Source: Roseivirga sp.
GTDB taxonomy: Bacteria; Bacteroidota; Bacteroidia; Cytophagales; Cyclobacteriaceae
Reading direction: 5' to 3'
Assembly (NCBI GenBank): GCA_029262895.1
Contig: JAJCYM010000070.1
Location: forward strand, 1-64,000
DNA: 64,000 bases
Part shown: piece by piece, positions 1 to 64,000 of the stretch
How positions within the stretch are numbered: position 1 is the first letter of the stretch
How the letters are laid out: every line of letters starts with the position of its first letter
Program-made: the position numbers and the translations under genes
The notes under the pieces: generated by a model
The model's input: the letters and a program-made list of their open reading frames with translations, nothing else
What the model was told of the DNA's origin: nothing
The model's database searches: none

Positions 1-93
1 ATTAGAGCTGTACCCAAGAAAAATCAAATAGGTCATCAGAACAAAGAACCACTTGACGATGTGCTCAGAATTGCGGTTATGCCCGGTACTTGA
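1..93 (+). CDS. 3' end of an unidentified CDS (partial)
   Basis: The first 30 codons are open in frame 1 and end with TGA at 91-93; the tail reads ...LDDVLRIAVMPGT. The composition looks protein-like, but the stretch is too short to identify. From 94 to 333 I see no convincing gene. Confidence 0.35.
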   Translation: MRAVPKKNQIGHQNKEPLDDVLRIAVMPGT

Positions 94-333
94 CTTTTTC
101 ATAGACCAGCAAGGATAACACTTTTATGATCATCTTATTTGGAAACGAGACGAAACACACTTTTTCATCGTGATTTAACATGAATTGGCCTTTGATCGCT
201 CAAAACCTATATTTTCGGGGAGGCATTGGCTGCGATCCGCCATGTTACTGCCTAATTCAGCAGCTTGTCTCAAAACAAATTTTGCCATTGATTTATCCTT
301 TAACCTTGAAGCAAAAATCAATAAAACAGACTT

Positions 334-1242
334 ATGAAATCAATATTTACAATTGTTATGATGCTTGGGCTTTGCACTGTGTTGATGTCTCAGAGCAAAG
401 GAGATGAACTCAAGAAGGAAGGCAAACTGGAAGCAGCCATGTTTGCTTATGGGAAGGAATTTATGAGCAATCCGAGCGATACCGATGTAGCATACAAACT
501 TGCCTCAACCTTGGCTTTAGTGAATCTGACAGACACGGCTTTCTACTTTTTGAACGTAGCACTTCAAGACAATCATTCACTCAGACCACTTACTGATTCG
601 GACCTGTATACATTGACGTTTAATGCAAAATGGAAACAAATTGAAGACTCACAATTCCAGAAGTATCAGGCCAAAAATGGTGATCTGAAGAACCCTGAAT
701 TGGCAAAGCGCTTGATCAGAGTGATCATGAAAGACCAGGCATTAAGCTATCACATACACCAGTCCCGAGCTTTTTATCAAAAAAATGGCCGTGGACCGCA
801 TTGGCTTTTTCCCATGGGTCAAATCAAGGGGCAGTTGAATAAGGAGAATTCACTCGTCATGGAGGAAATTCTTTCAGAATTTGGCTGGCCTACCTATTCA
901 GAAGTAGGGGAGCTGGCAGCTGATGCAGCCTTGCTTGTGATCAATCACCATGAAGATGATGCCATTCGCAAGAAGTACCTTTCACAAATCAAGTCAGTCT
1001 GTGAAGCGGGTGAGGGTAGCTGTATGGAATACGCCAAGATTCATGATCGCATATTGGTGAATGAGAATAAAGAGCAGCTTTACGGAATGCAGTTCCGCTA
1101 TAATTCGGCTAACCAGCTCGAGCCATTTCCCATTCAAAACCCTGAAAAGGTAGATGAACGCAGGAAGGCAATTGGGTTGGAGCCATTAGCAGTCTATCTC
1201 AAGCGGAAGATCAATTATGATTGGTCTATTGATAAAAATTAG
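334..1242 (+). CDS. Secreted TPR/DUF6624-like protein
   Basis: The 302-residue product starts with a cleavable signal peptide (about residues 1-20, ending LMSQ), so it is exported. Residues 22-80 look like one or two TPR helices (KKEGKLEAAMFAYGKEF). The C-terminal half (about 120-300) resembles the DUF6624 family, with the GWPTYSEVGELAADAALLVINH-type core near 184-205. That family is common in Bacteroidetes and has no assigned reaction. The gene stands alone and is followed by a hairpin at 1260-1286. The start was chosen because the signal peptide begins at this ATG. Function is unknown; the domain match is from memory of the family. Confidence 0.75.
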   Translation: MKSIFTIVMMLGLCTVLMSQSKGDELKKEGKLEAAMFAYGKEFMSNPSDTDVAYKLASTLALVNLTDTAFYFLNVALQDNHSLRPLTDSDLYTLTFNAKWKQIEDSQFQKYQAKNGDLKNPELAKRLIRVIMKDQALSYHIHQSRAFYQKNGRGPHWLFPMGQIKGQLNKENSLVMEEILSEFGWPTYSEVGELAADAALLVINHHEDDAIRKKYLSQIKSVCEAGEGSCMEYAKIHDRILVNENKEQLYGMQFRYNSANQLEPFPIQNPEKVDERRKAIGLEPLAVYLKRKINYDWSIDKN

Positions 1243-1259
1243 AATGGGTATATCACTTC

Positions 1260-1286
1260 ATCGGAGTCCCCAAGAGGGACTCTGAT
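1260..1286 (+). terminator. Intrinsic terminator-like hairpin
   Basis: An 11-bp stem (one G-T pair) with arms ending GAGTCCC / GGGACTC and a 5-nt loop lies 18 nt after the stop of the preceding gene. The U-tract is weak (TTTTTA about 10 nt later), so termination efficiency is uncertain. Confidence 0.5.
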
Positions 1287-1348
1287 GGGAGTACTTTTTA
1301 AATCTTTAAGCGTATATTAAGCGGTTATCTTCAACCAATAACTAATCT

Positions 1349-2686
1349 ATGGCCTCTTCTTCACGCGGTGAATTCTCCTCTTCATTTGGTTTTGTAATGG
1401 CTGCTGCCGGTTCGGCAGTGGGGCTCGGTAATATCTGGGGTTTCCCCACGCAAACGGCCGAGAATGGGGGAGCAGCCTTTGTTCTTATCTATGTTATCCT
1501 GGCCTTTTTGGTAGGGTACCCTGTTTTAATGGCAGAGTTTACCATTGGTAGATATACGCGTATGGCCCCTCCTGATGCCTACAAAAAGTTAGGTGGAGGA
1601 AAATCCTTTTTCTGGATAGGCATACTGGGATTGGTCACTGTAGGGTTCATTCTTAGCTTCTATTCCATTATAGCAAGTGGCATGATTGCTTACTTTATTG
1701 AACCTATGGGGAGGCTATTCGGATTGGAGGCTTTTGCCGATTGGGTCATTTCTCAGAGTGTCACCAGTAATCTCTTGTTCACCTCTATCTTCTTTTTACT
1801 GACTATTCTGATTGTGTCAGGTGGGGTAAGTAATGGAATTGAAAAATGGTCGAAACGGTTTATGCCAATGCTGTTTGTCCTGTTTGTTGTGTTAGTCGTA
1901 TATGTGCTCACCCTGGATGGAGCCATGGAGGGTGTTCGAGTCTATTTACTGCCTGATTTTAGTAGAATACTTGAACCCAAACTATTAACCAGTGCCATGG
2001 GGCAGGCGTTCTTCTCACTTTCTTTGGGAGTTGGAGGCATGTTAGTTTATGGGTCATATACTAACAAAAATGCCAACTTAGTTAAACTCGGCTGGTTAGT
2101 AACATTGTGTGATATCGGTGTGGCTTTTATTGCCGGACTATTAATTATTCCGGCTATGTATGCTGCTGCTAATCTGGGTACTGAAATATTTGATGCTTCT
2201 GGGGCCATGATTTCAGGGCCAAACCTCATTTTTCAAATACTTCCCGAACTGTTCGAGTCAATGGGCTCCCTTGGATGGGTTGTTGCTTTTGTCTTCTTTT
2301 TATTGATGAGTATTGCAGCTCTGACATCGTCCATTGCCATGCTAGAACCCGTAGTGGCCTATGTTCAGGATAGTAAAAAAATAGAACGCAAAAAGGCGAG
2401 CTGGTTTACTGGCGGCTTCTTCTGGATAGTGAGCATTATCATTATTTTTAATTTCGATCAACTCTTCAACCTTGTTCTTACTGCTACTACCGTTTATGGT
2501 CAACCCTTTCTTGGCTTAGCGATTGCCATATTTGCAGGCTGGGTGATTAAGAAGAACGTGCTATTGAATGAATTGAAAGAAGGTTTTCCGGAATTAGAGA
2601 AGAGCTTCTTTTATAAGATATGGCCTATCTTTTTGAAAGTGGTTTGCCCGATTTTGATCCTACTGGTGTTTTTGCAGTCTTTCTAG
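1349..2686 (+). CDS. Sodium-dependent transporter, NSS/SNF family
   Basis: This 445-residue inner-membrane protein is a neurotransmitter:sodium symporter homologue, which would import an amino acid or related solute with Na+. Residues 10-65 hold the family's TM1/TM2 signature, with the unwound Na+/substrate site as GSAVGLGNIW followed by GFPTQ. About 11 hydrophobic segments follow, the usual bacterial number. The LeuT extracellular-gate arginine (NxWRFP) is replaced by glycine here (NIWGFP), as in a sub-group of bacterial members, so substrate or gating may differ. It is flanked by unrelated genes. The substrate cannot be predicted from sequence. Confidence 0.9.
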   Translation: MASSSRGEFSSSFGFVMAAAGSAVGLGNIWGFPTQTAENGGAAFVLIYVILAFLVGYPVLMAEFTIGRYTRMAPPDAYKKLGGGKSFFWIGILGLVTVGFILSFYSIIASGMIAYFIEPMGRLFGLEAFADWVISQSVTSNLLFTSIFFLLTILIVSGGVSNGIEKWSKRFMPMLFVLFVVLVVYVLTLDGAMEGVRVYLLPDFSRILEPKLLTSAMGQAFFSLSLGVGGMLVYGSYTNKNANLVKLGWLVTLCDIGVAFIAGLLIIPAMYAAANLGTEIFDASGAMISGPNLIFQILPELFESMGSLGWVVAFVFFLLMSIAALTSSIAMLEPVVAYVQDSKKIERKKASWFTGGFFWIVSIIIIFNFDQLFNLVLTATTVYGQPFLGLAIAIFAGWVIKKNVLLNELKEGFPELEKSFFYKIWPIFLKVVCPILILLVFLQSF

Positions 2687-2711
2687 AAAGAAGCGTGCTC
2701 AAACTTTGAAT

Positions 2712-3476
2712 TTAGTCGGCCAGTTTAACTCCGTAATGTTTCAACATCTTTTCAACCTCAGATTTGAGGTCTTTCGCCAATTCCTTGTATTCGTGCCAGG
2801 CGTCCAGTTGAAATTGATCCCCTAAGGTATAAGTGATGGCCTCAAAGTAGCGTTTGTTTCTAGCCAATTTTTCAAGGTCAAGGGGCGGAAGTTTGATCTT
2901 TGCCTGTGTAAACCCTTCGAAGATTTCCTTAGATGTAAAAACCTCCTGGACCATGATAGGGGTTACATATTCGTTTGTGGTTTTGTACTGAAGCTTGTCG
3001 TTATCCCTTTCGTTTGCGATTTCATTGTAATAATGAAAGAGTTTTTCCCTTAGTTGGTGATCCCTGATGAATTTCAGTTTGCCTGAGGAGACAGCCTCAT
3101 CAAATGTTCCACGACTTGACACAAAGTAGTCATCTCTAGTTATTTCAATTTGTAGACCTATAAATTCTACAAGGTCGATCTCCTTCGGGTTCTCTAACAT
3201 CTTCACAATACGAATGATGTTTTTGCCACGTTCTTCAGTTTCTGAAATACACTTTTCAAGTGTTTCTAAATCTTCCGCCAATTGTCTGTTGAAACTCTCC
3301 AATAAATAGAGTTCTTCTTGATAATCTTTACTGTTTTGATTCAAATTGTTAAGATAAAGGGCGATGAGTATTCCGATTGCAACCAGTAGGATTTCACCGA
3401 CTGCATACTTCAGATACTGGGATGCTTTTCGTTCACTCATAAGTTGTTTTCTTATCGTTCTAAAGAATTTGATCAT
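2712..3476 (-). CDS. DUF6090 family single-pass membrane protein
   Basis: The start is taken at MIKFFRTIRKQLMSERKAS, the usual N-terminus of this family; an ATG 10 codons upstream also exists. One transmembrane helix (about residues 20-40, GEILLVAIGILIALYL) follows a basic N-terminus, then a helical soluble domain of about 210 residues. DUF6090 proteins are abundant, often multi-copy, in Bacteroidetes and have no known function. It converges on the symporter gene, with about 25 bp between the stops. Confidence 0.75.
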   Translation of the reverse strand: MIKFFRTIRKQLMSERKASQYLKYAVGEILLVAIGILIALYLNNLNQNSKDYQEELYLLESFNRQLAEDLETLEKCISETEERGKNIIRIVKMLENPKEIDLVEFIGLQIEITRDDYFVSSRGTFDEAVSSGKLKFIRDHQLREKLFHYYNEIANERDNDKLQYKTTNEYVTPIMVQEVFTSKEIFEGFTQAKIKLPPLDLEKLARNKRYFEAITYTLGDQFQLDAWHEYKELAKDLKSEVEKMLKHYGVKLAD

Positions 3477-3504
3477 AACATTCTTAAATCCACCGTGTGC
3501 TCTC

Positions 3505-3652
3505 AATCCCTAAAGGGATTCATCACGCAATTGCATGATAATGAACTGAGTGACGGATTCAAAATCGGACAAGGTTTGGGTATTTGATTTGCGGTGAAAA
3601 TTTAGCTCTGTATTTTATGACCATCGCTTGTCCTTTAATTCCCTAAAGGGAA
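3505..3652. repeat. Degenerate CCCTAAAGGG palindromes
   Basis: Two short palindromes, AATCCCTAAAGGGATT (3505-3520) and TTCCCTAAAGGGAA (3639-3652), share their core with the GTCCC-TTTA-GGGAC arm of the RAYT-flanking repeats nearby. They are probably decayed repeat units. No gene is visible between 3477 and 3721. Confidence 0.5.
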
Positions 3653-3721
3653 CCTGACCCTTTAGGAGAAGTGGCATCCTGTCCTTCGAAAGAATTCTAT
3701 CATGAGCTAACTTTTAACCTA

Positions 3722-3786
3722 GTCCCTTTAGGGACAAGATATTCGTAGAATTATTTTTGCACCTAGATACATCGTGCCATAGGTAC
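3722..3786 (+). repeat. RAYT-associated two-palindrome repeat (left, copy A)
   Basis: The unit has palindrome 1, GTCCCTTTAGGGAC (3722-3735), a 38-nt spacer and palindrome 2, GTGCCATAGGTAC (3774-3786). The same unit occurs inverted on the other side of the adjacent transposase and at four other places between 4.2 and 7.2 kb. It lies 9 bp from the transposase stop. Confidence 0.85.
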
Positions 3787-3795
3787 GAGACATTT

Positions 3796-4254
3796 TCAAA
3801 TATCCTTGAAAATGTATTCCTCATTGTATTCGATTTCAAAATCCTTCAGCAACCGAATATATTCGGATCTGAATTTTTGTTTTTGATGATGTTCTTCCTG
3901 ATTCTTAATATAATCAATAACCCTGTGTAGCTGAGATTTGGCATATGAAAAAGCACCATAACCCGCTTCCCAACTAAACTGACCTCTCAAAAAGCCTTGT
4001 TGATTAATCCATTTTGAAGAATCTTGTTTGACCTGTTTCATTAGATCAGACAAGCTTTGTGTTGGTCGCATGCTGATAAGAATGTGAATATGATCTGGCA
4101 TGCCATTGATTTGAAGTACTTTATGTCCATTGTTTTGGACTATGCCAGTGATGTACTTATATAAGTTGCTTTTCCAGCTATTGTCAACTAAACATTGCCG
4201 TCTTTGAACTGCGAATACAACTTGAATGTAGATTTGGGTGTATGTGTTCGCCAT
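3796..4254 (-). CDS. IS200-like / REP-associated tyrosine transposase
   Basis: A 152-residue Y1-transposase (HUH endonuclease superfamily, IS200-like fold). The HUH metal-binding motif is HIHIL in GMPDHIHILI, and the nucleophilic tyrosine is in VIDYIKNQ on the C-terminal helix. The length matches the IS200/RAYT family. There is no partner tnpB. The gene sits between inverted copies of a two-palindrome repeat (3722-3786 and 4267-4333), the arrangement of REP-associated transposases (RAYTs) rather than of a classic IS200. It is about 70-75% identical by eye to the copy at 6516-6974, so the two are old paralogues, not a fresh duplication. Confidence 0.9.
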   Translation of the reverse strand: MANTYTQIYIQVVFAVQRRQCLVDNSWKSNLYKYITGIVQNNGHKVLQINGMPDHIHILISMRPTQSLSDLMKQVKQDSSKWINQQGFLRGQFSWEAGYGAFSYAKSQLHRVIDYIKNQEEHHQKQKFRSEYIRLLKDFEIEYNEEYIFKDI

Positions 4255-4266
4255 AGTTTTTGTCCA

Positions 4267-4333
4267 GTACCTAATGGCACTGGCTTCAGTATGATGTATT
4301 TGTTTGCTATTGATGGAATGTCCCTAACGGGAC
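4267..4333 (-). repeat. RAYT-associated two-palindrome repeat (right, copy A)
   Basis: This is an inverted copy of the unit at 3722-3786: GTACCTAATGGCAC (4267-4280), a 39-nt spacer, and GTCCCTAACGGGAC (4320-4333). It lies 12 bp upstream of the transposase start codon. Confidence 0.8.
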
Positions 4334-4453
4334 GGGCGAGGCATAATGAATATAAGGCTTTCAGCAATGACTTTCTAAAATTGCGAAGAGGAAATGTGAC
4401 AAGCTAGATGGTTTATGATTGAGCCCAATCAAAACCATCGGCTACAAATGGGA

Positions 4454-5293
4454 CTATCTATTTTCTAACATTTGCTTAAGTCTGGCCTGCATTCCCAATG
4501 CAATAATATGATTTGAATCGGCTTCAACCACCTGATTCACTAATTCAAGGGCTTTTCCCAAACTGTCTTGTGCCTGATAAATCTGTGCCCGGGTCATCAG
4601 AGGGCTGAGGTAGGAGGGATCAATGAGGGTAGCATTTAATTCCTTGGACAAGGCTTGTGCCTTATCAATATTATCCAATTCCAACTCCAAAACTGCAGCA
4701 TAACTGATATAAAAACCAAGCTTCATTTGTCTCGGTAGTGCAAGCAACCTGAGGGAATCCAAAGCCACTTGAGCACCATGGTTGGCATGCAAGAACTCGA
4801 TGTATTCTGCTTTGAAGTAATCGTCTTCAGGATATTTACGAGCAAAGGCACCAAAACTCTTTTCTGCTAATTCTCGCCTCATTTTACCGGATTCAGGTGG
4901 GTTAGGAATACCCAAACCGCGATTGTTGGCGGCTACCATGCTCTGCATATTTACTTCTAAAAGCCTAAGTTCCTCTTCACCCACTTTGTCTTTAATCCGT
5001 TCAAGCTCGGCCAGTAATTGCTGGCGTTCCTGAAGATTTCTCGTAATTCGTCCGACCAAGCTTTTGCCCAAAGCCCAGTTGGGATCAAATTCAACTGCTT
5101 TTCTGAAGGCTTCTTCTGACTCTGTCCAGCGGCCATTGTCCAGAATTTCTTCCCAGCCTTTTTGGAAATAATAGCGAGCAGAATCACTTTGGGTACCGTA
5201 GTCGTAGGATTCTTTAGAAGTAGGGGAGGAACAACCTATTATAAGTAAGGAAGTGATGAAGAAAGAAGTGATGGTGAAGATGGAATTGTTCAT
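4454..5293 (-). CDS. TPR-containing lipoprotein
   Basis: A 279-residue protein with a lipoprotein signal peptide (lipobox LIIGC, Cys at about 21), so it is anchored in a membrane facing the periplasm. Residues 38-75 and 225-270 look like TPR motifs (SARYYFQKGWEEILDNG; AQIYQAQDSLGKALELV). TPR lipoproteins scaffold protein complexes, but the partner here is unknown. The gene is monocistronic and lies between two transposase modules. Confidence 0.75.
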   Translation of the reverse strand: MNNSIFTITSFFITSLLIIGCSSPTSKESYDYGTQSDSARYYFQKGWEEILDNGRWTESEEAFRKAVEFDPNWALGKSLVGRITRNLQERQQLLAELERIKDKVGEEELRLLEVNMQSMVAANNRGLGIPNPPESGKMRRELAEKSFGAFARKYPEDDYFKAEYIEFLHANHGAQVALDSLRLLALPRQMKLGFYISYAAVLELELDNIDKAQALSKELNATLIDPSYLSPLMTRAQIYQAQDSLGKALELVNQVVEADSNHIIALGMQARLKQMLENR

Positions 5294-5541
5294 TGTTATG
5301 TGGTTTCTTCTCCGATTTGGGTCAGAGTTTGATTGCGCAAGTCAATCGAGCCCTGCAGGTAAGGTTGGCTGTTTAATTCTTTAAAGCATGAGATAATGCC
5401 GAATATTAGAGGTTTGCGTGTCATTGTTTTAGGCCTTAGGTAGCAAACAAGAAATGAATCGTTTGCCATGGCATAAGATAAATGGAAATTATAACTATTC
5501 TCGCGAATTTGTATCTTAGAATATCCAGCAACTACCCCTTA

Positions 5542-6309
5542 ATGAATAAAGTAACCAATTTACTTATCGGGCTTGTCCTCATATTGATGCCATCGGTACT
5601 TGAGGCACAAGTGAGCAAGACCTTTCCTAAAAATCTCAGACTGCTCACTAATCAGGAGTTGATGAGTCTTGGTAATGATGGTATGAAGGGTGATATACCT
5701 ACCTATGATTTGGATGGCCAATTGATCGATGAGGAAAACCCAATATCAGAAGAGAAACGAGCGGAGTATATATCCGAATATTTTACAGATGAGTCTGGTA
5801 AATTGGTAGCAATCAAATTTAGAAAACAAACTGATCAGGAAGCTGCTTTCATAAAGCAGTTTTATGAACAGCAGGCAAAACTGGCTGCTTTGATTGGCAC
5901 ACCAGCCAAAGATTTTGAGACGGTTGATATGCAGGGTAATTCAGTGAAACTAGGAGACCTAAAGGGGTCAATTGTGGCCATCAATTTCTGGTTTATTGGA
6001 TGTAAGCCTTGTATCATGGAAATGCCAGAATTGAATGAACTTGTGGCTCACTTTGAAGATAAGGGCGTGAAATTTTTGGCCATAGCAACGGATAGCAAAG
6101 AGAAGCTGGTGGAATTTGCGAAGAAAAGAGACTTCGATTACAATGTGGTACCTGATGGCAAGTCTTTGACCAAATTGTATGAAATCACAGGCTATCCGAC
6201 CCATTGTATTATTGATCAGGAGGGTAATATTACCTACTTCAAATCTGCGTATAGTCCTCAAACAGCATCAGAATTAACTGCCGCAATTACTTACCTCTTG
6301 GACAAATAG
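5542..6309 (+). CDS. TlpA/ResA-like periplasmic thioredoxin-fold protein
   Basis: The start is set at the ATG opening a signal peptide (MNKVTNLLIGLVLILMPS), 20 codons after an earlier possible ATG at 5482. The C-terminal 130 residues form a thioredoxin-like AhpC/TSA-Redoxin domain. Its redox motif CKPC (C154/C157) follows NFWFIG, and a cis-proline loop GYPT follows later. Such proteins reduce or isomerise disulfides in the periplasm of Bacteroidetes. The N-terminal 100 residues are unassigned. No operon partner is visible. Confidence 0.85.
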   Translation: MNKVTNLLIGLVLILMPSVLEAQVSKTFPKNLRLLTNQELMSLGNDGMKGDIPTYDLDGQLIDEENPISEEKRAEYISEYFTDESGKLVAIKFRKQTDQEAAFIKQFYEQQAKLAALIGTPAKDFETVDMQGNSVKLGDLKGSIVAINFWFIGCKPCIMEMPELNELVAHFEDKGVKFLAIATDSKEKLVEFAKKRDFDYNVVPDGKSLTKLYEITGYPTHCIIDQEGNITYFKSAYSPQTASELTAAITYLLDK

Positions 6310-6441
6310 GTATAGGGTAACTTTGCTTTAGGCTTTTGTTTCATTATAAAGAATTGGGTCTAGATGTTCTTGAAAAACACCTGTAACAGAGCGCAATGCT
6401 ATTTTCCTGAAGGCCTTTGTCCTTTAGAGGTACTTAAAATT

Positions 6442-6505
6442 GTCCCTTTAGGGACATAAAAGCCGGTAGCCAAAGTTGTACCCAACCATATTGTGCCGTA
6501 GGTAC
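6442..6505 (+). repeat. RAYT-associated two-palindrome repeat (left, copy B)
   Basis: GTCCCTTTAGGGAC (6442-6455), a 37-nt spacer and GTGCCGTAGGTAC (6493-6505). The spacer shares a GGTAG...CCA-like core with other copies. It lies 10 bp from the transposase stop at 6516. Confidence 0.85.
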
Positions 6506-6515
6506 AACATATTTA

Positions 6516-6974
6516 TTAAATAGCTTTGAACAAATAATCATCGTTATAATCAATATCGAATTCCTTTAACAGTTTAGTGTATTCATTTCTGAAGGTAGAT
6601 TTCTTGTGGTGCGCTTTCTGGTTCTTAATGTATGTAATAACATTGGGTACTTGGGATTTGGCATACGAAAATGCGCCATAGCCAGCTTGCCACGAAAACT
6701 TCTCCTTAACAAATCCGCTTTGATTGATCCATTTGGACGAATCTTGCTTCACCTGTTTCATAAGTTCAGACAATGATTGTGTTGGGCGCATACCAATCAA
6801 AATATGTATATGATCAGGCATACCGTTGATCTGAAGCACCTTGTGATTATGGTTTTGTATGATGCCCGTAATATATTTATAGAGATCATCTCCCCAATCA
6901 CTTAGAATTAGGCTTTGCCTATTTTGAACAGCGAAAACCACCTGGATATGGATTTGTTTATAGGTGTTTGCCAT
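6516..6974 (-). CDS. IS200-like / REP-associated tyrosine transposase
   Basis: The second 152-residue Y1-transposase in the window, with HUH motif HIHIL (in GMPDHIHILIGMRP) and catalytic tyrosine in VITYIKNQ. It is a diverged paralogue of the gene at 3796-4254 in the same orientation, also bracketed by inverted two-palindrome repeats (6442-6505 and 6987-7050). All motifs are intact, so it may be active. Confidence 0.9.
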   Translation of the reverse strand: MANTYKQIHIQVVFAVQNRQSLILSDWGDDLYKYITGIIQNHNHKVLQINGMPDHIHILIGMRPTQSLSELMKQVKQDSSKWINQSGFVKEKFSWQAGYGAFSYAKSQVPNVITYIKNQKAHHKKSTFRNEYTKLLKEFDIDYNDDYLFKAI

Positions 6975-6986
6975 TTTTCATGTTGC

Positions 6987-7050
6987 GTACCTAAAGGCAC
7001 GAATTTGTTTATACCTTTGGTTTCTACCCGTTTTTTGTCCCTAAAGGGAC
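6987..7050 (-). repeat. RAYT-associated two-palindrome repeat (right, copy B)
   Basis: An inverted unit: GTACCTAAAGGCAC (6987-7000), a 36-nt spacer, GTCCCTAAAGGGAC (7037-7050). It lies 12 bp upstream of the transposase start, the same distance as in copy A. Confidence 0.8.
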
Positions 7051-7143
7051 TAATGAAGGCAGTCCAAATGATTGATCAGTTCTATCTCGTTACATCGATT
7101 CTTACTTATTGCCATAAATTTAATGGGCATTAATCCCGACTTA

Positions 7144-7207
7144 GTCCCTTTGGGGACCGCATAACGGTAGCACCATTATTGACCATAATAACCGTGCCTT
7201 TGGGTAC
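7144..7207 (+). repeat. Solo RAYT-associated repeat
   Basis: A copy without an adjacent transposase of its own: GTCCCTTTGGGGAC (7144-7157), a 36-nt spacer, GTGCCTTTGGGTAC (7194-7207). It lies 14 bp beyond the stop of the DUF885 gene and may act as its terminator. It is good evidence that the unit is mobilised in trans. Confidence 0.8.
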
Positions 7208-7221
7208 GGTACATAATTCGT

Positions 7222-8865
7222 TTAATCCTTAGCCGTGATCTTTCTAATTTCTGTATCCACTCCGGTCATTTCCCAGTGACCAAGCGCCACGGGGATATTG
7301 CCAATGCTGTTGAGCTTGTCGAAGAACTCCTTAAGCTTAAAATCACCTTCATTGATTCGGGCATATTCAGCCATCGCAGACTCCAGCAGATATTTACCGG
7401 TGATATAGCTGGTGCCATAACCCGGTTGACGCAAGTAGAGGTGCTGCTCAAAAAGGAGTAACTCTTTCTCGGTTTTCATCCAGCCTCTTGGCGTCCATTC
7501 GGAATGAATGCCTCCGGCTTCTTCCATCGTCATTTCATTGGCATGTGCGTACAGAGACCCTAGCCCTCGAGCGGCACGTTGGGCAATCATGATATAGACG
7601 ATCTCTCTCACTCTTGGGTCATCTTCATACAAGCCAGCATCCATGAACATCTCTTCCACTGCTGTAGCTGTGCCCTCGTTGCGTGAGTCATAGATATTGT
7701 AGAGCACCGGGCCTTTTCTCATTTCACTTTTGTTAGGCTCATTGTCCATACGGGCCAATTCAAACCAATGGTAGAAATGAGAATAAAGTGGGCGGGGATC
7801 ATAGTGCATACCAATGAGGAAAAAATTTCTTCTTTCTTCTGGAACATATTGACCCATATGTTCTCTGAGGGCCGGTTCAAAGTAATCCTTGACCGTAACG
7901 ATCTCGTCCTTGTCCAAGAAATTGATGAAATTTTTAACAGAACGTTCTGCCATCGCCTCGAACTCAGCTTGGGTGTTGGCTGCCACCAATTCGGGCAAAT
8001 CTCGATTTCGATGTTCTTCCAATTTTAGAGAAGTCCAGGCTCTTGCCAGCTCGCGTTTGAGGATCATTACTTCGTCTTCCCAGGTCAGAGGAACCAGGTG
8101 CACGTTCTGCATGTACCAGGTATAATTGTCTCTGCCGATGCCCGAAGGACCGGTCTTGTCTTTGCTTTCTTCTTCCAGCCAGGAGGCAAATTCATCGGTG
8201 GAGGCAATGGCATTATCAATGGCTGAAACCAAATCTGCATCCTCCTTGATACCTTCCCATTCACGAACTGCTTTTAGACTGGCAGACTGTGAACGTATAT
8301 CACGAATGCCGGCAATCCATAAGTCTTTTGCGTTGCCGGTTAAATTGCCTTTTGCCTGTTCGTTCAAGGAAGGAATAACCTGAAAGTCTTTTAATAAGCT
8401 CGCCTTTGAGTCAGAATTCAAGGGGAAATCATAAGTCCAAATTTCCGTTGTACCATGATGCGTGGGCCCTTCATGAGCTGGCACATCGCTTCTTCCCATC
8501 CAAAGTGATTTATAATAAGCAGGGTCCCTTTCCCATGGTTTGAGAATGCGATGATTAAAATCATAGCCATTCATTTCTGCCCAAACCACGTGATAGTCAA
8601 CCTGGTTAGGAGTTGACCACCCGGAGGTGTCCATGGCCTGCAACCTGGCCTGAAGTTTCTTGAATTCAGGCCAACGTTTTTCGAAAGAGGCTGCTGTATA
8701 GTCAGGCGCGCCATTTAGCTTTGGAGGGTTTTCAAATGTCCGCCATTCTTTGAAGAGATTGACTAAGTCTTCGTAGTCGCGTGTAACGGGAGCATTTGAC
8801 TCTTCGGTCGGAGAGTCACAAGCCATAACTAGTACAAAGAGGAACGGGATGAGGTAACGTGACAT
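7222..8865 (-). CDS. DUF885 family lipoprotein (putative metallopeptidase-like)
   Basis: A 547-residue protein with a lipoprotein signal (LVMACDS, Cys 16). The remainder matches the DUF885 family, which has a gluzincin-like fold. The EG-motif region [16 protein letters not shown] corresponds to the family's EGWA..Y.E segment, but I do not see a clean HExxH, so catalysis is uncertain. The length is near the family's usual 550-600. It is transcribed alone. It could be a peptidase or a degenerate relative. Confidence 0.75.
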
Positions 8866-8973
8866 AGGTTTAAGGTTGGTTGATTGCTTAAGATAAGGAA
8901 TCTCCTGTTCCCCGCCTATGACGAAACTGTCGAGTGCCGTTTATGCACAAAAAAAGATGAACAAATAAGGCTA

Positions 8974-9414
8974 TTAAGGCTTCTTATTCAAATCCACATT
9001 CATCATCCAGGCAATGCCAAATTGATCCGTGAACATTCCAAAATAAGAACCCCAGAACGTCTTGTTCAAAGGCATGGTAATACTTCCATTCTCAGATAAT
9101 TCTGAAAATAAACGATCAGCTTCTTCTGTGGTGTCGGTATTAATAGAAATGGAGAAATTGTTGCCCTGCTTAAAGTTCGCTCCCCAATCTCCTGCAGTAT
9201 CGCTACCCATAATGGTGGTTTCTGCACTTATGGGCAAAGAGATATGCATGATTTTGTTTTTGTCTTCTTCAGAAATTGGAGGCATTCCTTCTTGCGGAGG
9301 CATTTCACTAAACCGCCCTACATAAGGAAATTCTCCACCAAATACAGATTTGTAGAAATTGAAAGCTTCTTCACAATTGCCATTAAAGGTCAGGTATACG
9401 TTTACAGTGGTCAT
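8974..9414 (-). CDS. VOC/PhnB-like glyoxalase-superfamily protein
   Basis: A 146-residue protein of the PhnB-like (3-demethylubiquinone-9 3-methyltransferase-like) branch of the vicinal oxygen chelate superfamily. It starts MTTVNVYLTFNGNCEEAFNFYKSVFGG and ends with the typical WGSYFGMFTDQFGIAWMMN. These small cytosolic proteins usually lack proven activity. No operon partner is visible. Confidence 0.85.
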   Translation of the reverse strand: MTTVNVYLTFNGNCEEAFNFYKSVFGGEFPYVGRFSEMPPQEGMPPISEEDKNKIMHISLPISAETTIMGSDTAGDWGANFKQGNNFSISINTDTTEEADRLFSELSENGSITMPLNKTFWGSYFGMFTDQFGIAWMMNVDLNKKP

Positions 9415-9575
9415 ATCAAGGTTGTTATTGTTCTAGGAAGGGAGCATAAGCTCCATTCAATGAATAATTTACGTTTTGTGAATGGTAATTGAAAGAATCA
9501 ATTGGGCCGAAGGAGATTTATTAATTAATGGCTATTTTGGGGCAATGATCGACCGAACTTACCTGATTTCTTAGC

Positions 9576-11960
9576 ATGTCTGGCTTTGAGAGACCAAATA
9601 ACTTTTGGGAAGAATTAAAGAAACGGAATGTAGTCCGTGCCTTAATCTTCTATGCGGTTACCGCTTGGTTGATTATTCAATTTGCTGCCACAACATTTCC
9701 CTATCTCAACTTACCGGCATGGTCAGTGACAGTTGTGATCGTAGCTCTTTTGATTGGTTTGCCCATCGTCTTGATTGTTTCCTGGATATATGAATTGACT
9801 TCGGATGGACTGAAGAAGACTGGTTCGGTAGATCATGAAAAATCAATAACTGTCAATACGGGCAAAAAATTGAATCGACTGACTATTGCTGTGTTGGGTC
9901 TAGCGGTGGTCTTTCTTTTGGTGGATAAATTTTATTTAAGTACCCCCGCTGAGACAAGTGTTGCACGAACGGAGTCCATAGCCGTTTTTCCATTTTCCGT
10001 TCAAGGGGGAGAGGATATTCAGTTTTATAGAGAGGGTATGGTGGATCTGATTAGTGATAAACTGGACGCGATACCAGGTATGAATGCTACGGATCCCAAT
10101 ATTATACTGGGTGCCAATATTAAGGGAATAGATAGTCGAAACCCGATTTCGGCTGCCAAGGCTGCCGTTGAACTGGGAGCAAATCGCGTAATAATAGGTA
10201 GTCTGACAGAGGTTGGTGATCAACTCCAGGTTAAAATTTCTAAGTATGACGAATTGGGTAGTCCTATTGGGAATACCATTATAGAAAATGGTACTGAGGC
10301 AGAGCTATTGTTGAATGTGGACAATATTGTTCGAAGATTAGTGGCGGATGAGCTAAACGAGCAAGGAAGTGAGTTTGAGAGTGAAGCCGTACTAACCACC
10401 AACAAAATTGAGAGCATTGTACCCTACCTCTACGGTTTGCAAATGAGGCGTAAAGGGCGTTATAGGGAGGCTAGTGTCGCATTTAGAGAGTCCATATCTG
10501 AAGACTCTACTTTTGCCATGGCCTATTGGGCTTACTTGGAAAGTGACGGTTGGGCAAGACAGCTTGAACCAGAAGTCTTCAGACAGCACCTTAGCAAACT
10601 AGAAACACTTGTGAGTAATCTTACCGGTAAGAATAAAGAATTCATCTTAGCCGGAATCGCTCAAGACAAAGCCGATATTGCCGCCATTGAAAAATTTCAG
10701 CATCTGTTGGATAAATATGGAGAATCTCGAGAAGTGCTAAATGGTTTGGCAGAATCGACTTTCCATTTTGCCACGCTCACGGGTGATAATACTTCCGATG
10801 CAAAGCCTTACTTCGATCGATTGATTGAAATAGACCCCACAAACAATGAATACCTGCAGCACAGACTAGATATAGCTAGAACAGAGGGCAATGCTGTCGA
10901 TTATGAGAAATTAGCTGCGATGTTCGATGGTGAAGCTGATAATGGCTTGTTGAGAGATTTGCAAAAAATGATGTTGAAGGACAGTGTAACAGATGAGGAA
11001 TTGCAAGAATTTATCTCTTCATCAGGGCGAGCTGAGTTCTTTTTCGTTCCAGCACGTGGGCCAGAGGCATTGAATAACTTAAAGTTGCTGGGTAGGGTTA
11101 TGGCGATCAGCCCGGAACTTACCGAGCGTCACAAGTTGGATTATGAGGAGGGGTTAATGTCTATGGGAGGGCAACATACTGATTTGATCAATACATATTT
11201 GAATGCACCGACTACGACAAGAGCAAATAACTATATAGGTAGCTTGATTTTTCTAACAGGTTACCCTGGAAACCCGAATTTTGAGGGCTTTGACAAGACA
11301 ATAATCGACATGATGGAGTCATTGGTAACCAACCCTGAAATAGCAGATCTCTACATCAATCAGTACCTCCTTTCTTTGACATATCTTAACGTCAGAGATT
11401 ATGCCAAAATCGATTCTACATTATCAGCCTTCAGAAAAAAGTATGAAGTCGGTGAACCGGACCCGCTTTATGGCACCAAAGAGGAATACAAGCTGATGTA
11501 TTATAATTTGGCTGGTATGCGCGATTTTCTGCAGGAGAAGTATGAGCAATCTGAATCCTACTTTGACTCTGCGGTCTATCATGTGAAGGGTATATCACTT
11601 CCATTTGCTGAGGCATTTTCTTTAACACGCCTTATTTATCGGGCAGAGACTATGATCAAATTAGACAAGCCAGCTGAGGCATTGGCCTTGTATGTGAACC
11701 TGATATCCACCTTTAGCAACATTGAGTTTATTCCTCTTGGTACTAATTGGGGGTTTTTTATGTATCGAATTGCTCAATTACATGACCAACTAGATCACAA
11801 GGATGAAGCAATCGCGTACTATAAAAGCTTTGCGGAAGCCTATGTAGATGCTGATGAAAAGTACCAAGGTTGGGTGAGTGATTCTTATAGTAGGCTCTCG
11901 ATCTTGATGGATAGGCCTGAAGCGGAACTTCGTGGTGAAATTATTGAACCCAAGAATTAA
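9576..11960 (+). CDS. Membrane-anchored TPR protein with TolB/FlgO-like segment (paralogue 1)
   Basis: A 794-residue protein. Residues 10-120 hold a conserved N-terminal module with three hydrophobic helices (FWEELKKRNVVRALIFYAVTAWLI; VVIVALLIGLPIVLIVSW; LTIAVLGLAVVFLLV). The same module is often found fused to adenylate cyclases and TPR proteins. Residues 133-245 (ESIAVFPFSVQGG...) resemble the FlgO/TolB N-terminal fold that senses or binds periplasmic partners. The rest is helical TPR repeats. The downstream gene is a 12-bp-spaced paralogue of the same architecture, so they are probably co-transcribed. The ligand and partner are unknown. Confidence 0.7.
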   Translation: MSGFERPNNFWEELKKRNVVRALIFYAVTAWLIIQFAATTFPYLNLPAWSVTVVIVALLIGLPIVLIVSWIYELTSDGLKKTGSVDHEKSITVNTGKKLNRLTIAVLGLAVVFLLVDKFYLSTPAETSVARTESIAVFPFSVQGGEDIQFYREGMVDLISDKLDAIPGMNATDPNIILGANIKGIDSRNPISAAKAAVELGANRVIIGSLTEVGDQLQVKISKYDELGSPIGNTIIENGTEAELLLNVDNIVRRLVADELNEQGSEFESEAVLTTNKIESIVPYLYGLQMRRKGRYREASVAFRESISEDSTFAMAYWAYLESDGWARQLEPEVFRQHLSKLETLVSNLTGKNKEFILAGIAQDKADIAAIEKFQHLLDKYGESREVLNGLAESTFHFATLTGDNTSDAKPYFDRLIEIDPTNNEYLQHRLDIARTEGNAVDYEKLAAMFDGEADNGLLRDLQKMMLKDSVTDEELQEFISSSGRAEFFFVPARGPEALNNLKLLGRVMAISPELTERHKLDYEEGLMSMGGQHTDLINTYLNAPTTTRANNYIGSLIFLTGYPGNPNFEGFDKTIIDMMESLVTNPEIADLYINQYLLSLTYLNVRDYAKIDSTLSAFRKKYEVGEPDPLYGTKEEYKLMYYNLAGMRDFLQEKYEQSESYFDSAVYHVKGISLPFAEAFSLTRLIYRAETMIKLDKPAEALALYVNLISTFSNIEFIPLGTNWGFFMYRIAQLHDQLDHKDEAIAYYKSFAEAYVDADEKYQGWVSDSYSRLSILMDRPEAELRGEIIEPKN

Positions 11961-11971
11961 TGCTATAAGCA

Positions 11972-14377
11972 ATGGACAGATTAGAAAAATTTTGGGAAGA
12001 ACTAAAGAAGAGGAACGTTGTTCGGGCATTTCTTTTCTATGTGGTTTCCGCCTGGTTAATCATTCAATTTGCGACAGCGACTTTTCCTTATTTTGACTTG
12101 CCTACATGGTCCATAAAGGCAGTTATCGTTACTTTACTAGTCGGAGCTCCAATTGTACTTATTGTTTCCTGGATTTACGAGATGACCACTGACGGTTTGA
12201 AAAAGACTGATTCAGTAGATCATGAAAAATCCATTACAATCGAAACAGGAAAGAAACTCAACCGATTGACCATTAGTATTTTAAGTCTAGCGGTGGTCTT
12301 TCTTCTGGTGGATAAATTTTATCTGAGTAAGGCAGGACCAGCCGAAACCGAAAGAACCGAGTCCATCGCGGTTTTTCCATTCTCTATACAAGGTAGTGCT
12401 GACATTCAATATTTAAAGGATGGAATGGTCGATCTGATTAGTAGCAAGCTGGATGCGATGCCTGGTTTGAATGCCACTGATCCGAACATTATCCTTGGTG
12501 TATCCAATACCACCGGATTAGACAACCGAAATCCTGTTGCCGCAGCGGAGGCGGCAGAGGATCTTGGTGCGAATCGAGTGATCTTGGGAAGTATTACCCA
12601 GATAGGTGATTTACTTGAAGTCAAAATATCGAAGTATGATAATGCTGGTCGACCAGTTGGTAATGCTATTATTGAAGATGGTACGGCTGCCGAACTCTAT
12701 AGTAGAGTCGACAATATTATAAAACGGCTTGTCGCAGATGAACTAGACGAACAAGGTAGTGAGTTTGCCAGTGAGGCTGTATTGACCACCAATAAATTGG
12801 AAAGTATTGTTCCATTCCTTCAAGGAATCCAGCTTTCAAGAGCAGGTAAATCTGAAGAGGCATTGGCTGCCATGAAAGAGAGCATTGAAGCCGATTCTAC
12901 ATTTACACTTGGTTACTATCGCTATATAGAGATTGCCGGTTGGATTGGGGACGTACATGGCGCGATTGGAAGAAGGCGGCAGTCTGAGTATGATCCCTAT
13001 TTTAATAAACTTGAAACCATGGGTGTTGACCTTGGTGGGAAAATGGGTGAATTGGTGAGAGCCAAAGTGGCCTATTTAAATTCAGACATGAGGTCGGAAA
13101 ATTTGTATCGTGGTTTACTTAAAAAATATGGAGAATCGGTAGAAATTATTAACGGATTGGCAGAGTCAATTTTTCACCATAGAGAAATTGTTGCTGGGGA
13201 CAAATCAGATGCTAAACCTTATTTCGAACGCTTGTTAGAATTAGACCCCACTAATGATGAGTATTTAACTCATATCATAGATATCGCTGAAAACGAGGGA
13301 GACTTAACGGCATTTGAAACGTACGCTAGTAAGCTAAACGCTGAATCTGCAAGACAAAATCGCTTATTATGGAGAAAACTAATGTTGCAAGACTCAATAA
13401 GCGATGCTGAAATAATTGAATTGAGCAAATCTTTAGATCCAAAAATCATTCAATTAGCAGATCACAAAATCGATCTTTTTAGAGGGTTTGATCAGTTTAA
13501 AAGAATATCGGAAATCGATAATCGATTTGCATGGGTTAATGCTTGGATAGATAAATATGGTCGTAGAATTGGAGGTGAACATGAGGACTATTTTCAAGAG
13601 AAATTTGCTGAATTTGATAAGTTTGGTAATGTAAGTGCTTCGGTTTTCCTCTTTGTAAGCCTGTCAAGTATTGACGAAATTCCGATCATGAGTACTTATG
13701 GAAAGGTGTTGCGGCCGAAAGTAGAGGCGACCTTGGGATTAGCGAACACCTATGATCCTGATGCTCCAAAACTAGAAATACAATATGCATTAGGCCTCTT
13801 GCACTTATTTGAAGGCAATGAAGAGGAGGCAAGTGAATTTTTAAAAAGTATTAGGGTACATTTTAATAATTCTGCGCTGACTTCTTGGGGGAAAGCACGC
13901 GACCAAGCGCGACTACTTTATTATAATTTTGCTGGAATTCGTGATTATATGCATGATGATTTTGAAAGGGCAAAAATCAATTTTGATTCTGCTGTTAACG
14001 AGGTAGAGCGTGTTAATATGACTTATGCAAATGCCTTGGCAAAAGCTCGTAATTTCCATATCGCTCAAATGCATATTAAAAATGAAGAATTCCAGGAAGC
14101 TTTAGAGATATATAAGAATACTTTGGAAAGTATGCCCTTTGGTGTATCACCTTCCACAAGTACTTGGGGATTCAATGTTTATCGCATTGCTCAGATGAAT
14201 GATCAATTGGGGAATAATATGGAGGCCATAGGTTACTATAAGAAGTTTCTGGAGGCCTTCAACGATCCCGATGATATGTATAAGCCTTGGGTGGATGATG
14301 CGTATAGAAGACTTTCAAATTTGGTCAATCGTCCAGAGCAAGAATTGAGAGGAGAAATTACGGACATTGATCCATGA
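11972..14377 (+). CDS. Membrane-anchored TPR protein with TolB/FlgO-like segment (paralogue 2)
   Basis: An 801-residue tandem paralogue of the gene just upstream. It has the same N-terminal triple-helix module (FWEELKKRNVVRAFLFYVVSAW), the same FPFSIQGSADIQYLKDGMVDLIS segment and a C-terminal TPR region. The N-terminal 300 residues are far more similar between the two than the TPR parts, suggesting duplication followed by divergence of the recognition part. The start was chosen because MDRLEKFWEELKKRN aligns with paralogue 1. Confidence 0.7.
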   Translation: MDRLEKFWEELKKRNVVRAFLFYVVSAWLIIQFATATFPYFDLPTWSIKAVIVTLLVGAPIVLIVSWIYEMTTDGLKKTDSVDHEKSITIETGKKLNRLTISILSLAVVFLLVDKFYLSKAGPAETERTESIAVFPFSIQGSADIQYLKDGMVDLISSKLDAMPGLNATDPNIILGVSNTTGLDNRNPVAAAEAAEDLGANRVILGSITQIGDLLEVKISKYDNAGRPVGNAIIEDGTAAELYSRVDNIIKRLVADELDEQGSEFASEAVLTTNKLESIVPFLQGIQLSRAGKSEEALAAMKESIEADSTFTLGYYRYIEIAGWIGDVHGAIGRRRQSEYDPYFNKLETMGVDLGGKMGELVRAKVAYLNSDMRSENLYRGLLKKYGESVEIINGLAESIFHHREIVAGDKSDAKPYFERLLELDPTNDEYLTHIIDIAENEGDLTAFETYASKLNAESARQNRLLWRKLMLQDSISDAEIIELSKSLDPKIIQLADHKIDLFRGFDQFKRISEIDNRFAWVNAWIDKYGRRIGGEHEDYFQEKFAEFDKFGNVSASVFLFVSLSSIDEIPIMSTYGKVLRPKVEATLGLANTYDPDAPKLEIQYALGLLHLFEGNEEEASEFLKSIRVHFNNSALTSWGKARDQARLLYYNFAGIRDYMHDDFERAKINFDSAVNEVERVNMTYANALAKARNFHIAQMHIKNEEFQEALEIYKNTLESMPFGVSPSTSTWGFNVYRIAQMNDQLGNNMEAIGYYKKFLEAFNDPDDMYKPWVDDAYRRLSNLVNRPEQELRGEITDIDP

Positions 14378-14450
14378 CTTTATTCCTTCGTAAAATTCGC
14401 CATGGTAGGATAAAGAACAATGAGGTGTATGGCCCAAATTTTGGCTCTGG

Positions 14451-14502
14451 TTAGTGTTGTGACCAACAAAAGAGGACTTTGATTTGTCAGTGAAGGCATC
14501 AA
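14451..14502. promoter_or_regulatory. Paired operator upstream of ytoQ
   Basis: TTAGT-GTTGTG-ACCAA (14451-14466) and TCAGT-GAAGGC-ATCAA (14487-14502) have centres 36 bp apart. The first shares TTGTGACCAACAA with the operator before the Crp/Fnr gene at 15952, where the same 36-bp spacing recurs. I infer both are bound by that regulator. Confidence 0.55.
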
Positions 14503-14594
14503 CAGGGGCCCGGAATGTATCTTCTTTATGCTTTTAATAAAGCCCTATTTGAATAGCGTTAGGCATTTGAAAAAGACCTATCTAAATTAAGGCC

Positions 14595-15038
14595 ATGAAG
14601 TTGACAGTTTACTTATCGGGAGAAATTCATTCGGATTGGCGGGAAGCCATTATCAATGGTTGCAAGGAGGAAAACCTACCTATTGAATTTTTAACACCAG
14701 TTGTTACGCATAGTGCATCAGATGATGCGGGAGATGTGTTGGGAGAGGAAGAAAAGTCTTTTTGGAAAGACCATAAAAGTGCCAAAGTCAATAACCTAAG
14801 AATCAAAACAGGTATAGAACGAGCAGATGTTATGATTGTGAAGTTTGGAGAGAAATATCGTCAGTGGAATGCAGCTTTCGATGCAGGAAGAGCAGCAGCC
14901 TTGAATAAGCCTTACATTGTGATTCATCCCGAGGAGTTTATACACGCCTTAAAAGAGGTAGATGCTCAAGCTATGGCTGTGGCAAGTACGGAAAATCAGG
15001 TAGTTTCTTTATTGAAGTATTCGACTACACAGGTTTAA
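14595..15038 (+). CDS. ytoQ: YtoQ family protein
   Basis: A 147-residue cytosolic protein beginning MKLTVYLSGEIHSDWRE and containing GIERADVMIVKFGEKYRQWN and AAFDAGRAAALNKPYIV. These are hallmarks of the YtoQ family, which has a nucleoside-2-deoxyribosyltransferase-like fold and no established substrate. A paired palindrome about 100 bp upstream matches that of the neighbouring Crp/Fnr gene, which ties it to the sulfur regulon by inference. Confidence 0.85.
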   Translation: MKLTVYLSGEIHSDWREAIINGCKEENLPIEFLTPVVTHSASDDAGDVLGEEEKSFWKDHKSAKVNNLRIKTGIERADVMIVKFGEKYRQWNAAFDAGRAAALNKPYIVIHPEEFIHALKEVDAQAMAVASTENQVVSLLKYSTTQV

Positions 15039-15058
15039 GAATTGGCTGTAGACTAAAC

Positions 15059-15907
15059 TCAAACTTCGAGTGGTGTCTTATCCGAATTGGCCCATTCCTT
15101 CATGGAACCATCATAGAGTTTGACACTCGGGTAGCCCAACATTTCCAGGCAGAAAACCATAAAACTGGCCCGGATACCGGATTGACAATGCACGGCTATG
15201 GTTTTATCTCGTTGAATTCCAGCACTGACCAACAGATTTGTCATTTCTTCCTTTGATCGAAAATAATTGACTCCTTTGTCGTTGGCTTCATGGGTAAGCA
15301 ACTTGTTCCATTCCAAATGTATTGCTCCGGGAACATGACCACCTCTTTTGTTTTCTGCCAGATCCTTCCCTTCAAATTCAGCATCTGATCGCACATCAAG
15401 AATTTGCCAATCCGGATTGTCGAGGTTGGCCATAACTTCTTCCAAATCGGTTTTAAACGAAGGGGTTTCGTTGATGGCAAAATTGATCGTTTCGACAGTC
15501 GCCTTCGAACTTGAAAAGGAAATTGGATGTCCGGCAGATACCCAGCCCTGCCAACCACCATCAAGTAGTTTGACATTGTTAAAACCATAATAGCGTAACA
15601 CCCACCAAAGCCGCGTGGCAAAATGATTCTCCCATTCATCATAACAGATCACTTGAGAATCTTCATCAATACCAAGTTTCTCCATCAATGCCAAACACTC
15701 GTGGGCCGTTGGCATCTTATTGGTGACTTGCCCGTCTTCTTCCGATTTTACAAAGGGATGCCTAGGCCTCATCAATGCACCAGGAATGTGTGCACGCAGA
15801 TAGGCATTAACATCCCAGTGGCAATCGACAATGACTAAATTTTCATCATTGAGATGTTCTGATAGCCATTCGGCATTGACGAGGAAATTGGAATTGAGGT
15901 TTTGCAT
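15059..15907 (-). CDS. sseA: Sulfurtransferase (two-domain rhodanese)
   Basis: A 282-residue tandem rhodanese of the thiosulfate / 3-mercaptopyruvate sulfurtransferase family. The N-terminal domain (about 10-130) is structural, with ICYDEWE at the inactive loop. The C-terminal domain carries the catalytic cysteine C241 in CQSGIR. CQSGIR is neither the classic CRKGVT of thiosulfate transferases nor CGSGVTA of mercaptopyruvate enzymes, so donor specificity is open. It is divergent from the Crp/Fnr gene and shares the operator region at 15952-16027, consistent with co-regulation in sulfur metabolism. Confidence 0.85.
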   Translation of the reverse strand: MQNLNSNFLVNAEWLSEHLNDENLVIVDCHWDVNAYLRAHIPGALMRPRHPFVKSEEDGQVTNKMPTAHECLALMEKLGIDEDSQVICYDEWENHFATRLWWVLRYYGFNNVKLLDGGWQGWVSAGHPISFSSSKATVETINFAINETPSFKTDLEEVMANLDNPDWQILDVRSDAEFEGKDLAENKRGGHVPGAIHLEWNKLLTHEANDKGVNYFRSKEEMTNLLVSAGIQRDKTIAVHCQSGIRASFMVFCLEMLGYPSVKLYDGSMKEWANSDKTPLEV

Positions 15908-15951
15908 GACCTGTTCTTGCTTCGTTTCTCCTTCAATTTACTCATTTCGCC

Positions 15952-16027
15952 CTTGTTGGTCTTGTGACCAACAAGATAAGACGACTGTTTGTTGGTGAAA
16001 ACACCAATAAAGACAGCGAATATTGGT
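15952..16027. promoter_or_regulatory. Paired operator in the sseA / Crp-Fnr divergent region
   Basis: CTTGTTGGT-CTTGTG-ACCAACAAG (15952-15975) is a perfect 9-bp-arm palindrome. TTGGT-GAAAAC-ACCAA (15992-16007) is a second, centred 36 bp away. A further TATTGGT half-site starts at 16021. The 5-N6-5 geometry is that of Crp-family sites (TGTGA-N6-TCACA), so autoregulation by the adjacent Crp/Fnr protein is likely. Confidence 0.65.
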
Positions 16028-16069
16028 GTCTTTTGACGAATGACTTGACAGAAGTATTAATTTTAAATT

Positions 16070-16699
16070 ATGAGGGACCGGTTGGATGAAATCCTGCAGG
16101 GGATAGGGTTAGAAAGAGCACTTATTGATGAGATAAAGCAGCAGGGTCGGCTCCTGAAGATTGTCGGTGAACAGCCTCTTATTAGCACTGGGGTGAAGTC
16201 CGGTGATATGCCTTTGGTAATTTCGGGTACACTAAGGGTTATGCGCGAAGATGAGATGGGGAACGAGGTTTTCCTTTACTATTTGGAAGGGGGAGAAGCT
16301 TGTGCCATGTCCATCAGTTGTTGCTTGAGCAATCAGTTAAGTGGTTTCAAAGCGGTGGCAGAAACTGATGCAGTACTTTGGATGGTGCCTATGCATTTGA
16401 TAGACGATTGGATGTCCAGATTTCAATCATTTAGAAAACTAATTGTCGATTCATATCAAGCACGCTTTGATGAATTAATGCTAACCATAGATAGTATTGC
16501 TTTTATGAAAATGGATGAGCGTCTGATGAAATATTTGTTGGACAAAAAGCAAAGCTCAGGCTCTTACGAGATTCACAAAAGCCATGAGCAGATTGCGAAT
16601 GAGTTAAATACATCCAGGGTTGTTGTTTCTCGTCTATTAAAAAAACTGGAGAGAGAAGAACGTGTAGCACTCTATAGAAATAGGGTAGAGGTGCTTTAA
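16070..16699 (+). CDS. Crp/Fnr family transcriptional regulator
   Basis: A 209-residue regulator with an N-terminal cNMP-binding-like beta-roll (about 20-120) and a C-terminal winged helix-turn-helix (about 150-209, HEQIANELNTSRVVVSRLLKKLE). Cys78, Cys84 and Cys85 (CAMSISCC) sit in the beta-roll where nucleotide-binding residues would be, suggesting redox, persulfide or Fe-S sensing. It faces sseA across a palindrome-rich region and precedes the SulP, persulfide dioxygenase-like, TsuA-like and TsdA genes. I infer it controls that sulfur cluster. Confidence 0.85.
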   Translation: MRDRLDEILQGIGLERALIDEIKQQGRLLKIVGEQPLISTGVKSGDMPLVISGTLRVMREDEMGNEVFLYYLEGGEACAMSISCCLSNQLSGFKAVAETDAVLWMVPMHLIDDWMSRFQSFRKLIVDSYQARFDELMLTIDSIAFMKMDERLMKYLLDKKQSSGSYEIHKSHEQIANELNTSRVVVSRLLKKLEREERVALYRNRVEVL

Positions 16700-16769
16700 T
16701 TATGGTTGTCTGATGCCCGGTTATGAGCCTGTATTACCATTCTAATTTATAGCCCAGATACTCTACCAC

Positions 16770-16798
16770 TTTGATGTCGTTTTGCTTGTGTAACTTTG
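16770..16798 (+). promoter_or_regulatory. Bacteroidetes-type promoter of the SulP gene
   Basis: TTTG (16770-16773) and TAACTTTG (16791-16798), 17 bp apart, match the -33 TTTG / -7 TAnnTTTG consensus. This places the start of transcription about 45 bp before the SulP ATG. Confidence 0.45.
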
Positions 16799-16850
16799 GT
16801 TGCTCAGGTTAAAAAACGATCTGCTACATTTGTGACTATTATCATATTAC

Positions 16851-18569
16851 ATGCAGCGCATTAAGTCATTTATTCCAATCTTAAGTTGGTTACCTAATTA
16901 TAAAAAGGAACATCTCAACGGTGATGTCTTTGCAGGAATCACCGTGGGCATTATGCTTATCCCACAGGGAATGGCCTATGCATTAATTGCAGGACTTCCT
17001 CCGGTTTATGGCCTTTATGCCTCAATAGTTCCTCAAATCATTTATGCCATTCTGGGCACCTCGCGTCAATTATCCGTAGCTCCGGTAGCCATGGACTCTT
17101 TATTAGTGGCTTCAGGAATATCTGTATTAGCCACCGAAGGAACAGATGCTTATATCAGCTTTGCAATACTTCTGGCTTTCTTTATGGGGGTTTCGCAATT
17201 TCTTCTTGGTTCCTTAAGGCTGGGGTTTATCACTAATCTCTTATCAAAACCAGTAATAAGCGGCTTTACTTCTGCCGCTGCTTTAATTATCGGACTCAAC
17301 CAATTGAAATACCTGATCGGCACAGATATTCAGAAGAGCAATCGTATTTATGAGGTAATCGCGAACGCCTTTGCCAGGATCGATCAAACTCATTTAGTGA
17401 CATTACTAATAGGAATTGGAGGAATTGCCCTTATCAAAGGTGTTAAGAAGATTAACAACAAGATTCCCGGAGCGTTATTGGCCGTGGTTTTCGGAACCCT
17501 CATTGTTTACTTTATGGGGCTGGATAAAGGAGGCGTGAGTATTGTACAGGAAATACCTGAAGGTCTTCCACCATTCAAACTACCCGATTTTTCACTTGGC
17601 CAGTTTGGTGATTTGATCCCATTGGCCTTGACTATTTCTGTGGTTGCCTTTATGGAAGCCTATTCAGTTGCCAAGGCACTCGAAGCCAAGAAGAGAAACT
17701 ACAAAGTTGTTCCGAATCAGGAATTACTGGCACTTGGTGCCTCGAATATTGTAGGTTCATTATTTCAGTCGTATCCGGTCACGGGGGGATTCTCCAGATC
17801 GGCAGTCAATTTTCAGGCTGGGGCTAATACACCATTATCATCTATTATTAGTGCCGCGTTGGTTGCGCTTACCTTGATGTTTCTTACACCGGCATTCTAC
17901 TATTTGCCACATGCCATATTGGCTTCCGTGATTATGGTTGCGGTAGTCGGATTGGTTGATTTAAGGTACATCAGAGAACTTTGGGCAACCAGTAAGTTGG
18001 AATTTGCTTTGCTGGCAGTTACGTTTCTGGTCACCGTCAATTTCAGTATGGTGCCGGGAATTGTCGCAGGAATTGTCTTTTCAATACTGATTTTACTCTA
18101 TAAAGCTGCCTATCCTCATGTTGCCATATTGGGAAGGGTTCAAAATTCTCAGGAATTCCGAAACCTGAGTCGATTTGAGGGCCTTGCTACTTGGGAAAAC
18201 CTACTTATCATGCGCGTTGATGCCCCTTATGCCTTTATTAATATTCAGACCATTAAGGAAAAAATTGTTAAGGAGGCCTCAAAAAAAGATAGAGAACTGA
18301 CATATGTCATTTTAGACGCTAGTTCAGTAAGCTATATTGACGCTACGGCTGTTCAGGGTATAAAAGACTTGATTTCGGAATTGGCAGAAATGGAGATTGA
18401 TTTGATATTGACTAGTGTGATCGGGCCAGTAAGGGACTCACTCAAGAAAAATGGAGTTCTGGATGAAATTGGAACCAATGTTTTTCTCAATACGCATCAG
18501 GCAGTAAAAGCACTGAGAGGAGAGCCTGTCGAACTACACCATGAGCATGCTGTTCAAGTAAATGTGTAA
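16851..18569 (+). CDS. SulP family inorganic anion transporter with STAS domain
   Basis: A 572-residue inner-membrane SLC26/SulP transporter. Residues 10-430 are the membrane part, with the family motif GIMLIPQGMAYALIAGLPPVYGLYAS split over TM1-2. Residues 440-550 form a cytosolic STAS domain (VILDASSVSYIDATAVQGI). SulP proteins move sulfate, bicarbonate or related anions. In this neighbourhood, export of sulfate or uptake of a sulfur oxyanion is likely, but the substrate is not determined. A perfect palindrome overlaps the stop codon. Confidence 0.9.
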   Translation: MQRIKSFIPILSWLPNYKKEHLNGDVFAGITVGIMLIPQGMAYALIAGLPPVYGLYASIVPQIIYAILGTSRQLSVAPVAMDSLLVASGISVLATEGTDAYISFAILLAFFMGVSQFLLGSLRLGFITNLLSKPVISGFTSAAALIIGLNQLKYLIGTDIQKSNRIYEVIANAFARIDQTHLVTLLIGIGGIALIKGVKKINNKIPGALLAVVFGTLIVYFMGLDKGGVSIVQEIPEGLPPFKLPDFSLGQFGDLIPLALTISVVAFMEAYSVAKALEAKKRNYKVVPNQELLALGASNIVGSLFQSYPVTGGFSRSAVNFQAGANTPLSSIISAALVALTLMFLTPAFYYLPHAILASVIMVAVVGLVDLRYIRELWATSKLEFALLAVTFLVTVNFSMVPGIVAGIVFSILILLYKAAYPHVAILGRVQNSQEFRNLSRFEGLATWENLLIMRVDAPYAFINIQTIKEKIVKEASKKDRELTYVILDASSVSYIDATAVQGIKDLISELAEMEIDLILTSVIGPVRDSLKKNGVLDEIGTNVFLNTHQAVKALRGEPVELHHEHAVQVNV

Positions 18570-18587
18570 CAATTGTTACACTCTTTT
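18564..18587 (+). terminator. Palindrome/terminator overlapping the SulP stop
   Basis: GTGTAACAATTGTTACAC (18564-18581) is an 18-bp perfect palindrome that includes the TAA stop and is followed by TCTTTTTG. It is weak thermodynamically, so it could instead be an operator for the next gene. Confidence 0.45.
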
Positions 18588-18635
18588 TGAACAATGGAAC
18601 CGATATTTGTTGAGATTTGTATGACAATAAAGTAG

Positions 18636-20051
18636 ATGAAAATGAAGATAGAGCAGATTTACACGGGATGTTTGGCTCAAGGAGCCTATTATATAGAAAG
18701 CAATGGAGAAGTGGCCATCATAGATCCTTTGAGGGAGACTCAGGCTTATATTGATAAGGCTGCAAATGATGGAGCCGAAATCAAGTATATTTTTGAAACT
18801 CATTTTCACGCAGATTTTGTATCAGGTCATCTGGAGTTGGCTAATAAAACAGGTGCAACCATTGTGTATGGACCAAGTGCCAGAACCAACTACGATATCC
18901 ATGAGGCCTCAGATGGTGAGATTTTCAAAATTGGAGATATCCAAATCAAAGTACTTCATACACCTGGTCACACGCCAGAGAGTTCCACATATCTATTGAT
19001 TGACAAAAACGGAAAGGACCACGCCATCTTTAGTGGAGACACCCTTTTTATAGGTGATGTAGGAAGACCTGATTTGGCTATAAAATCTGATCTGACTCAA
19101 GAAGACCTGGCGGGAATGTTATATGATAGTCTTCGCAATAAGATTATGCCATTGGCTGATGATGTCGTTGTTTACCCAGCGCATGGAGCTGGCTCTGCCT
19201 GTGGTAAAAACATGAGCAAGGAAACCACCGATCTCCTTGGAAATCAAAAGAGTACCAACTATGCCTTAAGAACTGATATGACCAAGGAAGAATTTATTGA
19301 AGAGGTCACTACAGGTATTTTGCCTCCTCCTCAATACTTCCAGAAGAATGCCATGTTAAATAAGATCGGTGCTCAGGATATGGATAATGTACTGGCCAAA
19401 GGCAGCGTGCCCTTGGATGTAGATACCTTTGAGGCCATGGCTAATCATGAAGGGGCGCTGGTTTTGGATACAAGAGATAGATTCCAATTTGCAGAATCCT
19501 TCATCCCTAATTCGATTTTCATTGGTCTTGATGGAAGCTTTGCCCCTTGGGTGGGTGCTTTGATTCCAGATTTGAATCAGCCAATTATATTTTTGACGGA
19601 AGAGGGCCGAGAAGAGGAGGTAGTGACTCGTCTATCAAGAGTGGGCTATGATAACACGCTCGGCTATCTAAAAGGTGGAATTGAAGCCTGGAAAGCGGCT
19701 GGAAAGGAAGTAGATCATATTGATTCGATCACTGCTGAGAACCTTGCCGAAAAAGTAAAAGCCGGACATGTGGATATTCTGGATGTAAGAAAACCCACCG
19801 AATGGGAGGCAGAACATGCTGAAGGTTCTGAAAATGTGGCTCTCGATTATATCAATGAGAATATGGATAAAATTGATGGTAGCAAAGACTATCAGGTCCA
19901 TTGTGCTGGTGGATATCGCTCAGTGATCTTCGCCTCAATTTTGAAATCAAGAGGCTTTGATAACGTTACCAATATAGAAGGGGGTATGGCAGACATGCTC
20001 AAAACAGATATCCCTATGACAGCTTACGTATGCCCAACTACTGGGAAGTAA
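18636..20051 (+). CDS. Persulfide dioxygenase-like MBL-fold protein fused to two rhodanese domains
   Basis: 471 residues. The N-terminal metallo-beta-lactamase domain (1-240) has the ETHE1/persulfide dioxygenase metal motif THFHADFVSGH (H56, H58, D60) plus HTPGHTPES and SGDTLFIGDVGRPDL. The first rhodanese domain (about 255-360) has lost its cysteine (FLTEEGREE). The second (about 370-465) keeps it in VHCAGGYRS. Such fusions oxidise glutathione or low-molecular-weight persulfide to sulfite and transfer sulfane sulfur. The position between an anion transporter and a thiosulfate transporter fits cytosolic sulfide/thiosulfate detoxification. ATG codons 1 and 3 are both possible starts. Confidence 0.88.
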   Translation: MKMKIEQIYTGCLAQGAYYIESNGEVAIIDPLRETQAYIDKAANDGAEIKYIFETHFHADFVSGHLELANKTGATIVYGPSARTNYDIHEASDGEIFKIGDIQIKVLHTPGHTPESSTYLLIDKNGKDHAIFSGDTLFIGDVGRPDLAIKSDLTQEDLAGMLYDSLRNKIMPLADDVVVYPAHGAGSACGKNMSKETTDLLGNQKSTNYALRTDMTKEEFIEEVTTGILPPPQYFQKNAMLNKIGAQDMDNVLAKGSVPLDVDTFEAMANHEGALVLDTRDRFQFAESFIPNSIFIGLDGSFAPWVGALIPDLNQPIIFLTEEGREEEVVTRLSRVGYDNTLGYLKGGIEAWKAAGKEVDHIDSITAENLAEKVKAGHVDILDVRKPTEWEAEHAEGSENVALDYINENMDKIDGSKDYQVHCAGGYRSVIFASILKSRGFDNVTNIEGGMADMLKTDIPMTAYVCPTTGK

Positions 20052-20070
20052 GAGTCAATTTAAAAACGCA

Positions 20071-20140
20071 CGTCATTCCCGCGCATGCGGGAATCTCACT
20101 GATTACATTATTTGGAGATTCCGCCTTCGCGGGAATGACG
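20071..20140. repeat. Intergenic inverted repeat (GTCATTCCCGCG type)
   Basis: CGTCATTCCCGCG... and ...CGCGGGAATGACG form a 70-bp imperfect inverted repeat between two genes of the sulfur operon, with inner hairpin CCCGCGCATGCGGG. This is a common dispersed bacterial intergenic element. Confidence 0.7.
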
Positions 20141-20163
20141 TCTAGATATGAACTATTCTAATT

Positions 20164-20730
20164 ATGCTTGAATTTATAAATCAACCCTGGCCCTGGTGGG
20201 TAGCGGGACCAATCATCGCTTTGGTGATGTTTTCATTACTCTACTTTGGTAATAATTTCGGTGTCTCAGCCAATTTCCGAAACATGTGTTCCATGCTCGG
20301 AGGAGGTAAATCCTGCGAGTTCTTTGACTTTGATTGGCGCAAACAAACCTGGAACCTTGTATTCGTTTTAGGGACGGTGATTGGTGGGTTTATTGCTGCA
20401 CAATTCTTAATGCTGGAAACACAAATAGGGATCAGTGAAGCGACTAAGTCAGATTTGGTTGGTTTAGGAATTGCCAATCCGGGTGCAGAGATTTTACCTC
20501 CTGAAATATTCAGTTTCGAATCACTGTTAAGCCTCAAAGGCATTATAATTATTATAGTTGGTGGTTTTCTAGTGGGTTTTGGAACCCGTTATGCCGGTGG
20601 ATGTACTTCAGGCCATGCGATCAGCGGTTTGAGCGATTTACAGCCCGCCTCCCTGCTCGCTGTAGTTGGCTTCTTTATAGGAGGTCTGGCTATGACCTGG
20701 TTAATCATCCCTTCACTTTACACACTCTAG
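20164..20730 (+). CDS. YeeE/YedE family transporter, N-terminal half protein
   Basis: A 188-residue membrane protein of the DUF395/YeeE-YedE (TsuA-like) family, which imports thiosulfate. It has four or five hydrophobic segments, and the family signature GGCTSGHAISGLS with its functional cysteine near residue 150. Another cysteine pair lies in MCSMLGGGKSC. In E. coli TsuA both repeats are in one chain; here the second repeat is a separate gene 3 bp downstream, so the two probably form a heterodimer. Uptake of thiosulfate for the rhodaneses is inferred from context. Confidence 0.85.
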   Translation: MLEFINQPWPWWVAGPIIALVMFSLLYFGNNFGVSANFRNMCSMLGGGKSCEFFDFDWRKQTWNLVFVLGTVIGGFIAAQFLMLETQIGISEATKSDLVGLGIANPGAEILPPEIFSFESLLSLKGIIIIIVGGFLVGFGTRYAGGCTSGHAISGLSDLQPASLLAVVGFFIGGLAMTWLIIPSLYTL

Positions 20731-20733
20731 ACC

Positions 20734-21147
20734 ATGAAATATTTCAAATATTTAGTACTCGGCATAGCTTTCGGAATTACACTAACTAAAGCTGAGGTAG
20801 TCTCATGGTACAGGATTTATGAGATGTTCAAATTCCAATCCTTCCATATGTATGGGGTGATTGGTTCTGCCGTTGTCTTAGGTATTATCATTACACAAAT
20901 CATAAAAAGGACCAAGATGAAGTCCATGTCTGGTGATGTGATTGATATTCCACCTAAGAAATTCTCTTATCCGAGATATCTTATTGGAGGCACTATCTTC
21001 GGTTTGGGTTGGGCCATGACAGGCGCTTGTCCCGGACCAATGTTTATTCTGGTAGGTAATGGATTTTTGGTGATGCTTGTAGCGATTGCCTCGGGTCTAT
21101 TAGGTACTTATGTTTATGGCAGACTAAGACACAGATTGCCACATTAA
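20734..21147 (+). CDS. YeeE/YedE family transporter, C-terminal half protein
   Basis: A 137-residue membrane protein forming the second YeeE/YedE repeat, with the conserved motif GLGWAMTGACPGPM (cysteine that relays thiosulfate in TsuA). It starts 3 bp after the first half gene and is surely co-transcribed with it. The split two-gene form is usual in Bacteroidetes. Confidence 0.85.
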   Translation: MKYFKYLVLGIAFGITLTKAEVVSWYRIYEMFKFQSFHMYGVIGSAVVLGIIITQIIKRTKMKSMSGDVIDIPPKKFSYPRYLIGGTIFGLGWAMTGACPGPMFILVGNGFLVMLVAIASGLLGTYVYGRLRHRLPH

Positions 21148-21170
21148 TTATATTGCGTTAATTATTCATA

Positions 21171-21229
21171 GTCATCCCGTCTTGCTTTCGCGAAGCTTCA
21201 GCGAAGCAAAGAGGGATCTTTTTCATGAC
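21171..21229. repeat. Intergenic hairpin repeat (GTCATCCCG type)
   Basis: GTCATCCCGTCTTGCTT... pairs with ...AAGCAAAGAGGGAT. A central GCGAAGCTTCAGCGAAGC adds structure, and the element is followed by CTTTTTC. It may end the transporter transcript. Confidence 0.55.
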
Positions 21230-21389
21230 TATTGTATGGAGATATAAAAAGGATTTATTCACTTTGTTACGAAATGACGCTTATCCTTACTCCTGGCTCT
21301 TAATGAGGACAGTGGCCCATTAGCTAAACCTAACATCTTTCTTGCCTTAAGATTTGCTCCGCATCAGCCGGAAACCTTAACTTGGCTGA

Positions 21390-22415
21390 ATGAAGCTGGA
21401 CGAACTGCTTGGGCTTATTACGAAATTCATTGGGGGCATTCTGACCTTCACGGTACTGATCTTCCTGTTCCTTGTCTTTCTTTGGACGAACCCAACGGTA
21501 TTCAGCAATAAGTCAGTGAATCCTGAGGATTGGCAACCCAAAAACCCATTGACTGATATTCCAGATGACCAAAAACATAAATTGGTCAAGTATGGGTACC
21601 AGTTGGTTGTGGAGTCATCCAAATACATGGGGCCAATGGCTGAGAATCCTAAGGTGCGCTATGCAGGAAATAACCTGAGTTGCCAAAATTGTCACCTCAA
21701 AGCGGGAACCACTCGAGGCTCTGCCTCATTTGTGGGCGTGTCCAATCGCTTCCCTCAATTTCGAGGCAGAGAAAACAAGCAGGGTAACCTTGCAGAACGC
21801 ATCAATGGCTGTATGGAGCGTAGCATGAATGGCAAGGCCATGCCGGTAGAAAGTACTCAAATGAAGGCTATCATCGCTTATATGGATTGGTTAAGCGAAG
21901 GCGTTCCCCCGGAAAAGGAAGCCGAATACAAGGGCTTTGTAAAGGTGGAAATCCCTGATATCAAAGCTGACCTGGTAAAAGGCAAGGAGATTTATACACT
22001 TCAATGTATACGTTGTCATATGGAGGATGGTCAGGGGATGAGGCCGGACCCAAAGGCCAAGCACCTTTATCCACCACTCTGGGGAACCGACACTTACAAT
22101 CATGGGGCGGGTATGCATCGTGTTTTGACCGCTGCACAGTTTATTAAGGCCAGCATGCCCTTTGAAGAGTCTACCTGGGACAATCCGAAGCTGACCGATG
22201 AGGAGGCCTATCATGTGGCAGCTTATATCAATAGTTTTCCCCGACCTCAAAAATCAAATCCTGAAGTGGATTTTCCTGACAAGAAGCTCAAACCTGTTTC
22301 AACACCCTACGGACCGTGGGTGGACAAATTTTCTCCCGAACAACACAAATACGGTCCTTTTCCACCAATTGTTGAGTGGTATCAAAAGGAGTATGGGATT
22401 AAGAAGACGAAGTAG
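21390..22415 (+). CDS. tsdA: TsdA-like diheme thiosulfate dehydrogenase
   Basis: A 341-residue c-type cytochrome with an N-terminal membrane anchor (about 13-33). Heme 1 motif is C98QNCH102 and heme 2 motif is C206IRCH210. Between them INGC141MERSMNG matches the TsdA segment whose cysteine is the unusual axial ligand of the catalytic heme. TsdA oxidises two thiosulfates to tetrathionate (or the reverse) in the periplasm. This is the electron-donating step of the locus. The closeness of the INGCMERSMNG motif makes SoxA or generic cytochrome c less likely. Confidence 0.85.
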   Translation: MKLDELLGLITKFIGGILTFTVLIFLFLVFLWTNPTVFSNKSVNPEDWQPKNPLTDIPDDQKHKLVKYGYQLVVESSKYMGPMAENPKVRYAGNNLSCQNCHLKAGTTRGSASFVGVSNRFPQFRGRENKQGNLAERINGCMERSMNGKAMPVESTQMKAIIAYMDWLSEGVPPEKEAEYKGFVKVEIPDIKADLVKGKEIYTLQCIRCHMEDGQGMRPDPKAKHLYPPLWGTDTYNHGAGMHRVLTAAQFIKASMPFEESTWDNPKLTDEEAYHVAAYINSFPRPQKSNPEVDFPDKKLKPVSTPYGPWVDKFSPEQHKYGPFPPIVEWYQKEYGIKKTK

Positions 22416-22420
22416 TTTTT

Positions 22421-22510
22421 CGTCATTCTGAGCGTAATGTAGGGGAGTAAAGAACCTTGTTCGACTCAGCTCGATGAGATTCTTCGGTCGTGTCATTCCT
22501 CAGAATGACG
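22421..22510. repeat. Intergenic repeat CGTCATTCTGAG type
   Basis: CGTCATTCTGAG (22421-22432) is inverted as CTCAGAATGACG (22499-22510), with GAGATTCTTCGG inside. It is a frequent Bacteroidetes intergenic element, lying between the converging tsdA and VOC genes. Confidence 0.65.
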
Positions 22511-22517
22511 ATAAACT

Positions 22518-22880
22518 CTAAACATCCTGCACGATGAAAATGGCATTGTTATTAAGGTCATAGAATCCAAATTCATGCGTGCCCCATGGGGTGTTCTCCT
22601 GAAGCTTTTCCGGCTTGATGGTTCCCCTTTCTACAAACTCGTCAACATATGGACGAATATCCTTGACAAAGAACTTAATCACAGAACCGTGAATTGGATC
22701 TTCTTCATTGCCATGGTGAAATTGTAGATGAATTTCATGGCCTTCTCTTTGCAGACCTGCATACCCCTCATCTCCAAATACATATTTGAAACCAGTGTAC
22801 TTCTCGTACCAATCAAGGTCACGCTTGATATCTGAGGAGGGGAGAACAGGGATAATATAGAGAGGGGAAGCCGGGCTCAT
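22518..22880 (-). CDS. VOC family (glyoxalase/bleomycin-resistance) protein
   Basis: A 120-residue single-chain VOC protein (DLDWYEKYTGFKYVFGDEGYAGLQREGHEIHLQFH ... FGFYDLNNNAIFIVQ, shown in part) with the usual two beta-alpha-beta-beta-beta units and the C-terminal D-NN-I motif. Members bind metals or sequester small toxins. Three bases separate it from the PhnA gene upstream, so they are co-transcribed. Confidence 0.8.
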   Translation of the reverse strand: MSPASPLYIIPVLPSSDIKRDLDWYEKYTGFKYVFGDEGYAGLQREGHEIHLQFHHGNEEDPIHGSVIKFFVKDIRPYVDEFVERGTIKPEKLQENTPWGTHEFGFYDLNNNAIFIVQDV

Positions 22881-22883
22881 TGT

Positions 22884-23450
22884 TCAATTCTTTTTTAAAT
22901 ATTTGGTCAAGATATAAATCTGTTGTCCTTCCACCTTGCCTTGAATATGCTCAGGGTCGTCATGTACTAATCCGATATTCCTGACAGCGGTACCACGTTT
23001 AGCTGTGAAACCGGCACCTTTGACATTCAAATCTTTGATTAAAACAACGGTATCTCCGGCCTTCAGTTCAGCACCATTGCTATCTACTACCTTAACTGTG
23101 TTTTCTGAACCATCGTCTTTTGCCCAGACCATCGTCTCCTCATCAAGGTATAGCATATCCAATAGATCCATTGGCCAGCCTTCATCCTTTAATCGATTCA
23201 GCATTCTCCATGCTACGACCTGAACCGCAGGAATAGTGGTCCACATGCTGTCATTCAAGCATCTCCAATGATTAGGGTTGGTTTGGTCGGGGTTTTCAAT
23301 TTGAGATTTGCAGGTGGAGCAGGTTAGAATGGATTTGTCAATATCACCTGTCACTACCGGAGGGACTTCATAGACCTGAAGATGCTCAGCTGATGAACAT
23401 AACTCACAGGTAGCGTTGCTTCTTTCTTTAAGGCTGGTTTCTAAACTCAT
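22884..23450 (-). CDS. PhnA domain zinc-ribbon protein
   Basis: A 188-residue protein with an N-terminal zinc ribbon (CELC near 15-18 and CSTC near 43-46) and a C-terminal PhnA SH3-like domain (GAELKAGDTVVLIKDLNVKG). PhnA-like (YjdM) proteins are widespread and their role is unknown despite the phosphonate-linked name. It is the first gene of a two-gene unit with the VOC protein. Confidence 0.85.
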   Translation of the reverse strand: MSLETSLKERSNATCELCSSAEHLQVYEVPPVVTGDIDKSILTCSTCKSQIENPDQTNPNHWRCLNDSMWTTIPAVQVVAWRMLNRLKDEGWPMDLLDMLYLDEETMVWAKDDGSENTVKVVDSNGAELKAGDTVVLIKDLNVKGAGFTAKRGTAVRNIGLVHDDPEHIQGKVEGQQIYILTKYLKKN

Positions 23451-23555
23451 ATTGAATAATAAGAAATTCGAAAGTATAGAATATTTATTTCATTCAAGAC
23501 AGATGATTTAATTAAAAAGAATGGTTTGTGTTGCTCTATTTGGTAATTAGGCACT

Positions 23556-24560
23556 ATGAAGATGATCCGAATTCTGATATTGATCTCAATCACAGGATGT
23601 GCCAATGAAAGCTCTAATGTGCCTGAATTGGCGAATGCTGATGATGCCTGGATAAAAACCTACGAGGCCCTCTCGTTGAAACTCTATCCTCAGATTAGTC
23701 CCCCCGAACTACTTGATTCGGTTGTGTTAAAATTTGATGTAGATAAGAGTGTAGTAAGGCATCTGATTCGTTTTACAACCAATTACACAAGGAATGAATT
23801 TAGCGTTGAAAAGGTGCTCTACCGGTATCCTCACTACAGCGATTCGGCATTGAAAAATGATTTGAAGCTCCTGCAAAGTTCTGGACTTGCTACAAATGTC
23901 AATTCTGAGGAGTATAAATTGACCGAATTGGGAGAATCAGCGCTTGATTATTTTTATCAACTGAGAAAAGACAAAGCTCAACAATTCAATGGGCTTTCTG
24001 AAGACCAGGTAAATTCAGTTTTAGAGGTATTGGAGAAGCTTGTTAAAGCGGCTTCGGAGCTAACTGATTTTAAAAATGAGTCCATTCAATATAGAATAGA
24101 TAGCCGCCCTGAGGACTTCAACCGTCTTCCCAACGTTCTTAAAATTCTACACCTAAGAGGTGAGTATACTGCATTTAACAATGATAAATCTCATTATAAA
24201 TACGACAATTACATTGCCAGATCCGATAATCAGACTTTGAAATCGCTTAATCTCAGCGCGTTAGCAAAAGAACTGATGAGTGCAACAAGAGAGGGAAGAA
24301 TATACCCGGTGGAAAGGTGTTATAACCAGTCTAATTGGAGGGTAGGGAAGAGCGGTTGTGATGTAGCCATTGATGAACTAATAACCAAAGGCTTGTTGGT
24401 TAGGCAAGATTCTGTGATAAGTCAAAGTAGTGAAGGAGCTGAGTTATCCGCGAAAGTTTGGGAATCTGCTGATGAGAGGCTCTATGCCCATTGGGATGTC
24501 CTGAATACTGATGAATATCGAGCTTACCTAGAGGTTTTGAATATTTTAAATAATAATTGA
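23556..24560 (+). CDS. Lipoprotein with winged-helix-like repeats, unknown
   Basis: A 334-residue protein with a very short lipoprotein signal (lipobox SITGC, Cys 15). Residues 70-150 look like a winged helix (YTRNEFSVEKVLYRYPHYSD; LLQSSGLATN; YKLTELGESAL), and LSEDQVNSVLEVLEKLVKA resembles the MarR dimerisation helix. Residues 185-310 may repeat the pattern. A DNA-binding-type fold on a lipoprotein is odd, and the wing may serve protein binding. If the true start lies elsewhere it could be cytosolic, but the lipobox looks genuine. The stop codon lies inside a 43-nt palindrome. Confidence 0.55.
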   Translation: MKMIRILILISITGCANESSNVPELANADDAWIKTYEALSLKLYPQISPPELLDSVVLKFDVDKSVVRHLIRFTTNYTRNEFSVEKVLYRYPHYSDSALKNDLKLLQSSGLATNVNSEEYKLTELGESALDYFYQLRKDKAQQFNGLSEDQVNSVLEVLEKLVKAASELTDFKNESIQYRIDSRPEDFNRLPNVLKILHLRGEYTAFNNDKSHYKYDNYIARSDNQTLKSLNLSALAKELMSATREGRIYPVERCYNQSNWRVGKSGCDVAIDELITKGLLVRQDSVISQSSEGAELSAKVWESADERLYAHWDVLNTDEYRAYLEVLNILNNN

Positions 24561-24600
24561 TAATACCTGACGGGTCTTCAAGACCCGTCAGGTATTATCA
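24558..24600. terminator. Bidirectional terminator spanning both stop codons
   Basis: TGATAATACCTGACGGGTCT... and its complement form a perfect 21-bp stem with a one-base centre. The first three bases are the TGA of the plus-strand gene and the last three are the TGA of the converging SDR gene. Such CCTGACGGGTC palindromes are dispersed in Bacteroidetes. Confidence 0.8.
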
Positions 24601-25470
24601 AAGAAACATTTCCAGGAATTTACCCTGCAATGCCTCGGCTTGATCGTTGTAAGGCTCGTAGAGCGCTTCAGTCATAGGGTCTGCTACCACACGAATTGGT
24701 CGTTCGCCAAATGGTGTATTGATCAGCTTTAAAATCGAATCAGCCACGATTTGAGGATCGTTGAAATTTCCGCTTTCAACCATTTGAGCTACCTTTTCAC
24801 CAAAGGCTTGCGGCATATTGGCCAAGTCACCATAATCAAGGTTGACCACATCATCAGGGCCCGGTGAGTGTGACTGTAGTTTTTCAAAGAAGTGCGTGGT
24901 AGGGTAGATGCCTGGTTCAACAATCACAGAATCTACGCCAATAGGGGCCAACTCATACTTCCATGACTGAGACATTCCCTCTACTGCAAATTTACTTCCG
25001 CAGTACATGCTGAACATAGGAAATACGGCTCTTCCCACAATACTTGAAATGTTGACAATCAAACCACTATGTTGTTTTCTCATGGTAGGGAGTACGGCTT
25101 TGGTCACGCTGAACAAACCGAAGACATTCACTTCAAATTGCTCTTTGGCAAGGGCCAGTGAATAGGTCTCAATAAACCCAAGACCACCCCAACCCGCATT
25201 GTTGACCAATACATCGATGGTTCCGGATTGAGATAGAATTTGTTCAACTCCTTTTTGAATGGAATCTTCTTTAACCACGTCCATTTCTATAGTTTTGAGA
25301 TCCACTTGCTTTTCCTGTGCCCAGGAATTGAGTGCCTCAGCTTTGATGGAGTTTCGTCCGTGCATGTCGCGCATGGATGCATAGACGGTGCATCCGCTTA
25401 GAGCAAGGGTCTTAGCTGTGATTTCACCGAATCCGCTGCTACAACCAGTAATTAGAACTACTTTATTCAT
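24598..25470 (-). CDS. SDR family oxidoreductase
   Basis: A 290-residue classical short-chain dehydrogenase: cofactor motif TGCSSGFG (residues 8-15), NNAGWGG (about 91-97), catalytic serine in NISSIVGRA, and YCGSK (Y and K of the YxxxK pair). It uses NAD(P)H to act on an unknown alcohol or ketone in the cytosol. It is the last gene of a three-gene operon with a SnoaL-like protein and a cupin, a common set for small-molecule detoxification or modification. Confidence 0.88.
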   Translation of the reverse strand: MNKVVLITGCSSGFGEITAKTLALSGCTVYASMRDMHGRNSIKAEALNSWAQEKQVDLKTIEMDVVKEDSIQKGVEQILSQSGTIDVLVNNAGWGGLGFIETYSLALAKEQFEVNVFGLFSVTKAVLPTMRKQHSGLIVNISSIVGRAVFPMFSMYCGSKFAVEGMSQSWKYELAPIGVDSVIVEPGIYPTTHFFEKLQSHSPGPDDVVNLDYGDLANMPQAFGEKVAQMVESGNFNDPQIVADSILKLINTPFGERPIRVVADPMTEALYEPYNDQAEALQGKFLEMFL

Positions 25471-25516
25471 GACGTTTGTGTTTAGTTTCGCTCAATTTAT
25501 TTGTAATTGATTCTAC

Positions 25517-25903
25517 TTATTGAGCCGGTTGATTGCTGTTAAAAACTTCCTTATTGATTTTCCATACTCCTGCCAATTGTTTCCAAATGACCAGATGATT
25601 GCCCTTATCGAGAATAGATTGTTTGGATCCGATAAGATTGAATTCACACATATCAATGACTGTATTCCCCACAATGTCCATCTCCGAGACCCCCATTTGA
25701 AGGTCTACGATCTCCATATCCATTAGGGATTGCCAGAAATTTCGTATGCCCTCCTTACCTCGAATGAGATCACTGTTCGGAGCCAGAATTCGGGCATCTT
25801 CAGCATAGAATAAGCTAAGCGCGAAAGCACGACCTTCTCGGTATAGGGCTACAAATTCTCCCTTGGTCCTAAGGATTTCCTGCGTTACGCGCTCACCTTC
25901 CAC
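25517..25903 (-). CDS. SnoaL/DUF4440-like NTF2-fold protein
   Basis: A 128-residue protein of the NTF2-like superfamily (YREGRAFALSLFYAEDARILAPNSDLIRG, shown in part, and GIRNFWQSLMDM). These small domains act as isomerases, hydrolases or binding proteins. It is the middle gene between the cupin and the SDR, all on the minus strand with short gaps. Confidence 0.75.
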   Translation of the reverse strand: MEGERVTQEILRTKGEFVALYREGRAFALSLFYAEDARILAPNSDLIRGKEGIRNFWQSLMDMEIVDLQMGVSEMDIVGNTVIDMCEFNLIGSKQSILDKGNHLVIWKQLAGVWKINKEVFNSNQPAQ

Positions 25904-25926
25904 TTCTTTTCTATTGAAGAGTCAGG

Positions 25927-26232
25927 TTATGGCATTATTTCAAAGAGGATAGCTAAAACTGTTGTGTCTCCTATGTTTTCTACGCGATGTGTCCAGGGAC
26001 CATGGTGCATCACATGTCCATCAGGAATTTCGGCTTCCATTGGATCGTTTCCCTCTGTGTGAATGCGCAAATGGCCTCCTTGAATAAAATAGACCGTTTC
26101 ATGCGGGTGGGAATGTTCATTATCAATAACGCCAGGTTCAAGGCGCATTTCAACAACGCGCACTTTACCTTCCTGTGACAGAAGCTTATAATTCTCAGAT
26201 GCCGCAATGCATGGGTCGATATAGTTTTCCAT
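25927..26232 (-). CDS. Cupin domain protein
   Basis: A 101-residue single cupin: metal motif 1 ...EHSHPHETVYFIQGG and motif 2 HMVHH-like GHVMHHGPWTHRVENIGD. It is a small cytosolic beta-barrel that binds a metal and probably a small ligand. It is the first gene of the operon downstream of the direct repeat at 26305-26336. Confidence 0.85.
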   Translation of the reverse strand: MENYIDPCIAASENYKLLSQEGKVRVVEMRLEPGVIDNEHSHPHETVYFIQGGHLRIHTEGNDPMEAEIPDGHVMHHGPWTHRVENIGDTTVLAILFEIMP

Positions 26233-26304
26233 AATTCTTGTTTTTGATGAATACTAAATGGTTATCGACCGAAGTTGATGAGAAACAAAAAGGAGAGCGA
26301 TTAT

Positions 26305-26336
26305 ATATGTTCCAAAAACATATACATATGTTCCAA
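26305..26336 (-). promoter_or_regulatory. Direct repeat, probable AraC-type operator
   Basis: ATATGTTCCAA occurs at 26305-26315 and again at 26326-26336 (TTGGAACATAT when read toward the cupin gene). The period is exactly 21 bp, two helical turns. This spacing fits tandem AraC-family DNA-binding domains. It lies about 75 bp upstream of the cupin start and just after the hybrid regulator gene. Confidence 0.55.
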
Positions 26337-26374
26337 CCCTTCTGAAAGTGACGTGAAGGCTGTTTTGAGGATGT

Positions 26375-29300
26375 CTATTCTACCTTCACAGGTAAAGCAT
26401 CTTTGGGAGAGACACCAAATTTTTCCTGAAAACACTTTGAGAAATAGGGGGGACTGCTGAATCCGACAGCATAGGCCACCTCGGTCACATTGCCGGCACC
26501 ATTTTCAAGAAGTTGCCTGGCTGTTTTTAGTCGGATTGAACGAACAAAGCCCGTGGTAGACTGATTAGTTAGGGCCTTAAGTTTACGGTGCAATTGTGTT
26601 CTGCTCATGCCCATCTCCTGACAAAAAGCCTCAACATCAAAATCGGGATCGTCAAGGAATTTTTCAACTACGTCTTTCGCTTTGCTTAAATAAACGTGCT
26701 CCTTGCTCTCAATAAGTGTGGAATCTTCAGAATCACTTTCCGTTCCAAGGCGTTGGTATTTTTCCTGGAGCAATTTTCTGGTCTCTAGTAACTTTCTGAT
26801 CCTGAGCAGCAATTCATCACGATTGAAAGGTTTGGTCAAATAAGCATCGGCACCTTCTTCCAGACCTTGCAAGCGACTCTCTGTAGTTGATTTTGCAGTT
26901 AGCATAATCACAGGAATATGACTGGTAAGCTCATTTCCTTTAACATGTTGGCAGAATTCATAACCATCCATTTCAGGCATCATCACATCGGTGATGATCA
27001 GGTCTGGAATATGATTTCGTGCCTGATCGAGTCCGGTTTGGCCGTTGGTTGCTTCAATAACTGTGTAAAGTGGATGGAGTTGACTTTTGACAAAATCCCG
27101 CAATTCGGCATGGTCTTCAACCAAAAGAACCAGGTCCCGATTGTCTCCTTCTATAGGCTCGTAGTTATCTGGTTCAGTGGAATCATAGACAATTTCTTCG
27201 GGAGAACTGTTCGTGACCCCATCAAGAGATACTCGTTTAGGTTCCGATTTCTCAAGAAGTTGAAAGGGTAGGTGAAGGATAAACTTGCTACCTTCTTTTT
27301 CCTTACTCTTGACTTGAATAGTGCCTCCCATCAACTGAGCCAACTCTTTTGACAAGGCAAGTCCGATACCCGTACCCGCAGTATGGCGTTCTTGTGTACT
27401 TTTAGCCTGATAGAAGCGATCAAAGATATTTGGTAAATCTTCTTCCGAAATTCCCGGGCCGGTATCCGTAACCATCACACTCACCCATGGATCGGGTTCC
27501 TCAAGAACGGCAGAAGTCTTGACTAGTACAGTACCGCCCCTTTGGGTAAATTTCAGGGCATTGGACAAAAGATTGCGTATGATCTTTTCGAGTTTTTCGG
27601 AATCAAAGTCGGAATCCGGAACGGATGAGGCAGAGTCAAAAGACAATTGAATTTGACGATGTTGAGCCAGTTGGTTAAAACTCAGGGTAATATCCTGGAT
27701 GAATGAATTGATATTACCACGGCTCAATTCTAAGGGCATGCGCTCGTTTTCCAACTTGCTGATGTCAAGCAATTGATTAATCAAACCGAGTAGATGTTTT
27801 GATTGTCGTTGAATCGACTCTAATGAAGCGCGGGTTTTGTCTTCAGCATTTTGGCGCAGTAATTCTTCGACCGGCCCCAAAATCAGGGTGAGTGGCGTTC
27901 TGAACTCGTGCGTAATATTGGAGAAAAATCGATTTTTGGCATCTTCCAAGGCTCTTAGACTTTCAGCCGTTTGTTGTTCAAGAAGCAGTTGGTTTCTGAG
28001 CCGAACTCTGCGCATCTGAATAACAATGATAACAGCAACGATAGCTATGATAAGGAGCAAGTAAATACCATATGCCCACCATGTTTGCCACCAGGGAGGA
28101 GTGATAATTATCTTTACAGAAGCGCCTTGCTCATTCCAAAGACCATCGTTGTTGGTGCCTTTTACCGTGAAGGTGTAGGTCCCTGGATCGAGATTAGTAA
28201 AGTTGGCCAATCGGCTATTCTCTGCCTGAATCCACTGATCACTGAGTCCCTTCATTTGATAAGCGTATTGGTTTTTGCCCGGGTTGACGTAGTCCAGCGC
28301 GGCATAAACAAAGCTGATCATGTTTTGCTCATGGCTCAAATGGATTTCGGTGGTGGCATTGATCGATTTTGTAAGGACTGACGCAGAATCCAGATGAGAA
28401 ATAGGTTGATTGCCAATCCTAAATTCGGTGATAGCGATTGTAGGTATCTGTGGGTTGTCCACGATCTCTTCCGGGTAAAAGGCATTGATGCCATTAACTC
28501 CTGCGAAAAACAACTCTCCATTTGCACTTTTGAAATAGGCCATGCGATTGAACTCGTTGTTTTGCAGTCCGTCTGCCTTGTCAAAAATCCTGATGGCCCT
28601 TGTTTGAGTATTGAAACGAACCAACCCTCTATTGGTACTCATCCATAGGTTACCATTGTCATCAGATAAAATCCCATAGATTGTATTATCAGGAAGCCCA
28701 TGTTCGGTTGTAAAGCGCTCGCTTTCACCTGTGACTTTGTTCATTAAATTAAGTCCTCCTCCCTCTGTCCCAACCCATAAGAACTTGCTCGGATTGGTTG
28801 GATCATCTAAAACGGAGAGTATCCGGTCTCCACTAAGACTTTTTGGGTTTTGAGGATCGTTTCGAAAGGTCTCAATCTTCTCATCGGCTTCATTGAACTT
28901 GATTAAACCTTGTTGAGTACCCATCCATAAATGGCCGTTGGCGCCATGCTTCAGAATGAAATTGAAAGTTCCTACCGGGTTGGCAGCAACATTAGGATCA
29001 TAGGAGAAACTCCTAAAACTGGAATTGTTTGGGTCAAACCGGTGAAGGGTACCTTGACTTCCCCACCATAAGATGCCTGTGATGTCAGCATAGATTGGAC
29101 CGTTCGGTGTGGCTGCTTTCTCATAATTAAAAAATCGCTCTTGATTAGTTTCCAAATTGTAACCCCAGAGTTGACCTTTTTCTGGCATGGCCCAAAATAC
29201 TCCGCTACGGTCAACAGTGGCATACCTGAAACCATCAAGCCTCTTGGCTATTAGGTCAGGTTTGTTCCGTTCTCCGGTTTTTCGGTCTACGATTTTATTA

Positions 29301-30475
29301 TCTGCCCAAAGTCTGCCTTTATGGTCTTCATGCACGTGATTGATATAAGCTTGCGGCTGGTCGGTGAACATGCCTAGTAAGGGGCTGAATTGATTTACGC
29401 TTGGCGAAAACTTATATAATCCTCTGGAGGTTCTGCCCATCCAAACCACATTGGACTGGTCGACCAAAACCGCGTTGATAGCTTTTACTGATGCTTCGGG
29501 TATGGCATTAAGTGTGGAAACACTGTCTTTGTCAACCACGTATAGTCCACGACCCCAGCGATCCACAAACCAAAACCTTCCTTGTCTGTCAAGACTCAGC
29601 TGTTCCACCCAAACCTGTTTGGGATGATGAGATGTAGGAGGCCTACCTCCCCATTCGTGAGTTTTTGTGTTAAAGGTTTGTATAGTGCCTGCACGCCCAA
29701 GCCACAATAGATCGCCTTCCTCGAAAATGGAGAACACACCCGAATGCGGCATTTCCTGGTCAGCCAAATAATCGTTATGTAAAGTAAATTCCAGTTTCAG
29801 CGTATTGAGATTCGTTGAGTAAAGTCCCAGCGTAGTGCCTACCCACATACGGTTCTGTTGATCAATATGAATGTCAAAGACATCGTTATGCTGTGGAAAC
29901 GAATCGGGGTCTAATTGATAGGGTGTTAGGCTGAACTTTGTTTGTTCATCTTCTTGGAGTTTACTGGAATCCCATTCGAGTTTGAACAGGCCGTAGGATG
30001 AGATCGGTGTTTGACCTCCAATCCACATATTGCCGCTGGCATCTTTAAGGAATTGCCAGACATGTAAATCTGCTAGTTCACTATAAGCGGAATCTGTGGC
30101 TTCTATTTTGTAGATCCGTTCGGTCTGGCGATCGAGCACGTTAATGCCTTGTCCCCAGGTGCCGATCCAGATTAACCCTTCACTATCTTCATAAAGGGCT
30201 GAAATATTGTTTCCAGAAAGAGAATTGGACTTGCCAGGTTGATGTTGGTATACCTTAAAATCATAACCATCATAACGATTTAATCCCCCAAGGGTACCAA
30301 ACCACATAAATCCCTCACTGTCCTGTAATATGCAAGAAATATAGCCCTGGGACAGGCCATCATCGATGGTGACTTCTTCGAGTTGAGAAGAGCTTGGAAT
30401 TTGAGCTTGCAGCAAGGAGGGTACTAGCAATAATGCTATCCAGATGAGGATATATCTACTTCTGCATGGTTTCAT
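26375..30475 (-). CDS. Hybrid two-component system sensor kinase/response regulator/AraC regulator
   Basis: A 1366-residue one-protein signalling system. Order: signal peptide (1-24); periplasmic two-component-regulator propeller repeats (about 30-690, many W-x-G-T motifs); Y_Y_Y domain (about 710-795); one transmembrane helix (about 800-820); HisKA with phospho-acceptor His near 857 (SNITHEFRTPLTLILGP); HATPase; receiver domain with Asp near 1163 (IITDVMMPEMDG); C-terminal AraC helix-turn-helix (AYAVGFSSPPYFSKCFQEKFG). In Bacteroidetes such proteins usually sense carbohydrate fragments. No glycan locus is adjacent here; the nearest target is the cupin operon downstream. Confidence 0.93.
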   Translation of the reverse strand: MKPCRSRYILIWIALLLVPSLLQAQIPSSSQLEEVTIDDGLSQGYISCILQDSEGFMWFGTLGGLNRYDGYDFKVYQHQPGKSNSLSGNNISALYEDSEGLIWIGTWGQGINVLDRQTERIYKIEATDSAYSELADLHVWQFLKDASGNMWIGGQTPISSYGLFKLEWDSSKLQEDEQTKFSLTPYQLDPDSFPQHNDVFDIHIDQQNRMWVGTTLGLYSTNLNTLKLEFTLHNDYLADQEMPHSGVFSIFEEGDLLWLGRAGTIQTFNTKTHEWGGRPPTSHHPKQVWVEQLSLDRQGRFWFVDRWGRGLYVVDKDSVSTLNAIPEASVKAINAVLVDQSNVVWMGRTSRGLYKFSPSVNQFSPLLGMFTDQPQAYINHVHEDHKGRLWADNKIVDRKTGERNKPDLIAKRLDGFRYATVDRSGVFWAMPEKGQLWGYNLETNQERFFNYEKAATPNGPIYADITGILWWGSQGTLHRFDPNNSSFRSFSYDPNVAANPVGTFNFILKHGANGHLWMGTQQGLIKFNEADEKIETFRNDPQNPKSLSGDRILSVLDDPTNPSKFLWVGTEGGGLNLMNKVTGESERFTTEHGLPDNTIYGILSDDNGNLWMSTNRGLVRFNTQTRAIRIFDKADGLQNNEFNRMAYFKSANGELFFAGVNGINAFYPEEIVDNPQIPTIAITEFRIGNQPISHLDSASVLTKSINATTEIHLSHEQNMISFVYAALDYVNPGKNQYAYQMKGLSDQWIQAENSRLANFTNLDPGTYTFTVKGTNNDGLWNEQGASVKIIITPPWWQTWWAYGIYLLLIIAIVAVIIVIQMRRVRLRNQLLLEQQTAESLRALEDAKNRFFSNITHEFRTPLTLILGPVEELLRQNAEDKTRASLESIQRQSKHLLGLINQLLDISKLENERMPLELSRGNINSFIQDITLSFNQLAQHRQIQLSFDSASSVPDSDFDSEKLEKIIRNLLSNALKFTQRGGTVLVKTSAVLEEPDPWVSVMVTDTGPGISEEDLPNIFDRFYQAKSTQERHTAGTGIGLALSKELAQLMGGTIQVKSKEKEGSKFILHLPFQLLEKSEPKRVSLDGVTNSSPEEIVYDSTEPDNYEPIEGDNRDLVLLVEDHAELRDFVKSQLHPLYTVIEATNGQTGLDQARNHIPDLIITDVMMPEMDGYEFCQHVKGNELTSHIPVIMLTAKSTTESRLQGLEEGADAYLTKPFNRDELLLRIRKLLETRKLLQEKYQRLGTESDSEDSTLIESKEHVYLSKAKDVVEKFLDDPDFDVEAFCQEMGMSRTQLHRKLKALTNQSTTGFVRSIRLKTARQLLENGAGNVTEVAYAVGFSSPPYFSKCFQEKFGVSPKDALPVKVE

Positions 30476-30584
30476 AACAGGTCGAGGTATCGGAAAATGA
30501 CTGATTCACAGCTGTCCTCCTTAAGTAAGTTACAAATAATGGGGGTCTCTAGAAATAGCCGGTCTTTAAGCCGACAAAATGAAA

Positions 30585-30611
30585 GGGCGGTCTCGATAGT
30601 TGAAACCGCCC
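30585..30611 (-). terminator. Terminator of the rtcB operon
   Basis: GGGCGGT (30585-30591) pairs with ACCGCCC (30605-30611), followed on the minus strand by TTTCATTTTG. It lies 15 nt beyond the rtcB stop. Confidence 0.75.
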
Positions 30612-30626
30612 TGACTTAATCTAAGT

Positions 30627-32060
30627 TTATTCACCATTTTCAAAACCTCCTCTGGTTTTAGGTCCTCCAGCCATCCTGACAATTTTAGGATGGAAGCTTC
30701 CAAGAACATCTACCAGATCAGTCTGGTGACCCATCACTTTGTGAATGTCTTTATAGACCTGAGGTGCCTCATCCAAACCAGACCCCAGTAAAGTGATGCC
30801 AGCTTTTTTAATGTGCTTCGTCACTTCCTTTTTCGATAAGGTTTGCTTCGCTTTGGTTCTGGACATCAGTCTTCCGGCTCCATGAGAAGCTGAATTGATG
30901 GATTCATCCTGCCCTTTTCCCTGAACAATAAATCCAGGGGAGGTCATTGATCCGGGAATAATACCCAGGACACCTTGGCCAGCCGGAGTGGCACCTTTTC
31001 TATGGACAATAATCTCATTTCCATCCGCATCTTGCTCTTTCCAGGCAAAGTTGTGATGGTTTTCGATCATTGCCAGTGGATTTTCACCTAGGGCATTTGC
31101 CAATCGTTCATGAATCTGGTGGTGACATGCCGAGGCATAATCACCCGCAAGGTTCATGGCCAGCCAATACTCCTGACCGGCCTCTGATGCAAGATCGAGC
31201 CATGCAAGATGTTTGGCTTCTCCCGGTAACTTGCACATATCCATGGCCAACTTGGTGTAATGTCTCGCGATATTAGCACCAAGCCCCCTAGATCCCGAGT
31301 GGGAGAGTACCGATAAGTATTTGCCAACAGGCAGTCCTGTATTGCCTTCTTCATCAGTGATTTCCGTGATTCCGAATTCCACAAAATGATTTCCACCTCC
31401 TGAAGACCCTATTTGACTCCAAGCCCTGTCTTTCAATGATTTCACAATATTGATCTCATTGAACAATGGGCTATCAAGCACCTCATGATCCTTCGGACGT
31501 ACGAACGCATTCTGACCGAACTTTGTATTGTTCAAAAGCATATCGGTCAACGTCTCGGTGCTTTGATGAACAAAAGCCGGAGGAATGTCATAAATGGTCA
31601 TGCACATTCTACAGCCAATGTCTACCCCAACACCATAGGGTATTACCGCATTCTCGGTAGCCAAAACTCCACCTATAGGTAATCCATACCCCTGGTGAGC
31701 ATCGGGCATCAATGCGCCTGCTTTTGCTACTGGAAGTTTCATTGCCACTTCCATCTGGTTGATAGCACCAGGTTCAATGCCTTCTCCTCCATAAATGGCA
31801 TAGGGCACCTTTCGATGATTGAGTTCCAGCGTTTTGTTATGATCCTTTTTAATGATCAAACTCATCGCCACAGCACCAAGCGTTTCATGCTTGACATAAA
31901 ACGCAGGATTTTCAACCACTCGTTTAAGTAGCGCTTTCTTATGTAATATGGACTTTCCTTTGAAATGCTGTTCCATTGCCCGAATCGCTTCGCCAACGGC
32001 TCTTCCTTCGGGGAATCCCAGCTTTCTCAAATCCTTTCCTGTCAACTTTTTCGTTGCCAT
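30627..32060 (-). CDS. rtcB: RtcB family RNA-splicing ligase
   Basis: A 477-residue GTP- and Mn2+-dependent RNA ligase that joins 2',3'-cyclic-phosphate (or 3'-phosphate) and 5'-hydroxyl ends. Visible motifs: VDIGCRM with metal-binding C150; GGGNHFVEFG; HSGSRGLG; and the guanylylated histidine H393 in ASHGAGRLMSR. All key residues are present, so it should be active. It is the last gene of a five-gene minus-strand operon headed by a slipin and preceded by a tRNA array. No rtcA or RtcR-type sigma54 regulator is seen. The context suggests repair of cleaved tRNA. Confidence 0.95.
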   Translation of the reverse strand: MATKKLTGKDLRKLGFPEGRAVGEAIRAMEQHFKGKSILHKKALLKRVVENPAFYVKHETLGAVAMSLIIKKDHNKTLELNHRKVPYAIYGGEGIEPGAINQMEVAMKLPVAKAGALMPDAHQGYGLPIGGVLATENAVIPYGVGVDIGCRMCMTIYDIPPAFVHQSTETLTDMLLNNTKFGQNAFVRPKDHEVLDSPLFNEINIVKSLKDRAWSQIGSSGGGNHFVEFGITEITDEEGNTGLPVGKYLSVLSHSGSRGLGANIARHYTKLAMDMCKLPGEAKHLAWLDLASEAGQEYWLAMNLAGDYASACHHQIHERLANALGENPLAMIENHHNFAWKEQDADGNEIIVHRKGATPAGQGVLGIIPGSMTSPGFIVQGKGQDESINSASHGAGRLMSRTKAKQTLSKKEVTKHIKKAGITLLGSGLDEAPQVYKDIHKVMGHQTDLVDVLGSFHPKIVRMAGGPKTRGGFENGE

Positions 32061-32085
32061 GATTTCTAAATATCAATAATTAAAA

Positions 32086-32313
32086 TTAGGTAGCACGCAC
32101 AAAAGTGCCATCGTCAAGTGCTTTCCTGATATACCTCATCATAATGATGGCCTTGTCCTTATTCAAGAATGTAGCATCACCAATATCAGTGGTGGGTACC
32201 GGAAAGCTATAATCGCCCTCTGCGACTGAAACATTATAGTACAGATGTCCTGCACGATAATGTGAAAATTGTACTTGATTATTTTTTACGATGTCTTTTA
32301 ATGTCAAATTCAT
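32086..32313 (-). CDS. Small protein of the rtcB operon, unknown
   Basis: A 75-residue protein (MNLTLKDIVKNNQVQFSHYR... KAIIMMRYIRKALDDGTFV) with no recognised family. It has beta-rich N-terminal and helical C-terminal parts and no membrane segment. It lies 25 bp upstream of rtcB and 66 bp after the TPR gene, so it is co-transcribed. It may be an accessory factor for the ligase; that is inference from position only. Confidence 0.75.
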   Translation of the reverse strand: MNLTLKDIVKNNQVQFSHYRAGHLYYNVSVAEGDYSFPVPTTDIGDATFLNKDKAIIMMRYIRKALDDGTFVRAT

Positions 32314-32379
32314 ATTTGAAAAGGCCTTCCTGACTTTAAGGGGTAGGAAGGGCTTAATGCTCCCCGCTGTAAAAAGGCA

Positions 32380-32907
32380 CTACTGCTTTTTGGAAGTAGA
32401 TTTCTTTTTATTCAGCTTTCTCAACTTGTATTTAATTCTCTTGATGTGATCCTTGAGCTCATCGGTCTCATAATTATTTTGAGATTCCATAAGTGCTTTT
32501 TTGAACAACCGGATGGCCTTTTTATACGTCTTTTCTCTTTCCGCAACTCTGCCAAGATTTCCGAAGACAAAGGCCTTGTTTAATTCTTCTACTTGTTGAG
32601 CCTTGCTCATCCAATAGAAGATACCCTTGTCTTTTTTATGCTCTCGATAAAGCTGTATCAGGTATTCATATGCTTCCTTATACTTAGGATCAAAGCGTAT
32701 TGCCAGCTGGTAATGTCGCTCTGCCCTTTCCAGGTTGTTCATATGACAATGGTATAGCTCACCCATTTTTGCATGCAGCTTTGCATATCCGGGTTCTTGG
32801 GCCAGTCCACTATCTAGTAGCCTTCTGGCTTCTTGATAATGGCCATCATCCATGGCTTCCTCTGCCAACAGGATCACATTTTCGATATATGCTTCGTAAA
32901 TGTCCAT
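32380..32907 (-). CDS. TPR protein of the rtcB operon
   Basis: The start is taken at MDIYEAYIENVILLAEEAMDD; the frame extends 13 codons further but without coding character. The 175-residue product has three to four TPR units (YQEARRLLDSGLAQEPGYAKL; NLERAERHYQLAIRFDPKY; KTYKKAIRLFKKALMES, each in part) and a lysine-rich tail, which might contact RNA. It is probably a scaffold within the RNA-repair complex. Confidence 0.75.
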   Translation of the reverse strand: MDIYEAYIENVILLAEEAMDDGHYQEARRLLDSGLAQEPGYAKLHAKMGELYHCHMNNLERAERHYQLAIRFDPKYKEAYEYLIQLYREHKKDKGIFYWMSKAQQVEELNKAFVFGNLGRVAEREKTYKKAIRLFKKALMESQNNYETDELKDHIKRIKYKLRKLNKKKSTSKKQ

Positions 32908-32957
32908 TGTTTTAAAATTTAGAGTGACCGAAACCCCAAATCTCAAGACTCGGACAC

Positions 32958-33470
32958 TCAGTTTTTATTCCACTTTTTCTTCACTTTCATAAGTTGTCCA
33001 CTTTTAGGATGTACATAGAATCGTGGATAGTAATAAGAGATTAACTCTTGCCGCTGTCCCCAACGTCCATGTCCGATTATCTTTCCGCTTTCAATGGTGA
33101 CTGTGGTTTCCACAAAATCATCCAAATGATCGAAAAGATGTTGACCCAATAGCGTCTTCTTATCCATCTTTTGACAGAGCTCGGCATAAACTTTATTCCA
33201 GAATTTACCCTGGTGCTTTTCCAAGAAGCGAATCAAGGGCTTGAGATTGTCAGTCTGCATTTTGGTACCTCCGCTTCTGATTTTTATAGACTCTTTGTTC
33301 ATGGCACCTTCAAAATCCTTTTCCTTCAGATTCTTGTCATAGCCCTTCCTTTTATTGCCGGTCCAATAACCACCATTGCGGTAACACTCAATCAATTCCT
33401 CTCCCATGCGCTTATCTCTTCGCTTTTGTCGCTTGCGTAAAGACGGCTTTAGTGTATCAGAATTTTCCAT
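32958..33470 (-). CDS. Basic protein of the rtcB operon, unknown
   Basis: A 170-residue strongly basic protein (LRKRQKRRDKRMGEELIECYRNGGYW at the N-terminus, in part; VKKKWNKN at the end). The middle part KFWNKVYAELCQKMDKKTLLGQHLFDHLDDFV looks helical, then a tryptophan/tyrosine-rich end (GHGRWGQRQELISYYYPRFYVHP). Charge and context favour RNA or ribonucleoprotein binding. I do not recognise the family. It is preceded by a 10-bp-stem hairpin at 33486-33509. Confidence 0.7.
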   Translation of the reverse strand: MENSDTLKPSLRKRQKRRDKRMGEELIECYRNGGYWTGNKRKGYDKNLKEKDFEGAMNKESIKIRSGGTKMQTDNLKPLIRFLEKHQGKFWNKVYAELCQKMDKKTLLGQHLFDHLDDFVETTVTIESGKIIGHGRWGQRQELISYYYPRFYVHPKSGQLMKVKKKWNKN

Positions 33471-33485
33471 TTGTTTCTATTTAAT

Positions 33486-33509
33486 GGTCATGGGCCAGAG
33501 CCCATGACC
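33486..33509 (-). other. Perfect intercistronic hairpin
   Basis: GGTCATGGGC-CAGA-GCCCATGACC is a perfect 10-bp stem with a 4-nt loop between the slipin stop and the next gene. It lacks a U-tract, so mRNA processing or partial attenuation is more likely than termination. Confidence 0.6.
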
Positions 33510-33511
33510 GG

Positions 33512-34612
33512 TTACTTAAATCCGGAGAACACCTCCTTCAATTGTTCCAATACCTGGTTACCACCTGATAGAGAAATAGTGTTGATCTTATCCGCAATCT
33601 TCTCCACATATTCCATCTCCTTGAGCTTGAACAACATCTCGTTATCCTCCATCAATTTTGCGGTGTTCAACAAGCTTCTTGTAGAAGCTGTTTCCTCCCT
33701 TCGGGTGATTACATTGGCTTGAGCCTGCTTTTGAGCTACCAATACCTGGTTCATGATGTCTTTAACTTCACCGGGCAGAATGATGTCCTTGACGCCACAA
33801 TCCCTGATCTCAATTCCCAGATTATCAGCTTTGCTCTTAAGTTCTGCTTTCACGTAATCCGCAATCGCAGCTTTTTGCTCAAGCAATTCATCCAAGCTGT
33901 ATTTACCGATGAATTCCCTCAATGCCAGTTGCATTAGTACGTACAGTTGCCTTTCGAAGTCCTTATTCTCGACCAGGGCTTTGACAATGTCAATCACCTT
34001 GTATTGGCCGTAGAAGTTGATCCTTAGAGCAGCTTTGTCGTTGGTCAGAATTTCCTGACCAGAAACTTCCAACTGTACTTGCCTCATGTCTACTTTCAAG
34101 AGATTCAAAACCACTTCATTTTTCCAGAAGTAGTATTCTCCTGAATTCAGCATTCTATTGAATTCACCGTTTACAAAGAGTACTGCTTTTTCATAGGTTT
34201 CCACTTTGCAAACCCTGACGTAAGGCACTAGTTCTCTTCGTTTTCTAACTACCAGATCAACATCCTCTGTGATTTCAATCTTGCTCAAATCCGCTTTCAC
34301 AAATTTGTAATCGATTAAATCCTTCCAGAAGGCATAGCGACCTGGTGACAAGACCTTACTAAAATTGCCATTCTCATATTGCATGACTATTTCATTGTCT
34401 TGTACCTCTACCACTTCGAGCAAATCGGCTAGCTTATGATCTTTCAAAAGCATATTCAATTCTCTTGATGGGTAGAATTCCTTGGTCTGGTCGTATTCGA
34501 TTACTTCATCGAAAAGAGATACCCAGTAAGTACCTGCGGTAATCACAGTTTTGTAATCACCTTTCCTGAAAACCAAACCCACTTTTCCTTCGTTGATTCG
34601 TATCCTTTTCAT
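33512..34612 (-). CDS. Slipin family (SPFH/band 7) protein
   Basis: The start is taken at MKRIRINEGKVGLVFRKGDY; 15 upstream codons are also open. The 366-residue product is an SPFH/band-7 protein of the slipin type found beside RtcB: N-terminal YKTVITAGTYWVSLFDEV-like repeats, then the SPFH core (LTNDKAALRINFYGQYKVIDIV) and a coiled coil (LKSKADNLGIEIRDCGVKDIILP; TRREETASTRSLLNTAKLM, in part). There is no clear N-terminal membrane helix, unlike classic slipins, so it may form a soluble ring. It is the first protein gene of the RNA-repair operon. Confidence 0.85.
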   Translation of the reverse strand: MKRIRINEGKVGLVFRKGDYKTVITAGTYWVSLFDEVIEYDQTKEFYPSRELNMLLKDHKLADLLEVVEVQDNEIVMQYENGNFSKVLSPGRYAFWKDLIDYKFVKADLSKIEITEDVDLVVRKRRELVPYVRVCKVETYEKAVLFVNGEFNRMLNSGEYYFWKNEVVLNLLKVDMRQVQLEVSGQEILTNDKAALRINFYGQYKVIDIVKALVENKDFERQLYVLMQLALREFIGKYSLDELLEQKAAIADYVKAELKSKADNLGIEIRDCGVKDIILPGEVKDIMNQVLVAQKQAQANVITRREETASTRSLLNTAKLMEDNEMLFKLKEMEYVEKIADKINTISLSGGNQVLEQLKEVFSGFK

Positions 34613-34698
34613 TTTTCTAACATTTGTGAGCGACTTCGTTTTTAGTTTTGAAATCACATCGTATTCAACATTTATTTACCATTATTGGCCAAATAATT

Positions 34699-34912
34699 TC
34701 ATTTAAAAGGAAGGGGGTAGACAAACCATTTTTCCGAGACGGAACTCCCATTGAGCCCGATTAAAACCTTGAGTTCATCGTTGGAGAAGATGACCGACAA
34801 GATCCATAATGGGTCTTGAGAACCACCTTTCCTCGGGCAAAGTCAAAGACCGCTTCAGACGGTATCCTGATTGCTCAAGTCTTTTCAAAATGTTCCTGAT
34901 CTATTCGTCCAT
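34699..34912 (-). pseudogene. Remnant of a ~70-residue protein gene between tRNA array and slipin
   Basis: An ATG at 34910-34912 opens MDE, then a TAG, then IRNILKRLEQSGYRLKRSL. A shift of frame near 34840 leads to GGSQDPLWILSVIFSNDELK and LNGSSVSEKWFVYPLPFK, ending at TGA 34699-34701. Both segments look protein-like. One stop plus one frameshift suggests a decayed small gene. An alternative is structured leader RNA. Confidence 0.4.
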
Positions 34913-34969
34913 CAAATCAAGATTTGATTTTTGATTAGGTCAGGGGTTTGTCTAAACACCCCTTCCAGG

Positions 34970-35050
34970 TGTCGATCGTTTTTAGAGAAGTCGATCACTT
35001 CTTAACCTACATTAATAGTGTAGTGCTCTAGCCATCTGAGCTACATCAAC
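34970..35050 (-). ncRNA. Degenerate tRNA-like element (anticodon-like ATT)
   Basis: The D-arm is canonical (TAGCTCAGATGGCTAGAGC). The anticodon arm is perfect: CTACA-CTATTAA-TGTAG, giving ATT (Asn AAU). The T-arm stem AGAAG/CTTCT is kept, but its loop is TGATCGA instead of TTCGANN. Six acceptor pairs (GTTGAT/ATCGAC) can form only if about nine extra bases are looped out. It is probably not a working tRNA; it is the element nearest to the slipin gene. Confidence 0.45.
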
Positions 35051-35067
35051 CAGCCGATTCTACTCGG

Positions 35068-35139
35068 AGTTGAAGGCGGGAGTCGAACCCGCGTATCCAT
35101 AAAGAGCTTGTTACTCTTACCTAACTGAGTTACCCCTTT
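35068..35139 (-). ncRNA. Degenerate tRNA-like element (anticodon-like CTT)
   Basis: The D-arm TAACTCAGTTAGGTAAGAG and the T-arm GCGGG-TTCGACT-CCCGC are good. The anticodon stem does not pair properly around CTCTTTA, and the acceptor strands (AAAGGGG and CTTCAAC) do not match. A tRNA-like fold with broken acceptor and anticodon arms remains. Confidence 0.45.
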
Positions 35140-35230
35140 CGGGAGAAGGATTCGAACCTTCGTCTACAAGCGATGTGGGAATCATCATGAAGCAGCATAC
35201 CTAAATCCATGGGATTAAGGCACTATGGGG
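35137..35230 (-). ncRNA. Degenerate tRNA-like element, long form
   Basis: The T-arm GAAGG-TTCGAAT-CCTTC is perfect, and a D-like arm GCCT/AGGT is present. The anticodon region is unclear (CTTCATG with no stem, or TGATG-ATTCCCA-CATCG, which would read TCC), and the acceptor does not close. Just upstream, CATCAGGT-N5-ACCTGATG (35246-35266) is a perfect hairpin. A CGGGA there could pair with the 3' TCCCG, giving a ~140-nt element. Confidence 0.4.
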
Positions 35231-35274
35231 CTTTTCAGAAACCCTCATCAGGTCTTCTACCTGATGGTATCCCG

Positions 35275-35357
35275 TGTCCCAGGTAGGATTCGAACCTACA
35301 TTCCAAAGTGGAGGCAGTTTCTAAAACTGCTGTGTATCCCAATTCCACCACTAGGAC
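35275..35357 (-). tRNA. tRNA-Leu(TAG)
   Basis: An 83-nt class II tRNA. The acceptor GTCCTAG/CTGGGAC pairs fully (one G-T), followed by discriminator A. The Leu-type D-arm is GTG-GAATTGGGATA-CAC. The anticodon arm is GCAGT-TTTAGAA-ACTGC, anticodon TAG. There is a short variable arm, and the T-arm is GTAGG-TTCGAAT-CCTAC. CCA is not encoded. It looks functional. It lies 5 nt after tRNA-Asn. Confidence 0.8.
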
Positions 35358-35362
35358 ATATG

Positions 35363-35434
35363 CGGAAACAGCTGGATTCGAACCAACAACCTTCTCCTTA
35401 ACAAGGAGCCGCTCTACCATTGAGCTACATTTCC
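35363..35434 (-). tRNA. tRNA-Asn(GTT)
   Basis: A 72-nt cloverleaf: acceptor GGAAATG/TGTTTCC (two G-T pairs), D-arm GCTC-AATGGTA-GAGC, anticodon loop TTGTTAA (GTT) on a 4-bp stem, T-arm GTTGG-TTCGAAT-CCAGC, and discriminator G as expected for Asn. The sequence seems diverged from a typical Bacteroidetes housekeeping tRNA-Asn, and it lies in an array. Confidence 0.8.
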
Positions 35435-35640
35435 AAAAAGGTCATTCCTCCATCTGAGGGCTGTTAACCATTCTTTTGTCAGAATGACCTGCTATTTGTT
35501 TTGGAGCTTTTACCAACATCACAGCCCAAACGAAAGACTGCTTAGGGGCTTTAACCCTTCCCCAAATTGAGGAGACACTCGTTTTGCCTCTCCTTTAGCT
35601 TCTTTTCAAGCCGATTATTGGCTTGGATTGGAGGATATCC
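35435..35640 (-). other. Spacer in the tRNA array, hairpin-rich
   Basis: I see no tRNA and no gene here. It holds hairpins: AGGTCATTC...GAATGACCTTTTT (35440-35490, terminator-like on the minus strand), AGGAGA...TCTCCT near 35570-35595, and CAAGCC-N7-GGCTTG (35608-35626). GAGGATATCCTC lies at its left end in map coordinates of 35631-35642. Decayed tRNAs or dispersed hairpin repeats are both possible. Confidence 0.45.
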
Positions 35641-35650
35641 TCTAAATCGA

Positions 35651-35737
35651 TTTCCATATCGAACCTGCCTTTGCCGGCAGGCAGGCCCTCGACCTCATCA
35701 TAGACAGTGATGTATTCTACCCCTGAACTACAGTACC
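35651..35737 (-). tRNA. tRNA-Asp(GTC)-like, 3' half disrupted
   Basis: The 5' half is good: D-arm TAGTTCAGGGGTAGAAT and a perfect anticodon arm CATCA-CTGTCTA-TGATG (GTC, Asp). After ...GAGGG a 22-nt hairpin (35664-35685) is inserted directly before TTCGATA. The 3' T-stem and acceptor strand (expected CAGTACC) are not recognisable. It is probably a dead tRNA gene. Confidence 0.55.
35664..35685 (-). repeat. 22-nt hairpin insertion in tRNA-Asp-like T-arm
   Basis: On the minus strand CCTGCCT and AGGCAGG flank the loop GCCGGCAA. It lies between the T-stem and TTCGA. The copy at 35841-35862 differs by one base and occupies the same structural position in tRNA-Gln. Confidence 0.8.
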
Positions 35738-35742
35738 CTATG

Positions 35743-35816
35743 TTGGCTCACCAGGGCTTGAACCTGGAACCTCCAGCTTATAAGACTGGCACTCTAACCA
35801 ATTGAGCTATAAGCCA
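35743..35816 (-). tRNA. tRNA-Ile(TAT)
   Basis: A 74-nt complete cloverleaf: acceptor TGGCTTA/TGAGCCA, D-arm GCTC-AATTGGTTA-GAGT, anticodon arm CCAGT-CTTATAA-GCTGG with anticodon TAT, T-arm CCAGG-TTCAAGC-CCTGG, and discriminator A. TAT reads AUA directly; most bacteria instead use a CAT tRNA modified by TilS. It lies 4 nt after tRNA-Gln. Confidence 0.8.
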
Positions 35817-35820
35817 ATAG

Positions 35821-35913
35821 AAGCCAGAACAGGATTCGAACCTGCCTTTGCTGGCAGGCAGGCCTGTACTTCCGGGGCCAAATCCCGATGTCTTACCGTT
35901 AGACGATCCGGCT
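35821..35913 (-). tRNA. tRNA-Gln(TTG) with a 22-nt insertion in the T-arm
   Basis: Without the insertion it is a complete 71-nt tRNA: acceptor AGCCGGA/TCTGGCT, D-arm GTCT-AACGGTA-AGAC, anticodon arm TCGGG-ATTTGGC-CCCGG (TTG), T-stem ACAGG/CCTGT and loop TTCGAAT. A 22-nt hairpin is inserted between ACAGG and TTCGAAT. The discriminator appears to be T rather than the usual G. Function depends on whether the insertion is tolerated or removed. Confidence 0.65.
35841..35862 (-). repeat. 22-nt hairpin insertion in tRNA-Gln T-arm
   Basis: CCTGCCT-GCCAGCAA-AGGCAGG on the minus strand in three parts. It is nearly identical to 35664-35685, and CAGG is present on both sides of the insertion. It belongs to the TGCCGGCAGGCAGG-type dispersed hairpins of Bacteroidetes. 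Confidence 0.8.
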
Positions 35914-35953
35914 TTGAGTCCAAAGAGAGTTTAACCCCTCCGGTCTTTGACCA

Positions 35954-35971
35954 CCTCCCCTCAAGGGGAGG
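35954..35971. repeat. CCTCCCC-TCAA-GGGGAGG hairpin
   Basis: A 7-bp perfect stem with a 4-nt loop, followed on the minus strand by GGTCAAAGACCGGAGGGGTT. This is a known type of Bacteroidetes dispersed repeat, here just upstream of the tRNA array. Confidence 0.6.
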
Positions 35972-35976
35972 ACAAC

Positions 35977-36008
35977 AAAAAAGCCCGACCTTAAGAGGCC
36001 GGGCTTTT
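35977..36008 (-). terminator. Intrinsic terminator 2 upstream of the tRNA array
   Basis: The stem AGCCCGGCCT / AGGTCGGGCT on the minus strand (one G-T), a 4-nt loop, then TTTTTT. It points toward the array, so it either ends the upstream short transcript or attenuates read-through. It can also act on the plus strand (GGCTTTTAG). Confidence 0.75.
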
Positions 36009-36030
36009 AGTACCTGATACACTTCTTATA

Positions 36031-36150
36031 TCAAGTCATATTCCTCCTGACCTTTTGCAAAAGACAATCTTCACCTGTTCCAAAACCTGAGTAATTCAGA
36101 CTTTGAATTAGCAAACCTGCTATGCGTAATTGTTTCATTTCCTTTTGCAT
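36031..36150 (-). CDS. Possible 39-residue small ORF between terminators
   Basis: ATG CAA AAG GAA ATG ... ACT TGA encodes MQKEMKQLRIAGLLIQSLNY followed by a short polar tail. Its ribosome-binding site is weak. It lies between the two terminators and could be a leader peptide, a small protein or chance. An AGGAGG followed by ATG-ACT-TGA lies at its end. Confidence 0.25.
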   Translation of the reverse strand: MQKEMKQLRIAGLLIQSLNYSGFGTGEDCLLQKVRRNMT

Positions 36151-36171
36151 AATTTTATCTTTTTTTAAAAC

Positions 36172-36199
36172 AAAAAACCCGAACCAAATGGCCCGGGTT
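36172..36199 (-). terminator. Intrinsic terminator 1 upstream of the tRNA array
   Basis: On the minus strand AACCCGGGCC-ATTT-GGTTCGGGTT (10 pairs, two G-T) is followed by TTTTTTG. It lies about 150 nt after the predicted transcription start near 36329. Confidence 0.75.
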
Positions 36200-36222
36200 T
36201 CTAAGTGTCTTTTATCTCTAAT

Positions 36223-36318
36223 TCAACTTATAATTCCGAGCCGAAAAACATTACGATCAAACCCACTAATTTTAGCGAGCAGTATGGCTAATTGTATATG
36301 TGAATAATTACTTTTCAT
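36223..36318 (-). CDS. Possible 31-residue leader ORF
   Basis: ATG AAA AGT AAT TAT ... ATA AGT TGA encodes MKSNYSHIQLAILLAKISGF plus eleven residues, rich in Ile and Leu. It starts only about 11 nt after the predicted start of transcription and ends 24 nt before terminator 1, the layout of an attenuation leader. The coding status is not proven. Confidence 0.3.
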   Translation of the reverse strand: MKSNYSHIQLAILLAKISGFDRNVFRLGIIS

Positions 36319-36335
36319 TTCTTTTTTCGATGTCA

Positions 36336-36368
36336 CAAATGTACCGAAATACATTTCGCATTTGCAAA
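36336..36368 (-). promoter_or_regulatory. Bacteroidetes-type promoter upstream of leader/tRNA array
   Basis: On the minus strand TTTG (36365-36368), 21 bp, TACATTTG (36336-36343) is a full match to the -33/-7 consensus TTTG / TAnnTTTG. From 36369 to 36742 I see only AT-rich sequence without a gene. Confidence 0.6.
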
Positions 36369-36742
36369 TTGCAATATTGGTGCCAACCACATTTTTTCCA
36401 ATTAATTAGGTTTAACTATTTGATAATCAGTAAGAAAAAATAATTAAAAAATATTCAATTTTGATTGATTTGATACTGTTCTCCATTTTTGATTTTTTTA
36501 TTTGGCTAAACATTGGCTTTCGATTTGACATGTTTTAGGCTTAATGACTTGTCAATTTAAGCTGCATAAATTAGCCTTTCATCAGTACAAAAATGATTGA
36601 ATTTACCATTAAATTATGGCGCAAAAAACAGGGCTTATTCTATATTAAATAAAGATATAAATTACTTCACATTCTGATTACAAAATATGAATACTGAGGG
36701 CGCACTTAATCAAATGAATTTTTGGCAAAAAATCAGGTTAAT

Positions 36743-38026
36743 TCAATCGTCTATAGCCTTATAAATGAGGCTATACATTTCATCCCAAAAATTGTTGTAT
36801 TGAAAGGGAAATACCTGAGTCATTCCGACAAAGATCAATTCTTCTTTTGGGTCAATAAAGAACTTAGTATTGAAGTATCCTCCCCATTCATAAGTGCCTG
36901 GGGACTTGGGGCTACGCTTGCCAGGCTTGTCTTGATAAAGGGTGAAGCCAAGCGCAAAAGAGCTACCTCTTTCATTAGGTTCATAGTTAGTGATTACATC
37001 CGGCATTTGATCTCGCGTCATTTCAGCCAGCGCATCGGCTCCCAGAATTTTCCCACCCCCGGCTACGAGAGTCTGAATGAAATTCGCATAATCGATGGTA
37101 GTAGAGGAGAGTCCTGCGCCTCCGGCAAAGAGATTTCGAGGCCCTTCCAGAGGATAGCTCGCCTGATCAGCCCGACCAATTTCGTTGATTGTCATGAGCT
37201 TGTCTTGGACCGTGGTGTAAACCTGCACTAATCGATCAAACTTTTCATTCGGTAAATAGAAATGAGTATCGGGCATTCCCACCTTATGGAAGATGTTTTC
37301 TTTGAAATACACGTTCAAGGGCTGCTTGGAAACCACCTCTATTATTCTTCCCAGTACATCCATATTCAGACCATAGGAGAACCGTGCTCCTGGCTGATGT
37401 GCCAGTGGTACTTTTGCCAGTCTGTTGATCCATTCTTCGGTGGTCCAAGTATCATGGGAAAAGCCAACATTCATATCAAACTTCTCATAGACGGCCATCA
37501 ATTTCCCCGGATTGAAACTTCCATAAATAATGCCTGATGTATGCGTAAGGAGGTTTCTGATGGTAACAGGTTTTTCAACAGGAACGGTGGTAAAACTTGA
37601 ATCAGCCGGATCAAATGTGTCTAAGACTACCTGATTTTTATAGGCTGGAATATATTTGTAAACAGGATCATCCAATGAAATTTTATCTTGTTCATAAAGC
37701 TGCATCACAGCTACGCAGGTTACCGCTTTGGTCATTGATGCAAGCCGATAGATATTATCGTCTTCATAAGGTGTTCCTTTAGTGGAAGTGCGAAAACCAA
37801 AGTTTTTCTGATAGACAATTTTGCCTTCTTTCGCAACCAAAAAGCTCCCGCCTGGGACCTTGTTTTCATCCATATATTTCTTGATATGAGTGTCAAGAGT
37901 GGCCTCAAAATCACTGGACATCCCAATACTTGAGGCAGATGCCTTTTGAAGTTGTGAATGGGCTTGGTCGCAACCTACACTTGCGACAATCAGGAATAGA
38001 CTCAGGAATAGAATTTTGGTTTTCAT
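36743..38026 (-). CDS. Serine hydrolase (beta-lactamase/PBP-like) lipoprotein
   Basis: A 427-residue protein with a lipoprotein signal (VASVGC, Cys 19) and a class C beta-lactamase/penicillin-binding-like domain. The nucleophile motif is S-M-T-K in RLASMTKAVTCVAV, and the YxN-type motif is in FSYGLNMDVLG. It acts in the periplasm as an esterase, peptidase or peptidoglycan hydrolase. True beta-lactamase activity is unlikely for this family type. It is transcribed alone. Confidence 0.88.
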   Translation of the reverse strand: MKTKILFLSLFLIVASVGCDQAHSQLQKASASSIGMSSDFEATLDTHIKKYMDENKVPGGSFLVAKEGKIVYQKNFGFRTSTKGTPYEDDNIYRLASMTKAVTCVAVMQLYEQDKISLDDPVYKYIPAYKNQVVLDTFDPADSSFTTVPVEKPVTIRNLLTHTSGIIYGSFNPGKLMAVYEKFDMNVGFSHDTWTTEEWINRLAKVPLAHQPGARFSYGLNMDVLGRIIEVVSKQPLNVYFKENIFHKVGMPDTHFYLPNEKFDRLVQVYTTVQDKLMTINEIGRADQASYPLEGPRNLFAGGAGLSSTTIDYANFIQTLVAGGGKILGADALAEMTRDQMPDVITNYEPNERGSSFALGFTLYQDKPGKRSPKSPGTYEWGGYFNTKFFIDPKEELIFVGMTQVFPFQYNNFWDEMYSLIYKAIDD

Positions 38027-38082
38027 AAGGTTGATTTTGGTCGAATATACAAATTTGGAAATGAGTGGGTGTAGTGCTGAAC

Positions 38083-39060
38083 TTATAGTGAACAGTCGAT
38101 TAGGATTTTACCATTCCTTCCGGGAGCCTTCATATGGGCTACTGCTTTTTGAATGTCGTCCAATGTATAGTAGGCCTCAACATCTGCTTTGAGTTCTTGC
38201 TTGGTGAGCATGCCCAGCACTTCAGGAACAATTTGAAAACGTTGTTCTTTTGAAAGCCCGGCAAACCAGGTGGACAGCCAAAAGCCTTTAATCGTCAGGT
38301 TTTTGAAAATAAGGAGTCCACTATTAAGTGGTATAGGTTGAAGGCTGAGCAAACCATAAACGAACATAGTGCCATTTTGCTGAAGGGTATTTAATACTTT
38401 ATCACCCAATTCGCCTCCAACGGCATCGAAAGCAGCCTTTACCATAACACCATCAGTGGCCGCTTTAACTGACTTATAGAGACCCTCAGTTTTTTCATTG
38501 ATAATCGCTTTTGCTCCTAGATCCAAAAGTGCCTGCTTTTGTTCATCCCGTCTTACCGTGCCGATGACATTGATCCCTCTTTGAACGGTCAATTGAATCA
38601 CGAACTTGCTAAAAGCAGAGGCCGAAGCCGTGAGCAATAACCAATCACCAGCTCCGAGGTTTGCCTCCATCAACATCCCGTAAGCAGTAAATGGATTCAC
38701 GAAAGCCTGGCAGGCCACATCATCCGACATTGGTGCTGGTTTAGGAATTATCACTTTGGCAGTTACACAAACATAATCAGCCCAAACACCGGAATTTGTA
38801 AAGATCACTCCTGAACCCAATGGCATTTCTACGCCTTCTCCAAGGGCATCGATGACCCCAGTTGCTTCAAAGCCACCAATCTGTGGAAGTTCTGGTTTAA
38901 GTCCGTACATGCCCTGGATAAACATGAGGTCTGCGGGAATAATATTAGCCTTGACCACCTTAACCCGAACTTCGCCAGGCTGGGGTTCCGGGATGGGTAA
39001 GTCAACTATTTTCAGGACGTCTTTGGGCAGACCCAGACTTTCAAATTGGATGGCTTTCAT
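38083..39060 (-). CDS. MDR/quinone-oxidoreductase-like zinc-independent dehydrogenase
   Basis: A 325-residue medium-chain reductase of the quinone oxidoreductase / enoyl-reductase type: GroES-like N-terminal half (PGEVRVKVVKANIIPADLMFI) and Rossmann half (DWLLLTASASAFSKFVIQ). The cofactor loop has lost the usual AxxGxxG glycines (TASASAFS), while the later GTVRRDEQ favours NADPH. The catalytic zinc ligands of alcohol dehydrogenases are absent. The substrate is unknown. Confidence 0.85.
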   Translation of the reverse strand: MKAIQFESLGLPKDVLKIVDLPIPEPQPGEVRVKVVKANIIPADLMFIQGMYGLKPELPQIGGFEATGVIDALGEGVEMPLGSGVIFTNSGVWADYVCVTAKVIIPKPAPMSDDVACQAFVNPFTAYGMLMEANLGAGDWLLLTASASAFSKFVIQLTVQRGINVIGTVRRDEQKQALLDLGAKAIINEKTEGLYKSVKAATDGVMVKAAFDAVGGELGDKVLNTLQQNGTMFVYGLLSLQPIPLNSGLLIFKNLTIKGFWLSTWFAGLSKEQRFQIVPEVLGMLTKQELKADVEAYYTLDDIQKAVAHMKAPGRNGKILIDCSL

Positions 39061-39111
39061 AGGATTCTGAAAATAGCGAATCCTGACAATAATGGTAGAT
39101 TTTACTTCCAG

Positions 39112-40227
39112 TTATTTCAGCTCGATGGCATAAACATAACCATCATAGTTACCAAAGTAGATGTTGGAGCCATCGGTGGCAGGTGAAGAAAAACTACCCA
39201 TTGGCAGCTCGAGTTTCGAAACCAACTCTCCATTCTTCTTATCAACTATAAATAAGTTGCCGGGGTCTTTAACCTTATAGCCGTTTCCACTGGTAAAGAT
39301 CAAGTACAACCCGATAATCACAGGTTTTGTGTAGATATTTTGACCTGCCTTGAACTTCCATTTGAGGGCTCCATTTTCAGGGTTGAATGCGAACATGCTC
39401 AGGTTGTCAGAACCTCCGATGTAGAGCGTATTGTCCTCGATTACAGGATCACCAACGATCCAACCACCGGTAGAATCGGCATAGGTCCAGACCATGTTCC
39501 CACTAATGTCTTCCATAACCTGTAGATTGTGATTTCGCGCTCCAAAATAGAGCCTACCCTTATAGGGAAGTATTTCCGATACAATCCCACCAAATGACTC
39601 ATAGAGTTTCTTTTCGTAAGTCTCTTTCTTCCAGAGTAATTTTTCCTGTTCCAGGCTGTAGGCATAGACTTTCCCCGCCCAGTCTCCAAAGAATAATTTT
39701 GATCCTAGAATTGAAGGGGTAGTACGTACGGGTTGACCATATTCTGATGGAATCATCACTTTTCGTTCGCCTGTTTTTACATCAAGACCTATGACTCCAC
39801 CCAGGCTCGTTCCCGAATAGAATATTCCTTCATGGACTGTGCCGCTCGAACGCTTGTCATCCCAGGGATCAATTTTATATGCCCATAACGCAGAGCCAGG
39901 GTCATATTTCCATATCTCTTTTCCCGTTTCCTTGTCCAGAGCGTAAAAGATGTTCCCAGACTCAAAAATGACCGAATTTTGGTGGATTGTTGCCTTACCC
40001 ATAATTCTATCCCTCGTATTGAAGTGCCATTTTTCGCTGCCTGTCTTGGTATTCAACGCGTAGAAATTACCGTCTTCACTGCCTATATATAAGGTCTGCT
40101 CACTGATAACAGGAGGAGCAAGAACTTTATCCTGAGTTTTAAATTTCCACTTGACCGTTGGCGATTGTGCAGATGCTAAAAAACCGCAAAAGAATAAGGC
40201 GATTACTAAAGTTGTTCGTTTCAACAT
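39112..40227 (-). CDS. Secreted PQQ-like beta-propeller protein
   Basis: A 371-residue protein with a signal peptide (1-20, CGFLASAQ). Repeated PQQ/BamB-like blades follow (TLYIGSEDGNFYALNTKTGSEKWHF; LYFGARNHNL; LYIGGSDNLSMFAFNPENGALKWKF, each in part). It is probably a periplasmic binding or scaffold propeller; I do not see quinoprotein dehydrogenase active-site residues. Confidence 0.85.
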   Translation of the reverse strand: MLKRTTLVIALFFCGFLASAQSPTVKWKFKTQDKVLAPPVISEQTLYIGSEDGNFYALNTKTGSEKWHFNTRDRIMGKATIHQNSVIFESGNIFYALDKETGKEIWKYDPGSALWAYKIDPWDDKRSSGTVHEGIFYSGTSLGGVIGLDVKTGERKVMIPSEYGQPVRTTPSILGSKLFFGDWAGKVYAYSLEQEKLLWKKETYEKKLYESFGGIVSEILPYKGRLYFGARNHNLQVMEDISGNMVWTYADSTGGWIVGDPVIEDNTLYIGGSDNLSMFAFNPENGALKWKFKAGQNIYTKPVIIGLYLIFTSGNGYKVKDPGNLFIVDKKNGELVSKLELPMGSFSSPATDGSNIYFGNYDGYVYAIELK

Positions 40228-40342
40228 AATTCTTGTTTTGAGTTTACCAAAGATGTGCCTGGACGCTGGTTATGCGATTAACAGAGGCTTGTCAAAACCT
40301 TGTCGAATGCATTTGACTATCCGAAATTCTTATTTTTGAACA

Positions 40343-41623
40343 ATGTCGGATGATCGTTTTTTTATAAGCTTATGCAAAACACTTATTTGCGATAAACTGG
40401 ATTGGAATCCTGAACAAATCAGACAACGGGATTATGAATACTTGAGTCATGAGATATTCAAGCAATCGAAGGTTGATTTGAGCACCACCACCTTGCGCAG
40501 GATTTGGTCTAATCAATACAAAAACACACCACAAACAGGCACGTTGAACGCCCTCGCTCAATTTTTAGATTTTGACAATTGGAACGACTTCAAACTTAAA
40601 AACCAAGTTTCTACCTCCAAAAATGTTGAAACGAGAGTTGACTTCTCTCAACGCAAGGCGATAGTGTTAGTGCCGGCATTGCTGGTAATCGTTCTTGGGG
40701 TCATTACAATATTGACCGCATCCTCCAAGCCAGCCGAACTTGATTTGTCTTCTCTTAAATTCACAGCGGACAAGACCCTGTATGAAGGAGTTCCGGCTAC
40801 CGCTGGTTTTGAATATGATATTTCAAAAATTAAAGAGAAGGTACAAATCGAGCTCTCCTGGAATCCATATGAGCGAGTCACGTTAGCCCCTAATAAGGAT
40901 TTTTATACTGGTGTCTACTATTATCCTGATTACCACTATTCCAAACTATTGATTGATGGGCAAGCGGTAGCCTTTCAACCAGTTCATGTGATTACCGAGG
41001 ACTGGCATGGTTCATTGATGCGATCGGATTTCGAAAAACGACCAATCTATCTGGAGCATGAAGAATTATTTGAAGAGGACAGAATGGAAGTTTCCAGATC
41101 AATTATTGACAAGTATAATTTCGGGCCTAATGATACTTTATTTAGCGAATTGGTCTTTTCCAATCCAATGCTGGATACCATTTCTATTAACGATCTCATC
41201 CTTGAAACTTCTGTCAAAACAATTGATTACGGAGCAACTCGTCAATGTGATAGGTTGTTGATCTATTTGAAAGGGGAGAAGGGCTTTGCTATGATACCCT
41301 TGACGGAACAAGGTTGTTATGGGGAGCTAAGCCTAGGGTTCTCCGAAAAGTGGTTACAGGGTAAATTCAGTGATCTATCAAACCTGGAGACCTCCCTTGA
41401 AACCTGGCAGGATGTTCGAATTGAAGTTTCGGAAAGAGCCGTTCAAATACGAGTAGCCTTAAATAAGCCTTTGAATCTGGAGTATGAAAATGATCTGGGT
41501 AAGCTGAAAGCGGTGAAATTCCTTTTTACCGGACTTGGTGCGGTTGATCATGTGTACCTCTATAATAGCAATGGAGAACCGCTTTTTGTCGATGATCTAT
41601 CACGAAGCAGGCTGAATCACTGA
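40343..41623 (+). CDS. Membrane protein with N-terminal helical DNA-binding-like domain, unknown
   Basis: A 426-residue protein. The N-terminal 85 residues (LDWNPEQIRQRDYEYLSHEIFKQS; STTTLRRIWSNQYKNTPQTGTLNALAQFL, in part) match a cytosolic helical module that recurs in Bacteroidetes ahead of a transmembrane helix. The helix is at about 100-122 (AIVLVPALLVIVLGVITIL). The C-terminal 300 residues are periplasmic and beta-rich (RVTLAPNKDFYTGVYYYPDYHYS), with an acidic end. Its position ahead of an ECF sigma factor could mean a signalling role. No named family recognised. Confidence 0.6.
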   Translation: MSDDRFFISLCKTLICDKLDWNPEQIRQRDYEYLSHEIFKQSKVDLSTTTLRRIWSNQYKNTPQTGTLNALAQFLDFDNWNDFKLKNQVSTSKNVETRVDFSQRKAIVLVPALLVIVLGVITILTASSKPAELDLSSLKFTADKTLYEGVPATAGFEYDISKIKEKVQIELSWNPYERVTLAPNKDFYTGVYYYPDYHYSKLLIDGQAVAFQPVHVITEDWHGSLMRSDFEKRPIYLEHEELFEEDRMEVSRSIIDKYNFGPNDTLFSELVFSNPMLDTISINDLILETSVKTIDYGATRQCDRLLIYLKGEKGFAMIPLTEQGCYGELSLGFSEKWLQGKFSDLSNLETSLETWQDVRIEVSERAVQIRVALNKPLNLEYENDLGKLKAVKFLFTGLGAVDHVYLYNSNGEPLFVDDLSRSRLNH

Positions 41624-41693
41624 ACCAGCCACTTTTTAATTTAATCTTAAATTGAACCTATTCTCTTTTTTAGAGACTCTCATATGAGGTTCG

Positions 41694-42245
41694 ATGGAGC
41701 GTAAGCCAGAACATATTTTTGATGAACTCTTGGTTATGAAGTGCCAGGATCGAGACAGAGAAGCTCAGGGCTTGCTCTGGAAACGATGGCAACCTAAGGT
41801 GTTGAAATGGTCTTTTGATTTCATAAAGGATAGGGAAAGTGCCTATGAAGTGGCCCAGGAAAGCTGGATGTCAATCTTTAAGAGTATCGGGAAATTGAAG
41901 AATCCGAGCTTATTCCGGTTTTGGGCTTATCGGATTGTCCAACGAAGATCGGCTGATTGGATTAGAAAAGAACAAAGAAACAGAGCAAGTATGGCTGAGG
42001 TCAGACATGATCATTCTACAATAGAAAAGAATGAAGAAGTTATTGACCCAGTGGCCAAGATGTTGATGGCGATTAATGATTTACCAGCCGATCATCAGCA
42101 AATGTTGCGGATGTTCTATCTAGATAAAACACCGATTAAAGCTATGGCGAAGATCATGGATAAACCGGAAGGCACAATTAAATCGAGGCTGTATTATGCA
42201 CGAGAACAATTAAAAAAGAAACTAAACGAAAGCAATCATGAATAA
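41694..42245 (+). CDS. ECF-type RNA polymerase sigma factor
   Basis: A 183-residue sigma-70 family protein with region 2 (YEVAQESWMSIFKSIGKLKNPSLFRFWAYRIVQRRSADW, in part) and region 4 (LPADHQQMLRMFYLDKTPIKAMAKIMDKPEGTIKSRLYYAREQL). It would direct RNA polymerase to a specific promoter set. The next gene overlaps by 8 bp and encodes a small membrane protein that may act as its anti-sigma or sensor. Confidence 0.9.
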   Translation: MERKPEHIFDELLVMKCQDRDREAQGLLWKRWQPKVLKWSFDFIKDRESAYEVAQESWMSIFKSIGKLKNPSLFRFWAYRIVQRRSADWIRKEQRNRASMAEVRHDHSTIEKNEEVIDPVAKMLMAINDLPADHQQMLRMFYLDKTPIKAMAKIMDKPEGTIKSRLYYAREQLKKKLNESNHE

Positions 42246-42618
42246 ATCAGAAAAAGAAGTCGATGACCTGATTCATCAGGCATTAAGTAAGGAAGAAGCT
42301 GAGTATTTTGATCAGCTTGGTGAACAAAACATACCTCAAATGCTTTTTGGCCTTTTTAAAGGCAAGCTTGCCTGGATGAATATATTGATGAGTATAATCA
42401 CGCTTGGGGTTTTTGCATTCACCGCTCGCAGTTTTATAGAGATGTTAAATACTGAGGTGCTCAATGACAAATTGGAATTGATGACCTATTCAATTTTGGG
42501 TTTTGTAGCCATGGCGCTCTTGAAGACTTGGGGTTGGAATCAGATTGATAAAAATGCCCTGTTGCGTGAAATAAAACGTCTCGAATTTCAAATATCGTTA
42601 TTGAAAAAGAAAGACTAG
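42238..42618 (+). CDS. DUF6768-like membrane protein, partner of the sigma factor
   Basis: A 126-residue protein with two transmembrane helices (about 45-65 and 85-102), a cytosolic N-terminus (SEKEVDDLIHQALSKEEAEYFDQL) and a C-terminal coiled coil (LLREIKRLEFQISLLKKK). The overlap with the ECF gene and this layout are typical of Bacteroidetes pairs in which the membrane protein modulates the sigma factor. Function is inferred from the pairing. Confidence 0.75.
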   Translation: MNKSEKEVDDLIHQALSKEEAEYFDQLGEQNIPQMLFGLFKGKLAWMNILMSIITLGVFAFTARSFIEMLNTEVLNDKLELMTYSILGFVAMALLKTWGWNQIDKNALLREIKRLEFQISLLKKKD

Positions 42619-42655
42619 CATTCTCCCGAGTGGATAATTCTGGATTTATTTAGTG

Positions 42656-42663
42656 TACCTTTG
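42656..42663 (+). promoter_or_regulatory. -7 element TACCTTTG upstream of the DEAD-box gene
   Basis: TACCTTTG fits TAnnTTTG and lies 53 bp upstream of the ATG. No clear TTTG -33 box is seen. The ~45-nt leader before the helicase is consistent with the long leaders of cold-induced helicases. Confidence 0.4.
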
Positions 42664-42716
42664 TGGCATTAAGTAAATGACATGATTAAGAGTTGTCATT
42701 TTTTAAAACAATTCAT

Positions 42717-43973
42717 ATGTCATTTGATGATTTAGGGTTATCCACCTCCTTGCTACATGCTGTAGAAAGACAGGGGTATACCGAACCTTCACCTATTCAG
42801 GAAAAGGCAATCCCATTAATCTTGGAAAGAAGAGATGTGCTTGCTTCTGCACAAACTGGGACGGGTAAAACGGCCGGTTTCACCTTGCCAATTTTGCAAA
42901 TATTGTCGGAAGGTCATCAACTGAGAAAAAGACCCGTCAGAGCCTTGGTGCTTACACCTACAAGGGAACTGGCAGCTCAGGTTTCTGAGAATGTAAAAGC
43001 CTATGGTGAGTTCCTTCATCTTCGTTCCACTGTGATTTTTGGTGGTGTTAATCAGAATCCACAGGTCAAGGCCTTAAGGAATGGAGTCGATATTTTGATT
43101 GCCACACCTGGGCGTTTGCTCGATTTGCATAATCAGAGGTTATTGTCCTTGGCCAGTGTAGAAATCCTGGTGTTGGATGAGGCCGATCGCATGCTGGACA
43201 TGGGCTTTCTGAGAGACATCAATAAAATATTGGCTTTGATGCCACCACGAAGGCAAAACCTGTTGTTTTCGGCTACATTTTCCAAAGAGATAAAACAATT
43301 GGCTAATGGATTTTTACACAATCCTGTTTTAGTAGAAGCCACACCAGAGAATACGACTGTTGAGAAGATAATCCAAAAGTCGATTCGGGTGGATAAAGGG
43401 AAAAAACCAGCCTTGATTATCAAGCTGATTTCGGAAGGCAATTGGAAGCAGGTGCTGGTTTTTACCAGAACAAAACATGGCGCTAACCGGCTGAGCGAAA
43501 AAATGAATAAAAGCGGCATCACTGCTTCTGCTATTCATGGTAACAAAAGCCAGGGAGCCAGGACCAAGGCACTAGCGGGATTCAAAAAAGGAGAGGTACG
43601 CGTTTTGGTGGCCACAGATATTGCCGCCCGTGGATTGGACATACCATTGTTGCCTCATGTTGTCAATTTTGAAATGCCCAATGTGGCTGAGGACTACGTG
43701 CATAGAATTGGAAGAACGGGTAGGGCAGGGGCTAGTGGAGAGGCTGTTTCTTTGGTAAGCCACGATGAGGTAGATTTACTAAGGGGAATTGAGCGATTAG
43801 TAGGCCAACGTATTCCAAGCCAGACTATTGAAGGTTTTGAGCCCAGCAGTAATCCTCCACCTAAAGCAGCGGCAAAGCCCAATAACCAGAGGCGGCATAA
43901 GCCCAAAAACAGTGGTAATCGTGATTTTCAAAAAAGACGCAAGGGAGGCTTTAAGGGAAGGTCTAATCGTTAA
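42717..43973 (+). CDS. DEAD/DEAH box RNA helicase (RhlE-like)
   Basis: The start is taken at ATG ([12 protein letters not shown]); an in-frame TTG 24 bp upstream is less likely. The 418-residue product has the Q motif ([14 protein letters not shown]), Walker A ([10 protein letters not shown]), PTRELA, DEAD ([13 protein letters not shown]), SAT (FSATFSK) and [10 protein letters not shown], then a basic tail rich in K, R and G. It unwinds RNA in ribosome assembly or mRNA turnover. Confidence 0.93.
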
Positions 43974-44119
43974 GTACCTGAGTCAATAGTGTCTCCTTCG
44001 TATGACTCTGAGGGGCGAGAATATCCCAACCATATCTCAAATAATTTGATAATTGATTGGCATAGGCTAGAGATGGTATGATTCACTAGTCCCTGCCGTG
44101 GTGAACTTGAGTTGCTATA

Positions 44120-44154
44120 TTAACCAACATTAACAGTAGTTAACGGCACTTAAC
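44120..44154. promoter_or_regulatory. Four TTAAC repeats with exact 10-bp period
   Basis: TTAAC occurs at 44120, 44130, 44140 and 44150, separated by CAACA, AGTAG and GGCAC. All four lie on one face of the helix, 50-85 bp upstream of the next ATG. It is a probable binding site for an oligomeric regulator. Confidence 0.55.
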
Positions 44155-44205
44155 CAAGAATTTGTGATGCTATAGACAAGTTTGTAGAAACTTAAAATCA
44201 CAATT

Positions 44206-45228
44206 ATGAAAAAGCTTATCTGTATTACCATGGTCCTGGTAGGACTACAATTCCATGTTAAAGCGCAAGTCATTGATACCCACAGGGGGCCAATGGAGAT
44301 ATTCGGTTTAAAGAACTGGACAGTTAAAATGATCGAGGACACCATGCGACATATAGCCCCAAATCAACCTATGGTCGCCTGTGCTGCGGTAATGAAGGAA
44401 CAATTGGGTTTTCCTGAGACCTCTGTGATCGGGTATGGAGAGAATAACAAGATGTACTGGTATTCAATTTTGGTAGAGCCGGAACGAGCCCATTTGATTC
44501 AAGCAATTGAACACAACTTTAAACGCACAGACAAGACCTATGAAGCGTATAAACCGATGTTGGAGTATTACAATGCGTCCTTTAGAGATCATCAAGTAGC
44601 CATGGGAACTTACGGGAAATGGCGCACAGGAAAAGTAAAAGAAGCCGAAGAAACGGTAAAAAGAGTAAAAGTCTCAATAGAAACAGTTAGAAGTATTTGG
44701 AAAGAACTTGCGAAGTTCAGCACAGCACAAGAACTTAATCGCGCTATTGACATTCTTAATAATGATGCCAATGTGGGTAATCGGATGATTGCGCTTACAG
44801 TCCTAATGAACTTTCCCAACGAAGATTCGGCTTGGCGCCAAGTTATTAAATCACAACTGGATAGAGATGAGATGATGCATGTATCTACGATGAGCTCCTC
44901 GGTATCTCTTGTATTTAGCCGAGACTACAGAAAGAAGGTTGATTGGTCTCCTATAAAAGAAGAGATTCGCAAGTTGATCAATGGAATTAATGCCAATGCA
45001 TTTATGCCCACACTGGAAATTTTGAACAACGGAGAAATTGATGGGGAACTGGTTCGATATGCACTCCAGGACGGGGGACACATTGTGACTTCCGTACTTA
45101 GCTCGTCACACGAAAAAGTTCGGAAACCAGCACATGAATTCTTGCTCAGAGCCTCTGGGAAAGACTTCGGGAAAGACCCACAAGAATGGGAGCAATGGAT
45201 CGATTCGGAATTAGTAAGAGGACAGTAA
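44206..45228 (+). CDS. Secreted protein of unknown function, helical
   Basis: A 340-residue protein with a signal peptide (1-20, VGLQFHVKAQ). An N-terminal region with NQPMVACAAVMKEQLGFPETSVIGYG is followed by long helices, perhaps HEAT-like (LNRAIDILNNDANVGNRMIALTVLMNFP; IDGELVRYALQDGG, in part) and the end WEQWIDSELVRGQ. I do not recognise the family. It is preceded by a striking 10-bp-period repeat and followed by a strong terminator, so it is a single-gene unit. Confidence 0.65.
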   Translation: MKKLICITMVLVGLQFHVKAQVIDTHRGPMEIFGLKNWTVKMIEDTMRHIAPNQPMVACAAVMKEQLGFPETSVIGYGENNKMYWYSILVEPERAHLIQAIEHNFKRTDKTYEAYKPMLEYYNASFRDHQVAMGTYGKWRTGKVKEAEETVKRVKVSIETVRSIWKELAKFSTAQELNRAIDILNNDANVGNRMIALTVLMNFPNEDSAWRQVIKSQLDRDEMMHVSTMSSSVSLVFSRDYRKKVDWSPIKEEIRKLINGINANAFMPTLEILNNGEIDGELVRYALQDGGHIVTSVLSSSHEKVRKPAHEFLLRASGKDFGKDPQEWEQWIDSELVRGQ

Positions 45229-45268
45229 GAGAAATTCCGAGACGATTATCATCAGGTTGAGATTCAAG

Positions 45269-45293
45269 AGCCCCATATCCATATGGGGCTTTT
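45269..45293 (+). terminator. Intrinsic terminator
   Basis: AGCCCCATAT-CC-ATATGGGGCT forms a perfect 10-bp stem followed by TTTTG, about 40 nt after the upstream stop. Confidence 0.8.
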
Positions 45294-45490
45294 GAATTTT
45301 GTAAACCTATTCTGTCAAAGTCAATTTGATAAATTTATTGGCGTCCGCCAGCGAACAGTAGAGTGCGATAGCGACCGAAATTCGCAATTATTGTTTTTTA
45401 AGTGGTTGAAAATCAAATACTTAAAACTGGTATGGGGATTGGTAGTATTTTGTAAATTGTTTTAGAGCCCAAAGCTTAAACTCGACAACC

Positions 45491-47899
45491 ATGATTAAAA
45501 ACTATCTAAAAATTGCCTACCGAAATTTGGTCAGAAACAAGGTATACTCCGCGCTTAATATTGTGGGGTTAGGCATTGGATTGAGCTGCTTCTTTGTGAT
45601 ATCCCTGTTTATTCGACATGAGCTTTCTTACGATGATCATAGTAATGGGGATCGTATTTATAGAGTGATTGGCAATGAATCCAACTCATCTTCAGGAAAA
45701 TCTAAAACTGGCATGGTTAACCCGTTGATAGCATCAGAAGCAATGGAGAAAATACCAGCTATTGAGAAGTACACTCGGGTTTGGAGAGACATTGGAAGGA
45801 TCAAACTCTTCTCAAAACTCGATTCCTCATTGTTCAGTCCAGCCACCTTGGTTGATCCTGATTTCACGACTATTTTCGACATAGAATTTTTACTGGGGAG
45901 CAGAGAATCTTCTTTTAAAAAGGTCAACTCTGCATTGATTACTGAAGACGAGGCCATACGAGTTTTTGGTAGTGCGCAAGAAGCAATGGGAGAAGAACTA
46001 AGTATTAGACAAGATGTCTTTGTTATCGATGGAATCGTCAAAACCCCTCCGACTAATTCATCACTCGAATATACGCTCCTGCTTCCCTATGATGCAGTTG
46101 AACCTTCATTGCGTCTTGCGTCAAGCTGGAGGTCCTATTTTTCCGCTCAGGTCTATTTTTTGCTCAACGACCAGGCGAATTTGGAAGAGGTGGATAGTGG
46201 GATTGAGAATATCTTTATTGCCAATGGAGTTGGAGAAAAGGGCACAGATAAAATTGCCCTTCAGCGCCTAAAGGATATCCATTTTTCGTTAGATGTAAAG
46301 AATGACAAAGTAAGGGCTAAGTCTGACCGTCAGTATGTTTTGATATTTTCCGGAGTGGCATTTTTTATTCTACTCTCGGCCGTCTTCAATTTCATCAGTC
46401 TCACGCTGTCGCAGTCGGTACAAAGAACGAAGGAAGTGGGGGTGAGAAAGGTGATAGGTAGTGGTCGGAAAGATCTCTTTGTTCAATTTTTCATGGAGTC
46501 GCTGCTTTATGTTATTGTGGCAGTTATTTTGGCCATAGTGCTGGCCGAGTTTCTTATCCCTCAGTTGGAAGGCCTATTAGAAAGAAAGATACGTGGTGTT
46601 TTTGAATACAACCTCAGTCTTTTCCTATGGGTATTAGTGCTGGTTATTGCTCTGGCGGCCATTGGAAGCATTTACCCTATGGTGCTTGCCAATAAAAAGC
46701 GGACTGCTGATATGTTAAGAGGGGGAGGAAAAATGATGTTTAAATCGCATCGATTGATCAATGGGGTTACGGTATTTCAAATGGTCGTATTTGTGTTATT
46801 GGTTTGCGGTGTTTTTGTAGGCAAGAGACAAATGGAGTTTTTGCAAAACGAAAATTTAGGCTTTGACAACAAGAATGTACTGCTGCTTGATATGTCTTCT
46901 TCTCAATATCTCGAGAATAAAATTGAACCCCTTAGGAATGAGTTAAGTAGAATATCCGGAATTGAAAGTATCAGCAGAACGTCACAGGTTCCTCCGGGAA
47001 CTGGCGGGGTTGTGGTCAATGATGCCTGGGACTATAATATCTATAATTACAGCATTGACGAGCGTTTTTTAGAGACCCTTGGGATGGAGCTGGTTGCGGG
47101 GCGTAATTTTGTTGCTACTGATGTTGTCATATCCTCGCGTGCGATGTTCTTGCCAAAAGAGGAGAGGGACAAACTTATTCAAAATGTGTTGATCAGCGAA
47201 ACTGCAGCTCGAAAATTTGGTTTTTCACCTGACTCAATTGGAGCCTTTGTCAATACCGGCTTTATTAAAAGTAAGGTAATAGGTATCGTAAAGGACTTTC
47301 ATTATGTATCTAAAAGGGAGCCTATTGATCCGGTCGTCTTTCAAAAAGGAAGCCCTGACCGGGCCAGGAAACTTGCCATCCGGTTAACGCCAGGAAGCAT
47401 AAAGGAGTCGATGAAGTCAATACATGAAGTGTATAAGTCAGTTACGGATCAGGCGAATCCCGACTATCACTTTTTAGATGAGCAGTTTAATCAACAGTAC
47501 AAACAAGAACTGGTAATGACCAAGGTAATTGACGGATTAACCATAATCTCTGCTCTGATTGCTTTTATGGGACTTTTTGGTTTGTCGGGCTACAATGCTA
47601 GCAGGAGGATGAAAGAAATGGGCATTCGCAAAGTCTTAGGCGCGGGCTTTATGTCTATTCAGAAAACACTGAATATAGCCTTTCTTAAAAAATTGCTGCT
47701 GGCCATTACTATCGCTACGCCTGTGGTGGTGTATTGGATGAACCAGTGGCTAAGCTCCTTTGCATATCAAATCAGTCCTCCTGTGTTTATTCTTGCTGTT
47801 GCCATACTGGCGGCCACATTTTTCATTTTGTTAACCACCTCTATTCATAGCATCAAAGCGTTCTTGATAAACCCAGTGGAAATTTTGAAAGATGAATAA
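45491..47899 (+). CDS. ABC transporter permease (MacB/FtsX-like)
   Basis: An 802-residue protein of the Bacteroidetes double FtsX-permease type. It has an N-terminal helix (ALNIVGLGIGLSCFFVISLFI), a periplasmic MacB-PCD domain, three helices near 285-400 with VQRTKEVGVRKVIGSGRKDLF, a second periplasmic domain, and three C-terminal helices with MKEMGIRKVLGAG. It would work with a separate ATPase in mechanotransmission or efflux; none is adjacent. The substrate is unknown. Confidence 0.88.
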   Translation: MIKNYLKIAYRNLVRNKVYSALNIVGLGIGLSCFFVISLFIRHELSYDDHSNGDRIYRVIGNESNSSSGKSKTGMVNPLIASEAMEKIPAIEKYTRVWRDIGRIKLFSKLDSSLFSPATLVDPDFTTIFDIEFLLGSRESSFKKVNSALITEDEAIRVFGSAQEAMGEELSIRQDVFVIDGIVKTPPTNSSLEYTLLLPYDAVEPSLRLASSWRSYFSAQVYFLLNDQANLEEVDSGIENIFIANGVGEKGTDKIALQRLKDIHFSLDVKNDKVRAKSDRQYVLIFSGVAFFILLSAVFNFISLTLSQSVQRTKEVGVRKVIGSGRKDLFVQFFMESLLYVIVAVILAIVLAEFLIPQLEGLLERKIRGVFEYNLSLFLWVLVLVIALAAIGSIYPMVLANKKRTADMLRGGGKMMFKSHRLINGVTVFQMVVFVLLVCGVFVGKRQMEFLQNENLGFDNKNVLLLDMSSSQYLENKIEPLRNELSRISGIESISRTSQVPPGTGGVVVNDAWDYNIYNYSIDERFLETLGMELVAGRNFVATDVVISSRAMFLPKEERDKLIQNVLISETAARKFGFSPDSIGAFVNTGFIKSKVIGIVKDFHYVSKREPIDPVVFQKGSPDRARKLAIRLTPGSIKESMKSIHEVYKSVTDQANPDYHFLDEQFNQQYKQELVMTKVIDGLTIISALIAFMGLFGLSGYNASRRMKEMGIRKVLGAGFMSIQKTLNIAFLKKLLLAITIATPVVVYWMNQWLSSFAYQISPPVFILAVAILAATFFILLTTSIHSIKAFLINPVEILKDE

Positions 47900-48043
47900 G
47901 GGCTTTGTTGGTCAAAATTGGCTTGCACACGGTGTGGGCTTAGACGAGCACGCAAGTGTTTGTTCAAGTTACACTCTTCTTTGGGCAACAATAGGGGCAA
48001 GCACCTACAAAAAAGCCCTATAATTTACGTATAAGGTGATTAA

Positions 48044-48089
48044 GTGGGCCCACCTGGGCTCGACCTGAGGCTTTCTGATTATGAGTCGG
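48044..48089 (-). other. tRNA-Met-like 3' fragment, probable attachment site
   Basis: On the minus strand CGACTCATAATCAG (Met-type anticodon arm, loop CTCATAA) is followed by GGTCGAGCCCAGG and TGGGCCCAC. This resembles the 3' half of a tRNA-Met with one T lost from the T-loop. GGTGATT/AATCACC brackets it. It lies about 140 bp from an outward-facing integrase, the classic left end of an element integrated in a tRNA gene. The other end is not in the window. From 47900 to 48043 I see no gene. Confidence 0.5.
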
Positions 48090-48227
48090 TTCGAATTGAA
48101 ATCACCTGAATATAAATGTCCTTAAATGAGTAATAGAGAGTGATTTTCTTTTACCTTGTGCCATCTCATATCACGTCATACCGAAAAAAACGTGCAGAAA
48201 ACGTGCAGAATATAGGAGGTTCAAAGC

Positions 48228-49586
48228 ATGGCAACAGTTAGAATAGTCTTAGATACGCGCCCAACAAGTATAGATAAAAATAACAAATTTCCACTTGTTT
48301 TGCGCATTGGGCATAAGACCCAAAGGCGAGATATTCCCTTTGATATACGTATTGCTAAAGGAGATTTTGTTGAAGTAGATACGGGCGAAGGAAAGAAAAG
48401 TGCTCATTTTCAAATCAAGGGTGTGCCCAACCCTGCGAGAAAGACCAAACGCATTCAAAAGACTTACAGTGACGTTGATTTATGGTTAGACGAGAATAAA
48501 GGCGATATTAAACTATGGCCGATCAGTCTTCTCAAAGAGAACATTGAAAAGAAGTTCTTTAACAAACAGTCGCAGCTTAGTCTCTTGGAACATGGCGCAA
48601 AAATAATCTACCGCTTTCATGTGGAAAAGCGATATTCAACAGCCTCATCCTATGAAGATGCTTTAAAAATTGTCGTCAAATACCGTAAAAAACTTGGCCG
48701 AAAGGACGACCGTGCCCAGATCAAAGACCTGTTCGATAAAACCAAAAAAGACCTCTTTACGGTCAAAGAGGAGTTTCAGCCTTATGATATGCCAATGAAA
48801 GCATTCAATGTGGAGTTTGCGAAAGATTTCAAGACATATCTGAGTTACCGTCTCAAATCTAAAAACTCAATCAACATCCACCTTAGAAGTCTGCAGGCCA
48901 TTCTCAATGATGCAGAGAAAACCTATGACGAGCTAAAAGGACATAAGCCCTTAGAGAGCTTTAAAAAGAGTAGCACGGCTAACGCCCCCGTAGTCTTAAC
49001 CAATAAAGAAATGGCTGCCATTCGTGGCGCGTCCTATCCAGAGGGTAGCTCTAAATTTCATGTGCGCAATTACTTCCTATTCATGTTTAATAATATGGGC
49101 ATGAATTTCTATGATATGGCGCTTGCGCGGATCAATCAATTTGATGGAGAGCGTTTGAGCTATACGCGCAAGAAGACCGAAAGCGAAGGTGATTTCTTTT
49201 CTATTAAACAAAACACTGAGAACCAGGACATCATCGCTTACTATGCGAAAGGCAAAAAGCCTGAGAACTATATCTTCCCTATCATTCCCGAAGACCGAGT
49301 TGGAGAAGCCATATTCAAGACCAAGAAAGGTAAACTGTCTTGGTTCAATGACAATATCAAACGAATTGCTGAAGACTTAGGGATACAGAAAAACCTGTCC
49401 ACGTATACACCAAGAGACACTTGGACAAACCTTGGTTTGCAAATGGGGATTGATATTCGAAAAATCTCGTCTGGGCTTGGACATTCTAGCGTAGAAGTAA
49501 CTCAAAAACATTATAGCCAGATTATTCAAGAGAAAATTTTGGATGAAATTAATGCGCAGATAACCAAGTCTCCATTACCTTCTTAA
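48228..49586 (+). CDS. Tyrosine recombinase/integrase (Bacteroidetes type)
   Basis: A 452-residue site-specific recombinase: N-terminal arm-binding domain (TVRIVLDTRPTSIDKNNKFPLVLRIG, in part), SAM-like core-binding domain (about 125-250), and a catalytic domain with TYTPRDTWTN, LGHSSVEVTQKHYSQ and nucleophile Y429. The first catalytic arginine box is replaced by NNMGMNFYDMALA, as in a Bacteroidetes mobile-element sub-group. It is adjacent to a tRNA-Met-like fragment and starts the AT-rich island. Confidence 0.9.
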   Translation: MATVRIVLDTRPTSIDKNNKFPLVLRIGHKTQRRDIPFDIRIAKGDFVEVDTGEGKKSAHFQIKGVPNPARKTKRIQKTYSDVDLWLDENKGDIKLWPISLLKENIEKKFFNKQSQLSLLEHGAKIIYRFHVEKRYSTASSYEDALKIVVKYRKKLGRKDDRAQIKDLFDKTKKDLFTVKEEFQPYDMPMKAFNVEFAKDFKTYLSYRLKSKNSINIHLRSLQAILNDAEKTYDELKGHKPLESFKKSSTANAPVVLTNKEMAAIRGASYPEGSSKFHVRNYFLFMFNNMGMNFYDMALARINQFDGERLSYTRKKTESEGDFFSIKQNTENQDIIAYYAKGKKPENYIFPIIPEDRVGEAIFKTKKGKLSWFNDNIKRIAEDLGIQKNLSTYTPRDTWTNLGLQMGIDIRKISSGLGHSSVEVTQKHYSQIIQEKILDEINAQITKSPLPS

Positions 49587-49588
49587 GT

Positions 49589-50371
49589 TTAGATTACCCA
49601 AATCAGGCTAAGCGTGTAGTTATAGGAGGGCACAAATAGACAGAACTCTCTAATCATGTAGTCTTGTTCTTGGTGTTTGAGTTTAAGCCAACAGGATTTG
49701 TAGATGTCCTGCATACGTTCATCTCCCTGATAGACATTTTTTGTGTTAAACATCTCAAATGCTACTGTTCCAAAAGGGGGAGGCATTCCATAATCAAATT
49801 CTATGTACTCCTTAAAATCATCGGTAGCTTTAAACCATCCCATCTTATTGTCTTTACAATAGACAAGACCTACGGGAACATGGCCACATTTCACGAATTT
49901 GAGCATGGCGGCCGTCTTGCTCACATTAAATCCATCAGATAAATAATCTATAAGGTCAGGTTCAAGGTCTCCACTACATTCTTTCCGGAAAATCTCAGTT
50001 GGCATCAAAAACTCTGCTGCAAATTCGTTTGCTTCTTTTTCATAAGGGTTAGATTGAAACCAACTGACCATGTTATATTCAGTATCTGAAATCATGGGCA
50101 AGATTTCTCGATGGAGTTCATAATGGCCCAATTCATGAGCTTGGGCGAAGCGTTTCTTAGGGAAAAAGTCAATTCCTGAATTGATCGTAATTATGGACTG
50201 ATCATGAAAGCTTACTATTTCCCCTTCCTTACCTGTGAGTGCCTTTTCTTCATAAGAGCATCCTCGCCCTCTGATTATCGTCTCGATAAGGAAGTCAGTT
50301 GGTTCATCTAGGCCACATTCATCCAGCACTTTTAATGCCTGTATTTCTGCTCTGGAGTAAGAAGGAGGCAT
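49589..50371 (-). CDS. ImmA/IrrE family metallopeptidase
   Basis: A 260-residue protein with the zinc motif HELGH (79-83) in RFAQAHELGHYELHREI and a later glutamate in EKEANEFAAEFLMP. ImmA-type proteases cleave repressors to induce mobile elements or toxin-antitoxin genes. It is the last gene of a tight three-gene unit (2-bp gaps) with an unknown protein and a sigma-like protein; either could be its target. Confidence 0.88.
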   Translation of the reverse strand: MPPSYSRAEIQALKVLDECGLDEPTDFLIETIIRGRGCSYEEKALTGKEGEIVSFHDQSIITINSGIDFFPKKRFAQAHELGHYELHREILPMISDTEYNMVSWFQSNPYEKEANEFAAEFLMPTEIFRKECSGDLEPDLIDYLSDGFNVSKTAAMLKFVKCGHVPVGLVYCKDNKMGWFKATDDFKEYIEFDYGMPPPFGTVAFEMFNTKNVYQGDERMQDIYKSCWLKLKHQEQDYMIREFCLFVPSYNYTLSLIWVI

Positions 50372-50373
50372 TA

Positions 50374-50781
50374 CTAATATTGTTTGTCCTCTTTTGACAT
50401 CTTCATATAGTAGAACTGCTCTAATGTATTTCTGATATCGTCTTCAGTAAATGATTCAATACTGCGATTATGAAGAGCGATTTCATTTTGACTAATAAAA
50501 TTGAGAAACGAGAAATCCGGTTCTAAAAGTAGACGGTTAACAATCTCTTTTGCTTTCTCTTTCAGAGGAATCCTAAGTTTATCTGTTTCAAGCTTGGCTT
50601 CCGCTTTGAGCCTTAACTTGAGTAGTTTAATTCTTTTTAAACCTTTTGCCTTGATAGCTTCAAAGTCAAGTCCTTCATCATCGGCATATCGTCTTGCCGC
50701 ATCCTCTGAGCTACTTATCGCATCTAACTCACCCATTATTAGGTGTGTGAAGCTTTTTTTATGTTTTTCTTCTGAACTCAT
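50374..50781 (-). CDS. Unknown protein between sigma-like and ImmA genes
   Basis: A 135-residue mostly helical, charged protein (SSEDAARRYADDEGLDFEAIKAKGLKRIKLLKLRLKAEAKLE, in part). There is no membrane segment or known domain. It ends 2 bp from the ImmA gene, an arrangement in which the small protein is often the substrate or antitoxin. The function is inferred from position only. Confidence 0.7.
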   Translation of the reverse strand: MSSEEKHKKSFTHLIMGELDAISSSEDAARRYADDEGLDFEAIKAKGLKRIKLLKLRLKAEAKLETDKLRIPLKEKAKEIVNRLLLEPDFSFLNFISQNEIALHNRSIESFTEDDIRNTLEQFYYMKMSKEDKQY

Positions 50782-50783
50782 AA

Positions 50784-51401
50784 TTAAGACCTGTTAATAT
50801 TAAACATTTTTTGAACTCTCTTCCGAATCGTCCCTAAACGTCTATATGCATTGAGGTAGTCTTTTTCGGATAAATCAAACTCATCCATAATATCACCGCG
50901 TTTCATATTATAAACGCATACACCCAGATATACATCTTCTAAAGCCTTATTACCTGCATTATTTACTTCTTTTTCCAATTCTGCCAATACGAGATTTAGA
51001 TCAATCTCATCACCGAATGTGTTTTCAATTACTGGGTAGATTCCATCTAGATAAGAATCATTAGTGTTTTCATACCTAATCTGCTGTGCCAATAGGTCCC
51101 TACTGTCTCTGTTTTCTTGCCCACGTGCATCAACACGTACTAGGTTTCTAACTACACTTAATTTTAAGTAATTAAGCAGTGTGCCACTGTTAGGTCTGAA
51201 ACCGCGAGGGTTTCTTAGGTGGCGCTCAATGGCTTCCATTACATAGTCCTCGACTTTTTTACCCTTAATTGATGATTCATTATCAAGTTTAAGGTACCAA
51301 CTCATTGAGTTAATCAATTCTTTGGTATAAAAGTAAAGGGGCATGTAGACAGCTTCGAAATCAATTTCTACTTGGTCTATATCCATGTTCCTATCACTCA
51401 C
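50784..51401 (-). CDS. Sigma-70-like protein of the ImmA cassette
   Basis: A 205-residue protein resembling a diverged ECF sigma factor. A region-2-like stretch lies around GTLLNYLKLSVVRNLVRVDARGQ, and a region-4-like C-terminus is LEDVYLGVCVYNMKRGDIMDEFDLSEKDYLNAYRRLGTIRKRV, in part. A GTG start (51399-51401) gives this length; an ATG five codons later (51386) is equally possible. It heads the three-gene minus-strand unit and diverges from the DUF1508 gene over inverted repeats. Confidence 0.6.
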   Translation of the reverse strand: MSDRNMDIDQVEIDFEAVYMPLYFYTKELINSMSWYLKLDNESSIKGKKVEDYVMEAIERHLRNPRGFRPNSGTLLNYLKLSVVRNLVRVDARGQENRDSRDLLAQQIRYENTNDSYLDGIYPVIENTFGDEIDLNLVLAELEKEVNNAGNKALEDVYLGVCVYNMKRGDIMDEFDLSEKDYLNAYRRLGTIRKRVQKMFNINRS

Positions 51402-51405
51402 TTAT

Positions 51406-51476
51406 TTCTATATGTATCCGGTTTGAATTTTTTTTCATCTGACCTGAAAAAAATGTGAGTGGCACTACATATAGAA
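51406..51476. promoter_or_regulatory. Inverted TACATATAGAA pair in a divergent promoter region
   Basis: TTCTATATGTA (51406-51416) and TACATATAGAA (51466-51476) are perfect 11-bp inverses with centres 60 bp apart. CACTCAC (51395-51401) and GTGAGTG (51455-51461) are also inverses with the same 60-bp offset. They are likely operators serving both the sigma cassette and the DUF1508 gene. Confidence 0.5.
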
Positions 51477-51497
51477 GTAGAACGAAAATTAAAAAAT

Positions 51498-51836
51498 ATG
51501 AGAAATCCCAAATTTCAAATTTTCCGAAGTAGTGCGAATGCTCAGTATTACTTCAGGTTGAAAGCGAGCAATGGTGAGACTATTTTGGCAAGTGAAGGTT
51601 ACAATTATAAACACTCTTGTCAAAATGGCATCACTTCGGTGAAGGCAAATGCGCCTTATGATTCACGTTATGATCGTAGGACGGCTACCAATGGACGATA
51701 TTATTTCGTTTTGAAAGCCACAAACGGTGAAATTATTGGTACTAGCGAGATGTATAACAGCACTGCAGCCCGTGAAAACGGTATAAATGCTGTAAAACGA
51801 GACGCACCAAACGCACCTACGGAGGACATAACGTAA
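51498..51836 (+). CDS. YegP/DUF1508 family protein
   Basis: The start is taken at ATG (MRNPKFQIFRSSANAQYYFR), the usual family N-terminus; a GTG 39 bp upstream is in frame. The 112-residue product has two DUF1508 repeats (YYFRLKASNGETILASEGY and YYFVLKATNGEIIGTSEMY), each with the NG-I--SE motif. It is a small cytosolic protein of unknown function, common in mobile regions. Confidence 0.88.
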   Translation: MRNPKFQIFRSSANAQYYFRLKASNGETILASEGYNYKHSCQNGITSVKANAPYDSRYDRRTATNGRYYFVLKATNGEIIGTSEMYNSTAARENGINAVKRDAPNAPTEDIT

Positions 51837-51958
51837 AGCTGTATGGTAAGCAAATAGCTTCATCAAATACGCTTATTAAAAGCTGAATTTATACTTAAAT
51901 AATAAATTTGGCAAAGTATTTGGTGAAGTATTGCTGGTTCATAATTAATTCGGTCTTA

Positions 51959-53338
51959 ATGAAAGTGTTAATAGTAAACTCTCCCTTATTTAGGGAGAAG
52001 AACAATAAGTATGATGAAGATTCCTTACCACCAATTGGTTTAGGGTATATTGCTACACGCTTAAAAACCGTTGGACATGACGTGACGCTCCTGGATGCCG
52101 TTGAGCTGAACCTTCCATTAAAAGTACTAATTGAGCGTATTGGAGAGATACAGCCAGACGTCTTAGCGACTAATATCTTCACGACCAATTATGAGCTGGT
52201 CAAAGAGTTGGTTGAAGCTACGCTGTCTGGTGTACATATAATTATTGGTGGACTCTCAACAAAGGATTTATATCAAGATATTTTTAACTGGAAATCTTCG
52301 AACGCAATCGACATAGTTTTTGGTGATGGTGAGTTGATTTGTGAGGATATTATTTCAGGAGAGTTAAAACAAAAAGCATTAGAATTTAAAGGTATTAAAC
52401 GAGCCTTTAAAGTAGATACTCATTCACCTTACTATGTCCAAGACATTTCTCATTTACATTTGGATCGTAGTTTCTTTATAAATGAGCCAATTGTTCACCC
52501 TTTGGGTTTTATTGAGGCAAACATTGTGGCAAGTCGAGGTTGCATCTACAATTGTGCCTTTTGTGCGGCAGCAAGTTCTGTAAATAGAGAATTTGGAATC
52601 AGAGAAAGGTCCGTGACTTCTCTCCAGCATGAGTTATATGAAATAAAGGAGAGACTCCCAATGGTAAACTCGGTTAGAGTATTGGACGATCTTTTCTTGA
52701 AAAACTCAAGAACCATTGATAATGCTATTGAAACGTTCAAACCATTTGACTTTCAATGGCGATCCATGGCTCATGTAATGACCTTTAATCGTGTCGAACC
52801 AAAGACTCTTGTGGAACTTAAAATGTCTGGATGTAGAGAACTGTTTATTGGAGTAGAATCTGGATCACCAAAAATCCTGAGATCTATTCATAAGACTCCT
52901 AAACCAGATACTATAAGAAGAAACCTTGAATCAGTGATGAGAGCGGGTATATCACTGAAAACTTATTTTATTTATGGATTCCCTGGTGAAGAAGAATCTG
53001 ATATGGAATTGACCTACCAACTGGCCGAGTCTCTTAGAGAAATTGCAGACAAATATGGTGTTGGTTTTCGTACTAGTGTTTTTCAATTCAGACCTTATCA
53101 TGGCACTGAACTTTATCATCGACTACAAGATTCGGGTACTCTTGAAGAGGGTGTTACAAGGATTGAACCCAATGTTGATCTTTCGGACAAAATAGGCCGA
53201 CTTCAGTTCAATTTTCATAGCGGAAATCAATCTAACGTTGCGTCTCATGTCGTCCATGACTATATTTATCGCACTACTAACTTAAGTTGCGGTAAAATAC
53301 TTGAAACGCTTACTCAAAATAAACCCCAAATCCAATAG
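51959..53338 (+). CDS. B12-binding-domain radical SAM protein
   Basis: The start is taken at ATG (MKVLIVNSPLFREKNN); a TTG 51 bp upstream is in frame. The 459-residue enzyme has an N-terminal cobalamin-binding-type Rossmann domain (PPIGLGYIATRLKTVGHDVTLLDA) without the DxHxxG histidine. The radical SAM domain has cluster cysteines C195-x3-C199-x2-C202 (SRGCIYNCAFCA), then ELFIGVESGSPKILRSIHK. It would generate a 5'-deoxyadenosyl radical. The substrate is unknown. The next gene overlaps it by 38 bp and is uracil-DNA-glycosylase-like, pointing to nucleic-acid chemistry. Confidence 0.85.
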   Translation: MKVLIVNSPLFREKNNKYDEDSLPPIGLGYIATRLKTVGHDVTLLDAVELNLPLKVLIERIGEIQPDVLATNIFTTNYELVKELVEATLSGVHIIIGGLSTKDLYQDIFNWKSSNAIDIVFGDGELICEDIISGELKQKALEFKGIKRAFKVDTHSPYYVQDISHLHLDRSFFINEPIVHPLGFIEANIVASRGCIYNCAFCAAASSVNREFGIRERSVTSLQHELYEIKERLPMVNSVRVLDDLFLKNSRTIDNAIETFKPFDFQWRSMAHVMTFNRVEPKTLVELKMSGCRELFIGVESGSPKILRSIHKTPKPDTIRRNLESVMRAGISLKTYFIYGFPGEEESDMELTYQLAESLREIADKYGVGFRTSVFQFRPYHGTELYHRLQDSGTLEEGVTRIEPNVDLSDKIGRLQFNFHSGNQSNVASHVVHDYIYRTTNLSCGKILETLTQNKPQIQ

Positions 53339-53897
53339 GTCATGCCTTGCCTGTGGTCTCTTTTTAAATCAACTTCCATTAGAAGATAATAAACCTCACG
53401 CTGATATTTTTTGGGTTGGGCTTTCTGCAGTAAGGCAAGAAGAAGGTACCCAGGATGTTCCATTGTCTTCAGAAACTAAAACGGGTCAATTAATAGCTGA
53501 AATTGAGGAACGTTGTAAGGATCGATTAACATTTTACAAGACAAATGCTGTTAAATGCCTACCACTGAAAAAAAGTAAAATAAGATACCCTTCTAAATCT
53601 GAAATGAAGGATTGTTATCCTAATCTTGAACTCGAACTCGAAGTTTTAAATCCGAAAATAGTCTTTTTGCTTGGTAAACAAGTCTCTGATTTTGTTCTTT
53701 CCCAAAATGGTTTTAGGGTAGCTAATTTTGATCCTGATTTTGATTATTTACCTCAACTTATTGGTGATACTGTCTTTATTCCTATACATCACCCATCATA
53801 TATTTTAGTTTATAAGCGTAAGTGGGTAGATAAATATGTTCGATCCATTTGTAGGTTGATTAGTAAAGAGCTGGTATTTAATAAGAAAGTAGCTTGA
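53301..53897 (+). CDS. Uracil-DNA-glycosylase-superfamily protein (family 4/5-like)
   Basis: 198 residues from a TTG start within the radical SAM gene; no ATG is nearby. C15/C18 (CLAC), C86 (TNAVKCLP) and C105 fit the four 4Fe-4S cysteines of family 4/5 glycosylases. The C-terminal HHPSYIL matches the HPS motif. The usual GEAPG catalytic loop is changed to GLSAVRQEEGTQD, so uracil excision is doubtful and the base specificity may differ. The 38-bp overlap implies tight coupling to the radical SAM enzyme. Confidence 0.7.
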   Translation: MKRLLKINPKSNRSCLACGLFLNQLPLEDNKPHADIFWVGLSAVRQEEGTQDVPLSSETKTGQLIAEIEERCKDRLTFYKTNAVKCLPLKKSKIRYPSKSEMKDCYPNLELELEVLNPKIVFLLGKQVSDFVLSQNGFRVANFDPDFDYLPQLIGDTVFIPIHHPSYILVYKRKWVDKYVRSICRLISKELVFNKKVA

Positions 53898-54104
53898 GAT
53901 TTCAGATTTTGTCTATTTTGAAGACTTCTCCTCACTATTTATCTACTTTGAACTCGCAATTAATCGTGGGATTTACCATGAACAACATCACTTTCGGATA
54001 GGGTCAGACATAGAAAAATAGCACTATTTTTTTCCCTATGTAACCAAATTCATTGGTAGGCTATGAATAATTTGAAGGAATAGACCAATATCTTTTTTAA
54101 AGTC

Positions 54105-54112
54105 TAATTTTG
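54105..54112 (+). promoter_or_regulatory. -7 element TAATTTTG upstream of kwaA
   Basis: It matches TAnnTTTG and lies 30 bp before the kwaA ATG. No well-placed -33 TTTG is seen, so this is tentative. The remaining gap from 53898 holds no gene. Confidence 0.35.
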
Positions 54113-54142
54113 TATCTAAATTATCCTAAATAATTCAGATGC

Positions 54143-54721
54143 ATGCTAAGAAAGATTGGTCTTTTCTTCTTGTCCCTTTGGCTTCTATTTGTTTTGATAA
54201 TAATCATAACGATAAAAGTTCCTGTTTGCATTTCAGATGATTGTCAATTTATAGGTGTTTGGGCATTAATTAAGATGAATGTCATTCCAATGATGTCCAT
54301 TTTTGCGCTGATAGTAGGTGCTGTGTCATTTTGGGATTTTCGGTGGAGAGTCAGAGGTACACAGGAATTGTCCTTCAAAATCGTTGAGATTGAAGGCATA
54401 GACTATGAACACCTTACTTTTCTGACAACCTACATCATACCTCTGGTCTGTTTCAATTTTACGGATACTCGCTACCAAATTGTTTTCTGGCTAGTGCTTG
54501 TGATTATAGGAGTGATTTATATCAGAACTGATCTTTTTTATGCTAACCCTACTTTAGCAGTGCTTCAATTTAGGCTTTATAAGGTAAAAGGAGAGTTCCG
54601 AAATGGAGAAGTCAAACAAGGAAGAATACTGATAACAAAGGATACATTTCAAATGAATGATATGGTCAAGTATATCAAACTTGATGAAAGAATTTATTAC
54701 GCTTACAAAACACGACAATGA
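54143..54721 (+). CDS. kwaA: Kiwa anti-phage system membrane protein KwaA
   Basis: A 192-residue membrane protein with four hydrophobic helices (about 5-27, 42-63, 90-108, 110-128). The KwaA-like motif FYANPTLAVLQFRLYKV follows. In Kiwa, KwaA senses phage infection at the membrane and works with KwaB. The stop overlaps the start of the next gene as ATGA. The identification rests on the motif and on the downstream KwaB. Confidence 0.85.
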   Translation: MLRKIGLFFLSLWLLFVLIIIITIKVPVCISDDCQFIGVWALIKMNVIPMMSIFALIVGAVSFWDFRWRVRGTQELSFKIVEIEGIDYEHLTFLTTYIIPLVCFNFTDTRYQIVFWLVLVIIGVIYIRTDLFYANPTLAVLQFRLYKVKGEFRNGEVKQGRILITKDTFQMNDMVKYIKLDERIYYAYKTRQ

Positions 54722-55683
54722 ACAAAGAACAACTAGATCAAGCTCTTCAGGTTTTTATAGATGGAGGCGATAATGTGGAAATCATAATGTATGGAATCAC
54801 TCAGGATGATGAGGTTCCTAAAAGACTTGATATTGAAGCTGCTGATTTGCCTCCCATTAGGAGCTTGTTTTTGGACTCAATATCAAAAACTATTGTGAAT
54901 AAGGAAGATCATTCTGTCATGGAATTATCTAACGCTGATGAGAGAGGGAATTGTTTTTATAGTTATGACCTTGAAGTACCTCAAGAGTTGACATTTCTCG
55001 AGTCCGTGATTGGCGATGATACAATAGAAACTCTGAATTTCCGCGATAAGAGATTATCAGACATCAGCTCGATGATAGTTGTAATGGCTATAGGCGACCA
55101 GGAATTATCCTTATACAAGAATGTTACACCAGTCGAGGTTATAGGCCGAGGTGGATTTATCTTGGGTAAACATAATGAACGTTTAAAACGGTTTGAGGAT
55201 CAATTGTTAAGAATAAGTCCAAAGTTTCAAGTTGTAAGAGTGGCTGGCGAGTTGATCATTGTTAATCTTGAAGCAATTGAAAGGGGATTTGGATTTCAGG
55301 AGGTAATACAAAGAGAAGCTCAGATCAGCCTCAATGCCATTGGAGACATGAGGATAATTGAGAATATGGATGCTTTGACGGAACTAGTAGGAGATATTCG
55401 TTTCGCAAGAAAATTAACGAAAGTAGCGAAGAGTTCTCCTGTCATTTATAATGAAATACCCAACCATAGAATTTTGGAGTTTTCTAGAACTCATCCAGCC
55501 ACACGTGGAAAAATGAGATACAGCAATGACAATTTGCAGTTTCAACTTGACACAAAAGTTTCCAAAGACCTCTTTATTAAGCTATTGAATGATGATTTCT
55601 TAACCTCCGAACTGACTACATTACATTATGAAAGTCTCGCGAAAGACGGTGTGGATGATGCGCCTGATGGAGATGGTGAATAA
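54718..55683 (+). CDS. kwaB: Kiwa anti-phage system protein KwaB (DUF4868)
   Basis: A 321-residue DUF4868 protein. The diagnostic C-terminal part runs from FQVVRVAGELIIVNLEAIERGFGF through MRIIENMDALTELVGDIRFARKLTKV to KLLNDDFLTSELTTLHYESLAKD, each in part. KwaB binds DNA and stops phage replication once KwaA is triggered. It overlaps kwaA by 4 bp, the standard Kiwa layout. The length agrees with known KwaB proteins. Confidence 0.88.
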   Translation: MNKEQLDQALQVFIDGGDNVEIIMYGITQDDEVPKRLDIEAADLPPIRSLFLDSISKTIVNKEDHSVMELSNADERGNCFYSYDLEVPQELTFLESVIGDDTIETLNFRDKRLSDISSMIVVMAIGDQELSLYKNVTPVEVIGRGGFILGKHNERLKRFEDQLLRISPKFQVVRVAGELIIVNLEAIERGFGFQEVIQREAQISLNAIGDMRIIENMDALTELVGDIRFARKLTKVAKSSPVIYNEIPNHRILEFSRTHPATRGKMRYSNDNLQFQLDTKVSKDLFIKLLNDDFLTSELTTLHYESLAKDGVDDAPDGDGE

Positions 55684-55689
55684 TTAAAG

Positions 55690-55717
55690 TACCCCCAACA
55701 TGAATTAGCCGGGGGTA
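55690..55717. terminator. Terminator between converging kwaB and XRE genes
   Basis: TACCCCC (55690-55696) pairs with GGGGGTA (55711-55717) over a 14-nt loop. It serves both converging transcripts. Confidence 0.65.
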
Positions 55718-55723
55718 TTAGGT

Positions 55724-56032
55724 TTAGGCTACTATCTGAAGCTTATTATCATTCACGGCTTTAGCCATCTCGAAAGGCATTGTTGGAGGCTCATTGTCAT
55801 TGGCTACAATAGTAATTTTTGAATCAAGAGCATCTGCCCAGCAGTGAAGAGTGAATATGCTTGGGGTTCTATGTCCTGACTCATATCTAGCTATTTGACC
55901 ATCGCACATGCCTATTTTATAGTTGAGTTCTTCCTGAGAATAGCATTGCTGAATTCTTAGTTTAATCAGTTGATTAACAACTGGGGCTAGAAAGTCTTTT
56001 CTCAAGTTTTTGGAATGAATTAGTGCGCTCAT
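55724..56032 (-). CDS. XRE-family helix-turn-helix regulator
   Basis: 102 residues with a Cro/CI-type helix-turn-helix at about 20-75 (IKLRIQQCYSQEELNYKIGMCDGQIARYESGHRTPSIFTLHCWADAL, in part). The tail has VANDNEPP and AVNDN motifs, often seen in alphaproteobacterial regulators of this type. It is on the same strand as the integrase upstream and probably represses the element. Confidence 0.85.
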   Translation of the reverse strand: MSALIHSKNLRKDFLAPVVNQLIKLRIQQCYSQEELNYKIGMCDGQIARYESGHRTPSIFTLHCWADALDSKITIVANDNEPPTMPFEMAKAVNDNKLQIVA

Positions 56033-56205
56033 ATCAATCTCCTATTGGTTAGTGTTGCGCTCAGAGTTCTCATTATGGAGTTACCCACAACTTTCATCTA
56101 TGGACTATATGGCAAATAATCAGATTGAAAAGGAGAAAATGAGATTATGGAAAATATAAATACCACCATATTGGTACTATTGGAATGGTTACAATGGTCT
56201 TACTA

Positions 56206-57486
56206 TCAGAACTTCTTAAGGCAAACCTTATCCATCCATTCTTTTTTCAGCTCTAATGAAGCTCCCTTTCCATATTCAGGTCGATTGAATTTGTGTCCCA
56301 TTAATTGAGCCTGCACACGATCTGGAGCATTGACACTAGTCAAACGATCTTGGAAGCTGTGCCTCAACGAATAGACAGAGTGGTTTTTAGTTGGAAGAAG
56401 TTCATGGTGCTTCAGGTACTTATTAAGCAAATTAGAAAGGCTATCAAATCGGTCGCGATAACTTGTAAATCCATCTGGGCAATTTTCAAAGGCTTCCTGT
56501 GCGTAACCGACTAAAGGGATAGTACGATTACTGAAAGGTGTTTTTAATTTTCTGGTTTTGCGGTCGTGGATATTGATATGAGGTATCCCATTCTGAAGAA
56601 GAATATCATCCCTTTTCAATTCCACCAATTCCGAGCCCCTGGCACCTGTTTCCGCCATAGCATAGAGAAAGTATCTTGCCTGTTCATTAAGCCCAGATAG
56701 TGCCCCGGGATTCAGGAAATGGTCTCTTAGGTATTTTGCATCAAAAGGCAACCTTTGACGTTTAAAACCCTCTTTAAGGGTCGTTTTGCTGAAGAGCCAG
56801 CCTAAATCGATTCGAAGGCGATAATGTTCATTCAGGCTATCTAGAATATCTTTGATCTTGCCAATATCTTTATTAGCACTATTGGCAGTCAGATTATCAT
56901 CCTTAATACGCATCACCCACCAATCACGAAATTGAATTATATCGTCTCTTGTGAGCTCAGTAATAGTCTTGTCACCAATGAGGTTGATCAGGTTTCTAAT
57001 TGCCTTTATTCGAGGGTTTTTCCATTTACGGATTTGACCTTCAGATTTATTCATTAACCTGTCGTTGACTAGTAGTAGGAACTTATCAAAGGCATTAGAT
57101 AACCTCAATTCAGGTTTCTTGACTGTACCAAAAAGCGCACTGTCTTTATCAAAATCAATGGCTTCTGTGAAAGCCATTCTTTGGACGAGAGATTCGAGCT
57201 TATCATGCTTTAGTTCATCGATTGGTTTGTAACTAAACCCAAACTGCTGTGCCAGTTCTACAGCTCTTCTATAAGCTTGTTCAGAATGTTTTTCGCCAGT
57301 TAAAATAAGCTTCTGCCAATAGGCTTCAATCTGCTGATCCATTGATGCGGCTTTTTTAGAGGCAGATTGATAGCTGTCAGTTTTGAGGGAAATACGAATT
57401 GTCTCTCGCTTATCGTATTCATTTAAATACCCTGGTACTCTCCTGTTGTAGTAATAAGTTTTCCCACGCTTGATAATATGCTTCAT
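56206..57486 (-). CDS. Tyrosine recombinase/integrase (DUF6538 type)
   Basis: A 426-residue integrase: N-terminal DUF6538-like domain (KRGKTYYYNRRVPGYLNEYDKRETIRISLKT, in part), core-binding domain (about 130-240), and a catalytic domain with TGARGSELV (Arg I), YSLRHSFQDRL (HxxR region), LMGHK and nucleophile Y405. The architecture is common in Proteobacteria and unlike the integrase at 48.2 kb. It is the second integrase of the island and has direct-repeat arm-type motifs upstream (57509-57747). Confidence 0.9.
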   Translation of the reverse strand: MKHIIKRGKTYYYNRRVPGYLNEYDKRETIRISLKTDSYQSASKKAASMDQQIEAYWQKLILTGEKHSEQAYRRAVELAQQFGFSYKPIDELKHDKLESLVQRMAFTEAIDFDKDSALFGTVKKPELRLSNAFDKFLLLVNDRLMNKSEGQIRKWKNPRIKAIRNLINLIGDKTITELTRDDIIQFRDWWVMRIKDDNLTANSANKDIGKIKDILDSLNEHYRLRIDLGWLFSKTTLKEGFKRQRLPFDAKYLRDHFLNPGALSGLNEQARYFLYAMAETGARGSELVELKRDDILLQNGIPHINIHDRKTRKLKTPFSNRTIPLVGYAQEAFENCPDGFTSYRDRFDSLSNLLNKYLKHHELLPTKNHSVYSLRHSFQDRLTSVNAPDRVQAQLMGHKFNRPEYGKGASLELKKEWMDKVCLKKF

Positions 57487-57508
57487 AGGTCTCTCTCTGA
57501 ATAGAAAT

Positions 57509-57747
57509 GTGTGACAAATTGTGTGACAGAATTAGTCTCCCACAGGACTAAAGAGAAGTCAAGAAATTTCTGGAATGCTTCTTTTCAAGTACTTAGAGTA
57601 GACTTGAGGTGGTTATGGAATTAGAAAAGTGGAGGAGAGGAAGAGCGTCACACAAAATTCATTAATATTCTAAACCTTTGTTTTCACAGCATTTTATAGA
57701 ATGATTGTGGCGAATGAGTTTCGTTTTGTGTGACATAATGTGTGACA
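57509..57747. repeat. GTGTGACA arm-type repeats upstream of integrase 2
   Basis: Direct pairs of GTGTGACA at 57509/57521 and at 57728/57740, both with a 12-bp period, plus an inverted TGTGTGAC at 57647-57654. The two pairs bracket about 200 bp without a gene, like integrase arm sites around an attachment core. The rest of the 390-bp gap (57487-57876) is AT-rich and shows no gene. Confidence 0.6.
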
Positions 57748-57876
57748 ACTCTCTGTTGTTAATGATTAGTTTGAAAATATTCTCATAATAAGGATAAGTT
57801 TAGATTGATTTGGACTCTTCAAATAAGTAGTTATATTAGTGAAATTCTATTTTAAATAAATATACTAATACTTCAG

Positions 57877-58575
57877 ATGCTTGATCCAATTGGTATTGCA
57901 ACTCTATTATTTTCAATTAGTCAATATATAAACCAGCTTAAAACAGAAGCAAAAAAATATTCTGATAGTCCACCCGACTCGAAAGTTAGAGCACTTAAAA
58001 AAGATCGCGATGATCTAAAAAGTATAATTAAGACCATTAGGAATCTCAACAAGGATTTGAGACCCCTGAAGTTTCTTTTACATCAAGCCAAGGACTTTCA
58101 CGAGACTTTTCAGGAGCTTTTTGAGATAATTGATAAGGTCGATTTGCTAGATAGCCAAAAACTCGAGCGATCCCGAATGGCATTAAAAGAGCTTGTTAAG
58201 GAAGTAGACAAGACATTCGAGGATGATCTAAAAAGCTTGAGAAATTATTTTGAAAGAATTCAAATTGATCAACATATTGTTGATGGACTTCCATTCATAT
58301 CAGAAATCAAAAAGAAGATTGAAAAGGTTAGAACGACTACACCCAGGAGTACTGAAATAATTGATGAACTACTAGTCAATATTGGAGATTTGCGAACCTT
58401 CGTAAAGGATAATAATTTCTCATCCAATTCGGCAAAGGAATTGGTCACGACTATTGACGACAATATCAAACAAGGTCTATCATATGCAGACCGAATGATC
58501 CATAGTCTGATACCTATAATAGAGACTTGTGATTTAAATGCCTATAATTCGTTGAATGGATTGGAGTTACGATGA
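57877..58575 (+). CDS. Unknown coiled-coil protein with hydrophobic N-terminus (cassette gene 1)
   Basis: A 232-residue protein. The N-terminus MLDPIGIATLLFSISQYINQ recalls the amphipathic start of HeLo/Bell-like cell-death domains. The rest is long charged helices (LKKDRDDLKSIIKTIRNLNK; LERSRMALKELVKEVDKTFE). No catalytic motif is seen. ATGA overlap with the next gene shows translational coupling. It may be a membrane-perturbing or scaffolding component; that is inference. Confidence 0.65.
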   Translation: MLDPIGIATLLFSISQYINQLKTEAKKYSDSPPDSKVRALKKDRDDLKSIIKTIRNLNKDLRPLKFLLHQAKDFHETFQELFEIIDKVDLLDSQKLERSRMALKELVKEVDKTFEDDLKSLRNYFERIQIDQHIVDGLPFISEIKKKIEKVRTTTPRSTEIIDELLVNIGDLRTFVKDNNFSSNSAKELVTTIDDNIKQGLSYADRMIHSLIPIIETCDLNAYNSLNGLELR

Positions 58576-59273
58576 AATATAACGAGCTACTAAATATTCA
58601 GTCTCAAGCATATAAAAGAATTGAGAACCTCAAATCTGAGGACTTTTCTAACTTGCTTAAAGAAATAATTCAGTTCTCTGTTCAGAACAGTGATGATATG
58701 TTTCTTGTAGAGGAGAGTTTCGCTCTTTTTCGCAAATGGTCTTCCTATCTCTATAGATATAGAGACGAGGTCTATCCATTGAGTATTGGAATCGAATTCA
58801 GGCGTAATAAAGAAAACGCTCTAATTCTCGCGAAAGAATTAAAACGCAAAAAAAAACAATCTCACCATGAGTTATGTGAAACATTAGACGGACAGAATGA
58901 TCTGGTTCTTAGAAATCCATTGTTAGCGCATGAGATATTTAGAGGAAAGGACTCAAGCTTAAATTCCTTATTCTCTATATTCTTAATTGAAAAGTTAGAG
59001 GAAGAAAGGCCTTTTCATAGATTACTTTTCTCTAAGGTTAGAGATTACATAATTGCAAGATCGGCTCTGTCAGTGATTGAATATACTCAATCATTGAGAG
59101 TAATGGATGCGTTTGGAATGTATGCTAATCTAACTGGAAATGGTTTTGCAAATAAATTTGGATTTGTGGATATGGTATACGATACCCTAAGAGAAAAAAC
59201 CACATATGTAATTCCAGACAACCAGAAATACCCATTGACTAACAATACTGAGAATGCACTACAAGCCTTATGA
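58572..59273 (+). CDS. Unknown helical protein (cassette gene 2)
   Basis: A 233-residue protein with no family I recognise. It is mainly helical, with a basic patch LKRKKKQSHHELCE near 92-105 and an aromatic C-terminal half (MDAFGMYANLTGNGFANKFGF). There is no signal or membrane segment. It overlaps gene 1 by 4 bp and gene 3 by 20 bp, so the three form one unit. Confidence 0.65.
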   Translation: MKYNELLNIQSQAYKRIENLKSEDFSNLLKEIIQFSVQNSDDMFLVEESFALFRKWSSYLYRYRDEVYPLSIGIEFRRNKENALILAKELKRKKKQSHHELCETLDGQNDLVLRNPLLAHEIFRGKDSSLNSLFSIFLIEKLEEERPFHRLLFSKVRDYIIARSALSVIEYTQSLRVMDAFGMYANLTGNGFANKFGFVDMVYDTLREKTTYVIPDNQKYPLTNNTENALQAL

Positions 59274-61500
59274 ATTAGTTAGAAAATCGCTATTATTTAC
59301 TCTTTCAAAGAAAGATATTGAGAGCTTGATCATTGAGGAAAAATTAAAGAAAGATGGCTTCAAGATCAATTATTTTCTCGATACACATGATATCATCCAG
59401 TATGCTTTTCCATTAGGCATCAACCCCGGTCTTAAAATGGAAAGAAATGCTTACCTAGTCGCTGACATTCATTTGGGCTATCAATTCTTATTTAAGTATT
59501 CCGACCTTAACCTCATTCTACCCAAAAACTACATTGAGGAAGCAAACAGGGTGTTTTCTTTTGCTCTAGAAGTAGCAAAGAACAACTATCGTGATCTCGA
59601 TGTTGAAATTGACTTGATTTTTGACCAGCTCAATAAATCGAACGGCGAGTTCTTTCAAAGTACAGCTGTAGATTTAATCAAGAACAACCTGTCGCTGGTA
59701 GCCTATATTATCCTTGAGCTTGCAGGTGAGAGTATTAAAAGGTTCGATTACGTTTTATCGGAAAAACTAAAAGCCGAGACCAGTGAATTTAAGAAAGTTG
59801 GTGTTAATCCAGAACTCTATAAAACCATTATTGATCTTTTTGAAAATATCATAACCATACGAGAAAAGAGATATGGTCGAAAATTGTACTCTAAAAGATA
59901 CAATGCACAATCCGACTCTTTAGTCCTTTCAAAAATTATATCTTCCAATAAGAAGCTGAAGAAAAAAACTATCAACTTCTATTTTTCTTCTTCAGATTGG
60001 TCACATCCTGTTGTCGATCGGCTCAAGGAGTTTTGGCCAGAATATCAAGGTAGAAAGTTCAGTTTTCTTCGATCTCAGAAGCATACATTTGCACAATTTG
60101 TTTTAAATGAGATGAATCCTGACCAGAGGATCAAATTTTACAACGAAATATTGGAATTGCTAGGGACAATGGATAAGGTTAATGATCTGGACCAGCGAAG
60201 AATTCTTTTAGCAAAGCTCAGTCAATTTGTAGAGGATGAAAGAAATTCCTTCGAAAACTATGGCATAATTAGGAGGTATAGTGATTTAAGAGACGAATTA
60301 GAAAAAGCTGTTAACTCAAGTATGGTTAGTAGAGTCGAAGGCAGAGACTACTTCTTAGATACTCTACAAACCGTCAAATCACATTTGGCCGATGACTCAA
60401 ATTTGAAACTCTACACGTCTAAATTGGATTTGAAACTGTTACACTTGAATTTCTTCGATAACTTGCTCGATCAAATACAAAGTGAGAGAGGGTTTACGGA
60501 GAGGAATTTTGGAGTTGATCCAATAATAAGTATTAAACAACAGCTTCCTATAATTTTCAATCAAAGAAGCTTTGAGGACAATGGTTATATTCAAGAGCTT
60601 ATAGATGATATTAAGAGGTTCTATCTGAATAAGAAACCAAAGCCAACCGATATAAAGAAATTTAAGACGAGCCTGTTAAACAGTACAGTTCTCTCTGATG
60701 GAGATGATTTTACATCAGAATTTACAAAATTGTTAGCCTACCTTATTGTTCCTAAATCCTCCGATAATGATTCTCCCAATCTAAAGATTATGAGCAGGGT
60801 TGAAGAAATAATTGAGGACTGTAGGATTATTAGTCCAGATAAGTACAAACAACTTAAAGGGTCAATATTTAGAGAGTTTAGATATATCCAAGTCTGGGCG
60901 GCAAGGCGGGTGGGAAATTTTATGGACAGTTTAGAGTTATCTAAAAAGTATTCTAAGGTATATTCGAACGACCCCAGGTTTGTCCACGGTAAGTGCTTGG
61001 CAAGCTATTGTTTAGCTTCTGAAATAGAAGATTCCAAAGAAGAAAGCGATAACACAAAATTGTTGAAACACTTGAATAACTCAATAAAGAGTGCATACGA
61101 AGCTATCCAGGGTTACGAGGAGTTCATAAGGAACGGGCAAAAGGAAGCAATTCAAGGAAAGGAAGTGCTGCTCAATACACTATCTTTTTTGGAGGTCAAA
61201 AAGTCTGTAGTTACTGGTTTAAAAGATCATTTAATAATCGGTAGGAAGATGATTATTGAACTTAAGAATATTGTCCTAAGTCAAGAAGATGATTATCAGA
61301 AATACCCAGAATATTTATCTACAGAGGCTTATATCGAATTGCACGAGAGTGAGCTTGAACACGATCCAAGTGTTAAGCTTGGACATGCCCTAAAATCAAT
61401 AACGAAAGCTATTTCTTTGTGTCATGAATATAACTACCCAAAAAAATCCATAGGTTGGCTGGAGTCTTTGAAAGAAGAAATTTTATTCAAAACTAGATAA
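59254..61500 (+). CDS. Unknown large protein, possible PIN-like N-terminal domain (cassette gene 3)
   Basis: A 748-residue protein. FKINYFLDTHDIIQYAFPLG at 35-54 resembles the first strand and acidic motif of PIN-like nucleases (hhhDTNhhh, here DTHD). Candidate further acidic residues lie in YRDLDVEIDLIFDQ near 111-124. The middle is helical; residues 560-740 look like TPR/SEL-type helices (YRYIQVWAARRVGNFMDSLELSKKYSKVYSNDP region). A nuclease head on a sensor scaffold fits an abortive-infection design. The PIN assignment is tentative. Confidence 0.6.
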   Translation: MHYKPYELVRKSLLFTLSKKDIESLIIEEKLKKDGFKINYFLDTHDIIQYAFPLGINPGLKMERNAYLVADIHLGYQFLFKYSDLNLILPKNYIEEANRVFSFALEVAKNNYRDLDVEIDLIFDQLNKSNGEFFQSTAVDLIKNNLSLVAYIILELAGESIKRFDYVLSEKLKAETSEFKKVGVNPELYKTIIDLFENIITIREKRYGRKLYSKRYNAQSDSLVLSKIISSNKKLKKKTINFYFSSSDWSHPVVDRLKEFWPEYQGRKFSFLRSQKHTFAQFVLNEMNPDQRIKFYNEILELLGTMDKVNDLDQRRILLAKLSQFVEDERNSFENYGIIRRYSDLRDELEKAVNSSMVSRVEGRDYFLDTLQTVKSHLADDSNLKLYTSKLDLKLLHLNFFDNLLDQIQSERGFTERNFGVDPIISIKQQLPIIFNQRSFEDNGYIQELIDDIKRFYLNKKPKPTDIKKFKTSLLNSTVLSDGDDFTSEFTKLLAYLIVPKSSDNDSPNLKIMSRVEEIIEDCRIISPDKYKQLKGSIFREFRYIQVWAARRVGNFMDSLELSKKYSKVYSNDPRFVHGKCLASYCLASEIEDSKEESDNTKLLKHLNNSIKSAYEAIQGYEEFIRNGQKEAIQGKEVLLNTLSFLEVKKSVVTGLKDHLIIGRKMIIELKNIVLSQEDDYQKYPEYLSTEAYIELHESELEHDPSVKLGHALKSITKAISLCHEYNYPKKSIGWLESLKEEILFKTR

Positions 61501-61616
61501 GATTTTGAGTAAAAGTAATCAACAAGTTTTGGTGTAAATAGACTGTTTGTCTAACACATTCTTAAATGAGAATTTCCTTTGTTAGACCTTGTTTCTCAGA
61601 AAACATGCGATGATAC

Positions 61617-61826
61617 TTAAGTGCTGGCTACCTTTTGAGCCATCTCTTTAAGATATCTCTTCTTTGTTATTTTTTCCATTTCTTCTTGAAAGCGTTCGAA
61701 GATTGGTAAAAACTCATCTCCATGGTTTTGAACTAACTGGGCTGATCTTTTATGAGCCAGTTCTATCTCTAAGTCTGTCAAAGGCTCTTTTGAATAGTCT
61801 CTTTTGTTAATACTAGATGGATTCAT
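61617..61826 (-). CDS. Small acidic/basic helical protein, unknown
   Basis: The start is taken at ATG (MNPSSINKRDYSKEPLTDLE), preceded by AAAGGAG at good distance; the frame extends 13 codons upstream. It has 69 residues, mostly helical, ending MAQKVAST. It lies beyond the three-gene cassette on the opposite strand. It might be an antitoxin-like or orphan protein; no evidence favours either. Confidence 0.6.
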   Translation of the reverse strand: MNPSSINKRDYSKEPLTDLEIELAHKRSAQLVQNHGDEFLPIFERFQEEMEKITKKRYLKEMAQKVAST

Positions 61827-61960
61827 ATTATCTCCTTTGTTCAAGTCGGAGCAACAAGGTATCACGTGCTTTTAATTGATCTATGACCCGTATGTACATG
61901 TAATTAAAGCAGTTAGTACGTCATATTGAGAAGTGGCGATTATTGGTTTCCGTGAGTAGA

Positions 61961-61974
61961 AGTTAGCGCTAACT
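61961..61974. promoter_or_regulatory. AGTTAGCGCTAACT palindrome
   Basis: A 14-bp perfect palindrome in the 290-bp region between a minus-strand and a plus-strand gene. It is operator-like in size; the regulator is unknown. Nothing else stands out from 61866 to 62113 apart from AT-rich sequence. Confidence 0.4.
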
Positions 61975-62113
61975 CTCGGGTGTCTTACATCATATCTAGA
62001 CTAAGACGTAGTATTGGCTAACCATAATTATTTAATAATTTCTGAAAAAAGCAGATATATACTTATATTAATAAGCTTAATAGATATACATATATCACAA
62101 TAAATACAAGAAA

Positions 62114-64000
62114 ATGATTTGCTTCAACCAAAACATCTTTTCGATTTGTGCCCTGATAATCATTATGACTATCTCCGGTAATAAAGCTGTGTGTCAAGGT
62201 TCAAAAGGAGATACCATTCAAGTGTCAGAACCAGCAGTGATTTCTGACGACTTGGATTTCGTAGTAATAGATTTAAATAGTACGATTCTGAGTGATTACC
62301 AGGGGAATGAAAAATTTCAAATCTTCCCGCTAGGTAAGTCTGCTTTAGACGATAGATATATACCGTGTGCATTGGCCGATTCATGTGAGAGCCGATTTCG
62401 TTTGACACCGGAGCTTCTTATTTCCAATTCTAAGAACCCTTTCGATGGCAAGAAATTTCCGTTAGTAGTTGCTAAAGGGGAAAAAATTAAGGCTGGCACT
62501 TACCTTATCAAAGTATCCAATGAGGAAGGGAGATTTATTCATCTAAGAAAGCTTGAGTTGAACTACCCAAAGGCCAAAGCTGATGTTGTCGAAATTATAC
62601 ATGGTGATGGTCAAAAAATGACAAACCAGCTTGAAATTGATCTACAAAGAGATATGGATTATCTCACTTTTAATTTTCCTATCCGTTCATTGGCGGATTC
62701 CCATAAAAAAGTCAGGCTTGGACATCTTGAATTAAAAAGAGAGACAAGAAATAGATACAAAAGTACTGATAAGTGGACTGTTGAAGAGATAAAAAAATTA
62801 AGCTTAGATAATCCTCATATTGTTATAGAAAGATTTTTTGGCAATGACCATAAGTATATCCCCGTTAAAATTCTTTCACCGAAACCGATTATAAATAATG
62901 AAAGTGTACTTCCTGTAGACTATAGCAAGAACATTTTTAATCTAAAACTCAATGTCTCAAACCTATTCAAAGATGCTGAATTGATACTAAAGGATGTCTC
63001 GCCAGATAAGTCTGTTCTCCTACAGGAAGGTATATATGATGGTGCGAAGATAAATGGTAATGATTTAGAGCTTGAGGTACAGTTAAAGAGAGGCGCGCTC
63101 AAATCGGGAAGTGCTCAGATTCAGGTTGCGGTGAGAAATCAAGGCGGTGAACCTAGTGAGGAAAAAGCCATTACGCTTTCATTATCCGAACAGTCGGTCA
63201 CTGCAGAAGCTGAATCTTCAGATAAGCCCTTCTTAGCAGGTTTTAAGACGGGTGTAGTCTTTACTAGGTCTGAAAGTTCAACGGCATTTCCGAGAAACGG
63301 TCAATTAAGAATTTCATTTGCTGACACGTCTTATTTAGTAGATATAGACGTGGATCAATCGAATGTTAGTCAGGTTGTAACTCAAGTATCTTTCCCAAAA
63401 AAGACTAATAGTAATTCTTTAAAATTCGAATTGAAGACTTTTAATGATAATAATAATGATGGTGACAATGTGACAACATGGACTGGGTACTTCCCTAAAA
63501 TTAATCATGTGCCAAAATTGAATATGAGGGTGAGTGATTCTTATTTGTATCCTGGAAAGGCATTTTATCTTATTTCTGAAGAAGCAACAAATGACATTAA
63601 TGTGGTAATAGATGGCCCTTTCGGTATATCTCAATCATCACCTAATTTTGAAACAGGTAGAATGAACATTGTTATTGACCCAAATTCAGTCAAAGCGGGT
63701 ACAAAATTTAAACTGAAGACTTTCTACAAAAAGATAGCCATAGACAGTATTGAGTTCGAAGTACAAAAATGGCCTTCACCTGCGAAAGAGCTTGAAGCAG
63801 AAATAATTAATGATTTGAGTCAATCGAATTCGCTTACTCTAACGGATACAGAACGTTTTTCCATGGGCGAATTTAGCTCTATTATAGCTAAGAGTTCATC
63901 CAAAAAACCTATTGACCTGAGTGCTTACAAACTCCAGATTTCGTCATTAGATGGAACTATTTTAGGGGCGGAAAATCTTATCTTTAACGATAGTTTAAAT
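62114..64000 (+). CDS. Large secreted protein, unknown (partial, runs off the window)
   Basis: An ATG at 62114 opens a frame that stays open for 629 codons to the window end. The N-terminus MICFNQNIFSICALIIIMTI followed by SGNKAVCQG looks like a signal peptide. The rest is beta-rich with repeated Ig/BIG-like spacing (LRKLELNYPKAKADVVEIIHG; LNVSNLFKDAELILKDVSPDKS; MRVSDSYLYPGKAFYLISEE, each in part). It may be a surface adhesin or periplasmic structural protein. The 3' end is missing, so no family is assigned. Confidence 0.7.
   Translation, partial: MICFNQNIFSICALIIIMTISGNKAVCQGSKGDTIQVSEPAVISDDLDFVVIDLNSTILSDYQGNEKFQIFPLGKSALDDRYIPCALADSCESRFRLTPELLISNSKNPFDGKKFPLVVAKGEKIKAGTYLIKVSNEEGRFIHLRKLELNYPKAKADVVEIIHGDGQKMTNQLEIDLQRDMDYLTFNFPIRSLADSHKKVRLGHLELKRETRNRYKSTDKWTVEEIKKLSLDNPHIVIERFFGNDHKYIPVKILSPKPIINNESVLPVDYSKNIFNLKLNVSNLFKDAELILKDVSPDKSVLLQEGIYDGAKINGNDLELEVQLKRGALKSGSAQIQVAVRNQGGEPSEEKAITLSLSEQSVTAEAESSDKPFLAGFKTGVVFTRSESSTAFPRNGQLRISFADTSYLVDIDVDQSNVSQVVTQVSFPKKTNSNSLKFELKTFNDNNNDGDNVTTWTGYFPKINHVPKLNMRVSDSYLYPGKAFYLISEEATNDINVVIDGPFGISQSSPNFETGRMNIVIDPNSVKAGTKFKLKTFYKKIAIDSIEFEVQKWPSPAKELEAEIINDLSQSNSLTLTDTERFSMGEFSSIIAKSSSKKPIDLSAYKLQISSLDGTILGAENLIFNDSLN

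Follow-up and report, generated by a model that had tools for sequence, protein, structure and literature searches.

Why should an array of tRNAs lie directly ahead of a slipin gene and an RNA ligase gene? For this locus of a Roseivirga-like genome, the original prediction proposed that the array supplies reserve tRNAs, decoys or sensor RNAs when tRNases cut host tRNA, with RtcB rejoining the ends. We followed the locus across related genomes and compared it with known RNA repair and attenuation systems.

The slipin-RtcB unit and its recurrence

On the minus strand of the window (the whole 64,000-nucleotide stretch analyzed), a probable promoter is followed by two predicted leader-peptide attenuators, a tRNA array, a structured RNA, the genes for slipin, a basic protein, a TPR protein, a 75-aa protein and RtcB, and a terminator. 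The predicted run of these five genes directly behind the array was borne out by ORFs, Pfam and ARAGORN.

33512..34657, minus strand, slipin (SPFH/Band_7; Pfam Band_7, 3.6e-34)
32958..33470, minus strand, 170-aa basic protein without a known family; 3 of 23 other loci searched have a homologue at this position
32380..32946, minus strand, TPR protein (Pfam)
32086..32313, minus strand, 75-aa protein of no known family; present in 3 of 23 other loci
30627..32060, minus strand, RtcB RNA ligase (Pfam RtcB, 1.6e-79)
30584..30612, minus strand, terminator-like site that follows rtcB and probably ends the unit (terminator scan)

Neither the 170-aa nor the 75-aa protein matched a family in Pfam (E 0.001), NCBIfam (E 1) or PADLOC (E 0.01), and inspection of the unit's ORFs by eye showed no rtcA.

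The link between array and slipin-RtcB recurs across Bacteroidota relatives. ARAGORN placed tRNAs within 5 kb upstream of slipin on the slipin strand in 46 of the 64 named loci that have 5 kb of upstream sequence, and on the other strand in 1 of 64; it called none upstream in 18 of the 64, and tRNAs lay downstream in 3 of 65. Across 80 related loci, slipin-strand tRNA density peaked 1–2 kb upstream, while the 4 kb of opposite strand adjoining slipin gave zero tRNA calls. Because the density peak is strand-specific and the opposite strand is empty near slipin, the association exceeds chance. Slipin-strand arrays span several families and reach 18 tRNAs in Flavobacteriaceae; six distant Band_7 loci, searched with 1.5 kb flanks, had no tRNAs. 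In 52 of 80 named loci (some contigs were short), a match to rtcB stood close to slipin and on its strand, and in 12 loci rtcB lay upstream of slipin; many of the matches were distant (28–38%). No match close to slipin on that strand was found in 28 of the 80, nor in 6 of 24 loci of close relatives, some of them ended by a contig edge.

Divergent tRNAs and permuted tRNA mimics

Two kinds of RNA are encoded between the attenuators and slipin, namely divergent, mostly canonical-looking tRNAs and permuted, Y-RNA-like mimics adjoining slipin.

35820..35913, minus strand, tRNA-Gln(TTG) with a palindromic insert in the variable region (about 35841-35862) (ARAGORN, Rfam)
35742..35816, minus strand, tRNA-Ile(TAT) (ARAGORN, Rfam)
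35655..35739, minus strand, broken Asp-like tRNA, anticodon loop CTGTCTA (U37), interrupted at about 35664-35685 by another copy of the insert (read from the sequence)
35440..35600, minus strand, conserved element A (AGCTAAAGGAGAGGCARAACGRGTGTCTCCT...) (motif search and by eye)
35362..35434, minus strand, tRNA-Asn(GTT) (ARAGORN, Rfam)
35274..35357, minus strand, tRNA-Leu(TAG) (ARAGORN, Rfam)
35162..35272, minus strand, conserved element B (in relatives GGTATAAGACCTGATGAGGG..AGCCCCATAGTG..GGTATGCTGCTT), forming the 5' portion of the tRNA-mimic RNA (by eye)
35113..35161, minus strand, permuted tRNA module 1: T-arm, closed acceptor-like hairpin, D-arm (module scan)
35025..35092, minus strand, permuted tRNA module 2 (module scan)
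34973..35002, minus strand, predicted H-type pseudoknot AGAAGT-GATCG-ACTTCT-CTAAAAA-CGATC (frame search, named loci)

Eight tRNA or tRNA-like elements had been predicted. ARAGORN called four tRNAs, all on the same strand and one with an inserted hairpin; Rfam agreed and added one marginal match at 34977-35050 (29.7 bits against a cut-off of 29). The other tRNA-like pieces, as we read them, are the broken Asp-like tRNA, called by neither program, the two permuted modules, and an anticodon-like arm with the predicted pseudoknot; a total of eight hinges on how these are counted. The same palindromic element interrupts the Gln(TTG) and Asp-like tRNAs, and the window array is small and partly decayed. 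The strict motif of element A occurred in 6 of 80 named loci and 0 times in the control, and the element was seen by eye in further relatives.

A normal housekeeping array, or sole copies of essential tRNAs, would undo the proposed link to repair. Different copies of Asn, Gln and Leu(TAG) exist elsewhere in the window genome, and in Zobellia, whose genome gave 52 tRNA matches, the 13 array tRNAs that ARAGORN typed all have cognates on the chromosome; the array is therefore not a housekeeping one. Array tRNAs are thus divergent extras in both genomes compared, with the exception of the window Ile(TAT), for which no counterpart was found elsewhere in the genome. The Zobellia array is a dense cluster extra to the housekeeping set, as expected of a tRNA array unit, and the window array is a small one with four tRNAs called.

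These results weigh on the reading of the array as an ordinary tRNA cluster or a mobile-DNA landing site that adjoins slipin-RtcB by accident. tRNA genes are common integration sites, palindromic inserts are present, and array isotypes turn over fast between species. Accident is nevertheless hardly credible given the constant strand and place across several families, tRNAs that are extras rather than housekeeping copies, and attenuators common to the loci (below).

Anticodon loops are often altered in the array tRNAs of other species. U37 was present in 33 of 278 array tRNAs versus 0 of 84 housekeeping tRNAs, a difference concentrated in Asp and Glu, drawn from related arrays that are not independent, and set against a small housekeeping sample (two sequences for Glu). 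The long variable arm was missing from 27 of 29 Leu array tRNAs, and some array tRNAs, such as these, may be non-working; the four tRNAs called in the window show neither U37 nor a short Leu. Extra tRNAs are likewise reported to be grouped in mycobacterial tRNA array units, and phage tRNAs with anticodon-loop changes are proposed to evade tRNases (PMC5966550, PMC12803027, PMC10264068). Unlike the clusters described there, the present array adjoins an RNA ligase operon, and its slipin had no match in a phage collection at E 1e-10.

Alternatively, the array tRNAs could be sacrificial decoys that absorb tRNases and go through rounds of cleavage and RtcB ligation, so that the housekeeping tRNAs are spared. 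Several do look poor for translation, namely Leu without its long arm, Gln with its insert and the broken Asp-like tRNA. A decoy would be expected to copy the cut site, yet the Asp and Glu array tRNAs alter position 37, which is more like evasion, and most of the 278 array tRNAs keep the T-loop motif (271), GG in the D-loop region (273) and T33 (273). We consider decoys quite improbable. The canonical-looking divergent tRNAs fit the predicted role of reserve tRNAs, and the permuted mimics fit a scaffold, decoy or adaptor.

The mimics are a recurrent part of the unit. In 66 of 80 loci a permuted, Y-RNA-like module lay no more than 950 nt from slipin, and 32 of the 80 had two modules, compared with 3 matches in a 749 kb downstream control (both strands) and 0 in 358 kb of upstream antisense sequence; the observed value exceeded all 200 swaps in swap tests. 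The Rfam YrlA model scored 27.0 bits in the window genome, below threshold, and relatives likewise fell below it: all 15 loci searched gave a match at E 10 and 10 of them did so at E 0.01, the best reaching 45.5 bits against a gathering score of 69. The pseudoknot frame was found in 31 of 80 named loci, and in every one of these 31 the second stem reached at least 4 bp; with swapped partners such a stem formed in a mean of 14.5 and a maximum of 23 of the 31, and the count is tilted toward the observed value because the best-pairing frame per locus was kept.

Permuted arm order is reportedly also a property of the Salmonella Y-type RNA, and Burroughs and Aravind (NAR, 2016) are said to have described SPFH/Band-7 repair modules with tRNA-like non-coding RNA. 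The present unit shares with those modules, as reportedly described, a slipin/Band-7 gene, RtcB and adjacent tRNA-like RNA. Photobacterium and Burkholderia loci also have tRNA-like elements before slipin-RtcB, with a divergent RtcR in Photobacterium. Relative to those modules, which are not known to include them, Bacteroidota add permuted modules and a pseudoknot, real tRNAs in an array that varies between loci, and attenuators in tandem. The layout had been thought to be without described precedent in Bacteroidetes; to our knowledge, slipin-RtcB accompanied by tRNA-like RNA has probably been described already, and the combination with an array and paired attenuators appears to be a new version of it.

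Leader peptides, predicted attenuators and regulators

The interval first singled out also contains what is likely the promoter, together with two pairs of leader peptide and terminator; the original prediction did not mention these.

36336..36343, minus strand, probable promoter -7 element TACATTTG, 17 nt ahead of leader peptide 1 (sequence, position)
36223..36318, minus strand, leader peptide 1, MKSNYSHIQLAILLAKISGFDRNVFRLGIIS (ORF; similar peptides in other loci)
36236..36242, minus strand, predicted antiterminator, the leader peptide 1 end GGCTCGG, which is complementary to the terminator 1 5' arm (by eye)
36172..36200, minus strand, intrinsic terminator 1 (terminator scan)
36031..36150, minus strand, leader peptide 2, MQKEMKQLRIAGLLIQSLNYSGFGTGEDCLLQKVRRNMT (ORF)
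36046..36052, minus strand, predicted antiterminator, the leader peptide 2 end GGTCAGG, which is mostly complementary to the terminator 2 5' arm (by eye)
35977..36007, minus strand, intrinsic terminator 2 (terminator scan)

The promoter element is presumably of the Bacteroidetes TAnnTTTG type, which lies outside the coverage of the sigma-70-type promoter scan. Twice in the window a short ORF stands closely ahead of an intrinsic terminator. Among named loci, an ORF of at least 19 codons ended 40–70 nt before the T-run of 96 of 129 upstream sense terminators, versus 16 of 91, 14 of 101 and 14 of 79 in three terminator controls; since 14–18% of control terminators have such an ORF, some of the listed leader peptides are false. 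Pairing with the terminator 5' arm was computed for 97 attenuators of named loci other than the window, where complementarity was read by eye. ORF tails averaged -10.7 kcal/mol, compared with -4.7 for heads and -6.4 for shuffled tails, and ranked 5 of 100 or better in 63 of the 97, outdoing 95 of 100 shuffles, the other 34 missing that rank.

Ribosome-mediated transcription attenuation is the mode of trp- and his-type attenuators, with which these elements share a leader peptide, an overlapping antiterminator, an intrinsic terminator and fixed spacing. They differ in standing two in tandem, in showing by eye no run of a single regulatory codon, and in what follows them, which is tRNAs and a repair operon and not genes of amino-acid biosynthesis. 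Leader-peptide composition had no significant correlation with array isotypes (Spearman 0.42, p 0.068). In 5 of the 12 loci with rtcB upstream of slipin, two leader peptides lay within 700 nt before rtcB.

Attenuators alternate with a divergent WYL regulator, found in 28 of 80 named loci: it accompanied 16 of 19 loci without a leader ORF, 6 of 14 with one and 2 of 31 with two or more (none versus two or more, Fisher 2.5e-8, relatedness ignored), where L137, L142 and L160 of the 31 have their leader ORFs only before an upstream rtcB. Roseivirga loci have attenuators. A search for RtcR (CARF, sigma-54), positive in its E. coli control, had no match in the window genome, nor did one for a TROVE/Ro60 protein. 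The likely sensor is the pair of attenuators upstream of the array.

According to PMC7790460, the Salmonella rsr-yrlBA-rtcBA operon is an RtcR-controlled RNA repair operon that answers tRNA fragments; it resembles the present unit in RtcB, a tRNA-mimicking Y-type RNA and a role in tRNA damage. The Bacteroidota unit instead has slipin, real tRNAs, and attenuators or WYL.

A possible response to tRNA damage

We think it somewhat probable that the unit is a translation-stress operon responding to loss of usable tRNAs through leader-peptide stalling, and yielding spare tRNAs together with slipin, mimic and RtcB. During normal growth, ribosomes would complete both leader peptides and mask their 3' ends, so that the two terminators halt transcription. 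When decoding fails, for example because tRNAs are cut, a ribosome would stall within a leader peptide, whose 3' end would then pair with the terminator 5' arm and let polymerase read through. Induction would deliver spare tRNAs, strongly unlike the housekeeping set, that may be charged, resist cleavage and substitute for cut tRNAs; a structured RNA with two permuted mimics and the predicted pseudoknot, which may bind slipin or RtcB and probably tethers or guides tRNA substrates to slipin; and slipin with RtcB, the latter presumably rejoining cut tRNA.

The stalling could instead report ribosome-targeting antibiotics, with drug-bound ribosomes halting in the leaders and spare tRNAs and RtcB easing slow or error-prone translation. 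Drug-responsive leader-peptide attenuators are reported from other bacteria. In Anabaena, a 26-tRNA operon, rtcB and a slipin gene are all under repression by TrcR; antibiotics that act on translation induce the tRNA operon, and cells from which it has been deleted are reported to be less resistant to them (PMC10272220). That regulon also speaks for the tRNA-loss reading. It matches the present unit in placing an extra-tRNA array, rtcB and slipin under joint control and, on that reading, in the induction of its tRNA operon by translational stress, but its genes are scattered and governed by a ribbon-helix-helix repressor (PMC10272220), whereas the Bacteroidota genes stand together behind predicted attenuators. 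RtcB, the permuted mimics and the multi-isotype array indicate that tRNA is what the unit acts on, the five genes include no recognised gene for efflux or ribosome protection, and the Salmonella operon responds to tRNA fragments (PMC7790460); antibiotic sensing is accordingly unlikely.

More tentatively, the tRNA-loss reading might extend to a Bacteroidota tRNA-damage response in which the tandem leaders report on decoding and its failure frees a nuclease-hardened tRNA set, with changed anticodon loops and short-arm Leu, along with a repair unit, so that a second set would be in use while the first is mended. Such a unit would join three questions: the purpose of extra bacterial tRNA clusters, the role of slipin beside RtcB, and the sensing of cut tRNA without RtcR. 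It predicts that one transcript detects damage, provides replacement tRNAs and encodes the repair enzyme, with the leader peptides as a direct reporter of the inducing signal, and points to how cells might notice that their tRNAs are damaged and live through it.

The slipin–RtcB unit and its tRNA array

Gene calls bear out the original prediction that slipin (a Band_7 match), a basic protein of 170 aa, a TPR protein, a small protein of 75 aa and RtcB form a single minus-strand run. The unit seems to start at a Bacteroidetes-type promoter near 36336, and its end seems to be a terminator-like site spanning 30584–30612. Among the terminator-like sites listed by a scan of this strand, those with the most base pairs were two just upstream of the array (13 pairs each) and one after rtcB (11 pairs); the remaining sites had seven pairs or fewer. 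Directly downstream of rtcB and on the same strand, a hybrid two-component regulator of 1,366 aa is encoded at 26375–30475, and no close match to it was found after rtcB in the other 23 loci searched.

The four cloverleafs predicted upstream of slipin, on its strand, were called by ARAGORN as tRNA-Leu(TAG), tRNA-Asn(GTT), tRNA-Ile(TAT) and tRNA-Gln(TTG). Rfam agreed and added one marginal match at 34977–35050. A palindromic insert sits in the Gln tRNA, and a second copy of it splits an Asp-like remnant. The two copies of this repeat (CCTGCCTGCC...GGCAGG; 35841–35862 and 35664–35685) both lie within tRNA or tRNA-like sequence, and similar inserts occur in the arrays of relatives (slipin loci L033, L036 and L038). 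The repeat appears to be a mobile palindrome that can reside in tRNA genes.

The functional link had been predicted to fall if relatives showed the array as a normal housekeeping cluster unlinked from slipin-RtcB, or if it held the sole copies of essential tRNAs. A housekeeping array was rejected here for Asn, Gln and Leu(TAG), each of which has a quite different copy elsewhere in the genome; for Ile(TAT), a second copy was not found among the tRNAs fetched from the genome. It was likewise rejected for each of the 13 isotypes typed in Zobellia, whose genome gave 52 tRNA matches: every typed array tRNA there has a chromosomal cognate. Aligned to any chromosomal tRNA, these 13 score at best 0.54–0.77 per unit length, which is roughly their identity.

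Breadth of the layout and features of array tRNAs

A slipin match was present in 40 of 99 genomes. Counting the window's own genome, 24 loci were close (E value of 1.2e-107 or lower), 12 of them in the window's genus (19 genomes). The proposed search of related genomes supported the association, as ARAGORN called tRNAs upstream of slipin, on its strand, in 14 of the 24 close loci; at least two more (L012 and L014) have Rfam tRNA matches upstream though ARAGORN calls none. Array isotypes vary from species to species among these loci. rtcB was found in 18 of the 24; two of the 24 loci are truncated by a contig edge. No tRNAs were found within the 1.5-kb flanks of six distant Band_7 loci.

The scan was extended to named genomes; of at least 532 relatives, the 80 best were kept. 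Going by record titles, nearly all of these are Bacteroidota, apart from metagenome bins labelled Thalassobius, Rickettsiales and Chlorobiota. Where 5 kb of upstream sequence was available, tRNAs lay on the slipin strand in 46 of 64 loci and on the opposite strand in one of 64; downstream of slipin, they occurred in three of 65. L166 and L174 have tRNAs also 1–3 kb downstream. The largest arrays are in Flavobacteriaceae: Dokdonia (L158, 18 tRNAs), Aquimarina (L125 and L147) and Zobellia (L120). On the slipin strand, rtcB followed slipin by no more than 3 kb in 40 of 80 loci and was found upstream in 12 of 80; the other 28, short contigs included, gave no rtcB match near slipin on its strand. 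Many of the rtcB matches are just 28–38% identical. A locus in an E. coli plasmid record (L249) encodes a slipin of 37% identity. A nucleotidyltransferase gene comes after it and a single T-loop motif before it, with neither a called tRNA nor an RtcB match within 4-kb flanks; the locus is possibly a relative of the system without adjoining RtcB.

Array tRNAs were compared with a housekeeping set drawn from two genomes plus Asp tRNAs of relatives, 13 distinct sequences that all have A37. U stands at position 37 in 33 of 278 distinct array tRNAs versus 0 of 84 housekeeping tRNAs (Fisher 1.4e-4, related arrays not being independent), and most of the 33 are Asp (18 of 20) or Glu (11 of 14). Of 29 array Leu tRNAs, 27 are 73–78 nt long and are devoid of the long variable arm, whereas all nine housekeeping Leu tRNAs are 82–85 nt. 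Neither U37 nor a short Leu occurs among the window's four called tRNAs. By number of loci, the isotypes rank as Tyr (29), Asp and Gln (21 each), Lys (20), Phe (19), Arg (17), Leu (16), Glu and Ser (14 each), Cys (13), His (12), Pro (11), Asn (6), Ile (5), Trp (4), Gly and Val (3 each), Met (2), Thr (1) and Ala (0).

Predicted attenuators, WYL regulators and a tRNA-mimic RNA

Upstream of the window's array, two short ORFs each stop ahead of an intrinsic terminator, 45 and 48 nt from its T-run, pairs that we predict to be attenuators. Such an ORF preceded 96 of the 129 sense-strand terminators found upstream across the 80 loci, compared to 16 of 91, 14 of 101 and 14 of 79 in three controls. Pairing between the ORF tail and the 5′ arm of the terminator averaged −10.7 kcal/mol (ORF heads, −4.7; shuffled tails, −6.4); 63 of 97 tails beat at least 95 of 100 shuffles, and 34 fell below that level. 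At the 12 loci where rtcB lies upstream of and apart from slipin, two leader peptides occur less than 700 nt before rtcB itself in five (L120, L129, L137, L142 and L160). Exact matching of leader peptides to array isotypes was not significant and is suggestive at most (Spearman 0.42, p 0.068, for leader-peptide composition against array isotypes).

A WYL regulator gene lies less than 5 kb upstream in 28 of 80 loci, on the opposite strand every time. Among loci with 5 kb upstream, it was present in 16 of 19 with no leader peptide, six of 14 with one and two of 31 with two or more. The two kinds of regulation thus seem to replace each other before the same slipin unit. Arrays averaged 6.2 tRNAs with two or more leader peptides versus 0.7 with none. 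The divergent regulators (L037, L102, L107 and others) carry WYL and WCX domains; Pfam, run on two of these proteins, showed a fusion with a PhyH-type dioxygenase domain in L107 but none in L133, and others look fused, judged by length.

The RNA next to slipin is arranged as T-arm, then closed acceptor-like hairpin, then D-arm, which is the order of a circularly permuted tRNA. YrlA RNA has the same permuted order. When pairing was required, a scan recovered one or more such modules in the 950 nt before slipin at 66 of 80 loci, with two or more at 32 of them. It gave three hits in 749 kb of downstream control, counting both strands, and no hit in 358 kb of upstream antisense; a few extra hits were junctions between tandem tRNAs. 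With the T-loop motif as sole anchor, motif pairs 45–110 nt apart occurred in 74 of 91 loci, 68 of them non-redundant. Because the 3′ RNA aligned poorly (40% mean identity, with at least L003 and L012 cut out of register), swap tests were used and no covariance model. Fully paired T-arms were found in 68 of 68 and 66 of 68 loci, versus swapped means of 28% and 38%, and the closed hairpin (run of five) in 40 of 68 and 45 of 68, versus 34% and 31%, all beyond all 200 swaps. The hairpin result is significant, not clean, perhaps owing to the fixed search window. A pseudoknot frame was found in 31 of 80 loci, every one of which can form a second stem of at least 4 bp (31 of 31); swaps gave a mean of 14.5 and a maximum of 23 of 31, the best frame per locus being kept, which favors the observed value.

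At the Rfam gathering level, the leader RNA matched tRNA alone. The leader RNA was not assigned to a known family: at relaxed level the YrlA model matched all 15 loci scanned at E 10, and 10 of these at E 0.01, with every match under cut-off (best 45.5 bits versus 69), and further families were judged to be chance. Among the conserved segments between or after array tRNAs, the strict motif of element A occurs in six of 80 named loci; a hammerhead ribozyme in element B (CUGAUGAG) was dropped by eye, as the core does not fit.

Known systems and a possible decoding-failure response

The five unit proteins had no match in a PADLOC search, so an anti-phage system known to PADLOC was dropped, and slipin had no match to phage records at E 1e-10. 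Ro60/Y-RNA and RtcR systems as such were ruled out, the window's genome having no TROVE or RtcR match. In the proteobacterial relatives Photobacterium and Burkholderia, tRNA-like elements also precede slipin-RtcB, by eye in normal rather than permuted order, and the Photobacterium locus, unlike the window's genome, has a divergent RtcR. Slipin-RtcB with tRNA-like RNA was probably already described by Burroughs and Aravind in 2016. In the literature searched, no description was found of slipin-RtcB combined with real tRNA arrays and tandem attenuators, and we make no claim beyond that literature.

In Anabaena, TrcR is reported to repress an operon of 26 tRNAs together with rtcB and a slipin gene; the tRNA operon is induced by antibiotics targeting translation, its deletion reportedly lowers resistance, and rtcB and the slipin gene were also up under chloramphenicol in a prior study (PMC10272220). 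In Salmonella, an RtcR-controlled repair operon is reported to be switched on by tRNA fragments (PMC7790460).

The genetic layout of the unit is observed directly, and its parts fit one decoding-failure response, whose physiology we infer. Decoding failure would be sensed by the leader peptides, and this would release spare tRNAs, the tRNA-mimic RNA and the slipin-RtcB repair unit.
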